Made by a program: the position numbers and the translations under genes
Shown: piece after piece, positions 1-64,000 of the stretch
How the letters are laid out: each line of letters opens with the position of its first letter
Numbering within the stretch: the stretch's first letter is position 1
DNA from: Myxococcales bacterium
GTDB lineage: Bacteria; Myxococcota; UBA727; GCA-2721815
Length of the DNA: 64,000 nucleotides
NCBI GenBank assembly: GCA_002721815.1
Contig: PBLQ01000045.1
Coordinates: 62,001-126,000 of the forward strand
Direction: 5' to 3'
Notes under the pieces: generated by a model
The model's input: only the letters and a program-made list of their open reading frames with translations
Told to the model about the DNA's origin: nothing
Databases searched by the model: none

Positions 1-2
1 GG

Positions 3-1493
3 CATCAACTCAATGCTTTAGAAATCCCCGGGGTGCTCTTTAATTTTTTGAACGATAGAGCCAAGGGCAATCCCAGGTTTTTACAGGCGCTCACCCAATA
101 CTTACAGGACCATGACTTTATCGAAGTCATCAGCAGCAACGCGCACCTCAAAAGGGAACTTTCGTCCCGGCGTATCCCCGAAACACTTTTGGAACTCACA
201 GAAGCAAAAATTGAGCAATGCAGCAATGATTCCATCACTTTTCTCAGCTACGCTTGCCTCTTGCAGCAGCCATTCTCAGCGCAGCTGATTCATCTCACCA
301 CCCAACACAGCGTCGATCAAAAAACCGCACTGTGGGAATGCGAGCAAAAAGGGATTATTCAAAAAATTCCCGGTACCGAGCACCAATGGCGCTTTGAACA
401 GCGACGCTATCGTGAAGTGGTCCGGGCTCAACTCACAAAAGATGACACCCATCGGTATCAAAAACGACTGGCCAAAACCCTTGCCCAATCCACTGCGGCA
501 AAAGTAGACCATCATGCGGAACAATTGGCCATGCTTTACGATGCCATCAACGAACCCACTCAAGCAGAAAAATGGTACGGGAAAGCAGCTGATCATGCTT
601 ATCGAAGTGGACAACTGGAGCATGCTGCCCAGCTGTATGCGGCTTGCTTAGAACGAATGGGACGGCTGTGGCAAAGCAACACCCACGATTTGGACACCAT
701 CAAACGTGGGTTTAAAATGCTGGCGCGCATGCTCAGCGCCATGAATACTTTTGCCCCCCAGAAAACCGTTTCGGCCAATTTTGATTTTCTAGAAAAAGAA
801 GCCGCCGAAAAAGCCCCATTGAACGCGGCGCAAGTGTGCTGGCAAAAGGCACGAGGCTACCAACTCAAATCGCAACATGAAAACGCATTGCGCATGCTGG
901 ATCGCGCGGATGCGCTCATGACCCAGGCCCCGTTGTCGCCAGACCTATATGTGCGGGTTCAAGTCCAAAGGGCAGAAATCCTAGAGGGTCAAGGCGATAT
1001 GGACAAAGCACGCATGGCGCTGGCTGCATCCGATGCCATCATCAAAAAGCACCCACTCAATGGCAGAGATCTCCTGTGGCAACATCAAAATCAAAAAGGA
1101 CGCATTTTGTTTCGAGAAAAAGAGTTTTTGCAGGCCAAAAAGTCTTTTGAAAAAGCACGGCAGATGGCCAAGGCCAATCAAGACAACATGGGAGAATCGC
1201 GCGCGCTCGTGAACTTAGCGGGGACGCTCTGGCACCTGGGACAACGACACGCGGCCTTTCTATTGATGGAACAGGGTGAATCTTTAGCGAAATCCGCCGG
1301 AGATCAAATTGGCGTATGTCGTATTTTGCTCAACCGGGGTTTCTTTCACCAAGCGCACAGCAATCCGGGGCAAGCGCAAGAATGCATCGAACAAGCATTG
1401 ATGTTGGCCGAAACCCTGGATTGGTCAGAAGGCATTGCGCACGCACAGGACGCTCTTCAACAGCTCGCCACCGAATGCGTTACGCCAGCATAA
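3..1493 (+). CDS. AAA-type ATPase/TPR regulatory protein, C-terminal part (5' end outside window)
   Basis: The frame is open to the left edge, so this is the last 496 residues of a larger protein; the GTG at 33 is not a convincing start. The first residues carry a GNPRFLQ motif, the conserved GNPxFL segment near the end of STAND/AAA ATPase modules. About 300 residues of helical TPR-like repeats follow (Ala-, Leu- and Tyr-rich pairs such as AEKWYGKAADHAY). In known families this layout is the C-terminal half of serine/threonine kinases or adenylate cyclases with an ATPase-TPR tail, so a signalling role is likely, but the N-terminal effector is not visible. It converges on the HD-domain gene and their 3' ends overlap by 14 bp. 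Confidence 0.75.
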   Translation, partial: HQLNALEIPGVLFNFLNDRAKGNPRFLQALTQYLQDHDFIEVISSNAHLKRELSSRRIPETLLELTEAKIEQCSNDSITFLSYACLLQQPFSAQLIHLTTQHSVDQKTALWECEQKGIIQKIPGTEHQWRFEQRRYREVVRAQLTKDDTHRYQKRLAKTLAQSTAAKVDHHAEQLAMLYDAINEPTQAEKWYGKAADHAYRSGQLEHAAQLYAACLERMGRLWQSNTHDLDTIKRGFKMLARMLSAMNTFAPQKTVSANFDFLEKEAAEKAPLNAAQVCWQKARGYQLKSQHENALRMLDRADALMTQAPLSPDLYVRVQVQRAEILEGQGDMDKARMALAASDAIIKKHPLNGRDLLWQHQNQKGRILFREKEFLQAKKSFEKARQMAKANQDNMGESRALVNLAGTLWHLGQRHAAFLLMEQGESLAKSAGDQIGVCRILLNRGFFHQAHSNPGQAQECIEQALMLAETLDWSEGIAHAQDALQQLATECVTPA

Positions 1494-2865
1494 AATCACG
1501 GGTTGCCGTTGCACCCCGATAGGGCAAGGCACGTACAATGTGCAATCCACGACTGGTGGGCCTAAAAACCTCACCTGTTTGTGCACCGTGGGCTAAGGGC
1601 TCCACCCGCACCTCCGGGTCTTCAATCGCTGACGGCTCGTCTGTTTGCCTTTCCACCCAAGCCACTTTTCCGTCGCTGAGCAACACGGGGCATCCCACTG
1701 GATACAATCCCATCACTCTTAAGAATGCCGTAAGGAAAATGGTATCAAAGTAAGTTCCACCATATTTCACAATGGCACCAATGGCATTGGCTGAAGGGAG
1801 CGGTTGACAGTGTAAGGGCATGGTCAAACGACAAAACGTGGCTGGGATCGCGACCAATTCGCTCGCCCATAAAGCTGACTGGGGCGTTCCCTCTCCTTTA
1901 AAGGCGGCACCGCGTTGGCTTTCAAAGGCACACACCATGCGATGTATATTTTCTGGATGAAAATCATGAGCAATAAGAACCTGTAAAGCTGAAAAAGGTA
2001 TCTTTTCGATGGCTTCTCGCAAAGCGCCCTTTTCAAAGACCTGTTGTTCATCTCCGAAATCATCCAAAAACATGCGGCCCAGGTCATGGGTCAACGCCTG
2101 CATGGCCAAATAAAGCGCGGTCCGTTTCGAACAACCCAGTTCTTGCGCCATCAACAAAGTCAACACCACCACATTGGCGATATAATAATTTAAATTTCGT
2201 TTGAGTGAGGTACGCTGGGTGATGCCCAAGAGTAATGTTTTGTGCTCGAGGCCATAACCCCATAAATGCTGGATCTCACGCCTCAAAGAGAAAAATGCAG
2301 GTTCTTTGTTGGCCAATGTTTGTTGCACCATATGATCGATCGACACCGTGAACCGTGCAAAGCATTGCAATACTTCCTCATGTGGAGCGCCCTCGGTTTT
2401 AAGGCTGGCATCGTTTCTCGATGATCCACCCTTAGGAATCAGGCGAATGCTTTCCATGGATTCTTGGAGAAAAGATTCAGCCTTTTGGTTGGTCATGTAT
2501 CTTTGATAGCGAGAAAAAAAATCTTTCAACGAAGACATCTTCATGTTGGCATCAAAATGTATTTCGCTGATTCCTAATTTATCAAACGTTTCTTTGAGCG
2601 ACTCTGCCAACGTCAACGCATTGTAGTTGAGTCGAACAAACTCGCCATCGACAAAAAAACGGCCATCTGCCAATTTAATGCGCAAGTCTTTTCCGTGCGC
2701 AATGGAATGCCACAACTCTTCAATGGGTCGCTTCACTGTTTCGTTTTCGCTTTGGTATAAAATGGCCAGTTGTAATACTTTTGCCAGCCGCTTAATGAGC
2801 ATCCGTCCAAAAAAGTTTCCTTCTTCAAATGATTTAATCTGAACTTCAACGGGTCGTGTTTTCAT
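1480..2865 (-). CDS. HD-domain phosphohydrolase-like signalling protein
   Basis: 461 residues. The centre holds a hydrophobic helical region ending in ALTHDLGRMF, an HD-type metal-binding signature, and a later AHDFHPEN segment that could give further ligands. This resembles HD/HD-GYP phosphohydrolases, but no GYP motif is seen. The N-terminal 150 residues (LIKRLAKVLQLA, DGRFFVDGEFVRL) have no named domain I recognise. ATG at 2865 was chosen because it overlaps the stop of the upstream HEAT gene as TAATG and follows an AAAGAAG ribosome site; the frame extends further up without better support. Nucleotide second-messenger turnover or protein scaffolding is inferred from the HD fold; substrate unknown. 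Confidence 0.6.
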   Translation of the reverse strand: MKTRPVEVQIKSFEEGNFFGRMLIKRLAKVLQLAILYQSENETVKRPIEELWHSIAHGKDLRIKLADGRFFVDGEFVRLNYNALTLAESLKETFDKLGISEIHFDANMKMSSLKDFFSRYQRYMTNQKAESFLQESMESIRLIPKGGSSRNDASLKTEGAPHEEVLQCFARFTVSIDHMVQQTLANKEPAFFSLRREIQHLWGYGLEHKTLLLGITQRTSLKRNLNYYIANVVVLTLLMAQELGCSKRTALYLAMQALTHDLGRMFLDDFGDEQQVFEKGALREAIEKIPFSALQVLIAHDFHPENIHRMVCAFESQRGAAFKGEGTPQSALWASELVAIPATFCRLTMPLHCQPLPSANAIGAIVKYGGTYFDTIFLTAFLRVMGLYPVGCPVLLSDGKVAWVERQTDEPSAIEDPEVRVEPLAHGAQTGEVFRPTSRGLHIVRALPYRGATATRDFMLA

Positions 2866-4637
2866 TAAGCTTCTTTCCCCGAAGACGAACCGTCCATTCG
2901 TCGCAGCGCATTCAGACATGCTTCCTTTAAGGCTTTATTTCCGAAGAGTTTCTTTTTAGAAATTTCTTGTAGCAGCGAGCGGCTCTCTTCATCATTCAAT
3001 TTACCCAAGGAAAGGGCAGCAGTGATTCGCAAATCCACCGCCAATTTGGGCATCCCCAAAATACGCCGCAGTCGTACCAAAGATTTCTCTCCACCGATGG
3101 CTGCCAGAGCATGAACCCATCGCTTTCGCTCTTCGAGGGTCAAGGAGGCGCTATTTATCTTCTTCTCCACATAGGGAACAATATTGGGATCTTTTTCGTT
3201 GACCAAAACATTGAATAAAAAACGCTCATAGTCTTTTTCGGCCCGAGGAATACGTTCCAACAATTCTCTTTTGCGTTCCAGTAATTCACTCCGAGGCATA
3301 TTTTTTAGGACCAATAACCACATGGCGGGCTGTTCATAATTGAGAACCGTATCGCGCACCTTCCGGTAGAGCGGCGCGTTTTTTCGCTGTGCCAATACCA
3401 GTAATATTTCCACCAACCGGGGCGCGTCAGGGCTTAAATAACTAACAATGGTGTCCGCATCAGGCCCCATTGCGGCAATGATGTCGATCAAGCTCTTTAG
3501 CCCAGAGTCCGTTTTTAGACGCTTGAGGTACGGAAACAGGCGGGCGTGTTCCGACGAACGAACGTGCGATAAAAGATCTACAATATTTTTTTGTTGCTCT
3601 GTTTGATCCAGGGAAGGAATGAGCTGGTCCAAAACCTGAGGACGTTCAAAGTACTGAACAAAACCTGAGAACAGCGCTTCGTCTTTCTCTTCAGACTGAA
3701 TGGCTGACAGCACCTGGGTAATATCCAGTAATGCGCCCATACCAATCAATTGATCAAAAGCCCGCCACAAGCCTTCGAGTAACATGGGTGCATTTTTCGC
3801 CTGTGGTTTTTGACTGATTTGCCAAAAAATTCGGATGATCTTCTCGACGGTTTCCCCTTGGTATAAATAATTTTTCTCCGCCTCCTCCTCCAAAGCCGCC
3901 AGTCGTTCATCTAACAAATCCTGGGCGATGAAAGTCATCGGCAAGTCGACCCCGCGTACCAGTGTGGTCAGATCTTCCTCTACCAAAGGAGCCAAACCAT
4001 CCAGTTGATGGATGCCCAACGCACCAAGATGCGCTTCTTTCTCGGTCACCACATGAGCCAAGACGTCTTGACGCTTGGTTTTTCGCCACAAGCCTTTTGG
4101 CGTAAGCCACTGAGAAAACGACTGGTACGCCTGGGTAACGGTGGCTGCAACTTGCTCATCCGCATGCAAAATCAGATCAAAATGTCTCTTGCTGTCCAGT
4201 TCGATGTGGGCCATATCGGCTTCCCAGGTTTCGGTCACAATGTTCTGCGTGTGGCTCATTTGCCCCGCCAGTGATTTCGCCCAGATTTCACAAAAAGAAA
4301 TTACTTCATTCTCAGTCAGGCCTTTCCTAAAAGTCACCCGGTTGATTCCATCGCAATAAAGCGCATGGGCAATGGCATCCTCTTGGTTATCGGACTGGTA
4401 AACTGTTTCGTTTTCCCAGCGAAGCTCGAACGGAAAGCAGTCCAACGCCAACAGGCCATGGACATCGCAATAACCAGACAGCTTGCTGAACAAATCTTTT
4501 TCAAGTTGTTGGCGGATGGTGGAATCTGATTTACCGGGCGCATAGGAGACCAGAACCTTGCGCAGTTGCACGGCCAAATCACGAACCATGTCCAGCCCTT
4601 GAACCAATCTTTTCTGCTCTTGATGCGTTTCTGCCAA
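2865..4637 (-). CDS. HEAT-repeat protein
   Basis: 590 residues, soluble, no signal peptide. The C-terminal third shows HEAT/PBS-lyase-like helical repeats (ALAAIGGEKSLVRLRRILG, then ITAALSLGKLNDEESRSLLQ). The N-terminal part (DGINRVTFRKGLTENEV) resembles the N-terminal module of the downstream HD protein, which also has a GISEIHFDANM segment at the same relative place, so the two may share a domain. Start is TTG at 4637 with AGAGGG six bases upstream. It is translationally coupled to the HD gene through TAATG, so the two products probably work together, for example as adaptor and enzyme. A similar HEAT protein lies at the right edge of the window. Confidence 0.6.
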   Translation of the reverse strand: MAETHQEQKRLVQGLDMVRDLAVQLRKVLVSYAPGKSDSTIRQQLEKDLFSKLSGYCDVHGLLALDCFPFELRWENETVYQSDNQEDAIAHALYCDGINRVTFRKGLTENEVISFCEIWAKSLAGQMSHTQNIVTETWEADMAHIELDSKRHFDLILHADEQVAATVTQAYQSFSQWLTPKGLWRKTKRQDVLAHVVTEKEAHLGALGIHQLDGLAPLVEEDLTTLVRGVDLPMTFIAQDLLDERLAALEEEAEKNYLYQGETVEKIIRIFWQISQKPQAKNAPMLLEGLWRAFDQLIGMGALLDITQVLSAIQSEEKDEALFSGFVQYFERPQVLDQLIPSLDQTEQQKNIVDLLSHVRSSEHARLFPYLKRLKTDSGLKSLIDIIAAMGPDADTIVSYLSPDAPRLVEILLVLAQRKNAPLYRKVRDTVLNYEQPAMWLLVLKNMPRSELLERKRELLERIPRAEKDYERFLFNVLVNEKDPNIVPYVEKKINSASLTLEERKRWVHALAAIGGEKSLVRLRRILGMPKLAVDLRITAALSLGKLNDEESRSLLQEISKKKLFGNKALKEACLNALRRMDGSSSGKEA

Positions 4638-4711
4638 CCCAAACCCTCTGATCTAACCGTAAACTGGGATTTCCTTGGGATATACGCTAAATAAAGACGT
4701 TCACCAAGGAA

Positions 4712-4755
4712 GCCCGCCTTTCCGGGCGGAAACCGACCCATAGAGGCCGGTTTTT
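4712..4755 (+). promoter_or_regulatory. Tandem hairpins in the rseP leader, second one terminator-like
   Basis: The first hairpin can pair GCCCG (4712-4716) with CGGGC (4723-4727), or alternatively CCGCC with GGCGG. The second pairs AACCG (4731-4735) and CC (4737-4738) with GG (4745-4746) and CGGTT (4748-4752), with one A/C mismatch, and runs into five T residues. It ends 20 bases before the rseP start. The upstream gene is divergent, so a terminator here would act on rseP's own leader. Attenuation is inferred. Confidence 0.4.
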
Positions 4756-4775
4756 GGGCACTAAAGGACCATCAC

Positions 4776-6518
4776 ATGCAAACTGCCATTGCCGGCATCA
4801 TTCTTCTGGGCGTTTTGGTTTTTATCCACGAATTGGGCCATTTTTTGGTGGCCAAGCTTTGCGGGGTGCGGGTACTCACCTTCTCTCTGGGCTTCGGTCC
4901 TAAAATTCTAGGTTTCCAATTAGGCGAAACTGAATATAAAATCTCCATCTTACCCCTTGGTGGCTTCGTCCAGATGTTCGGGGAAAATCCAGATGAAGAG
5001 CTCTCCGAAGAAGAAAAAACGCGCTCTTTCATGCATCAAGTGCTGTGGAAAAAAGCAGCCATTGCAGCGGCAGGCCCCATCTTTAACTTCATCTTACCGG
5101 TCTTCGTCTTTTGGACCATGCTCGGCGGGGTCCAAGAGCGGATTCAACCCGTGATCGGCACCGTCTTTCACGGTGGCCCTGCCCAGGTGGCCCAGTTAAA
5201 AACCGGCGACCGGGTTTTAGCCGTCAATGGGCAACCCATCAAAACCTTTTCCGAAATGGTGGAGCAGGTTTCCGCCCTACCGGATGAAGAGGTTCGTTTC
5301 AAAATACAACGGGATGCCGAAACCTTAGATGTGACAGTAAAGACCTTGGCCGTCCCATCCACCAACCCCTTAGAAAAAGATAAAAAAGTGGGTCGCATTG
5401 GCATCGGAGCCGGCAAGCAAAAAGCCAAAGTGGCCATTGGGCCACAAAGCATCGCTGCCATGGCCGGTCTGCAAACCGGCGATGAAATCCTCAAATGGGA
5501 CAACCAAGCGGTTTCCTCAATCCAACACCTGTACGCCTTGCTCGACACGGATAAAAACCAAGCCCACCAACTGGAAATACAACGGAAAGAAGAGAAACGA
5601 ACACTCATTCTTCCGCCCATTGGCGCCACTGAACCCCCCTCGTCAGAGGACACGGCCCTAGCAAATCCCGACCCCATCCTGCCGACGCCTGAGGTCAAAC
5701 GATTCGCAGTAACCGCTGAGGAAATTAAAACGGCAACCACCGCCCACACCCAAACCATGTCCGCGGCGCGTCAACTCTTGGCCCGACAAAAGGAACGAGG
5801 CGGGATTGCATTTTATGAAGGCGTGTTGGCCGATGTTAAAAAGGGAACCCCTGCGGATAAAATGGGGCTTCAAAAGGGAGACCGGTTTTTGGCCTACAAT
5901 CAAAAGCCTTTAAATGCATGGGCCACCTTTCATCAAGAACTCACATCAAAACCCGACGAGGTGCATCGCATTGCGGTACTTCGAGGCGAAACGATCTTTC
6001 TCACCACCTTTCGCATGGCGCCCTACCAAGACCCTGAGATGCGAGGTATGCCCGAAAAAAAGGTGCTGGGTCACGTGGCCGCATCGGCCGTTCATTCGCC
6101 TGAAACCTTTGTTCGCGACATTCCCTGGTTAGAGGCTTTCCCCCAGGCGATTGATGAAACCGTCAAAATCACGGTGCTCACCCTCAAAGGTCTTTGGGCA
6201 CTGGTGAATTTAGAAATGCCATTGGATACCCTTGGGGGGCCAATTATGATTTTTGACCTCGCAGGCAAAGCAGCCGAACAAGGCAAAGGCATGTTTCTGT
6301 TTCTCTTGTGCTTGATCAGTGTGAACTTGGGCATCCTGAATTTGTTGCCCATTCCCGTATTGGACGGCGGGCACTTGCTCATGTTTGGCATTGAAGCCAT
6401 CCAACGCAAACCCATCAATTTGGCAACCAGAGCCCTGGCCACTCGGATTGGCTTATTCTTGCTACTGGCCCTGATGGTGACTGCCATCGGCAACGATATT
6501 TTAAGGTACTTTGGCTAA
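4776..6518 (+). CDS. rseP: RIP zinc metalloprotease RseP (site-2 protease)
   Basis: 580 residues, longer than the usual ~450. The first membrane helix carries the zinc motif HELGH (residues 18-22), and the C-terminal membrane region carries VLDGGH near residue 528, the LDG motif supplying the third metal ligand. Between them are PDZ-like segments near residues 125-200, 210-275 and 325-400, one more than the usual two. The family cleaves membrane-embedded anti-sigma factors and spent signal peptides in the inner membrane. AAAGGA lies eight bases before the ATG. It converges with the phosphomannomutase gene, leaving 6 bp. It lies alone, without the common uppS-cdsA-dxr neighbours. Confidence 0.93.
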   Translation: MQTAIAGIILLGVLVFIHELGHFLVAKLCGVRVLTFSLGFGPKILGFQLGETEYKISILPLGGFVQMFGENPDEELSEEEKTRSFMHQVLWKKAAIAAAGPIFNFILPVFVFWTMLGGVQERIQPVIGTVFHGGPAQVAQLKTGDRVLAVNGQPIKTFSEMVEQVSALPDEEVRFKIQRDAETLDVTVKTLAVPSTNPLEKDKKVGRIGIGAGKQKAKVAIGPQSIAAMAGLQTGDEILKWDNQAVSSIQHLYALLDTDKNQAHQLEIQRKEEKRTLILPPIGATEPPSSEDTALANPDPILPTPEVKRFAVTAEEIKTATTAHTQTMSAARQLLARQKERGGIAFYEGVLADVKKGTPADKMGLQKGDRFLAYNQKPLNAWATFHQELTSKPDEVHRIAVLRGETIFLTTFRMAPYQDPEMRGMPEKKVLGHVAASAVHSPETFVRDIPWLEAFPQAIDETVKITVLTLKGLWALVNLEMPLDTLGGPIMIFDLAGKAAEQGKGMFLFLLCLISVNLGILNLLPIPVLDGGHLLMFGIEAIQRKPINLATRALATRIGLFLLLALMVTAIGNDILRYFG

Positions 6519-6524
6519 ATGGGA

Positions 6525-7898
6525 TTAAGAAGCGCCGTCGAGCACTTGCAACACCTCTCGCGTTTTCTCATCCAGTAATTCCGCGTCACCACGTGTTTCC
6601 ACATTGAGCCGAACCAATGGTTCGGTGTTGCTTTTCCGTAAATTAAACCGCCAACTTTCAAACTCGAAAGAAAAGCCATCGGTGGTGTCTTGGTGCAGTG
6701 CTTGCGAAGCGTAAACTGCTCTCACCGCTTCAATGGACTTGTCGGCATCAGCAATGGTGCGATTGATTTCGCCACTGGTAGGAAATAAACCCAAACGCTC
6801 ATTCACCATATCAGAAAGAGATTGACCAGTCTCACTGAGGAGCTGGGCCACCAACAACCAAGGGATTTGGCCACTGTCACAGTAAGCGAAATCACGGAAA
6901 TAATGATGGGCACTCATTTCACCGCCATACAGTGCGTCTTCGGCCCGCATGCGCTCTTTGATAAAGGCATGACCCGTTTTGCACAACACGGGGCGCCCAC
7001 CTGCCTGAGACACCAGCTCCAATGTATTCCAGGTAAGTCGAGGTTCGTAAATTACGGCTTCGCCAGGATGTTTTGATAACATGGCTTGGGCCAGCATGCC
7101 CACGAGGTAATATCCCTCAATGAACTGTCCCGCCGCATCAAAAAAGAAGCAGCGATCGAAATCACCATCCCATGCGATTCCCAAATCCGCACCGTGCTCC
7201 AAAACCGCTTGCGCAGTGGCAGCTCGGTTGTCGGGCAGCAAAGGATTGGGGATGCCACAAGGAAAATGACCGTCTGGGTCGTGCTGGATTTTGATAAACT
7301 CAATGGGCAAATGCTTTTCAAGTTGATCGATCACCAAACCCGCGCCGCCATGCCCAGGGTTGGTCACGACCTTCAGTGGTTTTATTTTTTCGATGTCTAC
7401 GTACTGTAATAAGTGAGCAATGTATTCAGGCATTAAGTCATGAGATTCTAAAGTACCTGGTTGCTCGCTCTGGGCAAAATCATCTTTCATCGCGGCTTGT
7501 TCAATCTCCAGTAAACCATTGTCTTTAGAGATGGGACGCGCGCCTGCTTTTACAAATTTAATGCCGTTGTAATCGGCAGGGTTATGACTGGCGGTGACCA
7601 TCAAACCACCGTCCACACCTTCCTCCTCCAAGTGAAAGGTCCCAAAATAAACCATCTCGGTGCCACCCAAACCAATGTCGATCACATTCACCCCTTGGTG
7701 GCGCAATCCTTCGGACAATGCCCGTGCCATCCCCGGAGACGAAAGTCGAATGTCATAACCCACCACGACTTTTTTACTGCCGGTCACCTGGGCGTAGGCC
7801 TGACCAATTTTATAGGCCAAATCTTCATTGAGTTGATCGGGAATCCGACCGCGAACATCCAAAGCTTTAAAGCATGGCAAAGACTCTGTGCGCATCAT
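6525..7898 (-). CDS. manB: Phosphomannomutase/phosphoglucomutase
   Basis: 457 residues from the ATG at 7898. Phosphoserine loop TASHNP at 102-107, metal loop DGDFDR at 244-249, sugar-recognition loop GEMSAH (a slight variant of GEMSGH) and a C-terminal phosphate-binding segment RKSNTEPLVRLNVE. These define the alpha-D-phosphohexomutase superfamily, PMM/PGM branch, which interconverts mannose or glucose 6-phosphate and 1-phosphate in the cytoplasm for surface polysaccharide and LPS synthesis. The frame continues upstream to 7952, but GGAGG sits four bases before the chosen ATG. A second ATG directly follows and is an equal candidate. Confidence 0.92.
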   Translation of the reverse strand: MMRTESLPCFKALDVRGRIPDQLNEDLAYKIGQAYAQVTGSKKVVVGYDIRLSSPGMARALSEGLRHQGVNVIDIGLGGTEMVYFGTFHLEEEGVDGGLMVTASHNPADYNGIKFVKAGARPISKDNGLLEIEQAAMKDDFAQSEQPGTLESHDLMPEYIAHLLQYVDIEKIKPLKVVTNPGHGGAGLVIDQLEKHLPIEFIKIQHDPDGHFPCGIPNPLLPDNRAATAQAVLEHGADLGIAWDGDFDRCFFFDAAGQFIEGYYLVGMLAQAMLSKHPGEAVIYEPRLTWNTLELVSQAGGRPVLCKTGHAFIKERMRAEDALYGGEMSAHHYFRDFAYCDSGQIPWLLVAQLLSETGQSLSDMVNERLGLFPTSGEINRTIADADKSIEAVRAVYASQALHQDTTDGFSFEFESWRFNLRKSNTEPLVRLNVETRGDAELLDEKTREVLQVLDGAS

Positions 7899-7985
7899 AC
7901 CGCCTCCATCAGGATTGAGGCGCCCAGCCTTGCAAATAATGAACCCACACAAAAGGGGAATGACTCTTTTTCGTCGAAATACTTA

Positions 7986-9140
7986 CTACGGCAGAGCACA
8001 CGCCTGTCGGACACCGCCCTGACAAGCACGGCGCTTAGCCTCCTGAAGATCTTGGGGCCCCGGAATGAGTGTTGGTTCTTTTTGCCATAATCGCGCCAGC
8101 TGAAAACAACCGATGGCCTGGTTGCCACGACAGGCTTTTTCAAAAAACCGGGACGCTTTTTCCTTCACGGGCGTGGGCGCTGCCATTTCACGCATCCCCA
8201 TGGCAACACAAGCCTCAGCCACGTCAGCCCCACAAGCCTTCTCAAAGAGCTGTTTTGAATTCTTAGAGATCAACCCCAAACGGTAGCAACCAACGCCGCT
8301 TTCTAATTGACACGCACGCCCGTAATAATATTGGGCATCTGGTAGCATATTGTCTTTTCTCGCCAAATCACCTCGAATCACGCAACCGCGTTTATCATCC
8401 CCCAAACAAGACTGCTGGCTGTACGCCAACGCCTTTGGTGGGTTGTCACGACGCAACAGTCTTGCCGCCATGTAACAAGATGTGGCGTCAAGATGGCTAC
8501 AACCTTTTTCAAATAACAATGTGGCGGATTTCACACTCGCTTTAAGGCCAATGCCATATTGTGCCATCACGCCTAAATGGGTGCAAGCAGGGCCAAATTC
8601 ACCTCGACAGCTCAAACCAAAATAAGTGGAAGCTTTTTGAAAGTCCTCACGGGCTTCTTCACCCATGAGCCAGAAAACCCCCGCCTCATAACACGCACGG
8701 GCCTCTTTCAACTGGCACCCTTGCGCAAAAGAGGCAATGGCTTTTCCCGGCGAATAAGATGATCGCGATTGATCCAAAGCCAATTTGCCCGCGAGCAAGC
8801 AACCCGCCTTGCTCTTATTTTCGCAAGCCCGGTAGTAGAGCAACAACGCCTCTTCGGCGTTTTCCTCTAAATGAAGACCCAGCTGGAAAAGTCGACCCAA
8901 ACGGTAACAATCTTGCCCACGCCCCAGCCGGCAGGATTTCCGCCACTGTCCAATCAGTTCCGCGGCCTGCGCCTTCGTCATGGAGGCCACATCTACAGAG
9001 GGAGCGGGCTTGGACAACAATACTTTTTTGGTGGGTGCGACAGCACGATGCCCGCAACCCGTAGACATCATCTCGAGCCCAAATAAAGCGAGAATTAGCC
9101 AAAAATGCTTATAGTTCTGGATAACACGTTTGATCGGCAT
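7986..9140 (-). CDS. Sel1-repeat lipoprotein
   Basis: 384 residues. The N-terminus has basic residues, a hydrophobic core (HFWLILALFGLEMM) and STGC as a lipobox-like cleavage site, so lipid anchoring is probable although position -3 is Ser. The rest is a run of Sel1-like units of about 36 residues with conserved A-x-x-x-Y-x-x-x-C patterns (ACYEAGVFWLMGEE, GCYRLGLISKN), with many paired cysteines as in HcpA-type Sel1 proteins. Such proteins act as periplasmic or surface adaptors. ATG at 9140 was chosen because it alone preserves the signal peptide; it lies inside the 3' end of the upstream protease gene, overlapping by 32 bp. Confidence 0.7.
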   Translation of the reverse strand: MPIKRVIQNYKHFWLILALFGLEMMSTGCGHRAVAPTKKVLLSKPAPSVDVASMTKAQAAELIGQWRKSCRLGRGQDCYRLGRLFQLGLHLEENAEEALLLYYRACENKSKAGCLLAGKLALDQSRSSYSPGKAIASFAQGCQLKEARACYEAGVFWLMGEEAREDFQKASTYFGLSCRGEFGPACTHLGVMAQYGIGLKASVKSATLLFEKGCSHLDATSCYMAARLLRRDNPPKALAYSQQSCLGDDKRGCVIRGDLARKDNMLPDAQYYYGRACQLESGVGCYRLGLISKNSKQLFEKACGADVAEACVAMGMREMAAPTPVKEKASRFFEKACRGNQAIGCFQLARLWQKEPTLIPGPQDLQEAKRRACQGGVRQACALP

Positions 9141-11601
9141 CACAAATGTACCCTTCTTCGGTACGACAATCAGAGTCCTCATTACATGATTCCAAACAAA
9201 TAGAATACTCACAACCAAAACCTGAGGCACTCAGGCAAAAACAAACCCCTCCTTCGGGACAGGCCACACCCTGAGCACAAGAAGCAGTGCAATAACCACC
9301 ATCGAACACCAATTCGCAATAAAGATCAGCGCCGCATTGGTCATTCGACGCACACGCATCGCCCAATGCTCCCTCGCCCACAGCGGCGATGGGCTCTTCT
9401 TCCGGATCAAACCCTGGTGAAATGGTAAAGTCTGTCTCTTTGACCGTTTCGTCCGCCTTCACGGTTACCAATTCTCGTGAATCTAAAGCCGGGTAGACCC
9501 CAACCCCTTCATGGTCTTCGAGCGAGCCATCATCGTCGTCATCGGTGAGGCCAAGCACCAAATAGTCTCCAGGTGGTAAATTGAAAAGGTGGTAGTTATA
9601 ATCGGTCAGCGCTGTCGCTACCACCATTCGCGCCACAGTAAACGAACCATCTTCTTCCACCTTAAGCGCTCCCACCGTGGCCGCCCCCGCTTGGTTTAAA
9701 TATGCATCTGTCCACATTAGGTTCACCTGAAACGTGCGACCGTCTTGATAAACCATCAACAAATGCGCGGTATCTTTATCGGTGCCGCTTCTCTCAACCG
9801 TCACCGATAAATTTTTCTCCTCGTCGGGTGCCAAAATCAATTGTTCGGTGCTCAAATTCAACGCCTCTCGCCCAGAGCCCCCAGGGTAGATGGCCAGAGT
9901 GGTTTGCACATTGGAAATGTTTTTGATTCGAATTTCTGCATCGAGATCCATGCGACCCATGCGCACGAAAGAAGGACTCGCCACCGCGTACGGGTTGTCG
10001 AGACCGCCCTGCCAACCCACCACTGCTTTGGCCGCATTGACCATTCCCGACCCGCAACCTTCACAGTCTATGTTCGTATCAGCGGTGGAGCCAAGAAGTG
10101 TTCGGGCCTCATCTTGGGTCATGTCCGGATCTAACGACTTGAGCAACATGGCTACGCCTGCAACATGGGGTGCCGCCATTGACGTGCCCTGATAATAAGT
10201 CACAAAGTCTTTAACCGTAGACAAAACACCGTCAGGAAAGCCATCTCCGTCCATATCTTCTACCTGCTCTCCGCCTGGGGCTGACACATCCACCACGGTG
10301 CCACTGTTGGAATACGTGGCCCGTTGGGGACGCGCACGCCGACGACCATAGTTACCCACCGCTGCAACCGTGATGGCATCGGGCGCATTGGCTGGCGTAT
10401 ACTCCGCGGCATCAGCCCCTTCGTTGCCCGCAGCAACAATCACAATGGCATTGGCAGCAGTGGCCGCCAGCACCGCTTCATTCATGGTCTCTGATTCGCC
10501 TCGGCCCCCTAATGACATGTTGATCACGTGGGCAGGATTAGGGTTGGTGGTGACGCCGTCAACTTCATCACCGATGGCCCAATACAAACCACCTGCGATG
10601 TCGAAGAGAGAACCACCGCCACGTCCCAACGAACGAATGGCCAAGACCTGTCCAGCCCAAGCAACGCCCGCCACCATTTGGTCATTGTTGGTCTGCGCAG
10701 TCATGGTTCCGGCCACGTGTGTGCCATGATGGGTGTGACAGGAGGAGCCACAGGCACGATCCCCCACATCATCGCCATTATCATCGCGACCATCACCATC
10801 GCCAGCCACATCAGCATCATCGATCAGATCCACCGATCCGATAATCTTATTTTGAAGTTCTGGATGCTCCAAGAGCACCCCCGTATCGATAACGGCAGCG
10901 ATCACATCGTCGCCGCCCGTGGTCACCTCCCAAGCCGCTTCGAGATGCATGGCGCCATAATGCCATTGGTGTCGGTAAAAAGGGTCGTTGGGAACGTTCG
11001 CAATTTGTAAAACCCGGTTCACCTCAGCGTGACGCAAGCCCGTGAACAACTGGAGCTGTTGTGCCAAGTTCCATGTCTCCCAATTGCTGATGGTTTTGCC
11101 GCCCGCCAAAGAAAAATGAGCTAAACAGGATGTGTCCGTGTTGCACAGACCGATCGTGATTTCATATTCTCCCTCAAAAAATTCATCTAAACGTTGCTGC
11201 CACCGTTGTCTGTGACCACGTAAGGGGGATTCGCTGTTGAGAATGATTTCACCATCACGCCATCTTTCTTTTCCCAACAGCGCTGGGCTCACCCGGTTGG
11301 CATGGCTGACTGTGGGTTGTCGTGTTTTGTGTGCGGGCACCTCAGAAATTCGGTTTTGTTTGGCACGATGGGCCGCATAGCTCCGGGCCAACAATTGTCG
11401 AGCCGCATCAAAAGATGGATCTCTATTGACGTCTTGATACGAAGCAATGGTCGCACCGGCCACCGCCACATTTCCTTTAATTTGACCACGTGTTTCGTCA
11501 CTGCAGCTCGCATCTTCATCCGGATCGCACAATTGCAGCTCAATACAGCCCGTCCATACAAAGACCGCCAACGCCAATCCCAAAGTTAAAAATGGTTTCA
11601 T
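9109..11601 (-). CDS. Subtilisin-like (S8) serine protease, Cys-rich lipoprotein
   Basis: 830 residues. Signal peptide ends in VWTGC, a good lipobox. An N-terminal prodomain-like region precedes the catalytic domain: Asp in VIDTGV (about 239), His in HGTHVAG (about 295), Ser in GTSMAAP (about 474). Between Asp and His is an Asp/Gly-rich, calcium-loop-like stretch. After a beta-rich region come about 90 Cys-rich residues (CASNDQCG, CNEDSDCRTEEGYIC), a style common in myxobacterial secreted proteins. AAGGAG precedes the ATG at 11601; the in-frame GTG at 11607 overlaps that site and was rejected. It likely acts at the cell surface or outside the cell; substrate unknown. Confidence 0.9.
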   Translation of the reverse strand: MKPFLTLGLALAVFVWTGCIELQLCDPDEDASCSDETRGQIKGNVAVAGATIASYQDVNRDPSFDAARQLLARSYAAHRAKQNRISEVPAHKTRQPTVSHANRVSPALLGKERWRDGEIILNSESPLRGHRQRWQQRLDEFFEGEYEITIGLCNTDTSCLAHFSLAGGKTISNWETWNLAQQLQLFTGLRHAEVNRVLQIANVPNDPFYRHQWHYGAMHLEAAWEVTTGGDDVIAAVIDTGVLLEHPELQNKIIGSVDLIDDADVAGDGDGRDDNGDDVGDRACGSSCHTHHGTHVAGTMTAQTNNDQMVAGVAWAGQVLAIRSLGRGGGSLFDIAGGLYWAIGDEVDGVTTNPNPAHVINMSLGGRGESETMNEAVLAATAANAIVIVAAGNEGADAAEYTPANAPDAITVAAVGNYGRRRARPQRATYSNSGTVVDVSAPGGEQVEDMDGDGFPDGVLSTVKDFVTYYQGTSMAAPHVAGVAMLLKSLDPDMTQDEARTLLGSTADTNIDCEGCGSGMVNAAKAVVGWQGGLDNPYAVASPSFVRMGRMDLDAEIRIKNISNVQTTLAIYPGGSGREALNLSTEQLILAPDEEKNLSVTVERSGTDKDTAHLLMVYQDGRTFQVNLMWTDAYLNQAGAATVGALKVEEDGSFTVARMVVATALTDYNYHLFNLPPGDYLVLGLTDDDDDGSLEDHEGVGVYPALDSRELVTVKADETVKETDFTISPGFDPEEEPIAAVGEGALGDACASNDQCGADLYCELVFDGGYCTASCAQGVACPEGGVCFCLSASGFGCEYSICLESCNEDSDCRTEEGYICDADQTCYPEL

Positions 11602-11755
11602 ATTCACTCCTTAGATGCGGACCTACTTCAGACGCCAGAGCGCCTTCGTTTATGCATTTTAGCCCAAGCACTCCCACGGCCAAAAGAACTTTATTTCAGC
11701 GCCAGGTCTTGATGCCTGCCTCAAAACCAGTCATTCTTTGCACTCAGGAGACCTC

Positions 11756-12397
11756 ATGAGCAACGACCCACCCAACTTGGAACGGCTGAAAAAAGCACGA
11801 GAAGCAAATGATTTAGAGGAGTTAGAGGCGGCGTGCCGTGCGCTGCTCGCCGAAGGCATCGATGACATCACCGCTCATGAAGTTCAATATCAACTCGGGC
11901 TGTGCTTGCTTTGGCGCAAAGAAAATCTCGACGAAGCCATCACTCTTTTTGGGCAAGCTGCCAAACACCCATCCAAAGATGCGATCGCAACTGCCGCACG
12001 AACCAGCTTGGCCATATGCTTGTGGCACAACCAACAAAAAGCCAAAGCCATTTTTGAGCTGCGCAAAATGATACCCAAAGGCTGTCCCCCAAGTCAGTTC
12101 ACAGCCACCGCCCTCGACTTTTTGTACATGTTTTTGTGTGATTCGCAGGCGGACCCAAAGTCCATCCAGCAAACCCAGGCCCTTCGACTCACCCACATCA
12201 GCCATTTACATAAAGAAACCGAAGATGCGCAAGAGAAAGCCAATTGGGGTTTGCGGCTCGCGGTCGCATTGAGCGAAGTGGGAGATGGCCCATCCAAAGC
12301 ACGCGCCAAATCACTGTGCCAAGAGATCATGGGTCAAAAACCTCAAATTGATGCCACCACCGTCGAAAATGCGCAGACCCTGCTTCGCTCGCTTTAA
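11756..12397 (+). CDS. Small TPR protein
   Basis: 213 residues, cytoplasmic, no signal peptide. TPR-like helix pairs run through most of it (EVQYQLGLCLLWRKENLDEA, then TAARTSLAICLWHNQQKAKA), suggesting a protein-interaction scaffold. No enzyme motif is seen. AGGAG lies six bases before the ATG at 11756. It is first in a tight operon with recF (14 bp gap) and the thioesterase. The 154 bp before it also hold the 5' region of the divergent protease gene. Confidence 0.6.
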   Translation: MSNDPPNLERLKKAREANDLEELEAACRALLAEGIDDITAHEVQYQLGLCLLWRKENLDEAITLFGQAAKHPSKDAIATAARTSLAICLWHNQQKAKAIFELRKMIPKGCPPSQFTATALDFLYMFLCDSQADPKSIQQTQALRLTHISHLHKETEDAQEKANWGLRLAVALSEVGDGPSKARAKSLCQEIMGQKPQIDATTVENAQTLLRSL

Positions 12398-12411
12398 ATT
12401 GGAGCTTCTCT

Positions 12412-13548
12412 GTGCACATCCGCGCCCTCCGACTTCATCATTTCCGAAATTTGGAAGACGCCAGCATTGACTTTCATCCAAAGCTCAACATTTTTTGTGG
12501 CCTGAATGGTCAAGGCAAAACCAACCTGGTTGAAGCCATTAACATCGCGGCCACCCTCAAAACCTTTAAAAGTGGGATTCAAAATGCTGATCTCATCATG
12601 TGGGGACAACAGGCCGCATTCATCAAAGCAGATTTTGAAGAAGACGGACCCCTGCCTGTTGAAGTCTCCATTTCTGCGCAAGGCAAAAAAGCGAAAGTAT
12701 CCGGTAAAACCATTAAAGACGCAGCCGAACTCGGTAAAAGTCTGGCCACCGTCACCTTTGTGCCCGACGATCTTCAATTGGTTCAAGGCAGTCCACAGCG
12801 CCGAAGAAAGGCACTGGACCGATTTTGTTTTGGTATCAACCCTCGCTACGCGCAAATTTACCGCCGTTATGCACACGCCCTGGCGCATCGTAACCAGCTC
12901 CTCAAAGACCCGCACTGCAATCCGCAATCGCTCGCCGCATTTGATGAAACTTTGGTCATCACCGGGATTGAACTCATTCGCATGCGTCACATTGCCTCAG
13001 TGAACTGGGCCAGCGTTTTCAATTCTCACTTAAAAGCCCTGGTGGGAGATGCCTTCACGGCCCACATGAAATACCACGCCCAGGTATTTTCCGATCAAGA
13101 CTTAAATGAGGCCCCCGAAGATTGGATGCGCACTTTCTTTTTGAACAAACTCCAACAAAAAGCCGCTGAGGAGCGCAAGCGACGTACATCATTGGTGGGG
13201 CCACATTTGGACGATATTCTGTTCGACTTTTCTGGTCGCAGCGCCAGGCGGCTGGCATCGCAAGGACAAGCTCGGGCCATGGTCTTGGCCATGAAAATGG
13301 CTGAAGTGGAGGTGATCCAGCGCAAGCGTCAACAACCGCCATTACTGTTGCTCGACGATGTGATTTCGGAATTAGATGCCGAAAAAGCCAACAATTTACT
13401 GCAGCACATGGAAGCATTGACCACACAAACATTTATCACCACCACTGAGCTGTCTCCCGACTTGGCCAAATACAACGGCCAAGCTTTCAAACTTCAAAAT
13501 GGCAATATTGTAGAACAGCAATCTCTCCCCATGGCCCTCGAGGATTAA
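12412..13548 (+). CDS. recF: DNA replication and repair protein RecF
   Basis: 378 residues, normal length. Walker A GLNGQGKT at 30-37, SMC/ABC-like signature QGQARAMVLAMKMAE, Walker B LLLLDDVISELD starting near 311. The N-terminal LHHFRNLEDASIDF is typical of RecF. RecF binds gapped DNA in the cytoplasm and, with RecO and RecR, loads RecA. Start is GTG at 12412 after GGAG. It is unusual in place: rather than dnaA-dnaN-recF-gyrB it lies between a TPR gene and a thioesterase, and its stop abuts the next ATG (TAAATG). Confidence 0.93.
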   Translation: MHIRALRLHHFRNLEDASIDFHPKLNIFCGLNGQGKTNLVEAINIAATLKTFKSGIQNADLIMWGQQAAFIKADFEEDGPLPVEVSISAQGKKAKVSGKTIKDAAELGKSLATVTFVPDDLQLVQGSPQRRRKALDRFCFGINPRYAQIYRRYAHALAHRNQLLKDPHCNPQSLAAFDETLVITGIELIRMRHIASVNWASVFNSHLKALVGDAFTAHMKYHAQVFSDQDLNEAPEDWMRTFFLNKLQQKAAEERKRRTSLVGPHLDDILFDFSGRSARRLASQGQARAMVLAMKMAEVEVIQRKRQQPPLLLLDDVISELDAEKANNLLQHMEALTTQTFITTTELSPDLAKYNGQAFKLQNGNIVEQQSLPMALED

Positions 13549-13998
13549 ATGAATACGCTTAAAGGTTTGTTTCAAATTACTTTACCGGTACGCGGTTACG
13601 AAATCGATGTCTACGGTCACGTCAACAATGCGGTTTACCTTCAATGGCTAGAGCAAGCCCGATGGGACTGGTCCAGAACCCACAAAATGGGCATCGAACA
13701 CGAAGATGTTTTATCGGTGGTCCGTCATTTGGAACTGGATTTTCGCCACGAAGTACTTTTTGGTGATGTGGTTGAAATTACCCTTTGGCCACGTCAGCCC
13801 AAAAATACGTCCATGATCGTAGGCGCACAAATCAAAATTATCCAAAGTGATAAACCACAGCACGTGGGTCAAGTCGCGCTCAATGCACAAATGGTTTTGG
13901 CGACCATTCACAAACAAGGCGGCGGCAAGGCCCCATTGCCCCAAAGATGGCGAGATTTTTTCCCCGATAAAGACCCAGGACCGGCCCCCTTAGATTAA
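13549..13998 (+). CDS. Acyl-CoA thioesterase, hot-dog fold (YbgC/FadM type)
   Basis: 149 residues. The N-terminal motif D-x-x-G-H-V-N-N (Asp20, His24, Asn26-27), followed by Tyr30 and Glu35, is the 4-hydroxybenzoyl-CoA thioesterase/YbgC signature, with Asp as catalytic residue. The family hydrolyses acyl-CoA thioesters in the cytoplasm; the natural acyl group cannot be told from sequence. The ATG follows the recF stop with no gap, so translation is probably coupled. The gene ends in a TTAA that is also the stop of the convergent gene. Confidence 0.82.
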   Translation: MNTLKGLFQITLPVRGYEIDVYGHVNNAVYLQWLEQARWDWSRTHKMGIEHEDVLSVVRHLELDFRHEVLFGDVVEITLWPRQPKNTSMIVGAQIKIIQSDKPQHVGQVALNAQMVLATIHKQGGGKAPLPQRWRDFFPDKDPGPAPLD

Positions 13999-14990
13999 TT
14001 CTGCGCGCCCGAATAACGCACCACTGCGTGAGCGCGTGACAACACCGCATCAACCTCTTTCAATTCTCGCACCCAAACCACCCCGGGCGGTTCCGTTTGT
14101 GGCAAGACCACAGCGCTGCCCTTGGTGAGAATACTGCCCACATCTTTGGTGTTGTCCCCCCACTCTTGTTTCTCAATAATCCAAGGACGCAACGCCTTGC
14201 TCTTAAGCAACCATTTGCCATCAGCCTCAGTTAAATCGAACTCAGGATGTGTAAACCCCGCCGACAAATTGAGACTCAAGGCCTCGCCCTGGTCTTTGTG
14301 AGTGGTGAAAATCGCAATGTACTTACTGGAGTATTCCGCCAAATACCCTGACAAACTCATGGGCTCACCCACCATCGCTTCGGTTTTCAATTCCACCACC
14401 ACCGGCTTGCCCAGCAAACGCTCGAGCATGGGCTCCCAGGCATTCCCGGTAAAGCCGATGAGCTGATTGCCCATATTTTGCATGTTGCTTTTTTGGTTCT
14501 TGAACACGACGTTTGATTTTTGCATCTGGCCTAAAAAGAGAGACAGTGCCTGTCCAAAAGCGTCTTGGACTGTGCCCACCCAATTGCGCATGCCACGAAG
14601 GAACCGGCGCATGGGGCCCGGTCGAAAACGGGCAACCACTTGGTCTTCCCGTTGAATCTTTTCTGCTTGCGTGAGCTCACTGAATGTTCGCAATACGCCC
14701 ACAAAGTCGCCCAGCTCTTTTTCGTAAATGAGCACGCCGCTTTTCTGGGCCCCCAAGCGGGTAGCGTGGGGGTTATCAAATTGAACTTCGAGCCCTTGAG
14801 GGTACACACGAAGGTCCCCCCAAAAAACCTCACCACTGTTGCGAGTCAAGGTAACGTGAAAATCATCTAACAATTTTAGGCAACGGTCTTTTTGGCGACG
14901 CCCAATAACCGTACCGATAATCCCGGCGAGGAAAATAAAGGCCAAAGTGGCCCAAAACAAATCAGTAAAAAGGCTTGCACCTGCCTCCAT
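13995..14990 (-). CDS. Membrane-anchored protein of unknown function
   Basis: 331 residues. One N-terminal transmembrane helix (LFWATLAFIFLAGIIGTVIG) is followed by a charged cytoplasmic-type domain. The first part has a small beta-rich module (SGEVFWGDLRVYPQGLEV), the middle an amphipathic stretch, and the end another beta-rich module (VELKTEAMVGEPMSLSGYLA). I recognise no family. It follows the 5'-nucleotidase gene by 9 bp, with TAGGA spanning that stop as its ribosome site, so the two are co-transcribed. Confidence 0.6.
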   Translation of the reverse strand: MEAGASLFTDLFWATLAFIFLAGIIGTVIGRRQKDRCLKLLDDFHVTLTRNSGEVFWGDLRVYPQGLEVQFDNPHATRLGAQKSGVLIYEKELGDFVGVLRTFSELTQAEKIQREDQVVARFRPGPMRRFLRGMRNWVGTVQDAFGQALSLFLGQMQKSNVVFKNQKSNMQNMGNQLIGFTGNAWEPMLERLLGKPVVVELKTEAMVGEPMSLSGYLAEYSSKYIAIFTTHKDQGEALSLNLSAGFTHPEFDLTEADGKWLLKSKALRPWIIEKQEWGDNTKDVGSILTKGSAVVLPQTEPPGVVWVRELKEVDAVLSRAHAVVRYSGAQN

Positions 14991-14999
14991 GGGCGTGTC

Positions 15000-16889
15000 C
15001 TATTTTAAGATGGCTTCTTGGCGAAACATCAGGTTTTGGATGCGTTCATCATCCCGAACCGACGAATCGGCCATGGACAGACTCTTTTGCGACTTGAGTG
15101 ATGCAGCAATTAATTCCTGCTCGCGCCTTTCAAAAGTGTGGATCACGTTAGACAGCGCGGGGTAGCCATCGCCACCTTTGGCAAGAAAAGAAGGTGTGAT
15201 GAGCAGAAATGTTTTCTGACTCAAATCGGTTTGCTGAAAATCTTTTACTAAGATTTGGGATTCTTTTTTGCCGGTCAGAATAAGGGTTTTTACCCTGTTG
15301 CCGCTCTCTTTCTGTGGATCGAAAGCAAACTGAAAACCCGCAATTTGTGGGAAACGTCCCGCCGCAACGCCGAGGGCATAAGCAGCCACGCCGTGCTCTA
15401 CCCACGCCACCAGCTCTGCTCCGGTAACCAAGGCTGCCTTAATTTCATTGTTGAACCGGAATGCGTTCTGGACATCCAAGAGGGAAATATCCCCCGGGCC
15501 TTTCTTTACCAAAGGATTGGCAAGTGGCGGAACCCGTTTACCTAAAGGTCCAGGTTCAATATCTCCAATGGAGGCACGAATCCCACCACCGTTCACCAGG
15601 GACACCACGCCTTCGATGTCGCTCAATGCTTTGTCGTTTTGGAGTCGGTGACCAATGGCTTGGTAAACGTCGGCTGCAATGTTGCCTAGGTTTGTCTCTT
15701 CAGTGCGTATGGTTTGGCGTTCACCATTGAGATAAAAGTTGGTGGCGCCCACCACTTCTCCATCTAGCTCGATAATGCGGCTTTTTATTTTTGCCAGTTC
15801 TGCTTGGATATTTTCAGGAACGGGGGTGCTCGAATATTCAGCGGGCAGGTTAGCATCAGTGGCAACAATGCCGGTTTTATCTGAGACCCCAGTGAGTACG
15901 CCGTCCTCGTCAAAGGACACCAGCAGTCTCCCCAAATAGGTATACTCACGGCTGGTGTTGACCACCAACACTGGCGCTCCGTCTTTGCCGTTCACCCGTA
16001 TTGGGTAATCGCCTTTGCGGGTGTCACCGGACCGCAGACGGTCGGTCGCTTTCGCTAACAAACTGTCAGAGCCCCCGGCAAGGATGATATCGGCCCCTTG
16101 CAACTGGGACGCTAACTGTAACTCCAGCCGCAGCTGTTGCAGATGCGCCAAAACCACGATTTTATTGATGCCCTTTTCTTTCAAGCGATCTATCTCTGCC
16201 TGCGTATGCTCGAGCGCGGGGAGAATTTTCACGCCGCTGATGGCAGAAATGTCAGCCAGCTCTTCGGTGGTCACCCCAACGACGCCGATGGATTCGCCCC
16301 CCGCCTGTAAAATGATGCTGGGAAAGATTTTGTGAGGCGGACGGTCTTGCTCGAGTCCATTGGGCTCCCAAAAACCTGCCAAGATACTTTCCGAAAAATC
16401 TAAATTGCAGCTGAGCAGCGGAAAAGTCACACCGGGGTATTCTTTTTTACTTTTGATCAATTTGGAAAGTGCTTTTTCCCCCAAATCAAACTCGTGGTTT
16501 CCCAAGACAGAAGCCTGATAACCCACCAGGTTGGCCAGCTGAATATCGCCTTTTCCCCTCGTGGCATTGAAAAAAGGGCCCGGGATATAGAGATCGCCCG
16601 AGGATAAAACCAGCGTGTTGGGCTCTTGTGCCTTCAAAGTTTCGAGGGCTTGCATGAAGCGTGGCAAATCTTCGAAAATTCGAATGCCACTTTCTTGGTC
16701 TGAGTTGTGCAGAATTTGCAGCTGGTAAACCGGTGCCTTTGCGGAGAAAGCGACTTGTTGGCTTTGGTGCGGCAAAGGCAAGGATTCTAAACTTTTTGGA
16801 CTGATGGCAGGCGCGGACGCCTTTTGGGTGGCACACGCCATGAAGCAAGCCACCGCCAACCAGATCAAAATACGCGTATTTCTATTCAT
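15000..16889 (-). CDS. 5'-nucleotidase/metallophosphatase family lipoprotein with variant metal motifs
   Basis: 629 residues. Signal peptide ends in FMAC, a plausible lipobox. The metallophosphoesterase domain has LHNSDQESG where UshA-type enzymes have the first metal motif, then SSGDLY, LGNHEFDLG and VLAHLQQ, and AGGSDSLLA where GGHxH is usual. A 5'-nucleotidase C-terminal domain follows (NGGGIRASI, NNEIKAALVTG). The family hydrolyses nucleotides or UDP-sugars outside the cytoplasmic membrane. Changed first and last metal motifs suggest a separate subfamily rather than decay, because the rest is well kept. The frame runs to 17177, but ATG 16889 gives the signal peptide; its ribosome site is weak. 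Confidence 0.8.
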   Translation of the reverse strand: MNRNTRILIWLAVACFMACATQKASAPAISPKSLESLPLPHQSQQVAFSAKAPVYQLQILHNSDQESGIRIFEDLPRFMQALETLKAQEPNTLVLSSGDLYIPGPFFNATRGKGDIQLANLVGYQASVLGNHEFDLGEKALSKLIKSKKEYPGVTFPLLSCNLDFSESILAGFWEPNGLEQDRPPHKIFPSIILQAGGESIGVVGVTTEELADISAISGVKILPALEHTQAEIDRLKEKGINKIVVLAHLQQLRLELQLASQLQGADIILAGGSDSLLAKATDRLRSGDTRKGDYPIRVNGKDGAPVLVVNTSREYTYLGRLLVSFDEDGVLTGVSDKTGIVATDANLPAEYSSTPVPENIQAELAKIKSRIIELDGEVVGATNFYLNGERQTIRTEETNLGNIAADVYQAIGHRLQNDKALSDIEGVVSLVNGGGIRASIGDIEPGPLGKRVPPLANPLVKKGPGDISLLDVQNAFRFNNEIKAALVTGAELVAWVEHGVAAYALGVAAGRFPQIAGFQFAFDPQKESGNRVKTLILTGKKESQILVKDFQQTDLSQKTFLLITPSFLAKGGDGYPALSNVIHTFERREQELIAASLKSQKSLSMADSSVRDDERIQNLMFRQEAILK

Positions 16890-17115
16890 AGCTCCGTAGA
16901 TTAGTGCAAAACGTGGCGAAAGGCCAAGTGAGAAAAGAGCCATTTTATGTTCCGAGGCCCAATCGGATTCAGCATTGAACCGGTTCACGCCTCCCCTTTC
17001 CCCTTTTGTCCCAAATTTTGTGTTTTTTCGGGTGTTTTTAGCGCTCTGAGCCACAAATGGCCTTTTCTTTTCAGATGAATCGGGCATATCTTTCGCCACC
17101 AAAGAAGGAAAGCCA

Positions 17116-20100
17116 TTGAATCTAGAAGAGGCATTGAAAGAGCGAATTTTGGTGATTGATGGGGCCATGGGCACCATGATTCAGGGCTATAACCTCCAAG
17201 AGGAGGATTACCGGGGTAACCGTTTTTCCGACCATCCCAGTCCCCTCAAAGGGGCCAATGACCTTCTTTCCCTCACCCAACCCAAAATCATTCAAGATAT
17301 TCACGAAGCTTATTTACAGGCTGGCGCGGACATTATCGAAACCAACACCTTTAACGCCACCACCATTGCCATGGCGGATTACGACTTAGAGGCCATCGTC
17401 CCCGAGTTAAATCTTGCCGCGGCCAAGCTGGCCAAACAGGCCGCCGAAAAATTCACCACCCCTGAAAAGCCGCGTTTTGTGGCAGGTATCTTGGGCCCCA
17501 CCAATAAAACCGCTTCCCTGTCGCCCGATGTAGAAAATCCCGGCTACCGCAATGTGGATTTTGACACCTTGGTGGAAAGCTACACCCAACAGGCCAAAGC
17601 ACTCATCGATGGCGGCGTTGACTTTCTCATGGTGGAAACGGTTTTTGACACGCTCAATTGCAAATCCGCCCTTTTCGCCCTGCAGGCCTTGTTCGAAAAA
17701 GAGCAACTTGAAGTCCCGGTGGCCATTTCTGCCACCATCGTTGACGCCAGTGGTCGCCTCTTATCAGGTCAAACCTTAGAAGCTTTTTATAACGCCGTTT
17801 CCCATGTGCCTTTGATATCCATCGGGCTGAACTGTGCTTTGGGTGCAGACGAACTGCGTCCCTACGTCCAAGAGCTCTCCAAAATCTCAGCATTTCATAC
17901 CACCGCCCACCCCAACGCGGGGCTTCCCAATGAGCTGGGGGGGTACGATGAAACCCCAGAGAACATGGCGGAGACCGTTAAAGACTTTTTGGAAGCCGGT
18001 TGGCTCAATGCCGTTGGTGGTTGCTGTGGCACCAGCCCTGCCCACATTGAAGCGATTGCCGCCGTCGCCGCCCAATACAAACCTCGCCCGCTGCACAAAC
18101 CCCCGCCAGCCACACGACTGTCTGGCTTAGAGCCCCTCCAAATTGATTCCAAATCATTATTTGTGAACGTGGGGGAGCGTACCAACGTTACCGGATCCAA
18201 AAAATTCGCACGTCTCATTCGTGAAGGCCTTTTAGAGGAAGCCCTCGATGTCGCCCGCGATCAAGTGCGAAATGGCGCTCAAATCATCGATGTGAACATG
18301 GATGATGCCATGCTCGATGCCCAAGCCCTCATGGCAGAATTTTTACGACTCATCGCGTCCGATCCCGAAATCGCTCGGGTCCCAGTGATGATCGACTCCT
18401 CCAAATGGGAAGTGATTTGGGAAGGCTTAAAAAATGTGGCAGGCAAAGCGGTGGTCAACTCCATCTCCATGAAAGATGGTGAAGCGGCCTTCATCGAAAA
18501 AGCCAAACTCACGCGACAAATGGGCGCTGCCGTGGTGGTGATGGCCTTTGATGAAACCGGCCAAGCCGACACGTACGAGCGCAAAGTTGAAATCTGTACA
18601 CGCGCCTACAATATTCTCACCGAACAAGTGGGATTCCCCGCAACCGATATCATTTTTGACCCCAATATTTTTGCCGTGGCCACGGGTATTGAAAGCCATA
18701 ACGAGTACGCCATGGCATTTATTGAGGCCACCAAGAAGCTCAAACAAGACCTTCCCGGTATTCGCGTGAGCGGCGGGGTCTCCAATCTGAGCTTTTCTTT
18801 CCGGGGCAACAATCCGGTGCGCGAAGCCATGCACGCGGCATTTTTATACCATGCCATTCGCGCTGGCTTAGACATGGGTATCGTGAATGCGGGGCAATTG
18901 GCGGTGTATGAAGACATCCCTCAAGACCTCAAAGAGAAGATTGAAGATGTGTTGTTCAATCGCAAGCCAGAAGCCACCGATGCCCTCATCGAAGCCGCTC
19001 AAACCTTCAAAGGAGACGGTAAAAAAGTCGTCAAAGATGAAGCTTGGCGTTCAGAAGACGTGGAAGGGCGTTTGCGGCACGCACTGGTACAGGGCATTTT
19101 GGATCACATTGAGGCGGATACCGAAGAAGCCAGACAACAAGTGGACCACCCGCTGTCTGTGATCGAGGGCCCCTTGATGAGCGGCATGCAAATCGTTGGG
19201 GATTTATTTGGTGCCGGGAAAATGTTCTTGCCCCAAGTGGTCAAAAGTGCCCGGGTCATGAAAAAAGCCGTGGGCTATTTGGTGCCTTTCATCGAAGAAG
19301 CCAACGCCAGCGGCCCTGAAAAAACCATTACCAAGAAAAAGATCTTGATGGCCACAGTCAAAGGCGATGTGCACGACATTGGTAAGAACATTGTGAGTGT
19401 GGTGCTGCGGTGCAACAACTATGAAGTCATCGACTTGGGCGTGATGGTACCCGCACAAACCATCCTCAAAGAAGCCAAAGAGCACAATGTCGACATTATC
19501 GGCCTCAGCGGTTTGATCACCCCATCTTTGGACGAAATGGTCACCGTGGCCCAAGAAATGCAACGGTTGGATTTCAATGTGCCATTGCTGATCGGTGGTG
19601 CCACCACCTCTAAAATCCACACCGCGGTAAAAATCGATCCGAACTACGATGGCGCGGTGGTCTACGTCACCGATGCGTCGCGAAGTGTCAACGTGGTGTC
19701 GTCCCTGCTTAAAAATGGTGACCTTAAAACGCAAACCAAGGACACCTACGCCCAGTTGCGGCATAACTACGAACAAAGCCGACAGGAAATCCAACTGCTC
19801 TCTTTGGACCAAGCCCAAGCAAACAAAACGGCGATCGATTGGGACCAAGGCCCCTCTCCCAGTCCCTTAAAACCACAACGGCAAATTATCACGCCGCCGA
19901 TCACCGAACTGATCGAAACCATCGACTGGTCACCTTTTTTCGCCACCTGGGAAATGAAGGGGAAATACCCCAAGATTCTACAAGATCCAGTTAAAGGGCC
20001 TGAAGCGCAAAAACTGTTTGATGACGCCCAAACACTGCTCAAAAAATTAACCGACGAAAACATCATTCAAGCCAAGGGTGTGGTTGCCATCTATCCGGCC

Positions 20101-20787
20101 AATGCCATTGGTGATGATGTGGAGATTTATGCCGATACCGAACGGCACGGACTGCTGGCCACGGCTTATTTTCTCAGACAACAAAGCCCGAAAAGTCAGG
20201 GCCAGCCCAATGCCTGTTTGGCAGATTACATCGCGCCAAAATCTTCCGGTCACATCGATTGGATGGGTGCGTTCGCGGTCACTGCTGGCCTGGGCTTGGC
20301 AGACTTTGTTCAAGAGCAAAAAGACCAAGGGGACGATTACACGGCCATCATGGCCCAAGCGTTGGCCGACCGTCTGGCCGAAAGTTTTGCAGAATGGCTG
20401 CACCTCAAGGTCCGCAAAGAACTCTGGGGCTATGCAGCCACCGAAGATTTCAACAATCAAGAGCTCATTCAAGAGGTCTACCAAGGCATTCGGCCTGCCC
20501 CGGGCTATCCGGCCTGCCCCGAACATTCCCAAAAAGACACCCTCTTTCAACTGCTCGGCGCCAATGAGGCCTGCGACATGAAGCTCACCGAACATTACGC
20601 CATGTGGCCGGCCGCTTCTGTATGTGGTTGGTTGTTTGCCCACCCACAAGCTCGATATTTCGGGGTTGGTAAAATTGGCAAAGATCAGGTTATCGATTAC
20701 GCTCACCGCAAAGGGGTGGACTTGCAAGCCATGGAACAGTTATTAAAACCCAACTTAGGGTATACCAGCGGTGTGAACGAAGGATAA
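17116..20787 (+). CDS. metH: Cobalamin-dependent methionine synthase MetH
   Basis: 1223 residues, full length with all four modules: homocysteine domain (DGAMGT near residue 15; zinc Cys in LNCALG and GGCCGT), methyltetrahydrofolate domain ([13 protein letters not shown]), B12 domain (GDVHDIGKN, whose His is the lower axial cobalt ligand) and the AdoMet activation domain ([12 protein letters not shown]). It transfers the methyl group of 5-methyl-THF to homocysteine. Start is TTG at 17116 after AAGGA. It forms an operon with metF nine bases downstream. I looked for a cobalamin or SAM riboswitch in the 226 bp upstream and did not recognise one. Confidence 0.97.
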
Positions 20788-20796
20788 AAGCGACTC

Positions 20797-21744
20797 ATGA
20801 AGGTAAGCGAACATTTAGACCGAGCCAAAGACACGTTGATTTCTTATGAGGTCATTCCCCCACCTCGCGGTAAATCAGCACAACCGATCATCGAAATCGT
20901 TGAGCAACTGCAACCCTACAATCCGCCATTCATTGATGTCACCAGTCATTCTGCAGAAGCATATTATGACGAGCTGGCGGATGGCAGTGTCCAAAGACGC
21001 ATCCGACGAAAGCGGCCCGGAACCATTTCTTTGTGCGGCATTATCCAAAACAGGTTTAAAATTGACACTGTGGCTCACGTGCTGTGTCGTGGTTTTACCA
21101 AAGAAGAAACTGAAGATGCGCTCATCGAGTTAAATTATTTGGGCATTCACAATGTGCTCGCCATTCGGGGTGATGAAACCAACTATAAAAAGCCCATGGC
21201 CAACAACCGAACGGCCAATGTGTACGCCGAAGACTTGGTGGAGCAAATCGAAGAGCTCAAACAAGGTCAATACTTAGAGCACGTTACCAACGCAGCCAAG
21301 TTAGATTTCTGTGTGGGCGTGGGTGGCTACCCTGAGAAGCACTTCGAAGCCCCCAACCTTAAAACCGATATTCATTATCTCAAACGAAAGATCGACGCTG
21401 GGGCGGAATACATCGTCACCCAGATGTTTTTCAACAATGACGCCTACTTCTCTTTTGTGGATGCTTGCCGTGAAGCCGGCATCACGGTCCCCATTGTGCC
21501 CGGCCTCAAGCTGCTGAAATCGGTCAAGCAACTCACCACCATCCCTAAAAACTTCTATGTGGATTTGCCCGATGAACTCGTGGACGAAGTGATGGAAAAC
21601 CCACAGCACGTGAAAGAAATCGGCTTTAACTTCGCGCTTAAACAGTGTGAAGACTTGCTCAACCGTGGCTCCAAATACCTGCACTTTTATATCATGAACG
21701 ATGCATCTGGGGTCTTGGGCATTGTAGATAAACTCAACAAATAG
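20797..21744 (+). CDS. metF: 5,10-methylenetetrahydrofolate reductase MetF
   Basis: 315 residues, close to the usual length. It starts with a [10 protein letters not shown] segment holding the catalytic Glu region and continues with IRGDE and [16 protein letters not shown], typical of the flavin-dependent TIM-barrel enzyme. It makes 5-methyl-THF, the methyl donor for MetH, so this operon forms a two-step methyl supply for methionine. ATG at 20797; AAGGA lies in the metH 3' end. Only three bases separate its stop from that of the convergent peroxiredoxin gene. Confidence 0.94.
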
Positions 21745-21747
21745 GGT

Positions 21748-22392
21748 TTACGGGTTTGCAGCCACGATGGCGGCGATGTCTTCGGCCACCACTTGGGCAT
21801 GGCCCGACAGCCCGTTTGGAATTCCTGGGTCTTGATAAACAAGAATCCATTCACCGGCCGGTGAAAGCACCACCGTTTGTCGGGATGGAAACAGGGCCAT
21901 GGCCGAATCCACAATGTTGTAATAGAGCGCCAACTCCCGTTCGAGATCGCTCCACAGGTCGTAAGGAAAATCATTGCCGTTACAAAAATCCGCATTGGTG
22001 TCCACTTCATTAAAAGACACCCCGTAGATTTTGGTGTTGAGATTTTCGAAAGCATCGGCTTGATCTCGGAACCCGAGACCTTGGGTCGTTCAACCGCTCG
22101 TATTGGCCAGCGGATAAAACCACAGCACCGAAAAGTGGCCCTGTAAGGCCTCGTTGGAAACTGTTTCTCCACGGTGATTCATGACACCGCTGAACTCTGG
22201 TAAGCCACGAGGGGTGGAGGGAACTGTTCCTCGAACCTCGTCGGGAATGGTCCAAGCAGACACCGCAGACACGCCCCCGTCTGCACCGGCTTGGGCATGA
22301 AGCCCGGTGTCTTTGGGAATGTCAGATTCCGTTGCTTGGCAGGCCATCAATCCCAAAACCGCCAAAGCGCTGCACAGTGTTAACCTTACCAT
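21748..22392 (-). CDS. Putative selenocysteine-containing peroxiredoxin lipoprotein (in-frame TGA at 22090-22092)
   Basis: 214 codons in one frame with a single internal TGA at codon 101. Before it the protein reads FSVLWFYPLANTSG and after it TTQGLGFRDQADAF, matching the BCP/AhpE peroxiredoxin active site TPGCTxQACxFRD with TGA in place of the peroxidatic Cys. The usual resolving Cys five residues on is Leu here, so a 1-Sec mechanism is implied. The N-terminus is a signal peptide ending LMAC, hence a lipid-anchored envelope protein reducing peroxides. Reading continues past the TGA with normal peroxiredoxin sequence for 113 codons (PYDLWSDLERELAL, VVLSPAGEW). Start ATG overlaps the zinc-ribbon stop, with AAGGGAAA before it. 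A nonsense mutation is the alternative. Confidence 0.85.
22062..22092 (-). promoter_or_regulatory. Predicted bacterial SECIS element
   Basis: On the reverse strand the TGA (22092-22090) is followed by nine bases, then GGTCTCGG (22080-22073), loop GTT (22072-22070), and CCGAGATC (22069-22062). The stem has eight pairs, one of them G-U. The loop begins with G and lies 17 bases after the TGA, within the 16-37 base range known for bacterial SECIS elements, which recruit SelB. Inference from geometry. Confidence 0.65.
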
Positions 22393-22559
22393 TTTCCCTT
22401 AAAATCCATCATGTCTCTCATGGCATCGAGGGCGCCTTCTTCAATTTCTCCAGCCATTTCAGCCTCTTCGGCACATTCCTCGCAGAGCTTCTTCTTGCGG
22501 CCATTCACTTTGATGGCCACCACTTCGTCCACATCTTCTTTGCAACCTTGGCATTTCAT
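22386..22559 (-). CDS. Small zinc-ribbon protein
   Basis: 57 residues: MKCQGCKEDVDE, a basic turn, then KLCEECAEEAE and an acidic helical tail. Two CxxC pairs separated by about 19 residues form a likely zinc ribbon. I do not recognise a named family. ATG at 22559 has GGGAG seven bases upstream; the frame extends to 22964 but that part lies over the divergent gene and lacks such a site. Its stop overlaps the start of the selenoprotein peroxiredoxin gene (ATGGTAA), so the two are translated together and may be functionally linked. Confidence 0.7.
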   Translation of the reverse strand: MKCQGCKEDVDEVVAIKVNGRKKKLCEECAEEAEMAGEIEEGALDAMRDMMDFKGKW

Positions 22560-22579
22560 CTTCAAACTCCCGGTTGGCA

Positions 22580-22600
22580 AGTGAAATAAATATATTACGC
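22580..22600. promoter_or_regulatory. AT-rich divergent promoter region
   Basis: The 74 bp between the zinc-ribbon and DUF455 starts contain a strongly AT-rich core with TATATT and, on the reverse strand, TAATAT 18 bases after TTGCTC. It must hold promoters for both directions, but the exact boxes are uncertain. Confidence 0.3.
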
Positions 22601-22633
22601 TAAAGATGACTTGTCGAGCAAAGAGGTTGGGTG

Positions 22634-24478
22634 ATGGCGTCAAAACCAGGCAGCTATATAACGGTTTCAGATTATTGCCGGTATCTGATTCAAAGTCCCG
22701 ACTTGGCCAGTAAACTGGCACCCCCACGGCAATCCAATGGCCAACCTTTGGTGATCGACACGCCAGAGCCAGAGCTGTTGCAGACCCCGGCTCGTGCCCC
22801 CCATCTTCAAATGACTGGCAATGCCCCCAAGCTGCCAAAAATGGCACAACTGGTTCACCCCGAAGCCCGCGCCAAATGTTTACACCGGTTCGCCCATCAT
22901 GAACTCCAAGCCGTTGAGCTCTTTGCCTGGGCCATTTTGCGGTGGCCTCAAATGCCAGCACCACTTAAAAAAGGATTTCTCAATACCATTGCAGAAGAAC
23001 AAAAGCATTTGGGTATGTACTTGGAACGACTCAAAGCCCACGGCATTGAGTTTGGCCATTATGAACTGTCCGATTACTTCTGGCGTCACGTTCCTACCCT
23101 AGACCAAAGCGAAGAAGGGCCCAAAGCCTTTCTCAGCGCCATGGGCCTCACTTTGGAGCAAGCCAACCTCGATTTCACCCTCATGTTTAAACGTGCTTTT
23201 GAGCAAGCGGGCGATGAAGAAACCGCACAGGTCCTGCAGGTGGTGCATGACGAAGAGATTGGGCACGTGCGTCTCGCTAAAACCTGGCTCAACAAACTAG
23301 AAGGCAGCGAAGACGACTTAGCTAATTATTTGAAAACCGCCCCCTTCCCATTTGGTGCCACCCGCGCCAAAGGTCGGCAATTTTTCAGTCAACCACGACA
23401 AGCTGCCACGCTGAGCCCAGAATTTATTGACCACGTGGAGAATGCCCAAAAGAACTGGGCACATTTAGATGTGGAATTGATCTGTAATTTTGGGGCCGAA
23501 GAAAAAGGTTTGCAGATTAATGAGGCGCACACCCGAAACATTCGACATCTTTTTCAACTTTTCTGGCAACATCCCACCGAGGCGTCGCACATTCATCCCG
23601 CGTTACAAGAACGCAACGCTTTTTTGCCTTCCACCCGGGAGCCTGTGTCTTTTCCTTGGTTGGCCACAACTGCGGCCCAACAACACGCACAAGACAATGG
23701 GCGTACACTTTGGGGGCCACAACCGCGTCACGTGATGAAATGGCACCCCAAGCAAAGCGCCATTGCCTGGAGCCGACAGATCGACCCTCAAAACCAAAGA
23801 GTGTGCCAGCGCATCCAAATCTTTCCCCCAGATTATTTTGAGACCCACAGCGACACTGATTTCAAAGAAGTGCTGCAACAGTTTACGCAACAGAACGGAC
23901 CTCATTTCACCTTGAAACCCAACTGGGGGTTTTCTGGAAGGGGACGGGTGGGGGCCCAAGGGATAAACGGGTTCGACGCGATCGTGGCGGCCGCCAAAAG
24001 AATGTGCGCGCACAAAGAGGGGTTTGTCTTAGAGCCCTGGCTCAATCGCACTCAGGACTTCTCCATTTTACTCTGGATTCCTGCCAAAGGCGATGTGCGC
24101 GTTCAGGTTTTAGAGCTGCTCAACACCACCAGCGGCGTTTATGCGGGACACGAAAACCAACTTCCTTCGGCCAGACAAAAAGAACTCAAAAAGATTGGTC
24201 GACGCCTGGCCGAAGACCTTAGGGCCGATGGCTATGTGGGGCCAGCAGGGATTGATGCCTTTGCTTACGAAGATAATGGGCAAACTTTTTTGCGCCCCGT
24301 GGTGGAAATCAATGCTCGCATGACCATGGGTCATTTGGCATGGTGGGTGTTTTCTTCTTTGGGAAAACAAAAAATGCGGTTTGCCTTTCATCCCAAAATT
24401 CAAGCGCAAGCGCCTGAGTGGGCAACCCAAACAATCCAACTCTTTGAAAAGGGGCCCCTGGTTTTCTTGGGCGATTAA
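22634..24478 (+). CDS. Fusion of DUF455 ferritin-like domain and ATP-grasp-like domain
   Basis: 614 residues. The first ~270 match DUF455: helical, with metal-ligand patterns HHELQAVELFAW, AEEQKHLGMYLERL and VHDEEIGHVRLA typical of ferritin-like di-iron proteins related to MiaE. From about residue 375 onward the sequence changes to an ATP-grasp-like domain: LKPNWGFSGRGRVG (nucleotide-binding Lys and Gly-rich loop), FVLEPWL, and VVEINARMTMGH (the ExN metal ligands). The family combination suggests oxidation chemistry joined to ATP-dependent ligation, substrate unknown. ATG 22634 was chosen over the adjacent GTG at 22631 for spacing from AGAGG. The gene ends in a TTAA shared with nadE. Confidence 0.75.
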   Translation: MASKPGSYITVSDYCRYLIQSPDLASKLAPPRQSNGQPLVIDTPEPELLQTPARAPHLQMTGNAPKLPKMAQLVHPEARAKCLHRFAHHELQAVELFAWAILRWPQMPAPLKKGFLNTIAEEQKHLGMYLERLKAHGIEFGHYELSDYFWRHVPTLDQSEEGPKAFLSAMGLTLEQANLDFTLMFKRAFEQAGDEETAQVLQVVHDEEIGHVRLAKTWLNKLEGSEDDLANYLKTAPFPFGATRAKGRQFFSQPRQAATLSPEFIDHVENAQKNWAHLDVELICNFGAEEKGLQINEAHTRNIRHLFQLFWQHPTEASHIHPALQERNAFLPSTREPVSFPWLATTAAQQHAQDNGRTLWGPQPRHVMKWHPKQSAIAWSRQIDPQNQRVCQRIQIFPPDYFETHSDTDFKEVLQQFTQQNGPHFTLKPNWGFSGRGRVGAQGINGFDAIVAAAKRMCAHKEGFVLEPWLNRTQDFSILLWIPAKGDVRVQVLELLNTTSGVYAGHENQLPSARQKELKKIGRRLAEDLRADGYVGPAGIDAFAYEDNGQTFLRPVVEINARMTMGHLAWWVFSSLGKQKMRFAFHPKIQAQAPEWATQTIQLFEKGPLVFLGD

Positions 24479-26124
24479 GCTCTAAAATCCATGGCGACAG
24501 GCATGCGTCGCCCTTCCCCAAAAGCTTTGGGGCTAACGCGTAACACACAAGCACTTTGCCACCGTTTGTACTCAGAGCGATCCACCAGCTTGAGAATGCG
24601 ACGCAACTCTTCTTCGTCGCAATCCACTTCGCTCAAGATCAAATCACACCCTTCCCCATCTTCGACGTAGCGCCGTAAAATGTCATCTAAAATTTCGTAC
24701 GGGGGCAACGAATCTTGATCCACCTGCCCTGGTTTAAGCTCGGCGCTGGGGGGCTTGGTGATGGTAGAAGTGGGAATGACTTCACCGTGGCGGTTCATAA
24801 AATTGGCCAACGTGTACACATCGGTTTTCCATACATCAGCGATGGGTGCCAACGCCCCGCACATATCGCCGTAGAGCGTGGCGTAACCGACGGCCACCTC
24901 ACTTTTGTTTCCGGTGGTTAAAACCATGGCGCCCCACCGATTGGACAAGCCCATTAAAATTACACCTCGCGCTCGAGCTTGCAGATTTTGATCGGTGACA
25001 TCTGCCAATGCGGGCGGGCCGCCCTCGAAAGCAGGTGCCAATTGTTGGCGTAAACTTTCGACCACAGGCTCAATGGCCACCGTGTGGCATTCAATCCCTA
25101 GGAAAGTGGCGAGGTCCTCCGCATCTTTGAGGGAATGTGCCGAAGAGTATGCCGAAGGCATGCGCACACCGGTCACCCTTTCAGGCCCGAGTGCTTTGAC
25201 CGCCAATGCCGCAGTCACTGCAGAATCAATGCCCCCCGACAAACCCACGATCACTTTATGTGCGCCACATTTTTGCACGTAGTCTTTAATGCCCAAACAC
25301 AGGGCTTTTTCGAGATTGTCAAACCGATCCAAATGAGCAAGCGGTGTCCCAGAGTCCTCTTCTGTGTCCACCAAGAGGAGTGCCTCTTCGAACAGCGGAG
25401 CGCGTTGTTGAACCTGTCCATCGGCCCCAATCACCAATGAACCGCCATCGAAAATGAGATGATCGTGTGCGCCCGTTTGCCCACACACATAAACAGGCGT
25501 TTGGTGTTTTTTGGCCAAGTGAACAAAAATCCGTTCACGAAACAGGTGTTTATTTTCGGCAAAAGGAGAAGCCGCCAAATTGAGCATGGCATCCACGCCT
25601 TGTGCCATCACGCGGGCCACCGGGTCTTCTTCATAACGGTGGTGGGGCCAGTAATCCGCATCGTTCCAGGCATCTTCACAAATGGTGATCCCCAGCTTTT
25701 TGCCACCGATTTCAATGCAACCGAACCCCTCTGTAGGTCCCGGCTCAAAATAGCGTTTCTCGTCAAAAATATCGTAATTGGGGATCAATCGCTTATGGGC
25801 CACTGGCCGAACTTTGCCATTTTCACACAAGACGGCCGAGTTGGTCAGCGGTGTTCCCACCGGCCCACCGGCCGTTAAGGGTGCCCCAAGCAAAATGGGC
25901 AGCGGGCTGCTTTGGGCCAAATGCTGCAGCGCCAACAAGATCTGTCCCGTCATATCTGCTCGAAAAAGAAGGTCTTTTGGTAAATATCCACAAATGGCCA
26001 ACTCAGGCGCCACCAACAGCTCAGCCCCTTCGGCCACCGCTTCATGCGCCGCCTGCAACAGGCGTTTCACATTGGTTTCGGGCGCTCCCACCAAAGGGTT
26101 CAGTTGGAATAGTGCCAGCTTCAA
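24475..26124 (-). CDS. nadE: Glutamine-dependent NAD+ synthetase
   Basis: 549 residues. The N-terminal nitrilase-type glutaminase domain has the Glu41/Lys111/Cys149 triad (PELAICGY, HKRLIPNYD, ITICEDAW); the C-terminal synthetase domain has the PP-loop SGGIDS at 296-301. It amidates nicotinic acid adenine dinucleotide to NAD+ using glutamine and ATP in the cytoplasm. Start is TTG at 26124, preceded by AGGAGG. It stands alone between convergent and divergent neighbours. Confidence 0.95.
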   Translation of the reverse strand: MKLALFQLNPLVGAPETNVKRLLQAAHEAVAEGAELLVAPELAICGYLPKDLLFRADMTGQILLALQHLAQSSPLPILLGAPLTAGGPVGTPLTNSAVLCENGKVRPVAHKRLIPNYDIFDEKRYFEPGPTEGFGCIEIGGKKLGITICEDAWNDADYWPHHRYEEDPVARVMAQGVDAMLNLAASPFAENKHLFRERIFVHLAKKHQTPVYVCGQTGAHDHLIFDGGSLVIGADGQVQQRAPLFEEALLLVDTEEDSGTPLAHLDRFDNLEKALCLGIKDYVQKCGAHKVIVGLSGGIDSAVTAALAVKALGPERVTGVRMPSAYSSAHSLKDAEDLATFLGIECHTVAIEPVVESLRQQLAPAFEGGPPALADVTDQNLQARARGVILMGLSNRWGAMVLTTGNKSEVAVGYATLYGDMCGALAPIADVWKTDVYTLANFMNRHGEVIPTSTITKPPSAELKPGQVDQDSLPPYEILDDILRRYVEDGEGCDLILSEVDCDEEELRRILKLVDRSEYKRWQSACVLRVSPKAFGEGRRMPVAMDFRA

Positions 26125-26249
26125 AAGACCTCCTACTTGAGGGGTTCATACCTCGTTTTGACGGGTTTTCCCAGCACCTTTGTGAGACTTGACAGGCAGC
26201 CGGCATATGAGGTTGGATCGCGTGGTCGAGAATGACGAAGGAGACAATT

Positions 26250-26660
26250 ATGGCCAACGCCGAAACCATTGAAAGCTACCTCAAAGAAACAGGCCTGACC
26301 TGGGAAAAGCTCGCGGACAACACCTGGATGATCAACGATGAATACGACACCATCGATAACATCGTGGTCTACCTCAACGATCCCGTGGTGTTTTTCAGAG
26401 TCAAACTCATGGACATCCCCAAAGATTGCGACCGACAGGCTTTGTTTGAAACTCTGTTGAAATTGAATACCGCTGATATGCTGCACGGTGCCTACGGGCT
26501 CGAAGGCGATGCCGTGGTGGCTACCGACACCCTGCAAGCAGACAATCTGGACTTGAATGAGTTTCAAGCCTCCATCGATTCGCTGTCTCTGTGCATCACC
26601 GGTCACTACAAAGAGCTGGCCCAATTTCACGGACAAAGCGTCCCTGCAGCATTACAATAA
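26250..26660 (+). CDS. YbjN/CesT-like protein upstream of pspA
   Basis: 136 residues, acidic, no signal peptide. It alternates strands and helices (DNIVVYLNDPVVFFRVKLMD, then LNTADMLHGAYGLEGDAVVA) like the YbjN and type-III-secretion-chaperone (CesT) fold; the MLHGAYGLEGD segment is the most distinctive. Such proteins are small partners or chaperones, not enzymes. AAGGAG lies six bases before the ATG. It precedes pspA by 24 bp, so a role with PspA in membrane stress is likely. Family assignment is moderate. Confidence 0.6.
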   Translation: MANAETIESYLKETGLTWEKLADNTWMINDEYDTIDNIVVYLNDPVVFFRVKLMDIPKDCDRQALFETLLKLNTADMLHGAYGLEGDAVVATDTLQADNLDLNEFQASIDSLSLCITGHYKELAQFHGQSVPAALQ

Positions 26661-26684
26661 TTTTTAAAACCTAAGGATTGAACA

Positions 26685-27434
26685 ATGGCGATTTTTCAAA
26701 GACTGGCAACCCTGCTGCGTTCCAATGTGAACGACATGATCAATAAAGCAGAGGATCCCGAAAAAATGCTCAACCAAATGCTCATGGACATGCAAGAGCA
26801 ACTGGTGGAAGCCAAAAAGCAGGTGGCCGTGGCCATCGCAGATGAAAAGAAATTACAAAAGCAATTCGAAAAAGAAAAAGAGCTCGCCCTCAAGTGGGAA
26901 GAAAAAGCCATGATGGCCGTCAAAGCAGGCAACGATGAGTTGGCGAAAAAGGCCCTCGAGCGCAAAGCCGAACACGCTCAAACCGCTGGCTCTTTCGAAA
27001 CCAGCTGGCACCAACAAAAGGCGCAAGTTGAAAAGCTCAAAGAAGCCCTCACCAAACTCAGCAATAAGATCAACGAGGCCAAGCGCAAGAAAAACTTGCT
27101 CATCGCCCGCGCCAAGCGCGCCGAGGCCCAAAAGACCATTGCCGAAACCATGTCGGGCATGAGCAACACCAGTGCCTTTGACACCATCGCGCGCATGGAA
27201 GAAAAAGTCGACACCATGGAAGCCGAAGCATCGGCCACCGCTGAACTCGAAATGGATATGGGTGAAGACAACCTGGAAAAAGAGTTTGCCAACTTAGACA
27301 GCATGGCGGCCGACGATGAATTGGCAGCACTCAAAGCGTCCATGGGCATGGCCAAAGAAGAAGAAGCCCCGGCGGAAGCCGACTTGGCAGAGATTGAAAA
27401 AGAAATCGAAGCCGAAGTGGCCGCCAAAGGCTAA
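26685..27434 (+). CDS. pspA: PspA/IM30 family membrane-stress protein
   Basis: 249 residues. The N-terminal amphipathic helix (MAIFQRLATLLRSNVNDMIN) is followed by long coiled-coil helices, the EDPEKMLNQMLMDMQ segment being the PspA/IM30 signature; the C-terminal tail is acidic. The family (ESCRT-III superfamily) polymerises on damaged inner membrane. AAGGA precedes the ATG. No pspB, pspC or pspF is nearby; instead a YbjN-like gene is its operon partner. A strong terminator follows. Confidence 0.9.
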   Translation: MAIFQRLATLLRSNVNDMINKAEDPEKMLNQMLMDMQEQLVEAKKQVAVAIADEKKLQKQFEKEKELALKWEEKAMMAVKAGNDELAKKALERKAEHAQTAGSFETSWHQQKAQVEKLKEALTKLSNKINEAKRKKNLLIARAKRAEAQKTIAETMSGMSNTSAFDTIARMEEKVDTMEAEASATAELEMDMGEDNLEKEFANLDSMAADDELAALKASMGMAKEEEAPAEADLAEIEKEIEAEVAAKG

Positions 27435-27463
27435 ACGCTACGGGTCACAATCCAAAAACAAAG

Positions 27464-27490
27464 CGCACCTCATCGGGGTGCGTTTTTTTT
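27464..27490 (+). terminator. Rho-independent terminator of the YbjN-pspA operon
   Basis: Stem CGCACC (27464-27469) with GGTGCG (27477-27482), followed by eight T residues. On the reverse strand the stem is followed by CTTTGTTTTT, so it may also end the convergent barrel gene. Confidence 0.85.
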
Positions 27491-27493
27491 GTG

Positions 27494-28939
27494 TTACTTC
27501 GCACTCACCTGTCGTCGCCACATCACACCAAACAACGCATCGTGGGTGTTTTGCCAAACCACCTCTTGGCCTTGGCTCAAATGGGGGCAATAGGCATAAC
27601 GGCCCCACACCGACCAATCATCGAAAATGCGCATGGCCCCTTCGAACAAAGCCACGCTGGGGTCGTGATCAGCCTGAATGGCCGTCCAACGCTTTTTTGA
27701 AATCCACTGCGCGCCCAGTTGAAGGTCAGCGGATTGCCATTGCACTTTACCGTGAAACAAAGCCCCTCTTTCCTGGGGCGGTATGCGGAGTTTCAATGAA
27801 CCGGTGAGGGCATCACTCCATTGAAACCCCACTTCATACCCTTGGTTAATGCCGCCCGCCCTGGGCACATAAAGAAAATTATCCCCTTCGGTGGTGGTGG
27901 GAACGAGACTGACACGTTTGTCTAACTCATAAGTCACGTCGAAAGGCGCAAAATAATGCGCGTCAGAAGAGCCACCCAAAAAAGTTTCAACGTAAAGCCC
28001 CACCCAAGGCAGCGTGAGCCACAATTGTAAGCCCCCCAAACCACCCAAGCCCCATTCGCCTTGAGATTGGCCATAATGTGAGAAGCCATTGAGAAGGCTC
28101 GTGCCCATATATGGTTTGAGCACCAACAGTTGCTCCAAAAGATCAAAGGACAGCGCCACGTCGGCCGCTCCCGCCCCCAAGCGACGATCGATCTTCTCTA
28201 AATTCAAATCCCCCATGTGTCCCAAATCGGTGGCTTGGCTGTTCATATAAGGATCGAAAACCCCTTCAACGCCCCAGTCCACTTTGAGTGCGCCCGCACC
28301 CAAAGGATGGCTCGCTGATATCCGCCCACCCAACACCGACGGTGCGCCCAGAAATGAGCCCGCAAAAGCTGCAATTTGCAGGGGCGTTCCCCAAATGGTG
28401 CTGCGGCCATAAACCCCGCTCGTTCGCAAGTCCCAATGAATTTGATTGTGATAGCCATTGACCAAAAGGCCTTGCCCCAACTTCAGGTCCAATGCGCCCC
28501 CACGAACAAAAAAATCGCTGTCACCATGGCCCAAACGAAATGACTGAATCACACGGGACACACGCACCACATCAAGCTCACCATTCACCCACCAATCATC
28601 GCAACGCAGAAACGCACAGGCTGCCGGATCGTTCGGACTCAAATTGGGAGGGTTGAGATTCCAGAAAATGGGCGCATGCAATTTGAGTGCAGCAGGCTTG
28701 CTTTGAAATTCCAAAGAGACCGGGGTCCCCAAGTACAAATCATCACTGAGGGAACGCACATCCAAGCCAACGCCCGGAATGATCGCCAACTGTGGTGCAA
28801 ATTGACTCTCTTGGGTGAAACCAGAATTGCTGAAAGCGATCAGGAACAGCAGTCCCGCAAGCAGGGTACGGAGGGTTGATACAACAAACTTTTGCAAAAG
28901 AGGTCCGAGGCTGAATAAAGCTGAAGCGGATGCACCCAT
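27494..28939 (-). CDS. Probable outer-membrane beta-barrel protein
   Basis: About 481 residues. An N-terminal hydrophobic segment (TLRTLLAGLLFLIAF, then SNSGFTQ) looks like a signal peptide. The rest is rich in alternating aromatic and polar residues, Gly and short turns (GGLGGLQLWLTLPWVGLYVE, DWSVWGRYAYCPH) as in transmembrane beta-strands, with the last strand close to the C-terminus (ALFGVMWRRQ). No known porin family is recognised. The start is uncertain: ATG 28939 lacks a clear ribosome site and a TTG about 17 codons later is possible. No operon partner on this strand is apparent. Confidence 0.55.
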   Translation of the reverse strand: MGASASALFSLGPLLQKFVVSTLRTLLAGLLFLIAFSNSGFTQESQFAPQLAIIPGVGLDVRSLSDDLYLGTPVSLEFQSKPAALKLHAPIFWNLNPPNLSPNDPAACAFLRCDDWWVNGELDVVRVSRVIQSFRLGHGDSDFFVRGGALDLKLGQGLLVNGYHNQIHWDLRTSGVYGRSTIWGTPLQIAAFAGSFLGAPSVLGGRISASHPLGAGALKVDWGVEGVFDPYMNSQATDLGHMGDLNLEKIDRRLGAGAADVALSFDLLEQLLVLKPYMGTSLLNGFSHYGQSQGEWGLGGLGGLQLWLTLPWVGLYVETFLGGSSDAHYFAPFDVTYELDKRVSLVPTTTEGDNFLYVPRAGGINQGYEVGFQWSDALTGSLKLRIPPQERGALFHGKVQWQSADLQLGAQWISKKRWTAIQADHDPSVALFEGAMRIFDDWSVWGRYAYCPHLSQGQEVVWQNTHDALFGVMWRRQVSAK

Positions 28940-29038
28940 CAATACCAATCTGAAGCGGTATCAGTCCAGAATTTGACTGGGAATCAGGAGGAGCTGTTTG
29001 CTTCAACCCATCGCGAGATTGTCATGCCAGCGCGTGAT

Positions 29039-29176
29039 TTAATCCAAATCTGCGAGCTGGGCCCCGGCGGCGGCACGGGGTTCGATTTCCGCCAAGCTTA
29101 AAGAGAGCCCCAGCAAAAAGGGGATGACCAACAAGCCCGCCAGAACCAAAACCATCTTGTTTTTCATGAGATTCAT
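29039..29176 (-). CDS. Possible small single-helix membrane or exported peptide
   Basis: A 45-codon frame starting ATG AAT CTC ATG AAA. It encodes a basic N-terminus, a hydrophobic helix (MVLVLAGLLVIPFLLGLSLS) and a short polar tail ending LADLD. A purine-rich GAAGAAG lies directly before the first ATG. The pattern of signal or anchor plus tail is unlikely in random sequence, but there is no homology evidence. Confidence 0.4.
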   Translation of the reverse strand: MNLMKNKMVLVLAGLLVIPFLLGLSLSLAEIEPRAAAGAQLADLD

Positions 29177-29331
29177 CTTCTTCTACCATTTGATCTGTGG
29201 TGCATCGGCCATTATGGCGGCTTCCAACCCCTTCTGACAAATTTCTCAGGGCAAAAAATACCGAGGCAAAGACCGGGACCGCCCGAGAACGGCAGGCGGC
29301 CTCAAACCGATTTTTTTCCTCATAAAATCAA

Positions 29332-29345
29332 CATGTTACAACATG
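29332..29345. promoter_or_regulatory. Inverted repeat upstream of the RpoH-like sigma gene
   Basis: CATGTT and AACATG separated by two bases form a perfect 6-bp inverted repeat, 70 bp before the sigma-factor start. Its size and place suit a dimeric repressor or activator site. Inference only. Confidence 0.35.
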
Positions 29346-29414
29346 GGGTCTTTATTTTCCGTTGCAGGTGGTTAAGTTGGTAAAATCAGGCATCTAAGGA
29401 GATCCCTAAGCAAA

Positions 29415-30533
29415 ATGGCCAGAGCCACCAAACCCAGCGAGATCTTATCTCCCAGCCAAGAGGGAGAGGTCATTGAACCAGAGGCGGAGGAATCCGAACT
29501 GGATGATATGCACATCTTGGACATGGCCACCCAGGCGGTCATTCAGCAACAACGTATTCGGCTCGCAGACAACAAAAGTGACTGGGTTCGTCCCCAAGGT
29601 CTTTTGGGAACGCAAGAACCAGATGTTTTTGAGCCCGAGGCCAAAGAAGAGCCCCTCGAAACGGATGAAACTTCCAAAGACCTCTACCGCAGTTTCGTCA
29701 CACGCGCCTCTCGCATTCCCCGTCTCTCCGAAGAAGAAGAGGCCGCCTTGGGCCATAAGGTCATGAAATATCATGACGATGAAGCGGCCAAAAAACTCGT
29801 TTTTCACAACATGCGCTTGGGCATCAAAATGGCCCATCAATACCGGCGTTCCTGGGCCAACCTCATGGATCTGGTTCAAGAGGCCTCCACGGGAATGGCC
29901 ATCGCCGCCAAAAAATGGGACCCGAGCAAAGGCATTCGTTACGGCACCTACGCAGCCTATTGGATTCGCGCCCAACTCACGCGCTTTCTCATGCTCAATG
30001 GTCGACTCATTCACACGGGCAATACCCGGGCGGGCCGAAAACTTTATTTCGCGCTCCCCGGTATCCGTCGCAAACTGCTGGCAGAAGGCAAATCCGACTC
30101 GGTAGAAAATATCGCCAAAGAAGTGGGGGAATCTCCAGAAGAAGTGGCACGGGTCGTTCAACGTCTGGATGCCCGTGAAGCATCCTTAGCGGCCAAAGTG
30201 GGGGACAGTGATGGCGGTCAAGAATTGGGCGATATGTTGGCTGGTGATGAGCCCGATCCCGAAGCCCATGCCGCCCAACAAGAACTCACGAGCATCATCG
30301 GCAGCATGGTCAAAGGCTTTGCCGCCAGCATCGAAAATGAACGAGACAAAGCCATTTGGGTACAGCACTTGGTGTCCCCCGACCCCGTGAGCTTGGTGGC
30401 GCTGGGTAAAGAATATGGGGTGTCAAAACAGCGCATGGGACAATTGGCCAACCGGCTCAAAAAACAATTCCGGTGCTACATCATCGATCAGCTTGGACCC
30501 CACACGCAACTGTCGTGGCTCTTTGAAAAGTAG
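29415..30533 (+). CDS. RNA polymerase sigma-70 family factor, RpoH-like
   Basis: 372 residues. An acidic extension of about 95 residues precedes region 1.2 (SRIPRLSEEEEAALGHKVM). Region 2 is clear: MDLVQEASTGMAIAAKKWDP and GIRYGTYAAYWIRAQL; region 4 ends with VALGKEYGVSKQRMGQL, the promoter -35 recognition helix. It lacks region 1.1 and is an alternative sigma factor, nearest in look to RpoH. AAGGAG lies upstream of ATG 29415, at the long end of useful spacing. It ends head-on against kdsC. The long acidic N-terminus is unusual and may be regulatory. Confidence 0.88.
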   Translation: MARATKPSEILSPSQEGEVIEPEAEESELDDMHILDMATQAVIQQQRIRLADNKSDWVRPQGLLGTQEPDVFEPEAKEEPLETDETSKDLYRSFVTRASRIPRLSEEEEAALGHKVMKYHDDEAAKKLVFHNMRLGIKMAHQYRRSWANLMDLVQEASTGMAIAAKKWDPSKGIRYGTYAAYWIRAQLTRFLMLNGRLIHTGNTRAGRKLYFALPGIRRKLLAEGKSDSVENIAKEVGESPEEVARVVQRLDAREASLAAKVGDSDGGQELGDMLAGDEPDPEAHAAQQELTSIIGSMVKGFAASIENERDKAIWVQHLVSPDPVSLVALGKEYGVSKQRMGQLANRLKKQFRCYIIDQLGPHTQLSWLFEK

Positions 30534-30541
30534 CCCTTAGC

Positions 30542-31057
30542 TTAAAAGGGCCACTTGCCCTGAACCCGCAAAATCCCCTCAATGAACTCCCGCAAAGCGC
30601 CTCTTCCTCCAGACGCCTTTAAAGAAAAATGTGCGTGGTCACCCACCCCATATGCGGCATCGGCCACCGTGGCTGCCAACCCCACCTGCTGCAAGAGTTG
30701 AATGTCGTTCACATCGTCACCGATAAAAGCGACTTCGGACCACTGACAATCGTACTCTTGTCGAAGTGCGTCGAGGTGCGCAGGTTTGTCATGAATGCCC
30801 TGTAAAATGTGAGGGACCTTCAATTCGCTTAATCGGGCTTGCACATTTTTGCTGTTACGACCACTGATCGCAGCGGTGGGCAAACCATTCTGTCGGGCCA
30901 CCACCAGCCCCATGCCATCGCGGGCATGAAACGCATGGAGCGCCTCACCATCTGCCCCGTAGTAAAACCGACCGTCTGTGCAAACACCATCCACATCGAA
31001 AGCCACCAAACGGATGGCCGATGCGCGTGCCGCCAAAGATTTATCCGCCCACCACAT
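30542..31057 (-). CDS. kdsC: KDO-8-phosphate phosphatase, HAD family
   Basis: 171 residues, normal for KdsC. Catalytic loop DVDGVCTDG with nucleophile Asp21 and acid Asp23, FHARDGMG, the AISGRNSK motif and IGDDVNDIQLL. It hydrolyses KDO-8-phosphate to KDO in the cytoplasm for lipid A core synthesis, which supports an LPS-bearing cell. GGAGG is four bases before the ATG. No kdsA, kdsD or lpt genes are next to it. Confidence 0.9.
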   Translation of the reverse strand: MWWADKSLAARASAIRLVAFDVDGVCTDGRFYYGADGEALHAFHARDGMGLVVARQNGLPTAAISGRNSKNVQARLSELKVPHILQGIHDKPAHLDALRQEYDCQWSEVAFIGDDVNDIQLLQQVGLAATVADAAYGVGDHAHFSLKASGGRGALREFIEGILRVQGKWPF

Positions 31058-31127
31058 GGTTCCTCCATGACAAAATCACTGAATCAACTTATAAGTGATT
31101 GTTCACTGTGTAATGGTTTATCAAATG

Positions 31128-32180
31128 ATGTCAAAGTTCAAATCCTATTTGCGGTTTTCACTCTGTTTTTCCATCTTGGCCTGTCAAACCGCCTCCCAAA
31201 AAGACGCCCCCCCCATTCCTTCACCCGAGACTCGAAGCCCTACCGAACCTTCGCGCTCCGACAGTGGGGTTCCCCCATCAGAACCACCCACACTCTCGTC
31301 TGACTTTCAATCGCAAGCCTGTGCAAACACTTACGACACGCCCGAAAACTACTTTTCGCTGCCCGGGACCTTGCTCTTGGAAATCTCAGGCATTTCACCT
31401 TCGCTGCGACAAGAGAACCTCTATTGGGGGCACAACGACTCTGGCGATGCCGCACAAATTTATGCCATCGATACCAACGGCAATCACCGGGCCACCCTAC
31501 AAATCAGTAACACCGACGCCCGCGATTTTGAAGATATGGCCAGTGGCCCTTGCCCCAACAGCACCGCCCCTTGCTTGTACGTGGCTGACGTAGGGGACAA
31601 CCGACACGAACGTCCCCACCTGCTCATTCACATTCTTGAAGAACCCGACCTGGGCTCCGGCCTCGAAACGCAAACACACACCACCGCCTCCCTCAAAACC
31701 ATCACGCTCACCTTCACGGGCCTCAAGCCAAACATTGAAGGCTTCGTGATCGACAGCACGCGGGATGTCGGATTTTTATTTGAAAAAACCGAAGGTGACA
31801 GCGCTCGGCTCTTTCGTCTGGACTTAAACGGCGAAACGACGCAACCCTTAACCGCCCTGGGCCAGTTTTCCAACCCCAGTCACGACAACCTGTCCGGGCA
31901 AAACAAGCTAATCACGGCAGCGGCCTACCACAGTTCCGCCAAACGGCTGCTCCTAAAAACCTACGGCGGCATGTATGAATACCGATTTGTCGGGGGCAAA
32001 AGCATCGAAGACATCGACAGCATCACCCCAATCGTATTGGGTGGGCGCCCCTCGTGGGAACTGCAAGGCGAAGCCATCACCTATAACCACCGCGGCGATA
32101 CTGTGGTGTCGGCCTCTGAAGATCCACTGGAGCAAGGCGGCCAACAGGTTTCACAAATGAAATGCAGCGCGCAGCCTTAA
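31128..32180 (+). CDS. Lipoprotein with a propeller-like domain
   Basis: 350 residues. A signal peptide (SYLRFSLCFSILAC) ends at a lipobox-like ILAC. A Pro/Ser-rich linker follows, then a domain with YWGHNDSGDAAQIYAIDTNG and LYVADVGDNRHERP, blade-like repeats seen in secreted NHL or SdiA-regulated-type beta-propellers. Function unknown; sugar or nucleic-acid ester hydrolysis is possible but not supported by motifs. ATG 31128 or the preceding ATG 31125; the ribosome site is weak, and the frame extends to 31095 without a signal peptide. It ends in a TTAA shared with htrA. Confidence 0.6.
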   Translation: MSKFKSYLRFSLCFSILACQTASQKDAPPIPSPETRSPTEPSRSDSGVPPSEPPTLSSDFQSQACANTYDTPENYFSLPGTLLLEISGISPSLRQENLYWGHNDSGDAAQIYAIDTNGNHRATLQISNTDARDFEDMASGPCPNSTAPCLYVADVGDNRHERPHLLIHILEEPDLGSGLETQTHTTASLKTITLTFTGLKPNIEGFVIDSTRDVGFLFEKTEGDSARLFRLDLNGETTQPLTALGQFSNPSHDNLSGQNKLITAAAYHSSAKRLLLKTYGGMYEYRFVGGKSIEDIDSITPIVLGGRPSWELQGEAITYNHRGDTVVSASEDPLEQGGQQVSQMKCSAQP

Positions 32181-33595
32181 GGCTTCTTCACCGCGATAAA
32201 CAAACGGCTGTCTCGTCGTTGCACCATGAGGCGTACCAGTTTGCCAGAGGGGACATCTTTCACCGACCCAATAAAGGACCGTGCGTTGGATACCTTTTTG
32301 CCGTTCACTTTAGTGATCACATCACCTCGACGAAGTCCGGCAAAGGAAGCTGCGGAGCCGTTGCGCACTTTCACAATCAAGGCTCCTTTAATTTTCTTGG
32401 GCAACTTGAGAACGCGGCGGGCCTCCCCATCGATGTCTTGAACCGCCACCCCTAATTTGGCAACCTGTTTTTCACTGGACTTCTTGTCTTTCAGCTTGCC
32501 AATGCGACGATCGGTGGGCATTTCCCCCAAACGGATTTTCACACTGAGGGGCTTTTCGTCTCTGACCAAACGCAATTTGATCTTTTTGTCCACGCCAGCC
32601 AATCCCGCCATCAACGGTAACTGTGAAGAGGTTTCAACTTTCTGGCCGTTAAAATGCGTGATGATATCACCGGGCTCAATGCCTGCGAGTTCCGCCGGTG
32701 AGTCGGGCGCCACCTGCCGCACCAATGCACCGTGCGGGGATTTTAAGCCCATGTTGGAAGCCACCAAAGGAGTCACCTTGTCGATAGTGACACCGATGTA
32801 GGAACGTACCACGCGGCCTTTGTCTTTGAGATCGATGGCCACCTTCTTTGCCAAGTTGATGGGAATCGCGAACCCAATGCCTTGGCCCGCCGTGTTCACC
32901 GCCGCGTTGATCCCAATGGCCTCACCCTTGAGGTTTAGCAAAGGCCCGCCGGAGTTACCTGGATTGATGGACGCATCGGTCTGTAAAAAATCGTACAGGC
33001 CGGCACGACCAGAAGGCGCCACGTCTCGTCGCCCACGCGCCGATAAAATGCCCAAAGACACACTCATCTCAAGACCGAAAGGGTTGCCAATGGCCACGAC
33101 AAAATCACCAATATTCAAGTCGGTGGAATCACCCAGCGGAATGACCGGCCAGTCTTTGCGGTTGCTCTGCAGCTTGAGCAATGCCACGTCGGTATTGGGA
33201 TCGGAACCGATCACCTCTGCTTTAATCTTTTCAGGTTTGTTTCCGGCGCGAACCGAAATCTCGATGGCACCTTCCACCACGTGTTGATTGGTCAATGCAT
33301 AGCCGTGGGGATGAATGATGAATCCAGATCCTTGCCCGGAGTTACGGCGCCTGGGACTTGGCTGTTCGCGGCCAAAGGGAAAAGGCAAGGGCATGACGGC
33401 AGGCCCCTCGCTCACCGTATAAACCACCAAAACCGCAGACTCACGCGCCTTCACCAAAGGCGCCAAAGAGGGAATCTCAATTTTCGCGGTCGTTCTTGCA
33501 TCCTTCCCGGATACCCACAGATCGGACCTGGCATGGCTGTTTTGCGACAAAAGCACCAAAAGGCCAAATGCCCCTAAGATTTTTAGCTGTCTCAT
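32177..33595 (-). CDS. degP: HtrA/DegP-type periplasmic serine protease
   Basis: 472 residues. Signal peptide, then trypsin-like domain with His105 (TNQHVV), Asp136 (TDVALLKL) and Ser215 (GNSGGPL), followed by two PDZ domains (near 285-370 and 390-470). This is the S1C family that degrades or refolds misfolded envelope proteins. GGAG lies five bases before the ATG. The degP name is by architecture; DegQ or DegS-like roles cannot be separated, though two PDZ domains argue against DegS. Confidence 0.93.
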   Translation of the reverse strand: MRQLKILGAFGLLVLLSQNSHARSDLWVSGKDARTTAKIEIPSLAPLVKARESAVLVVYTVSEGPAVMPLPFPFGREQPSPRRRNSGQGSGFIIHPHGYALTNQHVVEGAIEISVRAGNKPEKIKAEVIGSDPNTDVALLKLQSNRKDWPVIPLGDSTDLNIGDFVVAIGNPFGLEMSVSLGILSARGRRDVAPSGRAGLYDFLQTDASINPGNSGGPLLNLKGEAIGINAAVNTAGQGIGFAIPINLAKKVAIDLKDKGRVVRSYIGVTIDKVTPLVASNMGLKSPHGALVRQVAPDSPAELAGIEPGDIITHFNGQKVETSSQLPLMAGLAGVDKKIKLRLVRDEKPLSVKIRLGEMPTDRRIGKLKDKKSSEKQVAKLGVAVQDIDGEARRVLKLPKKIKGALIVKVRNGSAASFAGLRRGDVITKVNGKKVSNARSFIGSVKDVPSGKLVRLMVQRRDSRLFIAVKKP

Positions 33596-33766
33596 CTAGT
33601 CTCCGTCCCCTTGAATCTTACCCTTATGACGTGCACACCCCTCAGGCGATTCATTTTTTTTGCTATACAACACACTTTTACTTGTTCTTATTTCCAAAAA
33701 CGAATGAAATCTGCCAGTCCGGGTTTCGGGAATCAATAGAGGGTTTTGTTTGTCTTGCTTTCGCTT

Positions 33767-35878
33767 ATGAAAAGAATCAATCCATATTTCTTATTTATAC
33801 CCGTTTTGGCGTTCGGGCTCGCTGGTGCAACCACCGCCACCCAAAGCCCAGTGTCGCCCCCTAACCCAACCGGAGCCAGTACCCCACCCGACCCCTGCGC
33901 CACCGTTCTTCGGGATGCCGAAAACCCTCAATTGCAGCCCGTATTATCCCTTAGTCTCATGCGCTGTTACGAGGCACACAAAATGGACAAACAAGCGGAT
34001 GTCTTTGCTTGGGAAGTCATGGCCGCTCCTTTTTGGAACGTGGAAGTCTTGGCCCTTTTGGAGGCTGCAGCACACCTGAAAGACGCCAAAAAAGAGGTGG
34101 CCAACCAGTTGGTCGCTCACCCGATCTCGATTTTAGACTGGGCTCCCCATACCGGTGACCGAAAACGACGCTCCGCCCTCGCCGAACTGTGGGTGCAAGT
34201 GGCCCAACATGGCCCCGTCCAGTCTCAAGTGAAGGCCCGCGAACGACTGCATGTGGTTTTGGGCGACACCGATGAAGCCAAGGCCTTCGGTAAAAACAAA
34301 CAGCCAAAGCTGTCGGTTCCCCAGCAAAAAACACGAATTGCCAACTTGTCCCTGCGCCATGAAAACCGCATCATTCTCACAGAAGGGCCAAAAGCCATCA
34401 AAGGACAACCTTTAAATGAGGACACCTGCGAAATCGCGTATCAAGTGGGTAAATCCGGAAGGAAAAAACGACACTACAAAAAAGCACACCGCTTTTTGGA
34501 CCGGGTTTTAAAAGAATGCTCGGGCACCCCGGTGCGAAAAGCGTCCTACATGAAAGCCAAAGTGGCCTCTTTTCAAGCTTTAAGCGCTGCCCTTCCCTTA
34601 TACGATCACTTTCTGGCCAACTATCCTCAAGACCCACTGGCAGACGACGTGATGATGATGAAAGCGCTGCATCTGGAAACCAGCAAGAAAACCACCGAAG
34701 CGGTAGCAACGTATAAGACCTTATTGAGCCAGTACCCTGATGGGGACATGTGGCACGAGGCGGCTTTTCGTTTGGCCTTCGCACTCGCTCGTGCTGCCGA
34801 TGTCACCGGGGCCATCGCCCAATTGGACTCCTTAGCCCGCAAAGACAAACTGGATGCTTTCACCCAAGACCGCGCGCTGTATTGGAGGGGTCGCTTAAAG
34901 ATTTACCCGGACCTAAAAAAACTGACCCCCACTCAAAGCCAAGTGTCCAAAGAACAAGGCTGGCAAGAACTACAAGCGTTGTCGCAAACGCGCAGTGCGA
35001 GCTACTATGGCCACTTGGCACTTCGCTTGATGTTTCATGCCAGTGAGCATCTACACATGCCTGCCAGCATCGCCGCGCCATCGCCGTTCGTACCCATGAA
35101 CACCCGTCTCCAAACGCCGCTGCCTGATCTCCCCCAGCAACAAGAAGAACTGGCTTTGGTGAAGGCTTTAATCGACAGAGGCTATGATGCCGAAGCCATA
35201 TGGGTCCTCGATCGACTTCAAAAGGTAGGTAATATCTCTCACCTGGATCGCGCGTTGGGCTACTACCTGGCCGAAGCTTACGGCAAAAGTCATCGCGAAC
35301 TTCGTAAAGCGAGGCTGCATTGGCCCCATGGCCTGCCAGTGAAAGACACCTTACACACGTGGCAACTGGCATTTCCCCTCGCCTACGATGCGGCCTTTAA
35401 AAATGCGGCCGAAGTGTACGAATTGCCGCAATCCATGTTGTGGGGGCTCTCCCGGGAAGAAAGCGCCTTTGAAAAAGATGTGACCTCTTGGGCCGGGGCG
35501 CGCGGCCTGTGTCAGCTCATGCCGGCCACTGCCAAAGAAGAAGCACAGCTGGGTAAAATCCCTTTGCCCAACCTCAATGCGCTTTTTATTCCGAAAACCA
35601 ATACGCTCTTGGGCGCCCAACACCTTTCCAGGCGACTGAAGCTTTTGCAGCACCCCTTCTTGGCCATTGCCGCATATAACGCGGGACCAGGCAATGTGCG
35701 AAAGTGGCGCAAGCGCCTGCACGATTATCAGGCCATGGACGCCTTTGTTGAGGCCATTCCCGTGAACCAAACCCGCAACTATGTGCGTAAAGTGGTGGGA
35801 TCTTGGATTACCTACGCTTATTTGACCGGTGAAACCGTTCAAACTGATTTTTCTATGCAACTGCCCAAACCACGCTGA
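33767..35878 (+). CDS. Soluble lytic murein transglycosylase (Slt70-like)
   Basis: 703 residues. Signal peptide (basic start, FLFIPVLAFGLAGA). A long alpha-superhelical region of TPR-like repeats (AVATYKTLLSQYPDGDMWHE) leads to a C-terminal SLT domain: GLSREESAFEKD with the catalytic Glu, GARGLCQLMPATA and IAAYNAGPGNVRKW. It cleaves glycan strands of peptidoglycan with 1,6-anhydro ring formation in the periplasm. ATG 33767 preserves the signal peptide; an AGAGGG further upstream is poorly spaced. The long helical part exceeds that in E. coli Slt70. Confidence 0.9.
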   Translation: MKRINPYFLFIPVLAFGLAGATTATQSPVSPPNPTGASTPPDPCATVLRDAENPQLQPVLSLSLMRCYEAHKMDKQADVFAWEVMAAPFWNVEVLALLEAAAHLKDAKKEVANQLVAHPISILDWAPHTGDRKRRSALAELWVQVAQHGPVQSQVKARERLHVVLGDTDEAKAFGKNKQPKLSVPQQKTRIANLSLRHENRIILTEGPKAIKGQPLNEDTCEIAYQVGKSGRKKRHYKKAHRFLDRVLKECSGTPVRKASYMKAKVASFQALSAALPLYDHFLANYPQDPLADDVMMMKALHLETSKKTTEAVATYKTLLSQYPDGDMWHEAAFRLAFALARAADVTGAIAQLDSLARKDKLDAFTQDRALYWRGRLKIYPDLKKLTPTQSQVSKEQGWQELQALSQTRSASYYGHLALRLMFHASEHLHMPASIAAPSPFVPMNTRLQTPLPDLPQQQEELALVKALIDRGYDAEAIWVLDRLQKVGNISHLDRALGYYLAEAYGKSHRELRKARLHWPHGLPVKDTLHTWQLAFPLAYDAAFKNAAEVYELPQSMLWGLSREESAFEKDVTSWAGARGLCQLMPATAKEEAQLGKIPLPNLNALFIPKTNTLLGAQHLSRRLKLLQHPFLAIAAYNAGPGNVRKWRKRLHDYQAMDAFVEAIPVNQTRNYVRKVVGSWITYAYLTGETVQTDFSMQLPKPR

Positions 35879-35883
35879 TACCA

Positions 35884-35913
35884 TTGGAATTTCATTCAGT
35901 TTTTTTGTATACT
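35884..35913 (+). promoter_or_regulatory. Sigma-70-type promoter of the DUF3788-like gene
   Basis: TTGGAA (35884-35889) and TATACT (35908-35913) separated by 18 bases, containing a T-run. Matches consensus at four and five of six positions. It lies 62 bp before the start codon. Confidence 0.55.
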
Positions 35914-35975
35914 GAGGCGACCCTGAGATCAGGCCTGCAACTGGCCCCCAATAGAGGCGGCCCAAAGGAAAATCC

Positions 35976-36587
35976 ATGGCGAAAAGCCCCCTTAAAGAAA
36001 AAGATTTCGACCCCACCGATGAAGCACTGCAAAAGATCCTCGGCTCTCGCTGGAACCGCTTTCAACAAGTGATCGAAGAGCTTCAAAAACGTAAATTACA
36101 CCCCGAAATGTATTGGTACGGCCCCAGCAGTGGTTGGGCGCCCCGTTTTTGCATCGGTGAAGTCACCGTCTGTGGGGTTTATCTCACCCAAAACCCACTC
36201 ATGGGCTTGGTGGGTGTGGGCGATAAAGTGGGTGCCTATTTAGACAAAGACACCGAACTCACTGGGCGGGCCCGTAACCTGTACGAAATGACACCCAAAA
36301 AGGGACCATTGCGCTGGATCGAAGCCCAACTGGCCACCCGAGGCGATCTCGAAGCCTTCATGTCGCTGGTAGATGGCAAACTACGCGCTTTGGCCAAACA
36401 GGGTATCTTGCCCAAAGATGGTCCGCCACCGCCTCGAATTCGGCGGCGTGACACGGGCCCCAAGAAAACGCCAGGGAAGCCGGGTCGCAAACCCACCAAA
36501 GTGGTCAAACCCAAAGAGGTTCCCCTGCAATTGGGCCCCCCGAAACATTTTTCAAATCCGGTCTTAACCCAAGCGGGACGCGGTTAA
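35976..36587 (+). CDS. DUF3788-like protein with basic tail
   Basis: 203 residues. The first 145 resemble DUF3788: helix, then YWYGPSSGWAPRF and GLVGVGDKVGAYL, ending in DLEAFMSLVDGKLRAL. The last 55 are Pro/Lys/Arg-rich (RRRDTGPKKTPGKPGRKP), disordered and possibly nucleic-acid-binding. Function unknown. AAAGGA is six bases before the ATG. Its stop shares a TTAA with dnaX. Confidence 0.6.
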   Translation: MAKSPLKEKDFDPTDEALQKILGSRWNRFQQVIEELQKRKLHPEMYWYGPSSGWAPRFCIGEVTVCGVYLTQNPLMGLVGVGDKVGAYLDKDTELTGRARNLYEMTPKKGPLRWIEAQLATRGDLEAFMSLVDGKLRALAKQGILPKDGPPPPRIRRRDTGPKKTPGKPGRKPTKVVKPKEVPLQLGPPKHFSNPVLTQAGRG

Positions 36588-38455
36588 ATCAAACGCTCGA
36601 CATTTCGAATCTCGCCACCAAAAAGACTCAGGGCTTTTTGCACCACCGGATCTTCTTGTGCATAAGAGCGCAATGCTGCGTGGGCTTTCTCCAGTGCCCG
36701 TCGGCGCGCCATTTGAATGCTCGGCTTGGTTTCTTGGAACTCGGGCTGGTAGCTGAGCTGAATTTCTGCACCATCACCCATGTGCTCTTTGAGCGCATGG
36801 AGAAAAAACGATGCACTTTGCCCTTGTGAGACCGCGCTCAAATGCAGTTTTTTCTTAAAGACCAACCCAATCTTTCCGTTTTGAAAATTAGAATCATCGC
36901 CGAAGTACGCGTGTTCCATGTGGGCGGCCAAAGTCCGATCGCTTTGCCTCACCTGGTCAACGAAAGCGATCCAATTGTCTTCCACATTTTCTAACGGCAT
37001 GTTTTCCAGCATCAACTCATCTGCATCGATGGGTTCTGGTTCATCAGTTTCGTCTTCTTCTGTGCCGTCGATCGCTTCAATCGGTTCGGCGCTCACGCTG
37101 GTGGCGGGGATGGGCTCAGGGACAACGGTTGCTTCAGACAACTCTGGAGGCTCTTCTTCGAGCACCGCTGGTTCGATGGTGGCAGCGGTTACGACCGCAT
37201 CAGGCGCATCTTGGATTGGGTCCGCTGATGGTGCGATAGGAGCGGTGATGCGCGTTGGGGTCCGGGGTGATTCGCCATCGGTGAGGATAGCGAAATCAGG
37301 CTTTTTTCCCTTCGCCAACGCCTCCAATCTGGACATGGCTTGACTGATGGCCACCATCTCCGTCCAAGGAGGCCTCTCTACCATTTTTAAAGCGATGAGC
37401 TCTAAGGTGAGTTTGCTGTCTTCAGCGCGAGCCAACTGGTCCACGCCCGCGAGCGCCATAGCGAACAACCTTTGCAAGTCTTTGAGTTCCCACGCGGCGG
37501 CTCTCGCTTCGGTTTCGGCACGGATGTCTACGGCCATATCCACCAAGCCTTCTAAAGACCCCGTGGACTTCGACACCGCGAGGTGCCGCATCTCAGTGGC
37601 AAGACCTTGCATGACTTGTCGCAAATCGATGCCCCGTTGGTACACATCATTGATTTGCAAAAGTGTGTTTTTTGCGTCTTTGTTCAAAATGGCGTCGGCC
37701 AACGCAATTACCTGGGAGCGATCCACCAGTCCCAAGGCGGCAGCCACTTGCGCTTCGGTGGCTTCACCACCCGCAAAGCTCAACACCTGATCCAACAAAC
37801 TTAACGCGTCACGCATCCCTCCATCGGCCGCATCCGCAATCAAGCCCAAACCTGCAGGATCTACCGTCAACGACTCCTTGGCCAACACCGCTTGCATCCG
37901 TTCGAGAATTTCATTTTTGGAGATTCGACCAAAGTCGTAACGCTGACACCGAGATAAAATCGTAATTGGGATTTTATGGGGCTCGGTGGTCGCAAAAACA
38001 AATTTAACGTGCGGTGGCGGCTCTTCTAAAGTTTTGAGCAACGCGTTGAACGCACTTTTCGACAACATGTGGACTTCATCGATAATGAATATTTTAAAGC
38101 GCGATGCGGAAGGCTGATACCGGGCTGATTCTCGAAGGTTTCGCACATCGTCAACACTGGTGTTACTGGCGCCATCGATTTCCATCACATCGACCCAGTT
38201 ACCTTCGGTGATGCCGGTGCAAGCCGAACACACTCCGCAAGGGTTCGCGGTAATTTCGCTTTCACAGGACAGACATTTCGCCAGCAGGCGGGCGATGATG
38301 GTCTTACCCACCCCACGCGATCCCGTGAACAAAAACGCATGGTGAATTCTTTCTGTCTCGATGGCTCTTTTGAGGGTGTGCACCACGGCACCTTGACCCA
38401 CCACGTCGTCGAAACTTTGGGGCCTGTATTTTCGTGCCAAAACCAAATAGCTCAA
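36584..38455 (-). CDS. dnaX: DNA polymerase III subunit gamma/tau
   Basis: 623 residues. N-terminal clamp-loader ATPase: Walker A GSRGVGKT (45-52), zinc Cys64/73/76/79 (CESEITANPCGVCSAC), Walker B region IIDEVHML, sensor-1 VFATTEPHKIP. The middle is acidic and Glu/Pro/Ala-rich; the C-terminal ~120 residues resemble the tau polymerase-binding domain. It loads the sliding clamp at the replication fork. Start is TTG at 38455, giving the canonical SYLVLARKYRPQSF, with GAGGTGGG upstream; the longer frame to 38488 overlaps the hairpin and lacks a site. It follows SRP RNA and two tRNA genes. Confidence 0.95.
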   Translation of the reverse strand: MSYLVLARKYRPQSFDDVVGQGAVVHTLKRAIETERIHHAFLFTGSRGVGKTIIARLLAKCLSCESEITANPCGVCSACTGITEGNWVDVMEIDGASNTSVDDVRNLRESARYQPSASRFKIFIIDEVHMLSKSAFNALLKTLEEPPPHVKFVFATTEPHKIPITILSRCQRYDFGRISKNEILERMQAVLAKESLTVDPAGLGLIADAADGGMRDALSLLDQVLSFAGGEATEAQVAAALGLVDRSQVIALADAILNKDAKNTLLQINDVYQRGIDLRQVMQGLATEMRHLAVSKSTGSLEGLVDMAVDIRAETEARAAAWELKDLQRLFAMALAGVDQLARAEDSKLTLELIALKMVERPPWTEMVAISQAMSRLEALAKGKKPDFAILTDGESPRTPTRITAPIAPSADPIQDAPDAVVTAATIEPAVLEEEPPELSEATVVPEPIPATSVSAEPIEAIDGTEEDETDEPEPIDADELMLENMPLENVEDNWIAFVDQVRQSDRTLAAHMEHAYFGDDSNFQNGKIGLVFKKKLHLSAVSQGQSASFFLHALKEHMGDGAEIQLSYQPEFQETKPSIQMARRRALEKAHAALRSYAQEDPVVQKALSLFGGEIRNVERLI

Positions 38456-38460
38456 AACCC

Positions 38461-38480
38461 ACCTCTTTTTTAAGAAGTGC
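38461..38480 (-). promoter_or_regulatory. Hairpin covering the dnaX ribosome-binding site
   Basis: On the reverse strand CACTTCTT, loop AAAA and AAGAGGTG form eight pairs, one a G-U. The 3' arm contains the GAGGTG ribosome site of dnaX, and the 5' arm begins in the last two bases of the SRP RNA stem. It may mark the SRP RNA 3' end, lower dnaX translation, or both. Confidence 0.5.
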
Positions 38481-38562
38481 CGCCACACACACTGCAGGGG
38501 ACCCTACCGTTGCTCCCTCCCGGGCCTGGCGGAATTCGGGCGTTGCAGTTGCGTGGCAGCAT
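38479..38562 (-). ncRNA. ffs: Signal recognition particle RNA, small bacterial (4.5S) type
   Basis: On the reverse strand the core GCCAGGCCCGGGAGGGAGCA followed by ACGG matches the conserved apical domain of 4.5S RNA (GUCAGGUCCGGAAGGAAGCAGC), the Ffh-binding site. The flanks pair TGCTGCCACGC... with ...GTGTGGCGGCA to form a long rod. The ends are estimated from this pairing and may be a few bases off. Together with Ffh it targets membrane proteins. The order tRNA-Ser, SRP RNA, dnaX is a known arrangement in several bacteria. Confidence 0.87.
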
Positions 38563-38634
38563 AAGCCACCGCAGTGGACAACCGAGCCTTAACTCGGTTC
38601 GAGCATCCTCGCCAAAAGCGGCATGCTCTTTAAA

Positions 38635-38722
38635 TGGCGGAGGGGGAGGGATTCGAACCCTCGGTAGGTTTCCCTACACACGCTTTCCAGGCGTGCACCT
38701 TAAGCCACTCGGTCACCTCTCC
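38635..38722 (-). tRNA. tRNA-Ser (GGA)
   Basis: 88 nt with encoded CCA. Cloverleaf with anticodon GGA in the loop CTGGAAA, a long variable arm (TGTAGGGAAACCTAC) typical of tRNA-Ser, and T-loop TTCGAAT. The acceptor stem GGAGAGG/CCCCTCC has one A-C mismatch at 5-68. Confidence 0.95.
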
Positions 38723-38811
38723 AAAACACCGTCTCAAGTTCAAACGAACCCAACGAGACGGATGGTTAGCTTGTAGGAGGGACTTAAACAAGCCCCCAAC
38801 AAGCATTTTAG

Positions 38812-38903
38812 TGGCGGACAGCGAGGGATTCGAACCCCCGAGACCCTTGCGAGCCTACCTGATTTCGAATCAGGCGCATTCAGCCAAACTCTGCCAGCTG
38901 TCC
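38812..38903 (-). tRNA. tRNA-Ser (CGA)
   Basis: 92 nt with encoded CCA. Acceptor GGACAGC/GCTGTCC pairs fully; anticodon stem CCTGA/TCAGG with loop TTCGAAA, anticodon CGA reading UCG; long variable arm TAGGCTCGCAAGGGTCTC. Probably co-transcribed with the second tRNA-Ser, SRP RNA and dnaX. Confidence 0.95.
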
Positions 38904-39045
38904 AAAAGCCGTCTGCTTTTATAAACCTGCCCGGGCAAAGGTCAAGAACAAAGCCAAAAGCTGCCCAGGTGAACGCATTTCCCACCTGATGGCGAAATTA
39001 CGCATAAAATCGGGCTTTGTGGGTCAATTTCGCACGTGGTCTAGA

Positions 39046-39074
39046 TTGACACTGGCCGTGTTTTTGCTTATTTC
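39046..39074 (+). promoter_or_regulatory. Probable metK promoter
   Basis: TTGACA (39046-39051), a perfect -35 box, then 17 bases and TATTTC (39069-39074). The expected leader is about 45 nt. I saw no SAM riboswitch in it. Confidence 0.5.
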
Positions 39075-39125
39075 AGGCCCCCTGTGGCGTCTTTTGCCCA
39101 GCTGAATGTAAAAAAAGAGGTTCCG

Positions 39126-40283
39126 ATGAAAAAATCATTTCTGTTCACCAGTGAGTCCGTCACAGAAGGGCATCCCGATAAAATGTCCGATCAAGTATCT
39201 GACGCCATCTTAGATGCCATGATTCAAGAGGATAAAAACTGCCGGTGCGCAGTAGAAACGCTCTTTAAAACAGGTATTTGCATGGTTGCTGGCGAAGTTC
39301 GAACAAGCGGCTGGGTGGACATTCCCAAAGTGGTCCGTGAAACCATTAATGGCATTGGGTTCACCTCTTCAGACCACGGCTTCGACGGCTCCACTTGTGG
39401 CGTCATGGTGGCCATTGAAGGTCAAAGTGGTGATATCGCTCAAGGTGTCGACAGCGGCACCAACAAAGAGCAAGGCGCAGGCGATCAGGGTTTGATGTTC
39501 GGTTTTGCCTGTGACGAAACCCCTGAACTCATGCCCATGCCCATCGCTTTCGCTCACCGCCTCACCCGACAGCTGGCCGCCGTTCGTAAGGATGGTACCC
39601 TGCCTTGGCTGCGCCCCGACGGAAAAAGCCAAGTGACCATCGCCTACGAAAACGGCAAGCCGGCACGTATCGACACCGTCGTTCTTTCGACGCAGCACAA
39701 CCCAGAGATCACTCAAGACGGTATTCGAGACGGCATTCTTCAAGAAGTGATTAACAAGTCACTGCCCGAGAACTTCCTCAGCTCTGACACTGTGTACCAC
39801 GTGAACCCAACCGGCAACTTTGAAATCGGCGGCCCCATGGGTGATGCTGGGATCACCGGCCGTAAAATCATCGTGGACACCTACGGCGGTATGGGGCGTC
39901 ACGGCGGCGGTGCATTCTCCGGTAAAGACCCATCAAAAGTGGATCGCTCAGCTGCTTATATGGCCCGTTACATCGCCAAAAACATTGTGGCCGCTGGTTT
40001 GGCCCAGCGCTGCGAAGTCCAACTGGCTTATGCCATTGGCGTGGCGGAGCCCGTGAGCGTTTTGGTGGACACTTTCGGCACCAACGAAGTGGATGAAAGC
40101 AAAATCGAAAACGCTATTCGTGACATCTTCCCATTGAAGCCCGCGGGCCTCATTGAGCATTTGGATTTGTTGCGGCCCATCTATCAAAACACCGCAGCGT
40201 ACGGACACTTCGGCCGGACCGAAGATTCATTCACCTGGGAAAAAACAGACCAAGTGGATGCCCTAAAAAACCTGCTCGGTTAA
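39126..40283 (+). CDS. metK: S-adenosylmethionine synthetase
   Basis: 385 residues, the usual length. [14 protein letters not shown] at the start (ATP and Mg sites), [12 protein letters not shown], and the phosphate loop [16 protein letters not shown] identify MetK. It makes SAM from methionine and ATP, downstream in pathway terms of the metH-metF operon 20 kb away. GAGG precedes the ATG; the frame extends to 39084 without support. Confidence 0.97.
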
Positions 40284-40304
40284 TCCACCATCACCGGTGA
40301 ACGC

Positions 40305-41177
40305 TTAAAAGTGCGCTTGGGGAGAAATCTCGAAGCGCACTTTTTTAATTTGTTCAAAACCAGGTAACTCTCTGAGTTTGGCAACGATGCCGTTTTGTTC
40401 AAAGGACAAGCTTTGTGCATCGGCGGCGTTCCTCACCCTAATTAACACGATGGTTTTACGACGATCCACGAAACCCACCGGGCGACCTTGCTCCCAATAA
40501 TCACCCATTACGGATTTCAATGTTTCCGGCTTGAACACGGAAGCCTCACGCAAAGTATCCGCCAAAGACTGACCTTGCTCATTTTTCACATCTCTAAATT
40601 CATCCAGCAACTTATGGCGAACATCGGTCACGGGTAAATCAATTCCCGACCGGTCATTAAAACCCCAAATCCGTCTTAAGGGATCATCGTGTCGCAAACT
40701 CATGCGTCGTATCCCTTGTCTGCCCTTTCGTTGGGTTTTGTAAATATCGGTGGCCAGTCGGTTCACGTCTTCGGCGGACCAATTTTCTTTGAGGGCCGCT
40801 TCTTGAATGCGCTTTTGAATTTGAAGCGGGTTATTGGTGGGCAAACTTTTCGCGCGCGCGGAGATGGAGGTGGGTAGAACCTTAAATGCCTCACTTCGGA
40901 TACAATTCGCCAAGGGGTGGCAAAGTCGAGCGGCCCCGTGCTTGGCAAAATCTACTTGAAATTTTTTTCGCAGATTTTCAACCAAACGTAAACGCAACAC
41001 AGGTGTGAGCTGTTCGCCTAACTGTCCGGGTCTGCAAATTTGCAGCACACATACGCGGAGTAACTCATCCAGGCTGATCTCTGGATATAATGCCACCTGT
41101 CGAGACATGATATGCTCCAATCGCTGGGGGGACAGCGGAGAGGGAATCTGTGACTGAGATGACTTGTGGTCGGACAT
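40305..41177 (-). CDS. Possible DUF721/DciA-like protein
   Basis: 290 residues, basic, soluble. The last ~75 residues (VMGDYWEQGRPVGFVDRRKT, then VRNAADAQSLSFEQNGIVAK and FEQIKKVRFEI) match the layout of DUF721: a W-x-x-G-x-P-x-x-x-x start, a beta strand, a helix contacting the helicase, and a final strand. DUF721 proteins such as DciA load or help the DnaB helicase. The N-terminal 200 residues are helical and of no known family. It follows tgpA by four bases in the long leftward operon, an odd place for a replication factor. Assignment is tentative. Confidence 0.4.
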   Translation of the reverse strand: MSDHKSSQSQIPSPLSPQRLEHIMSRQVALYPEISLDELLRVCVLQICRPGQLGEQLTPVLRLRLVENLRKKFQVDFAKHGAARLCHPLANCIRSEAFKVLPTSISARAKSLPTNNPLQIQKRIQEAALKENWSAEDVNRLATDIYKTQRKGRQGIRRMSLRHDDPLRRIWGFNDRSGIDLPVTDVRHKLLDEFRDVKNEQGQSLADTLREASVFKPETLKSVMGDYWEQGRPVGFVDRRKTIVLIRVRNAADAQSLSFEQNGIVAKLRELPGFEQIKKVRFEISPQAHF

Positions 41178-41181
41178 GGGA

Positions 41182-43263
41182 TCAACAAACCCTTTTTACG
41201 TGATGCAGTGTTTGTTTGGCATTTTTCTCCAACTGAAGCCAGTGGGTCTCCGAAACTTTTACTCCCGCGAAACGGGCTTCTCGAATCTCTTCACAGAGGT
41301 TATGGATTTGTCGTCGAAGCGCCTCGCCATCCGTCATGTCCTTCCAGGCCACCAAGCACAGCGCTTCGTCATAGGATAAAACCGACACATCCCTTTCAGG
41401 CAGCAAACGTTTCAAAATGATCTCCAGCCGCGCCACGGCCCGGTCTTGGCGACCACGCCGTATTTTTCGCCACACAAATAGCAAATACAGGATCAACAAA
41501 GCTCCAGGAATCATCAGTACACCGGAGATAAATGCGCCTTTGTTTTCCATTTTGATCCAGGTTTCAGATAAATTGCTGGTCCCGCTCAAGGTCGCACCCA
41601 AAAGTGCCATTTGATTGCCCAAAGCGTACTCAACCACATAGTCATCCCAATACAGTCGCAACCTTTCCCGTATGGCCGTGAAGCCTTCCAGCCGCTCTGC
41701 AGATCGATACACCACTGGCGTGGCATCATCGATCACCCAACCCAAATAGGGATGGTACCACTCCACCCATACATGTGCGTTTTTCCCCGTGAAGACACTC
41801 ATCTCCTCGATGGAATCCCAAAAACCACCTTGATAGCCACCGACCACTCGGGCTGGCACCCCCACGATGCGAAGCATCAAGGCAAAAGTGGCCGCAAAGT
41901 ATTCGCAATGGCCTTTGGCGTCTTCAAACAAGAAAGAATAAAATTGCCCTTGGCTGGCTTTGGGCGGCGGATCCAATGAATAGTCATAGTTTTGGTAGAG
42001 ATAATTTCGAAGCAGTCGCGCCTTATCACTGGGCGCTTTAGCCGCACCGACCAAACGCCGACTCAATGTAACGATCTCTTTGGGAATGTCTTCGGGATAT
42101 TGCTGATAGTAAGACAGCACCACGTCGCGTTCTGCTTTTATTTTTTTGCTGGAAGCGATCTTGTTTTGTAAAAGAGCATAAGGCAGCATCACCGGGCCAC
42201 TCACTTGATACCTTATCGGTCCCCGCAATTGCTCGCTCGGCAACAGTTCTCCTGAGGGCCCCAAGCCTCGAATCCGAATCTCCGTGGAAGCCGGATTGCC
42301 GTTACCGCCAGATACGATGTATGCTTGTACGGCAGGGCCGAGCGTTGCCAGCTGCCCTTTAACCACCGGGTACATGAAGACTTCGTAGTCATGAGAGATG
42401 CCACTTCTGCTCCAACGGTTTCGAGAAACGGTGCCTTGGGGAACATCTTCTGTTCGTTCAAAACCTGATAACGTAATCGAATCATAGACTTGAGCTCGAA
42501 GATACAAACCCTTTTCGAAAACATTAAAGGGTACATTTTCAATCCGCGCCACCACGTCATTATTCGCCACGGTTAAGCGCGGAGAGTGCGTTAAGTTAAC
42601 CTCGCTGGGTAACTGACCTGAATCACGTCCTAGAAACGAGAGTTGCCCCAAACCGATACGGGGAAACAACACAAAAATGGTCACACTCAAAAATAGGATT
42701 CCAAATACCACGCCGTTAGTGGCCCAAGCGAACTTCCCTTTAATGATATCGGTTCGGTGAAAATACTTGTTTTGCTCTTCTGGGGTGGCCTGAGGTGCGT
42801 TCATGGAGCGCCCGTGGAGCAACTGCCAAGTGGTCAACGACCAGATCAAAACAAAAACATACAACAAGAAAACAGGTGCAAAAGTAATTTGGGTGTGCAG
42901 CACCGTGGCTGAAATCACCAGAAAAAATGAGAGCACCATGACTTGGAGATCATGGGTCGGTTGGGTACGGGACATGCAACGCGCACACAAAAGCATCATG
43001 ATGGTGATGGCAAAAGTTAAAATGATGGCACTGAGCCCATCTTGCACCAATAAGAAACCACCCCAGCCCAAAGCGCCCAAGCCCAAAAAGGTGGCAAAGC
43101 CCGGGGAAAAACGAAATGATTTGCGATGCAAGCGACTGCACGCCAAAGGGAAGACCAATGCGCCCCACGCATAAAGCGGCATTTCTCCGCCCAGCAACAC
43201 CGACAAGAAAGAAGCCAACATGGTCAGCAGAAATGTTCCCTCGTAGGCCAACCCCAAAGGCAT
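41182..43263 (-). CDS. tgpA: TgpA-like membrane transglutaminase (DUF3488 + transglutaminase core)
   Basis: 693 residues. Five or so N-terminal transmembrane helices (DUF3488), then a periplasmic domain with the Cys-His-Asp triad of the transglutaminase-like fold: GHCEYFAATFA, NAHVWVEWY and WVIDDATP. A further helix (GVLMIPGALLILYLLFVW) is followed by a cytoplasmic DUF4129-like end. The P. aeruginosa homologue is essential and belongs to a MoxR-DUF58-TgpA set, the same order as here. Start ATG overlaps the DUF58 stop (TAATG). Confidence 0.85.
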   Translation of the reverse strand: MPLGLAYEGTFLLTMLASFLSVLLGGEMPLYAWGALVFPLACSRLHRKSFRFSPGFATFLGLGALGWGGFLLVQDGLSAIILTFAITIMMLLCARCMSRTQPTHDLQVMVLSFFLVISATVLHTQITFAPVFLLYVFVLIWSLTTWQLLHGRSMNAPQATPEEQNKYFHRTDIIKGKFAWATNGVVFGILFLSVTIFVLFPRIGLGQLSFLGRDSGQLPSEVNLTHSPRLTVANNDVVARIENVPFNVFEKGLYLRAQVYDSITLSGFERTEDVPQGTVSRNRWSRSGISHDYEVFMYPVVKGQLATLGPAVQAYIVSGGNGNPASTEIRIRGLGPSGELLPSEQLRGPIRYQVSGPVMLPYALLQNKIASSKKIKAERDVVLSYYQQYPEDIPKEIVTLSRRLVGAAKAPSDKARLLRNYLYQNYDYSLDPPPKASQGQFYSFLFEDAKGHCEYFAATFALMLRIVGVPARVVGGYQGGFWDSIEEMSVFTGKNAHVWVEWYHPYLGWVIDDATPVVYRSAERLEGFTAIRERLRLYWDDYVVEYALGNQMALLGATLSGTSNLSETWIKMENKGAFISGVLMIPGALLILYLLFVWRKIRRGRQDRAVARLEIILKRLLPERDVSVLSYDEALCLVAWKDMTDGEALRRQIHNLCEEIREARFAGVKVSETHWLQLEKNAKQTLHHVKRVC

Positions 43264-44342
43264 TACAAAATATCCATGGCCACAGGCTGTAGGGCGGTGG
43301 GTTTGTCAACGCGTCGTATGGTGATTTGCAGTTGCCTCTCTGGCGGCAGTGTTAATTCAGCGTTTTCGTCATCCATCAAAGCCAAAGCTTCCAAGATGTC
43401 TTGTCGATGCGCAGGGGTGTTGCCGGGTTTTAGAAACTGTCCCGGAATACACAATCCCACCCGGTGTCCATGATCGATGAGCCCCTCGGCTAAAGAGGCC
43501 GTGAAGGCAATGGCCTTCTCCGTTGCAAAATCATCCGCGAACTTTGGGCGCAGGCCCTCCGATGAAAGCACCAACCAAATGGAGCCTCCCTGTGATGCCT
43601 CGTTTTCTTTAACGAAAAACCGCCCTACTTTTGCAGAGCGCCGCCAAGCTATCTTGCGTGGATCATCCCCTTCTTCAAAATTTTTTAAGCTGAAAAACTC
43701 GTCGCCCATTCCCCGTTGAGCTGCGGGGTTTTCGCCCATGGCGCGAATCAAACGCGTCACCCATTGGCGCACATCCATCCGCTCAGGAAAAACACAAAAG
43801 GCATCCGCATCTAAGGTTTCTGTACGGCTTTTCTCAAAGAAACCAAAAGGGTACTGGGTGGCCACAGTGGCCTCTGATAAGGCGGCTTTACCTCGACGGG
43901 TCGGCGAAAACTCCACCAGCATTTCTTTTTGGTGTTGGGCAGGCAAGCTTAATATTGGCTCTCCCCAAGCCGTTATTTTTTTTCCCATCAGCTCCAGTGT
44001 GAGCTCGGCGCAAACGCCAAAAGCAGGAAAAAAGCGCGACCGGTTATTCATCACCAACGGAAACCAACACGTTTCTCTCACCCGTGCCTGGGGTGTATTT
44101 TGTCTCCCCAAGCTTAAATTCATGAGATTGAACTCGCTCAAGAATCCAGAAATGACCACCGCAGATAAAATGAATCCCCAACATAAATATAAGAGATTGT
44201 TGCCGGTATTGATGGCTGCCGCCCCGGAGGCCAAGGCAATTAAAATGACGGTCCAGCCCAAACCGGTCAACTTGGGTTTTGAGGGGGAGCGAAAAAACAA
44301 GCTTCGCATCTTTAGGAAATACCTGGATGCCTGGGTGATCAC
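43263..44342 (-). CDS. DUF58 domain protein
   Basis: 359 residues. Two hydrophobic N-terminal helices (VILIALASGAAAIN, YLCWGFILSAVVISGFL), a beta-rich region, then the DUF58 signature EEGDDPRKIAWRRSAKVGRF followed by a vWA-like strand (SIWLVLSSEG). DUF58 proteins pair with MoxR ATPases, probably as chaperone-served metal or assembly proteins at the membrane. Start is GTG, overlapping the moxR stop as GTGA. Confidence 0.85.
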   Translation of the reverse strand: MITQASRYFLKMRSLFFRSPSKPKLTGLGWTVILIALASGAAAINTGNNLLYLCWGFILSAVVISGFLSEFNLMNLSLGRQNTPQARVRETCWFPLVMNNRSRFFPAFGVCAELTLELMGKKITAWGEPILSLPAQHQKEMLVEFSPTRRGKAALSEATVATQYPFGFFEKSRTETLDADAFCVFPERMDVRQWVTRLIRAMGENPAAQRGMGDEFFSLKNFEEGDDPRKIAWRRSAKVGRFFVKENEASQGGSIWLVLSSEGLRPKFADDFATEKAIAFTASLAEGLIDHGHRVGLCIPGQFLKPGNTPAHRQDILEALALMDDENAELTLPPERQLQITIRRVDKPTALQPVAMDIL

Positions 44343-45304
44343 CGTGGCACCGGAATTTGCTCAAGAATTTCTTCGATGATGGACTGGCAACGTTGCCGGT
44401 CGCTGGAATCCATTCGAGGCTGCTTGAGCACCAAGCGGTGTGCGAGCACGGCCATGGCCAACGCTTTGACATCGTCTGCAACCACATATCCACGTCCTGA
44501 AATAAAAGCGAACGCGCGAACCATCGCGGCAAAGTCGATGGCGGCACGCGTAGACGCTCCAAGCGACAAGCTGACATGGGAGCGTGTGGCACCAATAACT
44601 GCCAACAAGTAAGAAGCAATGCTGGGCTCCATATGAACCTGTTTCACTTGTTGCCGCAGGGCCAACAATTGGTCCCCAGAAAGGCGGTGCTTCACTTCTC
44701 GCAACTGCTCTAAAGGCTTTTGTGTGGATAAAAGAAGTTCTCGTTCCAAATCTTCTTCGAGATAACCCAATTCGATGCGCACCATGAACCGATCTAATTG
44801 GCTTTCGGGCAAAGGGTACACCCCGTGATGTTCCATGGGGTTTTGCGTGGCGATCACCGTGAATAAATCAGGCATAGAAAAGGTTTTGTCGTCCACTGAA
44901 ATTTGCTTTTCAGCCATGGCTTCAAGCAATGCGCTTTGTGTTTTGGGAGAAGCGCGATTGATCTCATCGGCCAACACCAACTCCGCGAAAATGGGCCCTT
45001 GCCGAAAAACGAATGCATCATTCTGGCTGTCCCATGCGTGAACCCCCAACACATCTGCCGGCAACAGATCAGACGTGAATTGAATGCGGCTCATCTGCGT
45101 GCCCAAAACTTTGGCCAAGGCCCGAACCAATGTGGTCTTTCCAACCCCCGGAACATCTTCGAGCAGCACGTGCCCCGAAGCCAAAAAGGCGCCCATGAGC
45201 AAAGTTATTTTATCCTTTTTGCCTCGGATAATTTCGCTCACTTGCTGCACCAAGCCGTCCAGCATACGCATGTTTTCATTCATCAGTTTTTCTGCGGTGT
45301 TCAT
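44339..45304 (-). CDS. moxR: MoxR family AAA+ ATPase
   Basis: 321 residues. Walker A GVGKT (53-57), Walker B LVLADEIN (Asp112-Glu113), sensor IATQNPMEHHGVYPLPE and arginine-finger region ESQLDRFMVRIELG. MoxR ATPases act as chaperones with vWA or DUF58 partners in envelope stress and complex assembly. It leads the moxR-DUF58-tgpA block and lies 50 bp after gluQ, so the whole set may be one transcript. Confidence 0.93.
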   Translation of the reverse strand: MNTAEKLMNENMRMLDGLVQQVSEIIRGKKDKITLLMGAFLASGHVLLEDVPGVGKTTLVRALAKVLGTQMSRIQFTSDLLPADVLGVHAWDSQNDAFVFRQGPIFAELVLADEINRASPKTQSALLEAMAEKQISVDDKTFSMPDLFTVIATQNPMEHHGVYPLPESQLDRFMVRIELGYLEEDLERELLLSTQKPLEQLREVKHRLSGDQLLALRQQVKQVHMEPSIASYLLAVIGATRSHVSLSLGASTRAAIDFAAMVRAFAFISGRGYVVADDVKALAMAVLAHRLVLKQPRMDSSDRQRCQSIIEEILEQIPVPR

Positions 45305-45354
45305 AGGCCTCGCTCAGCTTTATTTTAACATATGGAACCCGAAAGGCTGTAATT

Positions 45355-46299
45355 TCAAATGGATTTCAGGTCTAAAGTTACATTTTTTACCTTCAAAACA
45401 GAATCTTCGAGCCGATCGGCCAGATTCGGGGCCGAAATGCGCTCACCCTTCTGTGCGATCCCTAAGGCCTCTCCAAGGCCACCCAGCAACCGGTGACCGT
45501 CCACACCGCGCTCCCGAAACCTGCGAATGGTATGGGCATCCTCACCACGTCTTTTCGACATGCGTTGGCCTTCGGAATCCACCCATAAAGGAACGTGCGC
45601 AAAGTCAGGCGGGGAGGCACCTAATGCGTGGTATAACTGTACTTGCCTGGCTGTGCTGCCCAACAAATCCCGACCGCGCACCACCTCAGTAACGCCTTGT
45701 CGCATATCGTCCACCACCACAGCCAAATGATATGCCCACAAACCATCTTTGCGGCGAACCACAAAATCGCCTGTTTCGGATTCAACGTCGTGCGCATGCA
45801 ACCCACAGAGCACATCATCAAAGCGCACCACATCTGAGTGCACATGAAAGCGCCAAGCCACGGGGTTGTCATCATGATTCAAATCTAAATTTTTTTCTCG
45901 GCAGGTACCGGGATACGCGGGCCCTTCTTCGCCGAGGTGTGGTGCTGAGGCCAATCGCTGAATGTCCTTCCGTGAGCAGCTACAGGCAAACAAGCGACCG
46001 GTCTTTTGGAGGTGCTCGATGGCCGCTTGGTAAAATGTATCGCATTGACTTTGGACATAGGGACCATGGTCACCCTGCGCCTTAACCCCTTCAACAAAGT
46101 TCAGCCCCACGTATTCCAGATCATCTATAATTTCTTGCGCGGCGCCATCCACTTCTCGAGGTCGATCAATATCTTCCATTCGTAAGAAACAGACCCCACC
46201 TTTGCGGTAAGCACGTGCCCACGCACAAAAAGCGACCAACAGATTGCCCATGTGCAGGCCGCCCGTGGGAGAGGGAGCGAAACGACCTCGATACCCCAT
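45355..46299 (-). CDS. gluQ: Glutamyl-Q tRNA(Asp) synthetase
   Basis: 314 residues, about the size of the truncated GluRS paralogue YadB/GluQ. HIGH-like PSPTGGLHMG near the start, zinc ligands CSC and YPGTC, KMSKS-like QRMSKRRG, and no anticodon-binding domain. It charges glutamate onto the queuosine of tRNA-Asp. The ATG overlaps the stop of the GH13 gene (TGATG). A TTG one codon earlier is unlikely. Confidence 0.9.
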   Translation of the reverse strand: MGYRGRFAPSPTGGLHMGNLLVAFCAWARAYRKGGVCFLRMEDIDRPREVDGAAQEIIDDLEYVGLNFVEGVKAQGDHGPYVQSQCDTFYQAAIEHLQKTGRLFACSCSRKDIQRLASAPHLGEEGPAYPGTCREKNLDLNHDDNPVAWRFHVHSDVVRFDDVLCGLHAHDVESETGDFVVRRKDGLWAYHLAVVVDDMRQGVTEVVRGRDLLGSTARQVQLYHALGASPPDFAHVPLWVDSEGQRMSKRRGEDAHTIRRFRERGVDGHRLLGGLGEALGIAQKGERISAPNLADRLEDSVLKVKNVTLDLKSI

Positions 46300-47693
46300 C
46301 AATAGCCCCGATGCATATCGGCCCCTACACCTGAGGCCGAATCAGGTGTTAAAATACTTGCCCCAAAACCTTCGATTTGAACATTGATGGTTCCAGAACG
46401 AATGGTGGCACGCTTGCCACTGAGCGCATCGATCATTTCGAGACCGTCTGGCAAATCGCATACCGGTGCAAAAAGTTTTCGCACCCTGGTTTGTGATGCC
46501 CGGTTGATGGCCACGAGCACCGTCTCTTCTGGCGCATGCGTCACCCTGGCAAATGCAAAAATCTCTTCTTCACCCGCCGGTGTCATGTCTACCCATTGCC
46601 CTTCACGTAAGGCCGGAAACATACCTCGAAGCGCACCAAGCTTTTGGTAATAGGAAAGCAGATCTTTGTTTTGATCTCGCTCGTCCCAGCTCATGGCCAC
46701 CAACGCAGATTCTTCTTGCCGAGCCCTCAAACCCACTTCATCGCCATAAAAAATATGCGCAGCACCAGGCAGGGTGTACTGAAGCAAAACCGCCAAAGCC
46801 AAGCGGTCGGGCTCTTGAATTACCGTGGACAACCGAGGGAGCTCCAAGCCCCCAAGAATATTCCAAGACCGGTTGCACGCGCCGGTGCCATAACGTGTGG
46901 ATAAATCATGCACCACCCGCGCCAACTGACGTGCAGGAATGGCCCCCCGGAAAAAACCAATGATCGCCTGTCGTAAATAATGGTTCACCACACCATCGAG
47001 CAAACCATCTTTCACGTAGCGATCAGCAAAGCCCTTAATGTCGCCCAACAAATAGTGGTTGCCTTCGACGGTCCAGGACCCCCGAGACACCTCTCGAAGA
47101 ATGGAATACCCGACTGTCTCTGCGCGAAGCACCCGCCAACCCGTCACCCCTTTTTGCAGCCACATGTGCAAAACGCTCTGCTCCCCAGTAAACAGGCGCC
47201 GGCGTACGGCAGAATTGGCGAGGTTGAGTTTGGGCTCATGAATATTATTGTCTGAAAATTCGTACCCATCTTCATCGTTTTTACCGAAAAGAAAAAATTG
47301 CCGGGTTCGCTTTTCTAAAGGCACATGCGGATCGTTGGGCACTTGTTTGAGCGCATCCTGAAACCAAGGATGCTCATCACTCACGTGATCGAAAACGCCC
47401 GTTAAGATCACCCCCATCCCTAAGGCTTCGGCCTGACGACACAGTTCAACCAGATCCTCTTCATTTCCCAAACAGGTATCGATGGCCAAATAATCGCTGG
47501 TGTGCATGCGCATGGGCTCTGGAGAGGCAAAGATGGGCGACAACGAGATGGCATCAACATTTAATGACTTCAAATGCGGCAAACGTGACGTCAAGGCCAC
47601 CAAGGGTTTTTCTTCACTCTTGACATCAATCTTATCCAGGAAGACTTCGTAAACAATGGAAGGGCAACGCGGTGCATACGTCATCGGTTTCAA
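46299..47693 (-). CDS. GH13 alpha-amylase-fold protein lacking catalytic residues
   Basis: 464 residues. The (beta/alpha)8 framework of GH13 is recognisable: HTSDYLAID, VILTGVFDHVSDEHPWF, EPKLNLANSAVRR, YLLGDIKGFAD, WNILGGLELPRL and HIFYGDEVGLRA. Yet region I Asp is Thr98, the nucleophile Asp of region II is Leu189 (GWRVLRAETV), the acid Glu of region III is Asp218, and the region IV His-Asp pair is Leu283-Glu284. Hydrolysis or transglycosylation is therefore unlikely; a carbohydrate-binding or regulatory role is more plausible. No signal peptide. It is coupled to gluQ by TGATG and follows hemW by 66 bp. Confidence 0.8.
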   Translation of the reverse strand: MKPMTYAPRCPSIVYEVFLDKIDVKSEEKPLVALTSRLPHLKSLNVDAISLSPIFASPEPMRMHTSDYLAIDTCLGNEEDLVELCRQAEALGMGVILTGVFDHVSDEHPWFQDALKQVPNDPHVPLEKRTRQFFLFGKNDEDGYEFSDNNIHEPKLNLANSAVRRRLFTGEQSVLHMWLQKGVTGWRVLRAETVGYSILREVSRGSWTVEGNHYLLGDIKGFADRYVKDGLLDGVVNHYLRQAIIGFFRGAIPARQLARVVHDLSTRYGTGACNRSWNILGGLELPRLSTVIQEPDRLALAVLLQYTLPGAAHIFYGDEVGLRARQEESALVAMSWDERDQNKDLLSYYQKLGALRGMFPALREGQWVDMTPAGEEEIFAFARVTHAPEETVLVAINRASQTRVRKLFAPVCDLPDGLEMIDALSGKRATIRSGTINVQIEGFGASILTPDSASGVGADMHRGY

Positions 47694-47759
47694 CTTTCTT
47701 TTGCGTAGTCCGGTAAATTTTACCTCAAGACTGGCGTGCCGGTCGAGTGTTTCCGCCCC

Positions 47760-48893
47760 TTAATTGAGGATTTCTCTGGCCACCGCATCAGCAAAAAGCG
47801 CACCTGATTCGGTCAAAACCCAAGCTGTCTTCATTTGAGACACCCACCCCTTGCGCTGCATGGATTGGAGCTTCGACAAAAGCTCGGAAGAAACGGGTGT
47901 CTGATGCCTCTCAGACAATCTTTTCAGCCTAACGCCCCGCTCCATGTCACGAAAACCAAACGCCACCGACTCCAAAAATGATGCTTCAGGGGACTGAAGG
48001 CTGACCTCTTCAATCCCCGGTTCTCCCTGCCACCATTTTTGTAAGTCAGACACGTTGATCCGGCGCTCCAAATCACCCGCGGGCAACACTCGGCAAGAAT
48101 GGGCCCCAGGCCCCAGGCCCAGATAAGAGCCCTGTCCCCAATAGATGCGATTGTGTGTACTGGCCTTCCCGGCTTTGGCCCAGGAAGAAATTTCGTATTG
48201 TTGATAACCGCTTCGTTTAAGTTCATGTTGCAAATGGGCGTATATATCTGCCTGAAAATCATCGTCGGGCGCCTGCTTTTTGTTTTTCTGAATCTGTATC
48301 AACAAGGGGGTGCCCGGTTCCACCGTGAGCAAATAAGCCGACACGTGTCCCACGTCGAATGCCGCAAGCGTGTTCAACTCTGTTTCTACGCGTTGAAGCG
48401 ACTCTCCAGGCAAACCGAAAATAAAATCCACACTCAACTCAGTAAAACCAGCCGACTGGGCTTGCTGAATCACTTCTTGAGCACGCTTGCCATCATGCGC
48501 TCTGCCCAACCATTTCAACACCCCATCGTCAAAACTTTGAATGCCCAAACTCAATCGTTCCACACCTACAGCTTTCAAAGATTCGAGGATTGTCTCATCC
48601 AGATCTTCAGGGTTGGCTTCTAAGGACACCTGCCATTGCTGAACACCCGCGGCCTTTTTTAGCCCCATAATGATTTTATCTAGCTCTTCGGGATGAAGTA
48701 AGCTTGGGGTGCCACCGCCTAGATATAAGGTCGATGGTGCCTGCGCTGGCCAAAGGTGTTTCTTCCGTTCAAACTCTTCCAGTATTTTCTTGGCATAACC
48801 CTGCTGGGCCGCACCTATTTCAAAATAAAAATCGCAATAGGGGCAACGCCTGCGACACCACGGAATATGTACATAAATGCCCCAGTTTTCCAT
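47760..48893 (-). CDS. hemW: Radical SAM protein HemW (coproporphyrinogen III oxidase-like)
   Basis: 377 residues. The 4Fe-4S motif CxxxCxxC is Cys13/17/20 (CRRRCPYCDFYF), then LGGGTPSLL, SLEANPE, SLGIQSF and DFIFGLPGES. HemW is a heme chaperone rather than the oxygen-independent oxidase HemN. The ATG at 48893 has AGGA eight bases upstream; a TTG two codons earlier is less likely. It is first of a long leftward gene set. Confidence 0.9.
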   Translation of the reverse strand: MENWGIYVHIPWCRRRCPYCDFYFEIGAAQQGYAKKILEEFERKKHLWPAQAPSTLYLGGGTPSLLHPEELDKIIMGLKKAAGVQQWQVSLEANPEDLDETILESLKAVGVERLSLGIQSFDDGVLKWLGRAHDGKRAQEVIQQAQSAGFTELSVDFIFGLPGESLQRVETELNTLAAFDVGHVSAYLLTVEPGTPLLIQIQKNKKQAPDDDFQADIYAHLQHELKRSGYQQYEISSWAKAGKASTHNRIYWGQGSYLGLGPGAHSCRVLPAGDLERRINVSDLQKWWQGEPGIEEVSLQSPEASFLESVAFGFRDMERGVRLKRLSERHQTPVSSELLSKLQSMQRKGWVSQMKTAWVLTESGALFADAVAREILN

Positions 48894-48909
48894 CAACAAT
48901 ATCCTACAT

Positions 48910-48930
48910 TGACTTACATCAAAAAAGTCA
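48910..48930. promoter_or_regulatory. Inverted repeat between hemW and the second sigma gene
   Basis: TGACTT and AAGTCA separated by nine bases in the 157-bp divergent region. It could be an operator for either gene, or chance; no family match. Confidence 0.25.
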
Positions 48931-49050
48931 GATCAAACGCGTCATTTCTATGCAAGATCATGCGATTTTGCGTCGAAAAAATATAGAGGCACCGGAATAA
49001 ATATCGCCATTCCATGGTTGTATTAGCGAGGCGAATGGCAGGACAAGACA

Positions 49051-50004
49051 ATGACACGGAACGAAGAAGATAAAAGCTTGAAAAGTAACAAGAAATCTAG
49101 AGCACGGCGGAAGAAAAAAACCGCGGCGGAGCTGCTAAGAGCGGAGCGACGGCCAGGGCCTTCTGGCAGTGATGAGCTCGATCCGGGAGATAAGACTCTC
49201 AGTGACGCAGCTCGCGTGCTCCGACTGATCGCGTCTGGGGCCCTTCGAAACGACGATGAAGATCGTAAAGACGCCGACCACATCCCCCGCGACTTGCACG
49301 GCAAGCCATTGCGACGTCTCACCTCAGAGGATGAAGCGGCATTGGCGCACAACATCCAACACCACGGAGACCTGGATGCGCGTAACACGCTGATTCTGGC
49401 AAACATAGGGTTGGTCCATTTGATTGCCAACCAGTTGCGGCGACCTTACATCCGATACGAAGACTTGGTTCAAGAAGGCATCTTAGGCCTCATGAGGGCT
49501 ACCGAAACTTTTGAACCTTCACGCAACATTCGGTTTTCCACTTACAGTGTTTATTGGATACGCGCGAAGATTCAACGCTTCCTTCAAAAGCTTGACCGAG
49601 ATGACATTCCCAAGATCACCGGCGCTGAACTCATCGAAGACGAGTCAGGTCGGCGTAAACGACCCCGAGCCCACAAAGTGAGCATCGATGCCAAGGTTGA
49701 CTCAGAGGACGGGCGTAGCGTGCAAGACTTTTTGGCGTCGAGCAACGATGGGCCCGAAGATCACTTCTTGAGATATGAACAAGACAAGCGCATTCACAAA
49801 GTGCTTCGAGAAATCGCCCGAGAAACGGGAGACCCTCGGTTGTTTACCATCATCAAGTGGCGCCTGCTCACCGAAGAACCCGAAACGCTCACGGAACTTG
49901 GCGAACGCCTCAATCTTTCGAGAGAGGGTGCACGTCTGCTGGAAAACAAAATCCTAAAATTAGCCAAGGTGCGACTCAAAGATTTCAAAAAACAAACCGC
50001 CTAA
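49051..50004 (+). CDS. RNA polymerase sigma-70 family factor
   Basis: 317 residues. A very basic N-terminus (NKKSRARRKKK) and acidic linker precede region 1.2-2: LTSEDEAALAHNIQHHGD, YEDLVQEGILGLMRATETF, IRFSTYSVYWIRAKIQRFL. Region 4 is ETLTELGERLNLSREGARLL, the DNA-reading helix-turn-helix. It is an alternative factor of the RpoH/RpoS-like type. Region 3 is loose. ATG 49051 with AGGA upstream. No anti-sigma factor is adjacent. Confidence 0.85.
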   Translation: MTRNEEDKSLKSNKKSRARRKKKTAAELLRAERRPGPSGSDELDPGDKTLSDAARVLRLIASGALRNDDEDRKDADHIPRDLHGKPLRRLTSEDEAALAHNIQHHGDLDARNTLILANIGLVHLIANQLRRPYIRYEDLVQEGILGLMRATETFEPSRNIRFSTYSVYWIRAKIQRFLQKLDRDDIPKITGAELIEDESGRRKRPRAHKVSIDAKVDSEDGRSVQDFLASSNDGPEDHFLRYEQDKRIHKVLREIARETGDPRLFTIIKWRLLTEEPETLTELGERLNLSREGARLLENKILKLAKVRLKDFKKQTA

Positions 50005-50006
50005 TT

Positions 50007-50732
50007 TTAAGCGGGCCAAATATTTTGAGCCTTCATTTGTTTTTGTACAGTGCCCCACCAGTCTTTGTTGGCCCAAGGGCTTGCTGGAGAAGGGTGAAGA
50101 ATCTGGGCTATCGTTACGTCGTGGCTCTCCAAAACGGCGGCAGCGCGGTCTTTGGCGAAACGTCCAACCCCTACCACATACTCAGGTTCTAAGGTGTTCA
50201 CCACCAGCTCAAGATATTGATCACAATATTTGAACAGTTGTTCGCGCTCTTCTTTTGCCAGTTTGTCGGGCGTTCTGTTCTTGCCACTGGTTTCCATAAA
50301 GACCAAAGGGCAATAGTTCGCCACGAAATGTTCCTTAAAAAACCGGCTGGCGGAGCCAAAGTGTTCGCCAAACGAGCCCCACAAACGACGACCGCTCACT
50401 TCACTGCGAGGACAATCAAAACCTTGAATGGGTCTTTTGGGGTGTTGGTTCTTCGGTTGTTTTACCACGCCCCGAACCTTTAGAAAATTGGCCGCATGAT
50501 CGATTTCACCAAATGGAATTCCCGTTTGCGCCATTCCAAAAGGGCCTGGGTTCATGCCCAAAAACAAAACCCGCTTTCGGCCTTTGGCGTACTTATTGAT
50601 GTATTTGGTGTGCGGATCTTTGGCGTAAACCAACGGATTGTAAACATGGGTCACGGGTTCGCCAAATTTCAAACGCGACAATTGGCGCGAAAGCTTGTCG
50701 GTGGCTTTGAGAATGGTATCTTGGGGGGACAT
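50007..50732 (-). CDS. SMUG1-type uracil-DNA glycosylase
   Basis: 241 residues. GMNPGPFGMAQTGIPFGE (uracil pocket, catalytic Asn) and HPSPASPWAN (second motif) are diagnostic of the SMUG1 family, common in a few bacterial groups. It removes uracil and oxidised pyrimidines from DNA. GAGG lies seven bases before the ATG. Its start is only 35 bp from the divergent rhodanese gene. Confidence 0.88.
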   Translation of the reverse strand: MSPQDTILKATDKLSRQLSRLKFGEPVTHVYNPLVYAKDPHTKYINKYAKGRKRVLFLGMNPGPFGMAQTGIPFGEIDHAANFLKVRGVVKQPKNQHPKRPIQGFDCPRSEVSGRRLWGSFGEHFGSASRFFKEHFVANYCPLVFMETSGKNRTPDKLAKEEREQLFKYCDQYLELVVNTLEPEYVVGVGRFAKDRAAAVLESHDVTIAQILHPSPASPWANKDWWGTVQKQMKAQNIWPA

Positions 50733-50767
50733 TTGACAACCTCATGTGCATCAATAAAGGAACTTTC

Positions 50768-51091
50768 ATGGTCTACCAGATAAGCCCAGAAGATTTAAAG
50801 GCTCGATTGGATAAAGATGAACCCATCACCCTGGTGGACGTGCGACAGCCTTGGGAACACGAAACCGCGCGACTCCCCAACAGCCTTTTAATTCCGCTGG
50901 GTGAACTCCCACAACGTGCCCAAGAGGTCCCTCAAGCCGAAGGCCTGGTGGTGGTTTATTGTCACCATGGGGTTCGAAGTTTGAGTGGGGCAGCCATTTT
51001 AGAGGCAGCAGGGCTTCAACAGGTGGCCTCCTTAGCGGGTGGCACCGATCGCTGGTCATTAAATATCGACCCAGACCTGCCCCGTTACTGA
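50768..51091 (+). CDS. Single-domain rhodanese
   Basis: 107 residues. Active-site loop CHHGVRS with Cys65, TLVDVRQPWEHETARLPNS upstream as in GlpE/PspE-type sulfurtransferases. No signal peptide, so cytoplasmic. It carries sulfane sulfur on Cys65; the acceptor is unknown. ATG 50768 with GGA ahead; the frame starting at 50744 is less likely. Confidence 0.85.
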   Translation: MVYQISPEDLKARLDKDEPITLVDVRQPWEHETARLPNSLLIPLGELPQRAQEVPQAEGLVVVYCHHGVRSLSGAAILEAAGLQQVASLAGGTDRWSLNIDPDLPRY

Positions 51092-51092
51092 C

Positions 51093-53819
51093 TTAAAACG
51101 CGGTCACGCCTCGCATGTTCTCGCTCGCACCGGTGGCTCCGCCATGAGCTCCAGCACAAATATTGCTTCCATTCACATTTCGAACTTTCGCAGAAGCCCC
51201 CGGACCGCCATCACCCGTCTGAAAAATAACACCCGTACCGGTGCTCACGATGACGTTATCAAGCCCCCAAATACCTACGCTGGGACCACCCGGGCCTCCG
51301 CCGCCACAGCCACCAGTGCCGCCAGCACTCCCATTGCCACCGTGGCCTCCGGAACCTTGTTCATCGTTCCCATTGTTGTCTTGGCCAGTGCCACCCGCGC
51401 CACCCGTGCCACCCAGGCCACCCGCGCCGCCTTGACCGCCCTGTCCGCCGTCATTGGTTCTAATTTCAACTTGATTCAAAATCAAAGTGGCGTTGTCCAT
51501 CAACACCCCGATGGACGCACCACCACCAGTGCCGCCAGCGCCACCCATACCACCAGCACCACCGCCGCCACCGCCGCCACCGCCGCGTCCCGTATTGCAA
51601 TGCACACACCAAATGACCACACAATCCTCACCGCCACCAGCACCGCCGCCGCCACCGCCGCTACCGGTCACCCCGACCGTTCCTTCAGAGCCACTACCGG
51701 GGGACCAAGTCAGTTCATCGAAAAAGCCATCACCTTCTCCCCCTTCACCGTGCGACCCATTAGGAGAACAAGCACCGTTCGCTCCGTCAGCACCTTTTTT
51801 GGGATTACCATCACCGCACCCTAAGTTTTCACCATTCCCGGCCCCACCACCGGCTTCATCTGCAGCACATGGATCATTTGAATCGTAGGCGGCACACGTG
51901 TTCGTGACTGCCCCACAAGTACCACCACATGCACCAGGCAGCCCACTGTTTTGATTTCGACCATCGCCACCACGTCCGCCGTTGGGTGCACCGCCACACC
52001 CACCGGTAGACCCACTGCCAGGACTTCCAGCAGCCCCCGCTGCACCATCGTTTCCGTTGAGCATGTTTTGTCCTGCAGCCCCTTGGCCTGCTTCGACATT
52101 CACGCGGTATAAAGTGACCGACTCCGAAGAGTTTTCAATAACCAATGTGGCCGTATAAGCCCCCGGACCGTCCACGGAAGAGGACCGATCATCGGTTACC
52201 AAATCAAGACGTTCGATACGCAAGGCAGAGGAAATATTCGCAATATGAAACAGAGTGGTTGTCTCACCAATAAACACGGCATTGTCCTCGTTCCGAGAAG
52301 AAAAGCTACCCTGGTAGCCCCCGTACAAGTTTACGCCATTGATGAGGTGGATTTGCTCATCCACAAAGTAGGTGCCACCGGCAATGAATATGGAGTCGAT
52401 GGCATCATTTACCAGTGCCAATTGTAAGGCACGCTTCAAAGTGGCCACCGGCAACAACATGCTTCCGTTATTGAGATCGCTGCCGTCACTGTCCACAAAA
52501 AGTCCCGTGGCGCGCATGCCATCCATACCGTCACAGTTTGCATCGATACCGAGATCGTCAGGGCTGTCATCGTCGGAAACAAACACACAGTTGTACTCAC
52601 AACCATCGGATCCTGGGCCGTTCAAATCCTCATTCAAATCATAATAGTTTTCGTTGCACTCGCACTCTGGTTCTTCCTCTTCGAAGTTAAAGTCTGCATT
52701 GGCCGGACACCCTGGTGCGGTGGCCAACAATTCAATATTGCTTTGGGTGTCTGCATTGCCGCCAGAGTTATGAACGATGGAGAGGGTGGCGCTGGCGGTG
52801 GCATCTACAGGGTTATAATGGACGGTCACAGGGAAAGCATAGATGGGCACATCATTCTCGTCTGCGCAGGCGCCCACACCGTCAAAATTCAAACATGCGA
52901 TACCACCCGGGGGACAGTTGACCTCACTGTCATCGTCCGACCATGATACCACGCCCCCGTCTGTGCCCTCTCCGAGCTCCGGCGCCACACAAAGCCCAGC
53001 ATCCCAAGCCCCCAGAGCCTGCGCGCCATCAAAAGCATTCTCCAAGGAAAACCCAACATTGTCGGGTACGATCTGAACGTCAGTGAGAGAAAGCACTGAA
53101 TCTAAAGAGCCTTGGTTTCGCACCCAAAAAGTGTTGGTGACCGACGCGCCAAATTCAGTGGTGGCACCCACATAGAAGGAATCGATCACCTCGGCGTCTT
53201 CAGCCAAAGTTTCGGTGATCAAGACATCTGGGTTTCCCTTAAATTCAGCAAGAAGCTCTACGGTGAGCAACTCCTCTGGGCCGGTGTGAATCAGTCGTAT
53301 TTGCCCAGCATCCACGAGGCCATCCACTGGCGTATGGGTAATTTCAAATGTTTTTTCTGAACCGGGATAAAGCACTTCATCAATCACCCCCACCGGATTC
53401 ATAGAGAATTCGTTTTGGCCATCCGCTCCATTTTCTTCTACCAAATCTGCAGCGACCAATGTCACAGCCAGGGTGCCCGTATTGGTAATGGTCACCTCTC
53501 GGGTCACAGGGATGCCCAGACGCTGCCCACCAAACTCTATTTCGCTTTCACTGGCTTCCAAGCGAGCGGCTGGTGCCTGAGCGTTACCGGCGTCCTCTGC
53601 TTGTTCATCGCCAATCCCCGCATCAGGCTCAGAAGGATTCAGGTCTTCCCAAGGATCGCCCACCTGTAAGGTGCAAACACCGCTCATGCACATTTGACCG
53701 ATGGCACAATCGTGATCTGCATCACATTCGGCCTCACCAGATCCGACGCCCGCAGCGTCCGGATCGGGGCATCCCGTCACGATCAACAAAGAAATCAAAA
53801 GGTAAGAGAAGCGAAACAT
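51093..53819 (-). CDS. Large Gly-rich surface lipoprotein with MopE-like and abnormal-spindle-like domains
   Basis: 908 residues. Signal peptide ends LLIVTGC, a lipobox. Then a Cys motif (CDADHDCAIGQMCMSGVC), an ASPM/SPD-2-like beta domain (LGIPVTREVTITNTGTLAVT), a Cys-rich MopE-like metal-binding signature (DANCDGMDG), a DUF1565-like opening of a beta-helix (DGSDLNNGSMLLPVATLKRA) and about 300 residues dominated by Gly, Ala, Ser and Asn. The layout is typical of myxobacterial surface lipoproteins. Likely surface-exposed and fibrous; ligand unknown. ATG 53819 preserves the signal peptide, ribosome site weak. The convergent rhodanese stop lies two bases away. Confidence 0.8.
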   Translation of the reverse strand: MFRFSYLLISLLIVTGCPDPDAAGVGSGEAECDADHDCAIGQMCMSGVCTLQVGDPWEDLNPSEPDAGIGDEQAEDAGNAQAPAARLEASESEIEFGGQRLGIPVTREVTITNTGTLAVTLVAADLVEENGADGQNEFSMNPVGVIDEVLYPGSEKTFEITHTPVDGLVDAGQIRLIHTGPEELLTVELLAEFKGNPDVLITETLAEDAEVIDSFYVGATTEFGASVTNTFWVRNQGSLDSVLSLTDVQIVPDNVGFSLENAFDGAQALGAWDAGLCVAPELGEGTDGGVVSWSDDDSEVNCPPGGIACLNFDGVGACADENDVPIYAFPVTVHYNPVDATASATLSIVHNSGGNADTQSNIELLATAPGCPANADFNFEEEEPECECNENYYDLNEDLNGPGSDGCEYNCVFVSDDDSPDDLGIDANCDGMDGMRATGLFVDSDGSDLNNGSMLLPVATLKRALQLALVNDAIDSIFIAGGTYFVDEQIHLINGVNLYGGYQGSFSSRNEDNAVFIGETTTLFHIANISSALRIERLDLVTDDRSSSVDGPGAYTATLVIENSSESVTLYRVNVEAGQGAAGQNMLNGNDGAAGAAGSPGSGSTGGCGGAPNGGRGGDGRNQNSGLPGACGGTCGAVTNTCAAYDSNDPCAADEAGGGAGNGENLGCGDGNPKKGADGANGACSPNGSHGEGGEGDGFFDELTWSPGSGSEGTVGVTGSGGGGGGAGGGEDCVVIWCVHCNTGRGGGGGGGGGAGGMGGAGGTGGGASIGVLMDNATLILNQVEIRTNDGGQGGQGGAGGLGGTGGAGGTGQDNNGNDEQGSGGHGGNGSAGGTGGCGGGGPGGPSVGIWGLDNVIVSTGTGVIFQTGDGGPGASAKVRNVNGSNICAGAHGGATGASENMRGVTAF
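51250..52060 (-). repeat. Low-complexity Gly-rich coding repeats
   Basis: Imperfect GGx/GGAG-type tandem units in the 3' half of the Gly-rich lipoprotein (GGGGGGGAGGMGGAGGTGGG and similar), with interspersed Asn and Cys. The opposite strand shows false Pro/Ala/Ser-rich frames for the same reason. Confidence 0.8.
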
Positions 53820-53884
53820 AAATAAAAACCCTAGGTTAGAGTATAGCACAGATTTCATCGGTTCTTTGCTTTAATATCTCGCAC

Positions 53885-54796
53885 CTACGCTTTTAGGCTC
53901 CACTTTTCTCGGGTGGCGTAAAGGTTGGAAATTGGACAACCTTTCTCTTTCCCCAGCATTTCTTGGTAGTGCCCCAGCAGTTTATCTAAGTCGTCATCAG
54001 TACGTTCGGGGTCATGATGGCAAAACACCAAATCACGAACCTCCGCGGCACGCCCAAACCCAATGGCCTCTTCCATTGAGGTGTGTCCCCAGCCTTTTTT
54101 GGTTTCGTATTCGGCCTGGGTGTACTGTGCATCAATGACCAAGACCTCTGCCCCACTGCAAAAATCGATGACCCCTTGGTTTTGCTCATCGACCGCTTTT
54201 TGTACTTCCTCGTACTCTTCCATTTCGTATTCATCATCTGGGGGCACCCCGCCAAAGATAACGTCATAATATTTTTCAAAGTCGGTTAGGAAAACGATGG
54301 CTTTTCCATCTTTTTCGAACCGATAGCCCAAAGTTCGAATGGGGTGATTTACGTATTTGGGCGTGACTTTAATGCCTCCAATTTGGAAGGAAACCTCGTC
54401 AAGCATGCGAGCAGAAATTTTGGCGCCCAACTGTGAAAAGTTAACTGGAAAATAAGAGTATTGCATTTGGGAACGCATTATTTTTTCAAAGGGTTGTTCA
54501 TGCGTTTTTGGCCCCATCAGCTCAATGGTATTGCCAGGGATAAAGGCCGGCACAAAGAAAGGGAAACCTTGAATGTGATCCCAATGGGTGTGGGTAATTA
54601 AAAGAGGGATATGGTTCTTCATGCCTCTTTCTTTTAAAATAAAATTGCCGGCCTCTCGAATGCCTGTACCCGCATCGATTAAAATGAAGTCGTCACCGTC
54701 TCTGATCTCCACACAGGTTGTGTTCCCGCCATAACGGACGGTATCTGGACCAGGCGTGGCAATAGAGCCTCGTGTGCCCCAAAAGTATATCTCCAT
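53885..54796 (-). CDS. Metallo-beta-lactamase fold hydrolase
   Basis: 303 residues. HxHxDH is THTHWDH (His69, His71, Asp73, His74); VIDAQYT and LVFCHHDP supply later ligands. The opening IYFWGTRGSIATPG and YGGNTTCVEI are typical of the phosphodiesterase-type branch (RNase Z/PhnP-like, often next to signalling genes in deltaproteobacteria). Substrate unknown. The ATG overlaps the HDOD stop (TAATG). Confidence 0.8.
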   Translation of the reverse strand: MEIYFWGTRGSIATPGPDTVRYGGNTTCVEIRDGDDFILIDAGTGIREAGNFILKERGMKNHIPLLITHTHWDHIQGFPFFVPAFIPGNTIELMGPKTHEQPFEKIMRSQMQYSYFPVNFSQLGAKISARMLDEVSFQIGGIKVTPKYVNHPIRTLGYRFEKDGKAIVFLTDFEKYYDVIFGGVPPDDEYEMEEYEEVQKAVDEQNQGVIDFCSGAEVLVIDAQYTQAEYETKKGWGHTSMEEAIGFGRAAEVRDLVFCHHDPERTDDDLDKLLGHYQEMLGKEKGCPISNLYATREKWSLKA

Positions 54797-55653
54797 TAGA
54801 GACCACCCTGAATAAACGCTGACGCTTTTTCCAGTTCTCGATCGAGATGCTCGTCCATCACTTCAATGGCCCTATCTTTATCGGAACCCAGTTCTTCCCA
54901 AACGGTATCGGTGATCGGGTGGACGAAATAATCGCCAGCAAAGCCGATCTGTGCTTCTTTGAGCAAGGCTGACGCCACCGCCAAAAAACGCGTGGATCGA
55001 TAATCGGAAGCCTCTGGATTAGCGTAATGTAAAATTCCATCTTTGACCGGGTCAGGCAGTTGCCAGCGCTCGGCTAATTTATAGCCGATCTCCTCGTGGG
55101 TTACCCCTAAATGTTGCTTCTCAACCAAAGAGGAAGGGCATTTGAGCCGCATGGTCTCCTCGATCACCGCATTAAATTCGTTTGGGTAGAATTGAATCAA
55201 AAAAGCTTTCCCAATAACGTGCAAAAGACCCACAATGAAATTGTTATCCACTTCTTGACGACCACCCCGCATCTCTCGGGCGAATTGGGAGGACAAGGCC
55301 GCTGCGCCTACGGAGTATCGCCAAAAATCTTCGCTCGATACTTTTGACACATCATCATTAAATTTGAGCGAGCCTGCCACTGCAGTGGACATGGCTAAAT
55401 TTTTGATGGTGTTGATGCCCAACATGATGATGGCTTTACTCAAAGAGGTCACTTCATCTCTTAAGGCAAAATAAGCAGAGTTCACCATTTTAAGAACCTT
55501 GGCCGTCAGCACCGGATCCACCTGGATGACCTTTACCAAATCCCGCGCAGAGGAATTGAGATCGTTGGCCACTGCCATCACCTTGGGGACGGTGTAATTT
55601 AGAGTGGCCATCTTATCTAATTTTTCATCGACCTCTATTTGTTGTCCTGCCAC
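54796..55653 (-). CDS. HDOD-domain signalling protein
   Basis: 285 residues. The HDOD domain spans most of it: YTVPKVMAVANDLNSSARDL, VKVIQVDPVLTAKVLKMVNSAYF and SLSKAIIMLGINTIKNLAM, with an HVIGKAF region at the usual HD place. HDOD proteins act in signal output without a proven catalytic activity. GTG at 55653 was chosen because TTGGAG lies five bases upstream; a TTG at 55698 is possible but has no site. It is coupled to the MBL gene, suggesting a shared pathway. Confidence 0.75.
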   Translation of the reverse strand: MAGQQIEVDEKLDKMATLNYTVPKVMAVANDLNSSARDLVKVIQVDPVLTAKVLKMVNSAYFALRDEVTSLSKAIIMLGINTIKNLAMSTAVAGSLKFNDDVSKVSSEDFWRYSVGAAALSSQFAREMRGGRQEVDNNFIVGLLHVIGKAFLIQFYPNEFNAVIEETMRLKCPSSLVEKQHLGVTHEEIGYKLAERWQLPDPVKDGILHYANPEASDYRSTRFLAVASALLKEAQIGFAGDYFVHPITDTVWEELGSDKDRAIEVMDEHLDRELEKASAFIQGGL

Positions 55654-55807
55654 CAAATCTCCAATTCTTTTCTGTCTTAAGGATGTGGTTTTTCTCAATT
55701 TTCGTCAACTAAAACCGCTATTTGAACCGAGATCTAAGTCCTTTGGCTCACAGGGTCTCCTGCGGCCCCAAAATGGCCAAAAACAGGCATTTGCGGTAAA
55801 TGAAGCC

Positions 55808-56602
55808 ATGAACAGCTGGGAAGACGCAGTGAGAGAGGTTGAGTTTTGGCTGAAGGACAAACTGTCTTTTTCTCTGCCTGCCTATAAAATCCAAAAGGTG
55901 AACCTGCAAAAATGGCGCGCCCAGCTGAACGCCGATGGCCTGTCGCGTTTGGAAGCCCTCGAAAGCAAATACGAGTTGAACCACTGGGAAAAGGTTTGTT
56001 CCGCTTCTGAATTCACTGGCAATTGCTGTTTTTTAGATATTTTGGATCGAGTGACAGCTCATGAAAAGATTCAAGGACCTGGTTTGGACATTGGCTCACG
56101 AAGCTTTTGGTACGCGCCGGCCCTCCAAGGGTTTCTACCGGGTGAGTGGTTGGGCGTCGAGCTGGACGCCAATCAACGCTACCTAACGGGCGAAACACGC
56201 AAAGGTTATGCGGAATACATGATTCGTCCCTGGCCTGCCATGCACTATCAGGCCGGTTGTTTGACGGACATCAAACCATCCTTTGGCTTCATCACGTGGT
56301 TTTTGCCCTATGTAGCCATTGAACCACTGCAGAGTTCGGGACTGCCCGAACGGTTCTTTCAACCTAAAGATTTACTGCGACACACCATGAGCCTTTTGGC
56401 AGACACTGGCTATCTCTTCATCATCAACCAAGAACGTGAAGAAGCCCAGATTCAAGAATCGTTATTCAACCAATTGGGCATTCAATTCCAGGCCCTCGGA
56501 AAAATCGACAGCGTGTTTTCGGTGTACGAAAAAGAACGCTTTGGATTCCTCGTGAGGCAAGGAGACAATATGCACCTCTCACGTGATTGTGAGCGCCCTT
56601 AA
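55808..56602 (+). CDS. Possible class I methyltransferase-like protein
   Basis: 264 residues, cytoplasmic. PGLDIGSRSFWYAP looks like a Rossmann motif I, followed by WLGVELDANQRYLTG with an acidic residue at the end of strand 2, and a later IKPSFGFITWFLPYV strand. This fits a SAM-dependent methyltransferase of unknown target, but key residues are not certain. ATG 55808; ribosome site weak. The frame continues to 55604, overlapping the HDOD gene. Confidence 0.4.
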   Translation: MNSWEDAVREVEFWLKDKLSFSLPAYKIQKVNLQKWRAQLNADGLSRLEALESKYELNHWEKVCSASEFTGNCCFLDILDRVTAHEKIQGPGLDIGSRSFWYAPALQGFLPGEWLGVELDANQRYLTGETRKGYAEYMIRPWPAMHYQAGCLTDIKPSFGFITWFLPYVAIEPLQSSGLPERFFQPKDLLRHTMSLLADTGYLFIINQEREEAQIQESLFNQLGIQFQALGKIDSVFSVYEKERFGFLVRQGDNMHLSRDCERP

Positions 56603-57447
56603 ATATCGTCGTATTCGCCAGCTTTCAGCTTTTCTAACAGTGCTAAAAAGTCTTCGTAGATAATGCCCGGTCCCTCAGGATCGTTACCGGTCTCGTCGAC
56701 AACGACTTTCATGTTATCTTTTTTGATCACGAAGCCATAGGGAACATAGGGGTAACTGCCAGCGCCCGGTTGCTCTTCAACTTTTTGGCCATCGTCATAA
56801 ATAAGCTTGGTGGTGCTGTCACCGACCCGCAGACTAAAGGTGTCATTGCCTGCATAATTGTTCACATAAGTATTCGCGTATTCATTCGTCGCTAAATTAT
56901 GCCCAGTGTCCTGCATAATCCAATAAATAACTTTTGCACCTGCCGCATCCAAAATGGCGGCATCTTCGGCAACATGCGCCATGTATTGGGGGCAATTAGG
57001 GCACCACCCAGTGGAAACAAAAACGATAAGTGCAACTTTGTCATTGTCTTCATCGCAATAAAATTCTTCAAAGCTAAATTCTGTTTGCGTCCCATCGCCC
57101 AAATAAGCATCGTCCCATGCCACCGGCGGCGCCACCTCGCCTAAAACGATGCCATCCGTGCTGAACCCTTCTGGGTACTTACAAATAGGAACACACGTCA
57201 GATCATCAATCTTGGTATTCTCCCACTTCATGCCCTCTTCACAGGAAATACATGTAAAGTTTTTGGGGTCTTCCGCGTCCTCCCATTTGAGGCCATCGAT
57301 GCACTCAAAAGACATCTCTGCGCCTTCACCTACCACTTGGCAGGTTTCTGAAGCCTCACAAAGTTCTTGATTGGTGGGCTCGGTCAGTGACTCACAGCCC
57401 AAAACAAATGATAACGCACACAAAAATCCTAAAGCCAATCGAAACAT
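56599..57447 (-). CDS. Cys-rich thioredoxin-fold lipoprotein, copy A
   Basis: 282 residues. Signal peptide ends FVLGC (Cys18). The Cys-rich N-domain has ELCEASETC followed by two similar modules, C-x-x-G-x-K-W-E about residues 49-90, ending CVPICKYPE. The thioredoxin-like domain has CPNC at 149-152 in STGWCPNCPQYM and ends with a VPYGFVIKKD strand before the last helix. It is probably a lipid-anchored envelope thiol oxidoreductase. GGAGG precedes the ATG. The most divergent of three tandem copies: it lacks the ~20-residue insert with CADxxxGTxC found in B and C. Confidence 0.8.
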   Translation of the reverse strand: MFRLALGFLCALSFVLGCESLTEPTNQELCEASETCQVVGEGAEMSFECIDGLKWEDAEDPKNFTCISCEEGMKWENTKIDDLTCVPICKYPEGFSTDGIVLGEVAPPVAWDDAYLGDGTQTEFSFEEFYCDEDNDKVALIVFVSTGWCPNCPQYMAHVAEDAAILDAAGAKVIYWIMQDTGHNLATNEYANTYVNNYAGNDTFSLRVGDSTTKLIYDDGQKVEEQPGAGSYPYVPYGFVIKKDNMKVVVDETGNDPEGPGIIYEDFLALLEKLKAGEYDDI

Positions 57448-57576
57448 TGAAGGACCTCCATCCTCACTTAAAGTTGCCAGCCGAGTCTGCCACTTGGCTG
57501 TCTCACTGTCTATGGTTCGGCACTAAATTGACATGATACACTCAAATTTAATCCACGCCTAACACAGCACAAAAAC

Positions 57577-57608
57577 AAAAAAACCCTCGGTTTGCACCGA
57601 AGGTTTTT
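57577..57608 (-). terminator. Rho-independent terminator after copy B
   Basis: On the reverse strand an AACCTTCGGT...ACCGAGGGTT hairpin with loop GCAA is followed by a T-run. It separates copy B from copy A, so copy A likely has its own promoter in the next ~120 bp. The flanking A-run also allows action in the other direction. Confidence 0.75.
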
Positions 57609-57633
57609 GGGAAGCAACTGTAATTGAAACCTC

Positions 57634-58500
57634 TTAAAGAGGATTGTCGTAGACGCCAGCCTTGATATCTTCAAGAATGCCAATGAAGTCGAGATAGTAC
57701 TGCGAGGCCCCTTGGGTTGCGATCACCTTCAAATCATCTCTTTTGACAATGAACGCGGTGGGCACACCGGTTCGGGAAGGAGAGCCGCCGATGGTGCCAG
57801 GTTTGTCTTCTTCCATGGCGCCGTCGTCGTAAATCCATTTGGTGTGCTGATCTGACACCCGCAACCCCAAACTGTTGGCACCAATGTAATTGTTGACGTA
57901 ATTCAAGGCACCGGTCACGTCCGTGGGATCTTCAACCACATAAATGATGCGGCCCCCCATGGCCTCAAACACACCCGCAATATTATCAACGCGGCTCAAG
58001 TAATCGGGACAGTAACCACACCAAGTGGCCACCAATACAATCAGAACTGCAACCTCATCGGATTCTTCATCGCAGTACCATTCCTCCATATTGAAAGAGC
58101 CCTCGGTACCGTCTGCCATCACACCGGTATTCCATGCGTAAGGCGGAGGGGTGTCCGCTTCATCGCAAGCAGTGCCCGCATTGTTGTCTGCGCAGTCATC
58201 AACCATTCCCAAGTTATTAAATGTTTCGGGGTATCTACAAATGGGCACACAAGTGAGGTCATCGGCCTTATTGGTGGCCCACTTCATGCCCTCATCACAT
58301 GTGACACAAGTAAAGTTTTTCGCATCGTCAGCATCTTCCCATTTGTGATCTTCGATACATTCAAACCCTAAAGAGTCTCCTTCACCCACCACTTGGCAGG
58401 TATCTGAAGCTTCACAGAGTTCTTGGTTGGTAGGCTCCGCGGCCTCCAAGCAACCCATGACGGAAAGTATGCACATTGCACTAACCAATTGATATTTCAT
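57634..58500 (-). CDS. Cys-rich thioredoxin-fold lipoprotein, copy B
   Basis: 288 residues. Signal peptide ends SVMGC (Cys17). N-domain: ELCEASDTC, then paired KWE modules and CVPICRYPE, then CADNNAGTACDEAD. Thioredoxin-like domain with CGYC at 161-164 (VATWCGYCPDYL) and a GVPTAFIVKRD strand holding the cis-Pro position. Likely an envelope disulfide or peroxide-type redox lipoprotein. AAAGG lies seven bases before ATG 58500. It follows copy C by 37 bp, co-transcribed with it. Confidence 0.82.
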   Translation of the reverse strand: MKYQLVSAMCILSVMGCLEAAEPTNQELCEASDTCQVVGEGDSLGFECIEDHKWEDADDAKNFTCVTCDEGMKWATNKADDLTCVPICRYPETFNNLGMVDDCADNNAGTACDEADTPPPYAWNTGVMADGTEGSFNMEEWYCDEESDEVAVLIVLVATWCGYCPDYLSRVDNIAGVFEAMGGRIIYVVEDPTDVTGALNYVNNYIGANSLGLRVSDQHTKWIYDDGAMEEDKPGTIGGSPSRTGVPTAFIVKRDDLKVIATQGASQYYLDFIGILEDIKAGVYDNPL

Positions 58501-58537
58501 GAAACAGCCTTTCATTCATCGATGTTCGATAAGAGAG

Positions 58538-59401
58538 TTATTGTGGGTCGTCGTAAACGCCACTTTTAATGTCTTCAAGAATCTGCGCAAAGTTCAGGGT
58601 GTATTGTGACGCGCTCTGGCTGGCGATGACCTGTAAAGTGTCGCGCTTCACGACGAAGGCAGTAGGAATACCACTGATGGCAGGGGAGCCATAAACGGAG
58701 CCTGCTTTGTTTTCCACCTTTTCACCATCGTCGTATTGCCATAAGGTCATCTGGTCGCCCACCCGATAGCCATGATTGTCGGGACCGATATAACTGTTGA
58801 TATAGTTTCGTGCGAGGTCGTTACTCACGGGATCTTCAACCACGTAAACAATCTCCGCACCGGCTTCTTTCAATGCGTCTGCTTCGGCACCGACCATGGC
58901 GACATAATCTGGGCAGTATCCGCACCAAGTGGCCACCACCACCATGATGAGCGCAATGTCGTCGGAATCTTCATCGCAATACCACTCTTCCATGCTGAAC
59001 CCAGCTTTGGAGCCGTCTCCGACCAGTGCCTCGGACCAAGCATAAGGCGGTGGCGCATCTGCAGCCTCACACAAAGTACCGGACTGGCCATCGGCACAAT
59101 CGTTGACAAAACCGAAGGCATTGAAATTTTCAGGGTATTTACAGATAGGCACACAAGTATGGTCGGCGTGGTCGGTATTGGCCCATTTCATGCCTTCATC
59201 ACATGTGATGCAGTTAAAGTTGGTGGGGTCGTCCATATTCTCCCATTTCATCCCCGCCACACAGTTAAAGGTGAGATCGCCTTCGGAGCCGGACACTTCA
59301 CAAGTGTCTGAAGCTTCGCAAAGCTCTTGATCGGTGGGCTCTGCCTCACAGCCGAGCGTAAAAAGTGTCAAGAAGGACAGACAAAAGAGGTACCGCACCA
59401 T
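58538..59401 (-). CDS. Cys-rich thioredoxin-fold lipoprotein, copy C
   Basis: 287 residues. Signal peptide ends FTLGC (Cys18). Same layout as copy B: ELCEASDTC, KWE modules, CVPICKYPE, CADGQSGTLCEAAD, then CGYC at 160-163 and GIPTAFVVKRD. Copies B and C are the closer pair. AGGAG lies seven bases before ATG 59401, an excellent site. Shared unusual Cys pattern shows gene duplication. Redox partner unknown; reduction from the cytoplasm would need a DsbD/CcdA-type protein elsewhere. Confidence 0.82.
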   Translation of the reverse strand: MVRYLFCLSFLTLFTLGCEAEPTDQELCEASDTCEVSGSEGDLTFNCVAGMKWENMDDPTNFNCITCDEGMKWANTDHADHTCVPICKYPENFNAFGFVNDCADGQSGTLCEAADAPPPYAWSEALVGDGSKAGFSMEEWYCDEDSDDIALIMVVVATWCGYCPDYVAMVGAEADALKEAGAEIVYVVEDPVSNDLARNYINSYIGPDNHGYRVGDQMTLWQYDDGEKVENKAGSVYGSPAISGIPTAFVVKRDTLQVIASQSASQYTLNFAQILEDIKSGVYDDPQ

Positions 59402-59638
59402 AACCACACTCCTGCAAAAAAGATAAGTCACTAACACCCACGACTATTTTGCCACCTGAAATGGATTTGTCTACGACTACTGGTGGATGCGAAACGGAAT
59501 ATTTTAAAGGCATTTCCCCCCGCCCGATCCGCATGGTCAGCCGGGCCAGCCAGTGTTGTCCTCCGCTAATGTGTTGTTTTTTATGGGAATTTAGGTTTAA
59601 CCCCCCAGACCCCTCTTTGAAAAAGAAGATTCTATCCA

Positions 59639-59667
59639 TTGTCAAAGTAGCCCGAAAGGGGCATAAC
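59639..59667 (+). promoter_or_regulatory. Promoter of the forward thioredoxin-like gene set
   Basis: TTGTCA (59639-59644), 17 bases, then CATAAC (59662-59667); 30 bp before the ATG. It would drive the 59697-63155 genes. The 295-bp divergent region has no gene. Confidence 0.45.
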
Positions 59668-59696
59668 TTGGGGGCTTATTTTAAAAAGGAGCTCCC

Positions 59697-60275
59697 ATGA
59701 AGCGACACCTTTGGACCGCAGGTCTTATTTTTGTACTCAGTGCCTGTGGCACCCCCGCCGGAGATGACGCAGGAGATACCGGCGCACCGGTAGACCGGTC
59801 CGTTTATCCTGAAGGGCCTTACGGAGCAACGGAAGGCTCAGTGGTCACCAATCACAAGCTGATCACCGCCGAAGACGGTGAGTTTTATCTTGGTGCTGAC
59901 ATACGCGAAAATACAGATAACAAACTCCTTCTCATTTCCAGCGGCGCCATATGGTGCTTGGCGTGCCAAGAGGAGCAACCCAAGCTTGAGGAGCTGTACA
60001 GTGAGTATAACAGCCAGGGCCTCGAAATACTCGAGGTGATTTTCCAAGATCTCGAGGGCAATCCCGGTAACGCCGGAGACGCTCAAGCATGGCTCGATGA
60101 GTTCCAAGTTTCTTTCCCGGTGGTGGCGGACGGTGACGCCCAGTTCGATCAATATCAAGATCCCTCTTTGGCCCCACTTCTGATGCTCATTGATTTGGAC
60201 ACCATGACCATTTTAAAAAAGAGCAGTGGCTTTCAAGAATCACTCTTCACCGCTTTGATCCAAAGCAGGCTGTAA
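59697..60275 (+). CDS. TlpA-like thioredoxin-fold lipoprotein
   Basis: 192 residues. Signal peptide ends VLSAC (Cys17), then an acidic linker. The domain has CLAC at 87-90 in SSGAIWCLACQEEQPKLEEL and continues as in TlpA/AhpC-like redoxins (GLEILEVIFQD, FPVVADGDAQ); the usual TPxxxxxD segment is LAPLLMLIDLD. Likely a membrane-attached disulfide reductase or partner. AAGGAG lies five bases before ATG. It leads the forward operon. Confidence 0.8.
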   Translation: MKRHLWTAGLIFVLSACGTPAGDDAGDTGAPVDRSVYPEGPYGATEGSVVTNHKLITAEDGEFYLGADIRENTDNKLLLISSGAIWCLACQEEQPKLEELYSEYNSQGLEILEVIFQDLEGNPGNAGDAQAWLDEFQVSFPVVADGDAQFDQYQDPSLAPLLMLIDLDTMTILKKSSGFQESLFTALIQSRL

Positions 60276-60326
60276 GGCTGAATAAACACAGGGCGTGAAA
60301 CGTCCAAACGAGTGAACGGAGTCATC

Positions 60327-60851
60327 ATGAACACCCTTTTGTTGCTGAGCTTTTTAACGGCCGCATCCCTGCCCAATGCTCAGGTCGCGCCCAATCTGAA
60401 CCCTGCGGTGAAACTCAAAGATAAGCGTGATGTCATCACTGATTTCACCCTCACCGATATCAAGGGCAAAAAGGTCAAGTTGAGTGATTATAGAGACAAA
60501 GTGGTGGTGATTTCCTTTTGGGCCACTTGGTGTAAACCTTGCCTCAAAGAGCTCAAGTTCTTTCAAAAGCTTCAGAAAAAAAAGAAGGGCGCTTTTGAAA
60601 TTTTTGCCATTTCCACCGACGCACCCGATACATACGCCCGGGTCAGAGCCATGGCCAAAAAGAAGCGATGGCCCTTTGTGGTGCTCACCGATCAAGATGG
60701 TCAAGTCACCAAGACGCTCAACCCTCGAATTGCGAATCCCTACACCATCCTCGTAGACAAAAAAGGTAAGAGCGCGTACCAGCACGAAGGCTTTACTTCA
60801 GGTGATGAAAAACAATATGTTGAGTACCTCACCAAGTTAATCGCTGAATAG
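60327..60851 (+). CDS. TlpA/ResA-type thioredoxin
   Basis: 174 residues. N-terminal signal peptide (LLLLSFLTAASLPNAQ), DFTLTDIKGKKVKLSDYRDK, WCKPC at 68-72 and the NPYTILVDKKG cis-Pro strand: a classic ResA/TlpA fold. It probably reduces disulfides of exported proteins or cytochrome c. GGAG lies before ATG 60327; the frame extends to 60312. Eight bases separate it from the next gene. Confidence 0.88.
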   Translation: MNTLLLLSFLTAASLPNAQVAPNLNPAVKLKDKRDVITDFTLTDIKGKKVKLSDYRDKVVVISFWATWCKPCLKELKFFQKLQKKKKGAFEIFAISTDAPDTYARVRAMAKKKRWPFVVLTDQDGQVTKTLNPRIANPYTILVDKKGKSAYQHEGFTSGDEKQYVEYLTKLIAE

Positions 60852-60859
60852 GATCGTCT

Positions 60860-62629
60860 ATGAAAAAGTGCTTCTTGTTAAGCGCTGCCACACCAATCGT
60901 GGAGCATCGTAGACCTTCAACCTTTTGCTGGGTTATCGTCGCGCTCGTGTCTTTTTTAGGGCTGGGGGCTCAGGCTGGTGACACGGATGCCGAAGCGCCG
61001 GCAGAAACAACGCCTCAAGAAGACGCCCAGTCCCAACAAAATGGTCCCCTACAGGACGATATCGAACCAACAGCCCAAGAACCCACAGAAAGCACACCCG
61101 AAGAGCTCACAGCACCAGCCAATGAAAGCGTCGACGCTCCCATCGAAGAAATGCAAGATGCAGCCTCTGAGCCAGCTTTCCAATTTGGGTTCAGTGGGAC
61201 CAATACGCTTGAATTGGCACACCGCACCGACAATCGAAACGGGCGCATCAATGACGACAATTACAGCTCCTTTATCGACTCCCTACAACTACAAGGACAA
61301 ACCGAACGCACCACGCTTGGTCTTCGCCTCACCGGCATGCATTATCTCAACCCACCTCCAGGCCTAGAGCGTCCTTTTGACGTACGGCCAGAACGCGCTT
61401 TGCTGCTTTACCGAGGCGAAAATTTTCAGGCCGGTGCGGGAGACTTTCATGAACAATTGGGCCGAGGCATCATGCTCTCTTTACGGCCTCGGGCCGATGC
61501 GGGTCTGGACATGTCAATTAGAGGCGGTAAATTGGTTTTAGAGACCGATAACTTTAAATGGAATTCTTTCGGCGGATTTACCAATACCATCAATCGCGAC
61601 GTGATTTTAGATGTCTTTGTCGCAGATAAAAACGATATCCTGGCAGGTAGCCAAATGGAGCTCATCACCCCATGGGATTTCACGGTAGGCGTGATGGGTG
61701 CTTATTTGCAACCCGAAGAACAGATTATTGATTCCGAATTAGACCTCACAGCCAGCTATGGTGCCTTTGTTGATTTTCCCGCACTGGGCGACCTTTCTTT
61801 ATACTTGGAGGCAGAAGGTCAATCACGACGCTTGGTGGGCATCGAACAACAGGGTTTTGCTTTTTACGGCGTGGGCGACATGCTCCTGGGTGACTTCATG
61901 ATTTTCATGGAAGGTTTACACATATCCGATTTTGAATTTTTCGGTTCCCAAAACTCTGCGACCAACGCATTTTTCCAATACAATTTTCCCCCGACGCTCG
62001 AACGTTTCGATCAAGAATACGCCAATGTCTCTAATTTCACCGGCGGCCGCATCAGGCTGGAATATGATTTGAGTGATTATGACCTCACCCCTTATGTGAA
62101 TCAACTCATTAAACTCAACGACCCTGGAGAGCCAGCATCGCTTTTTCAAACGCACTCTTTTGCAGGTTTCATCTATGAAGGTGATCCCATGGCACTCAAT
62201 CTTAGCGGCGGCTTTAGACACGAAAGCCAAGGTGCTGAACCACTGGAGGGGGACTTCATTCGTTCATACCCCCATTTTGAAGGTGATTTTGGTTGGAACT
62301 TTTCTGATGACTACAGCCTCGACCTCTCTACTTGGAATCAGTTCATTTCACTGAAAGATCATTATTTTTTTAGAGGCTCCAACTTCTTCGGGATCAACCA
62401 CCGTTCGTTAGGCGGAATCACTTTCGAATATGGATACGACACCCTTAACACCAGCGAAGAAATCCAAAATTACTTTTTCGCGGCAGTTATTGTTCTAAAG
62501 TATAAAGATTGGCTCGAAAACCGAACCACCGTGGGCACCCAACGTGGCGGTATCAAATGCATCGCGGGCGTTTGCCGCGACACACCTGCTTTTTCCGGGG
62601 TTAAATCCCAATTCGTTGCACGCTTTTAA
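60860..62629 (+). CDS. Outer-membrane beta-barrel protein (DUF6029-like)
   Basis: 589 residues. A long N-terminus with a hydrophobic helix (FCWVIVALVSFLGLGAQA), then about 90 acidic, Pro/Glu/Thr-rich residues, then many amphipathic strands (LQAGAGDFHEQLGRGIML-like: AGAGDFHEQLGRGIMLSLRP) and a C-terminal phenylalanine-ending strand SQFVARF, the outer-membrane insertion signal. GDFxEQLGRG resembles DUF6029 proteins. Two late Cys (CIAGVC) might be substrates of the local thioredoxins. ATG 60860. Confidence 0.72.
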   Translation: MKKCFLLSAATPIVEHRRPSTFCWVIVALVSFLGLGAQAGDTDAEAPAETTPQEDAQSQQNGPLQDDIEPTAQEPTESTPEELTAPANESVDAPIEEMQDAASEPAFQFGFSGTNTLELAHRTDNRNGRINDDNYSSFIDSLQLQGQTERTTLGLRLTGMHYLNPPPGLERPFDVRPERALLLYRGENFQAGAGDFHEQLGRGIMLSLRPRADAGLDMSIRGGKLVLETDNFKWNSFGGFTNTINRDVILDVFVADKNDILAGSQMELITPWDFTVGVMGAYLQPEEQIIDSELDLTASYGAFVDFPALGDLSLYLEAEGQSRRLVGIEQQGFAFYGVGDMLLGDFMIFMEGLHISDFEFFGSQNSATNAFFQYNFPPTLERFDQEYANVSNFTGGRIRLEYDLSDYDLTPYVNQLIKLNDPGEPASLFQTHSFAGFIYEGDPMALNLSGGFRHESQGAEPLEGDFIRSYPHFEGDFGWNFSDDYSLDLSTWNQFISLKDHYFFRGSNFFGINHRSLGGITFEYGYDTLNTSEEIQNYFFAAVIVLKYKDWLENRTTVGTQRGGIKCIAGVCRDTPAFSGVKSQFVARF

Positions 62630-62642
62630 AATAAGGGTTGTC

Positions 62643-63155
62643 ATGAAATTACACCATCTCGTTTTTACCTTCTTTTTCTTCGTGGGCTGTAACCACACCA
62701 CCACCTCAAAACCAGAAACAGAGTCTGAACCTGAAGCAGCCGCTGCACCACAAACCGAAGCGCCCCCAGCCAAAAACGAAGAGGCCACGCCACCCACGGT
62801 GCAAACCCTGCCGTCACCGGAAGCACTCAATGCCATCCAAAAGCAAGCCGCACCCAAACCTGCAGACGGAACTGTCACTTTGTTCCTGCTTCAAGACTTG
62901 GCGTTTGTGGCCGATACCTCACAAATCCCCACTGGTTTTTACTTCCGGGGTGTCATGCAGAATGGTATTTTTATTCCCGATGACAAGGGTCTTCAAGGCA
63001 ACGCCACCAGCCCCATAGGCGGCACCCCTGGCTGGGTTGAACTACATACTGGGAAGTTTTTACCCGCCATGACAGCCCGTGCCCCCGCCAAACCCTTTAT
63101 TGAAGGACGCATGACGCCTGCGGGGTTTTTCCCAAACCAAGCAAAGCTGAAGTAG
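62643..63155 (+). CDS. Small lipoprotein of unknown function
   Basis: 170 residues. Signal peptide ends FFVGC (Cys near 16), then a Pro/Glu/Ala/Thr-rich linker. The rest has a small beta-like domain (VTLFLLQDLAFVADTSQIP, GFYFRGVMQNGIFIP). No family recognised. AAGGG lies before ATG 62643; it is last in the forward operon, 13 bp after the barrel gene, suggesting a barrel accessory role. Confidence 0.6.
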   Translation: MKLHHLVFTFFFFVGCNHTTTSKPETESEPEAAAAPQTEAPPAKNEEATPPTVQTLPSPEALNAIQKQAAPKPADGTVTLFLLQDLAFVADTSQIPTGFYFRGVMQNGIFIPDDKGLQGNATSPIGGTPGWVELHTGKFLPAMTARAPAKPFIEGRMTPAGFFPNQAKLK

Positions 63156-63176
63156 TCACTGAAGTTTGAAGCGCGC

Positions 63177-64000
63177 TTAGCGGCCCGCAAAAAAGGCCTG
63201 CACGCCGGTCATTTGCTCTTTTTTCAGTTGCATGCCCAAGTAGGTTCTAAATTCACCACTGTCGAGTTTTTGTCCCAAACGGGCCAAACACAACAACATG
63301 TGAAATCGGGTGGAGGCACTGAGGTCTTCGCCAAGCTCTTGCAGTTGGCCCCGAATTAACATGGGCAATCCCGTTACCAGCTCTTCAATGCCTTGAACCA
63401 AATTTCTGTTGTCCTGGGGCGCCAGAATCATGGCCAAAGCACGATAAGCGGCGTCTCTCTGCTCCACCAGGCCCGTTTCGATCATGGGCATGATTTTGGG
63501 AATGGAGGTGACTTTACCGATTTTGCCCATGGCAATGAGACAATCTACGGTGCGGAAAGCAGAACCCAACGCATAGTTGAGGGTCTCAAGTGCGGCGGCA
63601 TCCCCAATTTCACCCAGTGCCCAGATCACGTCGCGACTTTCAAAGATGCGGTCGGGTGAAACCAATGCTCGCAACACCGGTACGGAAGGCTTGTAACGAC
63701 CTAAACCCAGTAACCGTGCGGCCGTGGCCACCAAGCCTGGATCTTCATCGGCCAAACGACTTAACTGTTCGTGTAGAAATGGCTCGTCATTTCCAATGGC
63801 CAGCACTTTGGCCGTCAAAGTAGACAGCATGAGGTCGTCTGCATCCAAGAAGGTGCGTATGTGTAAAATGGTTTCATCGGTGGCTTTTGCGTAAACGAAA
63901 ATGTGCGCTAAAGCATCCATGGCATCATAAGTGGTGCGCAAATCGTCTTTACTGAGCATCGCACACAGCTCAGGAACGGCTTCGTTACCTTTAGCGATGT
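63177..64000 (-). CDS. HEAT-repeat protein, C-terminal part (5' end outside window)
   Basis: The frame is open to the right edge; 273 residues are visible. HEAT/PBS-lyase-like repeats run throughout (LMLSTLTAKVLAIGNDEPFL, ATAARLLGLGRYKPSVPVLRAL, RDAAYRALAMILAPQDN). The ATG at 63959 is internal, since the upstream codons continue the same repeat pattern. Resembles the HEAT gene near the left edge in style, but with no obvious close similarity. Function unknown. Confidence 0.6.
   Translation of the reverse strand, partial: IAKGNEAVPELCAMLSKDDLRTTYDAMDALAHIFVYAKATDETILHIRTFLDADDLMLSTLTAKVLAIGNDEPFLHEQLSRLADEDPGLVATAARLLGLGRYKPSVPVLRALVSPDRIFESRDVIWALGEIGDAAALETLNYALGSAFRTVDCLIAMGKIGKVTSIPKIMPMIETGLVEQRDAAYRALAMILAPQDNRNLVQGIEELVTGLPMLIRGQLQELGEDLSASTRFHMLLCLARLGQKLDSGEFRTYLGMQLKKEQMTGVQAFFAGR

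Follow-up and report, generated by a model that had tools for sequence, protein, structure and literature searches.

A predicted selenocysteine peroxiredoxin of the PrxQ type with a lipoprotein signal in a Myxococcales genome

A 64,000-nucleotide stretch of a Myxococcales genome, referred to here as the window, carries a peroxiredoxin-like reading frame interrupted by a single TGA. The question is whether this codon ends a short gene, marks a damaged one, or is read as selenocysteine (Sec) within a complete enzyme and, if so, how and where that enzyme would work. Taken whole and leaving the resolving step aside, the gene very probably encodes a lipid-anchored Sec-containing PrxQ.

The interrupted frame and its relatives

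Positions 21748-22392 of the reverse strand form a single frame of 214 codons in which the TGA at codon 101 is the sole internal stop. Retranslation reproduced the continuous frame described in the earlier note, with a TAA at codon 215. Standard ORF calling returns two pieces, 22090-22392 (100 aa) and 21748-22020 (90 aa), which are the truncated protein and the fragment that had been expected of a naive annotation. Around 20 TGA-interrupted frames can be listed mechanically within the 64 kb window, and by inspection a redox-type motif surrounds the TGA in this one only. The main features are as follows:

21748-22392, reverse strand: predicted selenoprotein coding sequence, 214 aa with Sec101; ATG at 22390-22392, TAA stop at 21748-21750
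22090-22092, reverse strand: TGA codon 101, at the peroxidatic position (PxxxTxxU) and predicted to encode Sec, from the translation and the loci of relatives
21853-22200, reverse strand: AhpC-TSA / PrxQ-BCP peroxiredoxin domain, residues 65-180

The Pfam AhpC-TSA domain spans the TGA (residues 65-180, 77 bits, E 1.5e-21), and within this fold the Pxxx(T/S)xxC(U) motif takes the form P94-L-A-N-T98-S-G-U101. With phmmer, residue 101 is aligned with the peroxidatic Cys48 of Xanthomonas campestris PrxQ, so that the TGA does sit at the peroxidatic position, as first proposed. We have very little doubt that the window protein is a peroxiredoxin. Sec peroxiredoxins (Sec-Prx) are PrxQ/BCP-like redoxins in which Sec is the peroxidatic residue of a PxxxTxxU motif (PMC1088965, PMC13188914), and the window protein shares this organization with the known members (COG1225 / PF00578, TxxU; e.g. 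Eubacterium acidaminophilum). It differs from them in adding a lipoprotein signal, a linker and a Cys at Sec+36, and the NCBIfam PrxU model NF040737 gave no match to it at E up to 1.

Homologues with an in-frame TGA were found in 24 of 195 genomes of the phylum, the window's own genome (G000) included. In the TGA loci that were read, TGA occupies the peroxidatic codon, while the remaining homologues have TGC or TGT there; alignment with the Cys homologues, a check suggested in the earlier note, thus places their Cys codons exactly where the window has its TGA. All 24 contain selA, against 150 of 195 overall (p 0.001, not corrected for the tree). Within the window's own class, selA is found only in G000 and G011, and TGA-containing peroxiredoxins only in the same two.

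The Sec machinery is complete in G000, with tRNA-Sec, selA, selB and selD all present when looked for as the earlier note had advised. The tRNA-Sec (71.7 bits, anticodon TCA) lies directly upstream of selA (425.9 bits), which adjoins a convergent selB (270.4 bits), the three forming one cluster within 3.3 kb of each other; selD (418.9 bits) is located elsewhere. All four scores are over the family cut-offs. The selA contig and the window agree in GC content (0.516 and 0.513) and in tetranucleotide usage (r 0.949). From sequence evidence, UGA101 is almost certainly read as Sec.

Searches beyond the phylum returned distant proteins. One scan of wider genome contigs gave a distant Actinomycetota BCP as its sole match, one scan of viral sequences gave no match and another three distant peroxiredoxins only, and tblastn against plasmids and phages gave distant peroxiredoxins only. 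One phage hit (H12, Microcystis phage MW495066.1:40616-41011) is a gene annotated 'prxU: selenocysteine-containing peroxiredoxin'.

Exchange between Sec and Cys can be seen within the phylum. In family f18 one and the same orthologue is a Sec form or a Cys form, depending on the genome (L054-L069, L077 and L088-L090 against L062-L073); the Cys forms are nested within a Sec-rich clade and selA is mostly retained, which looks like recent Sec-to-Cys replacement. The Sec peroxiredoxins L083 (G074) and L087 (G072) fall outside the main Sec-Prx clade, beside Cys forms in the tree, and this position suggests a separate Cys/Sec switch.

The residue that would resolve Sec101

The best matches in fold and sequence are entries of X. 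campestris PrxQ, including its C48S and C84S mutants, and AhpE appears only from rank 23. An AhpE assignment is therefore not favoured, and of the "BCP/AhpE-type" label originally given to the protein only the PrxQ/BCP part is retained. Prx1 is likewise less close to the protein than PrxQ/BCP. NCBIfam models match the window protein below their cut-offs, which marks it as a divergent PrxQ/BCP member. The X. campestris enzyme (PDB 3gkn, 5iiz, 5iox) has the same fold, the same peroxidatic residue position, Leu at +5 and Cys at +36 (Cys48/Cys84); it differs in having Cys in place of Sec, its solved chain lacks a lipoprotein signal, and identity is about 28%. The PDB also holds a form of this protein titled LUss, which we read as the locally unfolded disulfide, alongside the C84S mutant.

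21982-21984, reverse strand: Cys137 (TGT) at Sec+36, aligned with Cys84, the resolving Cys of X. campestris PrxQ

The window protein has Leu at Sec+5, from which the earlier note had concluded that the resolving Cys was replaced and the mechanism 1-Sec. The Leu is confirmed. PrxQ/BCP proteins can carry their resolving Cys at +5 or, alternatively, in helix alpha3, and for this reason the 1-Sec conclusion does not follow from Leu at +5. Cys137 aligns with Cys84, the resolving Cys of X. campestris PrxQ, itself a +5-Leu enzyme. In an AlphaFold model Cys137 lies within helix 130-140. The model was built from the window protein and related loci (4 rows), and its confidence is modest because of this small input (mean pLDDT 62, core mostly 70-90, residues 1-61 below 50). 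The only other Cys residues are Cys7 of the signal peptide and Cys18 of the lipobox. As the +5 Leu and +36 Cys are those of X. campestris PrxQ and the mature protein has no other Cys outside the lipobox, a Sec101-Cys137 selenylsulfide is the more likely outcome and Cys137 is, on balance, the putative resolving residue.

The main competing view is that an external thiol directly reduces the selenenic acid and that Cys137 is incidental, which we regard as possible and the less likely of the two. Several comparisons speak for such a 1-Sec mechanism. Most TGA relatives have a residue other than Cys at +36, and four of them (L022, L084, L086 and L087) have no Cys at either +5 or +36, which makes it plausible that the family includes 1-Sec forms; in the Burkholderia ambifaria BCP (5enu), too, the +5 residue is Leu and a +36 Cys is lacking. 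Against it, the window protein carries the exact X. campestris pair, has no further Cys besides Cys7 and the lipidated Cys18, and shares its combination of a non-Cys +5 residue and a +36 Cys with L083. L083 is the only other TGA homologue read with a Cys at +36, and L080, which is introduced below, carries its Cys at +5, with Ala as the +36 residue; Cys137 is thus not conserved as a resolver across the clade.

If the selenylsulfide is formed, the cycle would begin with Sec101 reducing H2O2 or (lipid) hydroperoxides in the envelope and becoming a selenenic acid, which Cys137 would resolve into an intramolecular Sec101-Cys137 bond through local unfolding, in the manner of Cys48-Cys84. An envelope thioredoxin-like reductant, conceivably a redoxin lipoprotein of the same genome, might then reduce that bond. 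The differing Cys patterns at +5 and +36 among Sec peroxiredoxins form a ready-made set of variants for studying whether Sec depends on a resolving Cys.

Predicted anchoring in the envelope

The N-terminal part of the protein is divided as follows:

22342-22392, reverse strand: predicted lipoprotein signal peptide, residues 1-17 (MVRLTLCSALAVLGLMA), from sequence; the LMAC architecture is also found in L080
22339-22341, reverse strand: lipobox Cys18 (TGC), predicted lipidation site, with Gln as the +2 residue
22210-22338, reverse strand: linker, residues 19-61, of low model confidence (within the residues with pLDDT below 50)

The first 18 residues (MVRLTLCSALAVLGLMAC) comprise, as judged by eye, a basic n-region, a hydrophobic core and the lipobox L15-M16-A17-C18, in agreement with the signal peptide and LMAC lipobox that the earlier note had pointed out. 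We predict with good confidence that the protein is a lipoprotein, which the general secretion pathway would export and which would then be lipidated on Cys18. Its sister in the tree (support 94/90, both on long branches) is L080, a predicted lipoprotein Sec-Prx from G187 in another family of the phylum. L080 is similar in its LMAC lipobox, long linker, FYPLANSPGU active site and bSECIS with 8/8 pairs, and differs in the +5 and +36 residues already given, at 39% identity. The G187 genome contains tRNA-Sec.

Most of the Sec peroxiredoxins read here are simple enzymes of the cytoplasm, and the window enzyme could be supposed to be cytoplasmic as well, its N-terminus not functioning as a lipoprotein signal. 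Most Sec-Prx relatives lack an N-terminal extension, the peroxiredoxin domain starting directly, and Met is not the commonest residue at lipobox -2. However, all parts of the signal are in place, a stop codon shortly before the ATG fixes the start, L080 shares both LMAC and a long acidic/Ser-rich linker, and G000 has two further Sec redoxins with the lipoboxes LMGC and LAAC. A cytoplasmic location is very improbable. Two other Sec-Prx, L083 and L087, begin with hydrophobic stretches, possibly signal peptides, and look exported but not lipidated.

Other selenoproteins of G000 were sought via family searches, and the AhpC-TSA search identified two more TGA-interrupted members, which from their sequences are predicted lipoproteins, each combining a TSP3-like linker with a UxxC redoxin:

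L109:1222-1944 (G000:C58), also L136: second predicted Sec lipoprotein, LMGC lipobox, TSP3-like linker, FWUGSC
L110:531-1307 (G000:C21), also L141: third predicted Sec lipoprotein, LAAC lipobox, TSP3 linker, AAWUQGC

G187 has TGA-containing relatives of both, L137 and L139 for L109 and L142 for L110, so that the two lineages with a lipoprotein Sec-Prx also possess several Sec redoxin lipoproteins. Across the phylum, the search for relatives as close as these returned G000, G187 and a form without the TGA in G186, and no other genome. We tentatively consider that both lineages might have an envelope selenoproteome, in which a lipid-tethered Sec-Prx and TSP3-linker UxxC Sec redoxins would act as a joint peroxide/thiol relay outside the cytoplasm.

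Exported thioredoxin-fold selenoproteins are a known theme, represented in NCBIfam by NF041054 (ResA-like WAxxUGC) and NF045500 (Omp28-related selenoprotein). These are other families, with weak sub-threshold matches only to the second Sec lipoprotein of G000. As NCBIfam already holds other Sec redoxin families, some exported by name, the lipid-anchored case is not a new kind. The Sec-Prx family is known, whereas its lipid-anchored branch and the sister Sec lipoproteins in the same genome are little described and are the part worth following; a literature search returned no text joining lipobox with selenoprotein and selenocysteine. If the prediction is right, selenium chemistry would take place on the surface of the membrane, where peroxides of lipids form, in a role that may resemble that of animal GPX4. 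Standard annotation breaks such genes into fragments.

Two sets of neighbouring genes were also recorded. The first lies immediately upstream:

22386-22559, reverse strand: small gene of 57 aa with CxxC...CxxC, zinc-ribbon-like, sub-threshold Pfam match

The stop of this gene and the start of the peroxiredoxin gene overlap by 7 nt, which makes translational coupling of the two genes likely. A motif search did not find a homologue of it beside the other Sec-Prx genes checked. The second is a cluster of four redoxin-like genes (AhpC-TSA/Redoxin) near the window end, at 56599-57447 and 58538-59437 on the reverse strand and 59697-60275 and 60312-60851 on the forward strand. None is TGA-interrupted and one match is sub-threshold; the cluster is possibly an envelope thiol-redox module.

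The hairpin downstream of the UGA

A bacterial SECIS (bSECIS) candidate begins 9 nt past the UGA:

22062-22080, reverse strand: bSECIS hairpin GGUCUCGG-GUU-CCGAGAUC, 8 bp with a 3-nt loop G-U-U, -11.6 kcal/mol

The hairpin falls within all four of the published bSECIS criteria, namely a loop of 3-9 nt with G in the first two positions (here 3 nt, GUU), a stem of 4-16 bp (8 bp), a distance of 16-37 nt from the UGA (17 nt to the loop) and an MFE <= -7.5 (-11.6 kcal/mol) (PMC13188914). All 8 pairs are formed, and the MFE is stronger than that of 97% of synonymous recodings (p 0.034). Pairing averages 6.4/8 in Sec genes vs 4.6/8 in Cys homologues, and covariation is 0.202 vs 0.110 when shuffled (0/500), with some compensatory changes among Sec relatives, in some of which the hairpin is weaker. 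When 66 nt were folded, the result did not stand out from shuffled sequences (z -0.12), though the structure contains the same hairpin, and a bSECIS-sized stretch gave z -1.8. The sequence evidence strongly supports a scheme in which SelB and Sec-tRNA(Sec), guided by this hairpin, would decode UGA101 as Sec.

A sequencing or assembly error, or a pseudogene in which a Cys codon has turned into TGA, would need a single base change from TGC or TGT in a draft assembly of 74 contigs, but the TGA recurs at the same codon in many independent genomes, only selA-bearing ones, and here the hairpin is present and the frame elsewhere intact; we reject this reading as scarcely credible. Hardly more can be said for the UGA as a true stop, giving a 100-aa truncated lipoprotein and a separate or dead downstream ORF: TGA does terminate other frames in the window, yet the peroxiredoxin domain runs on past it, the 90-aa downstream ORF has no active site, and both the bSECIS and the Sec machinery are present. 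Because 5 of the 35 long stop-to-stop frames in the window end in an ordinary TGA, reassignment of the genetic code is ruled out.

A hairpin region is also found after the UGA of the third Sec lipoprotein, L110, and of its relative L142, which share a GGUC-bearing version of it (a GGGUC loop region in L110).
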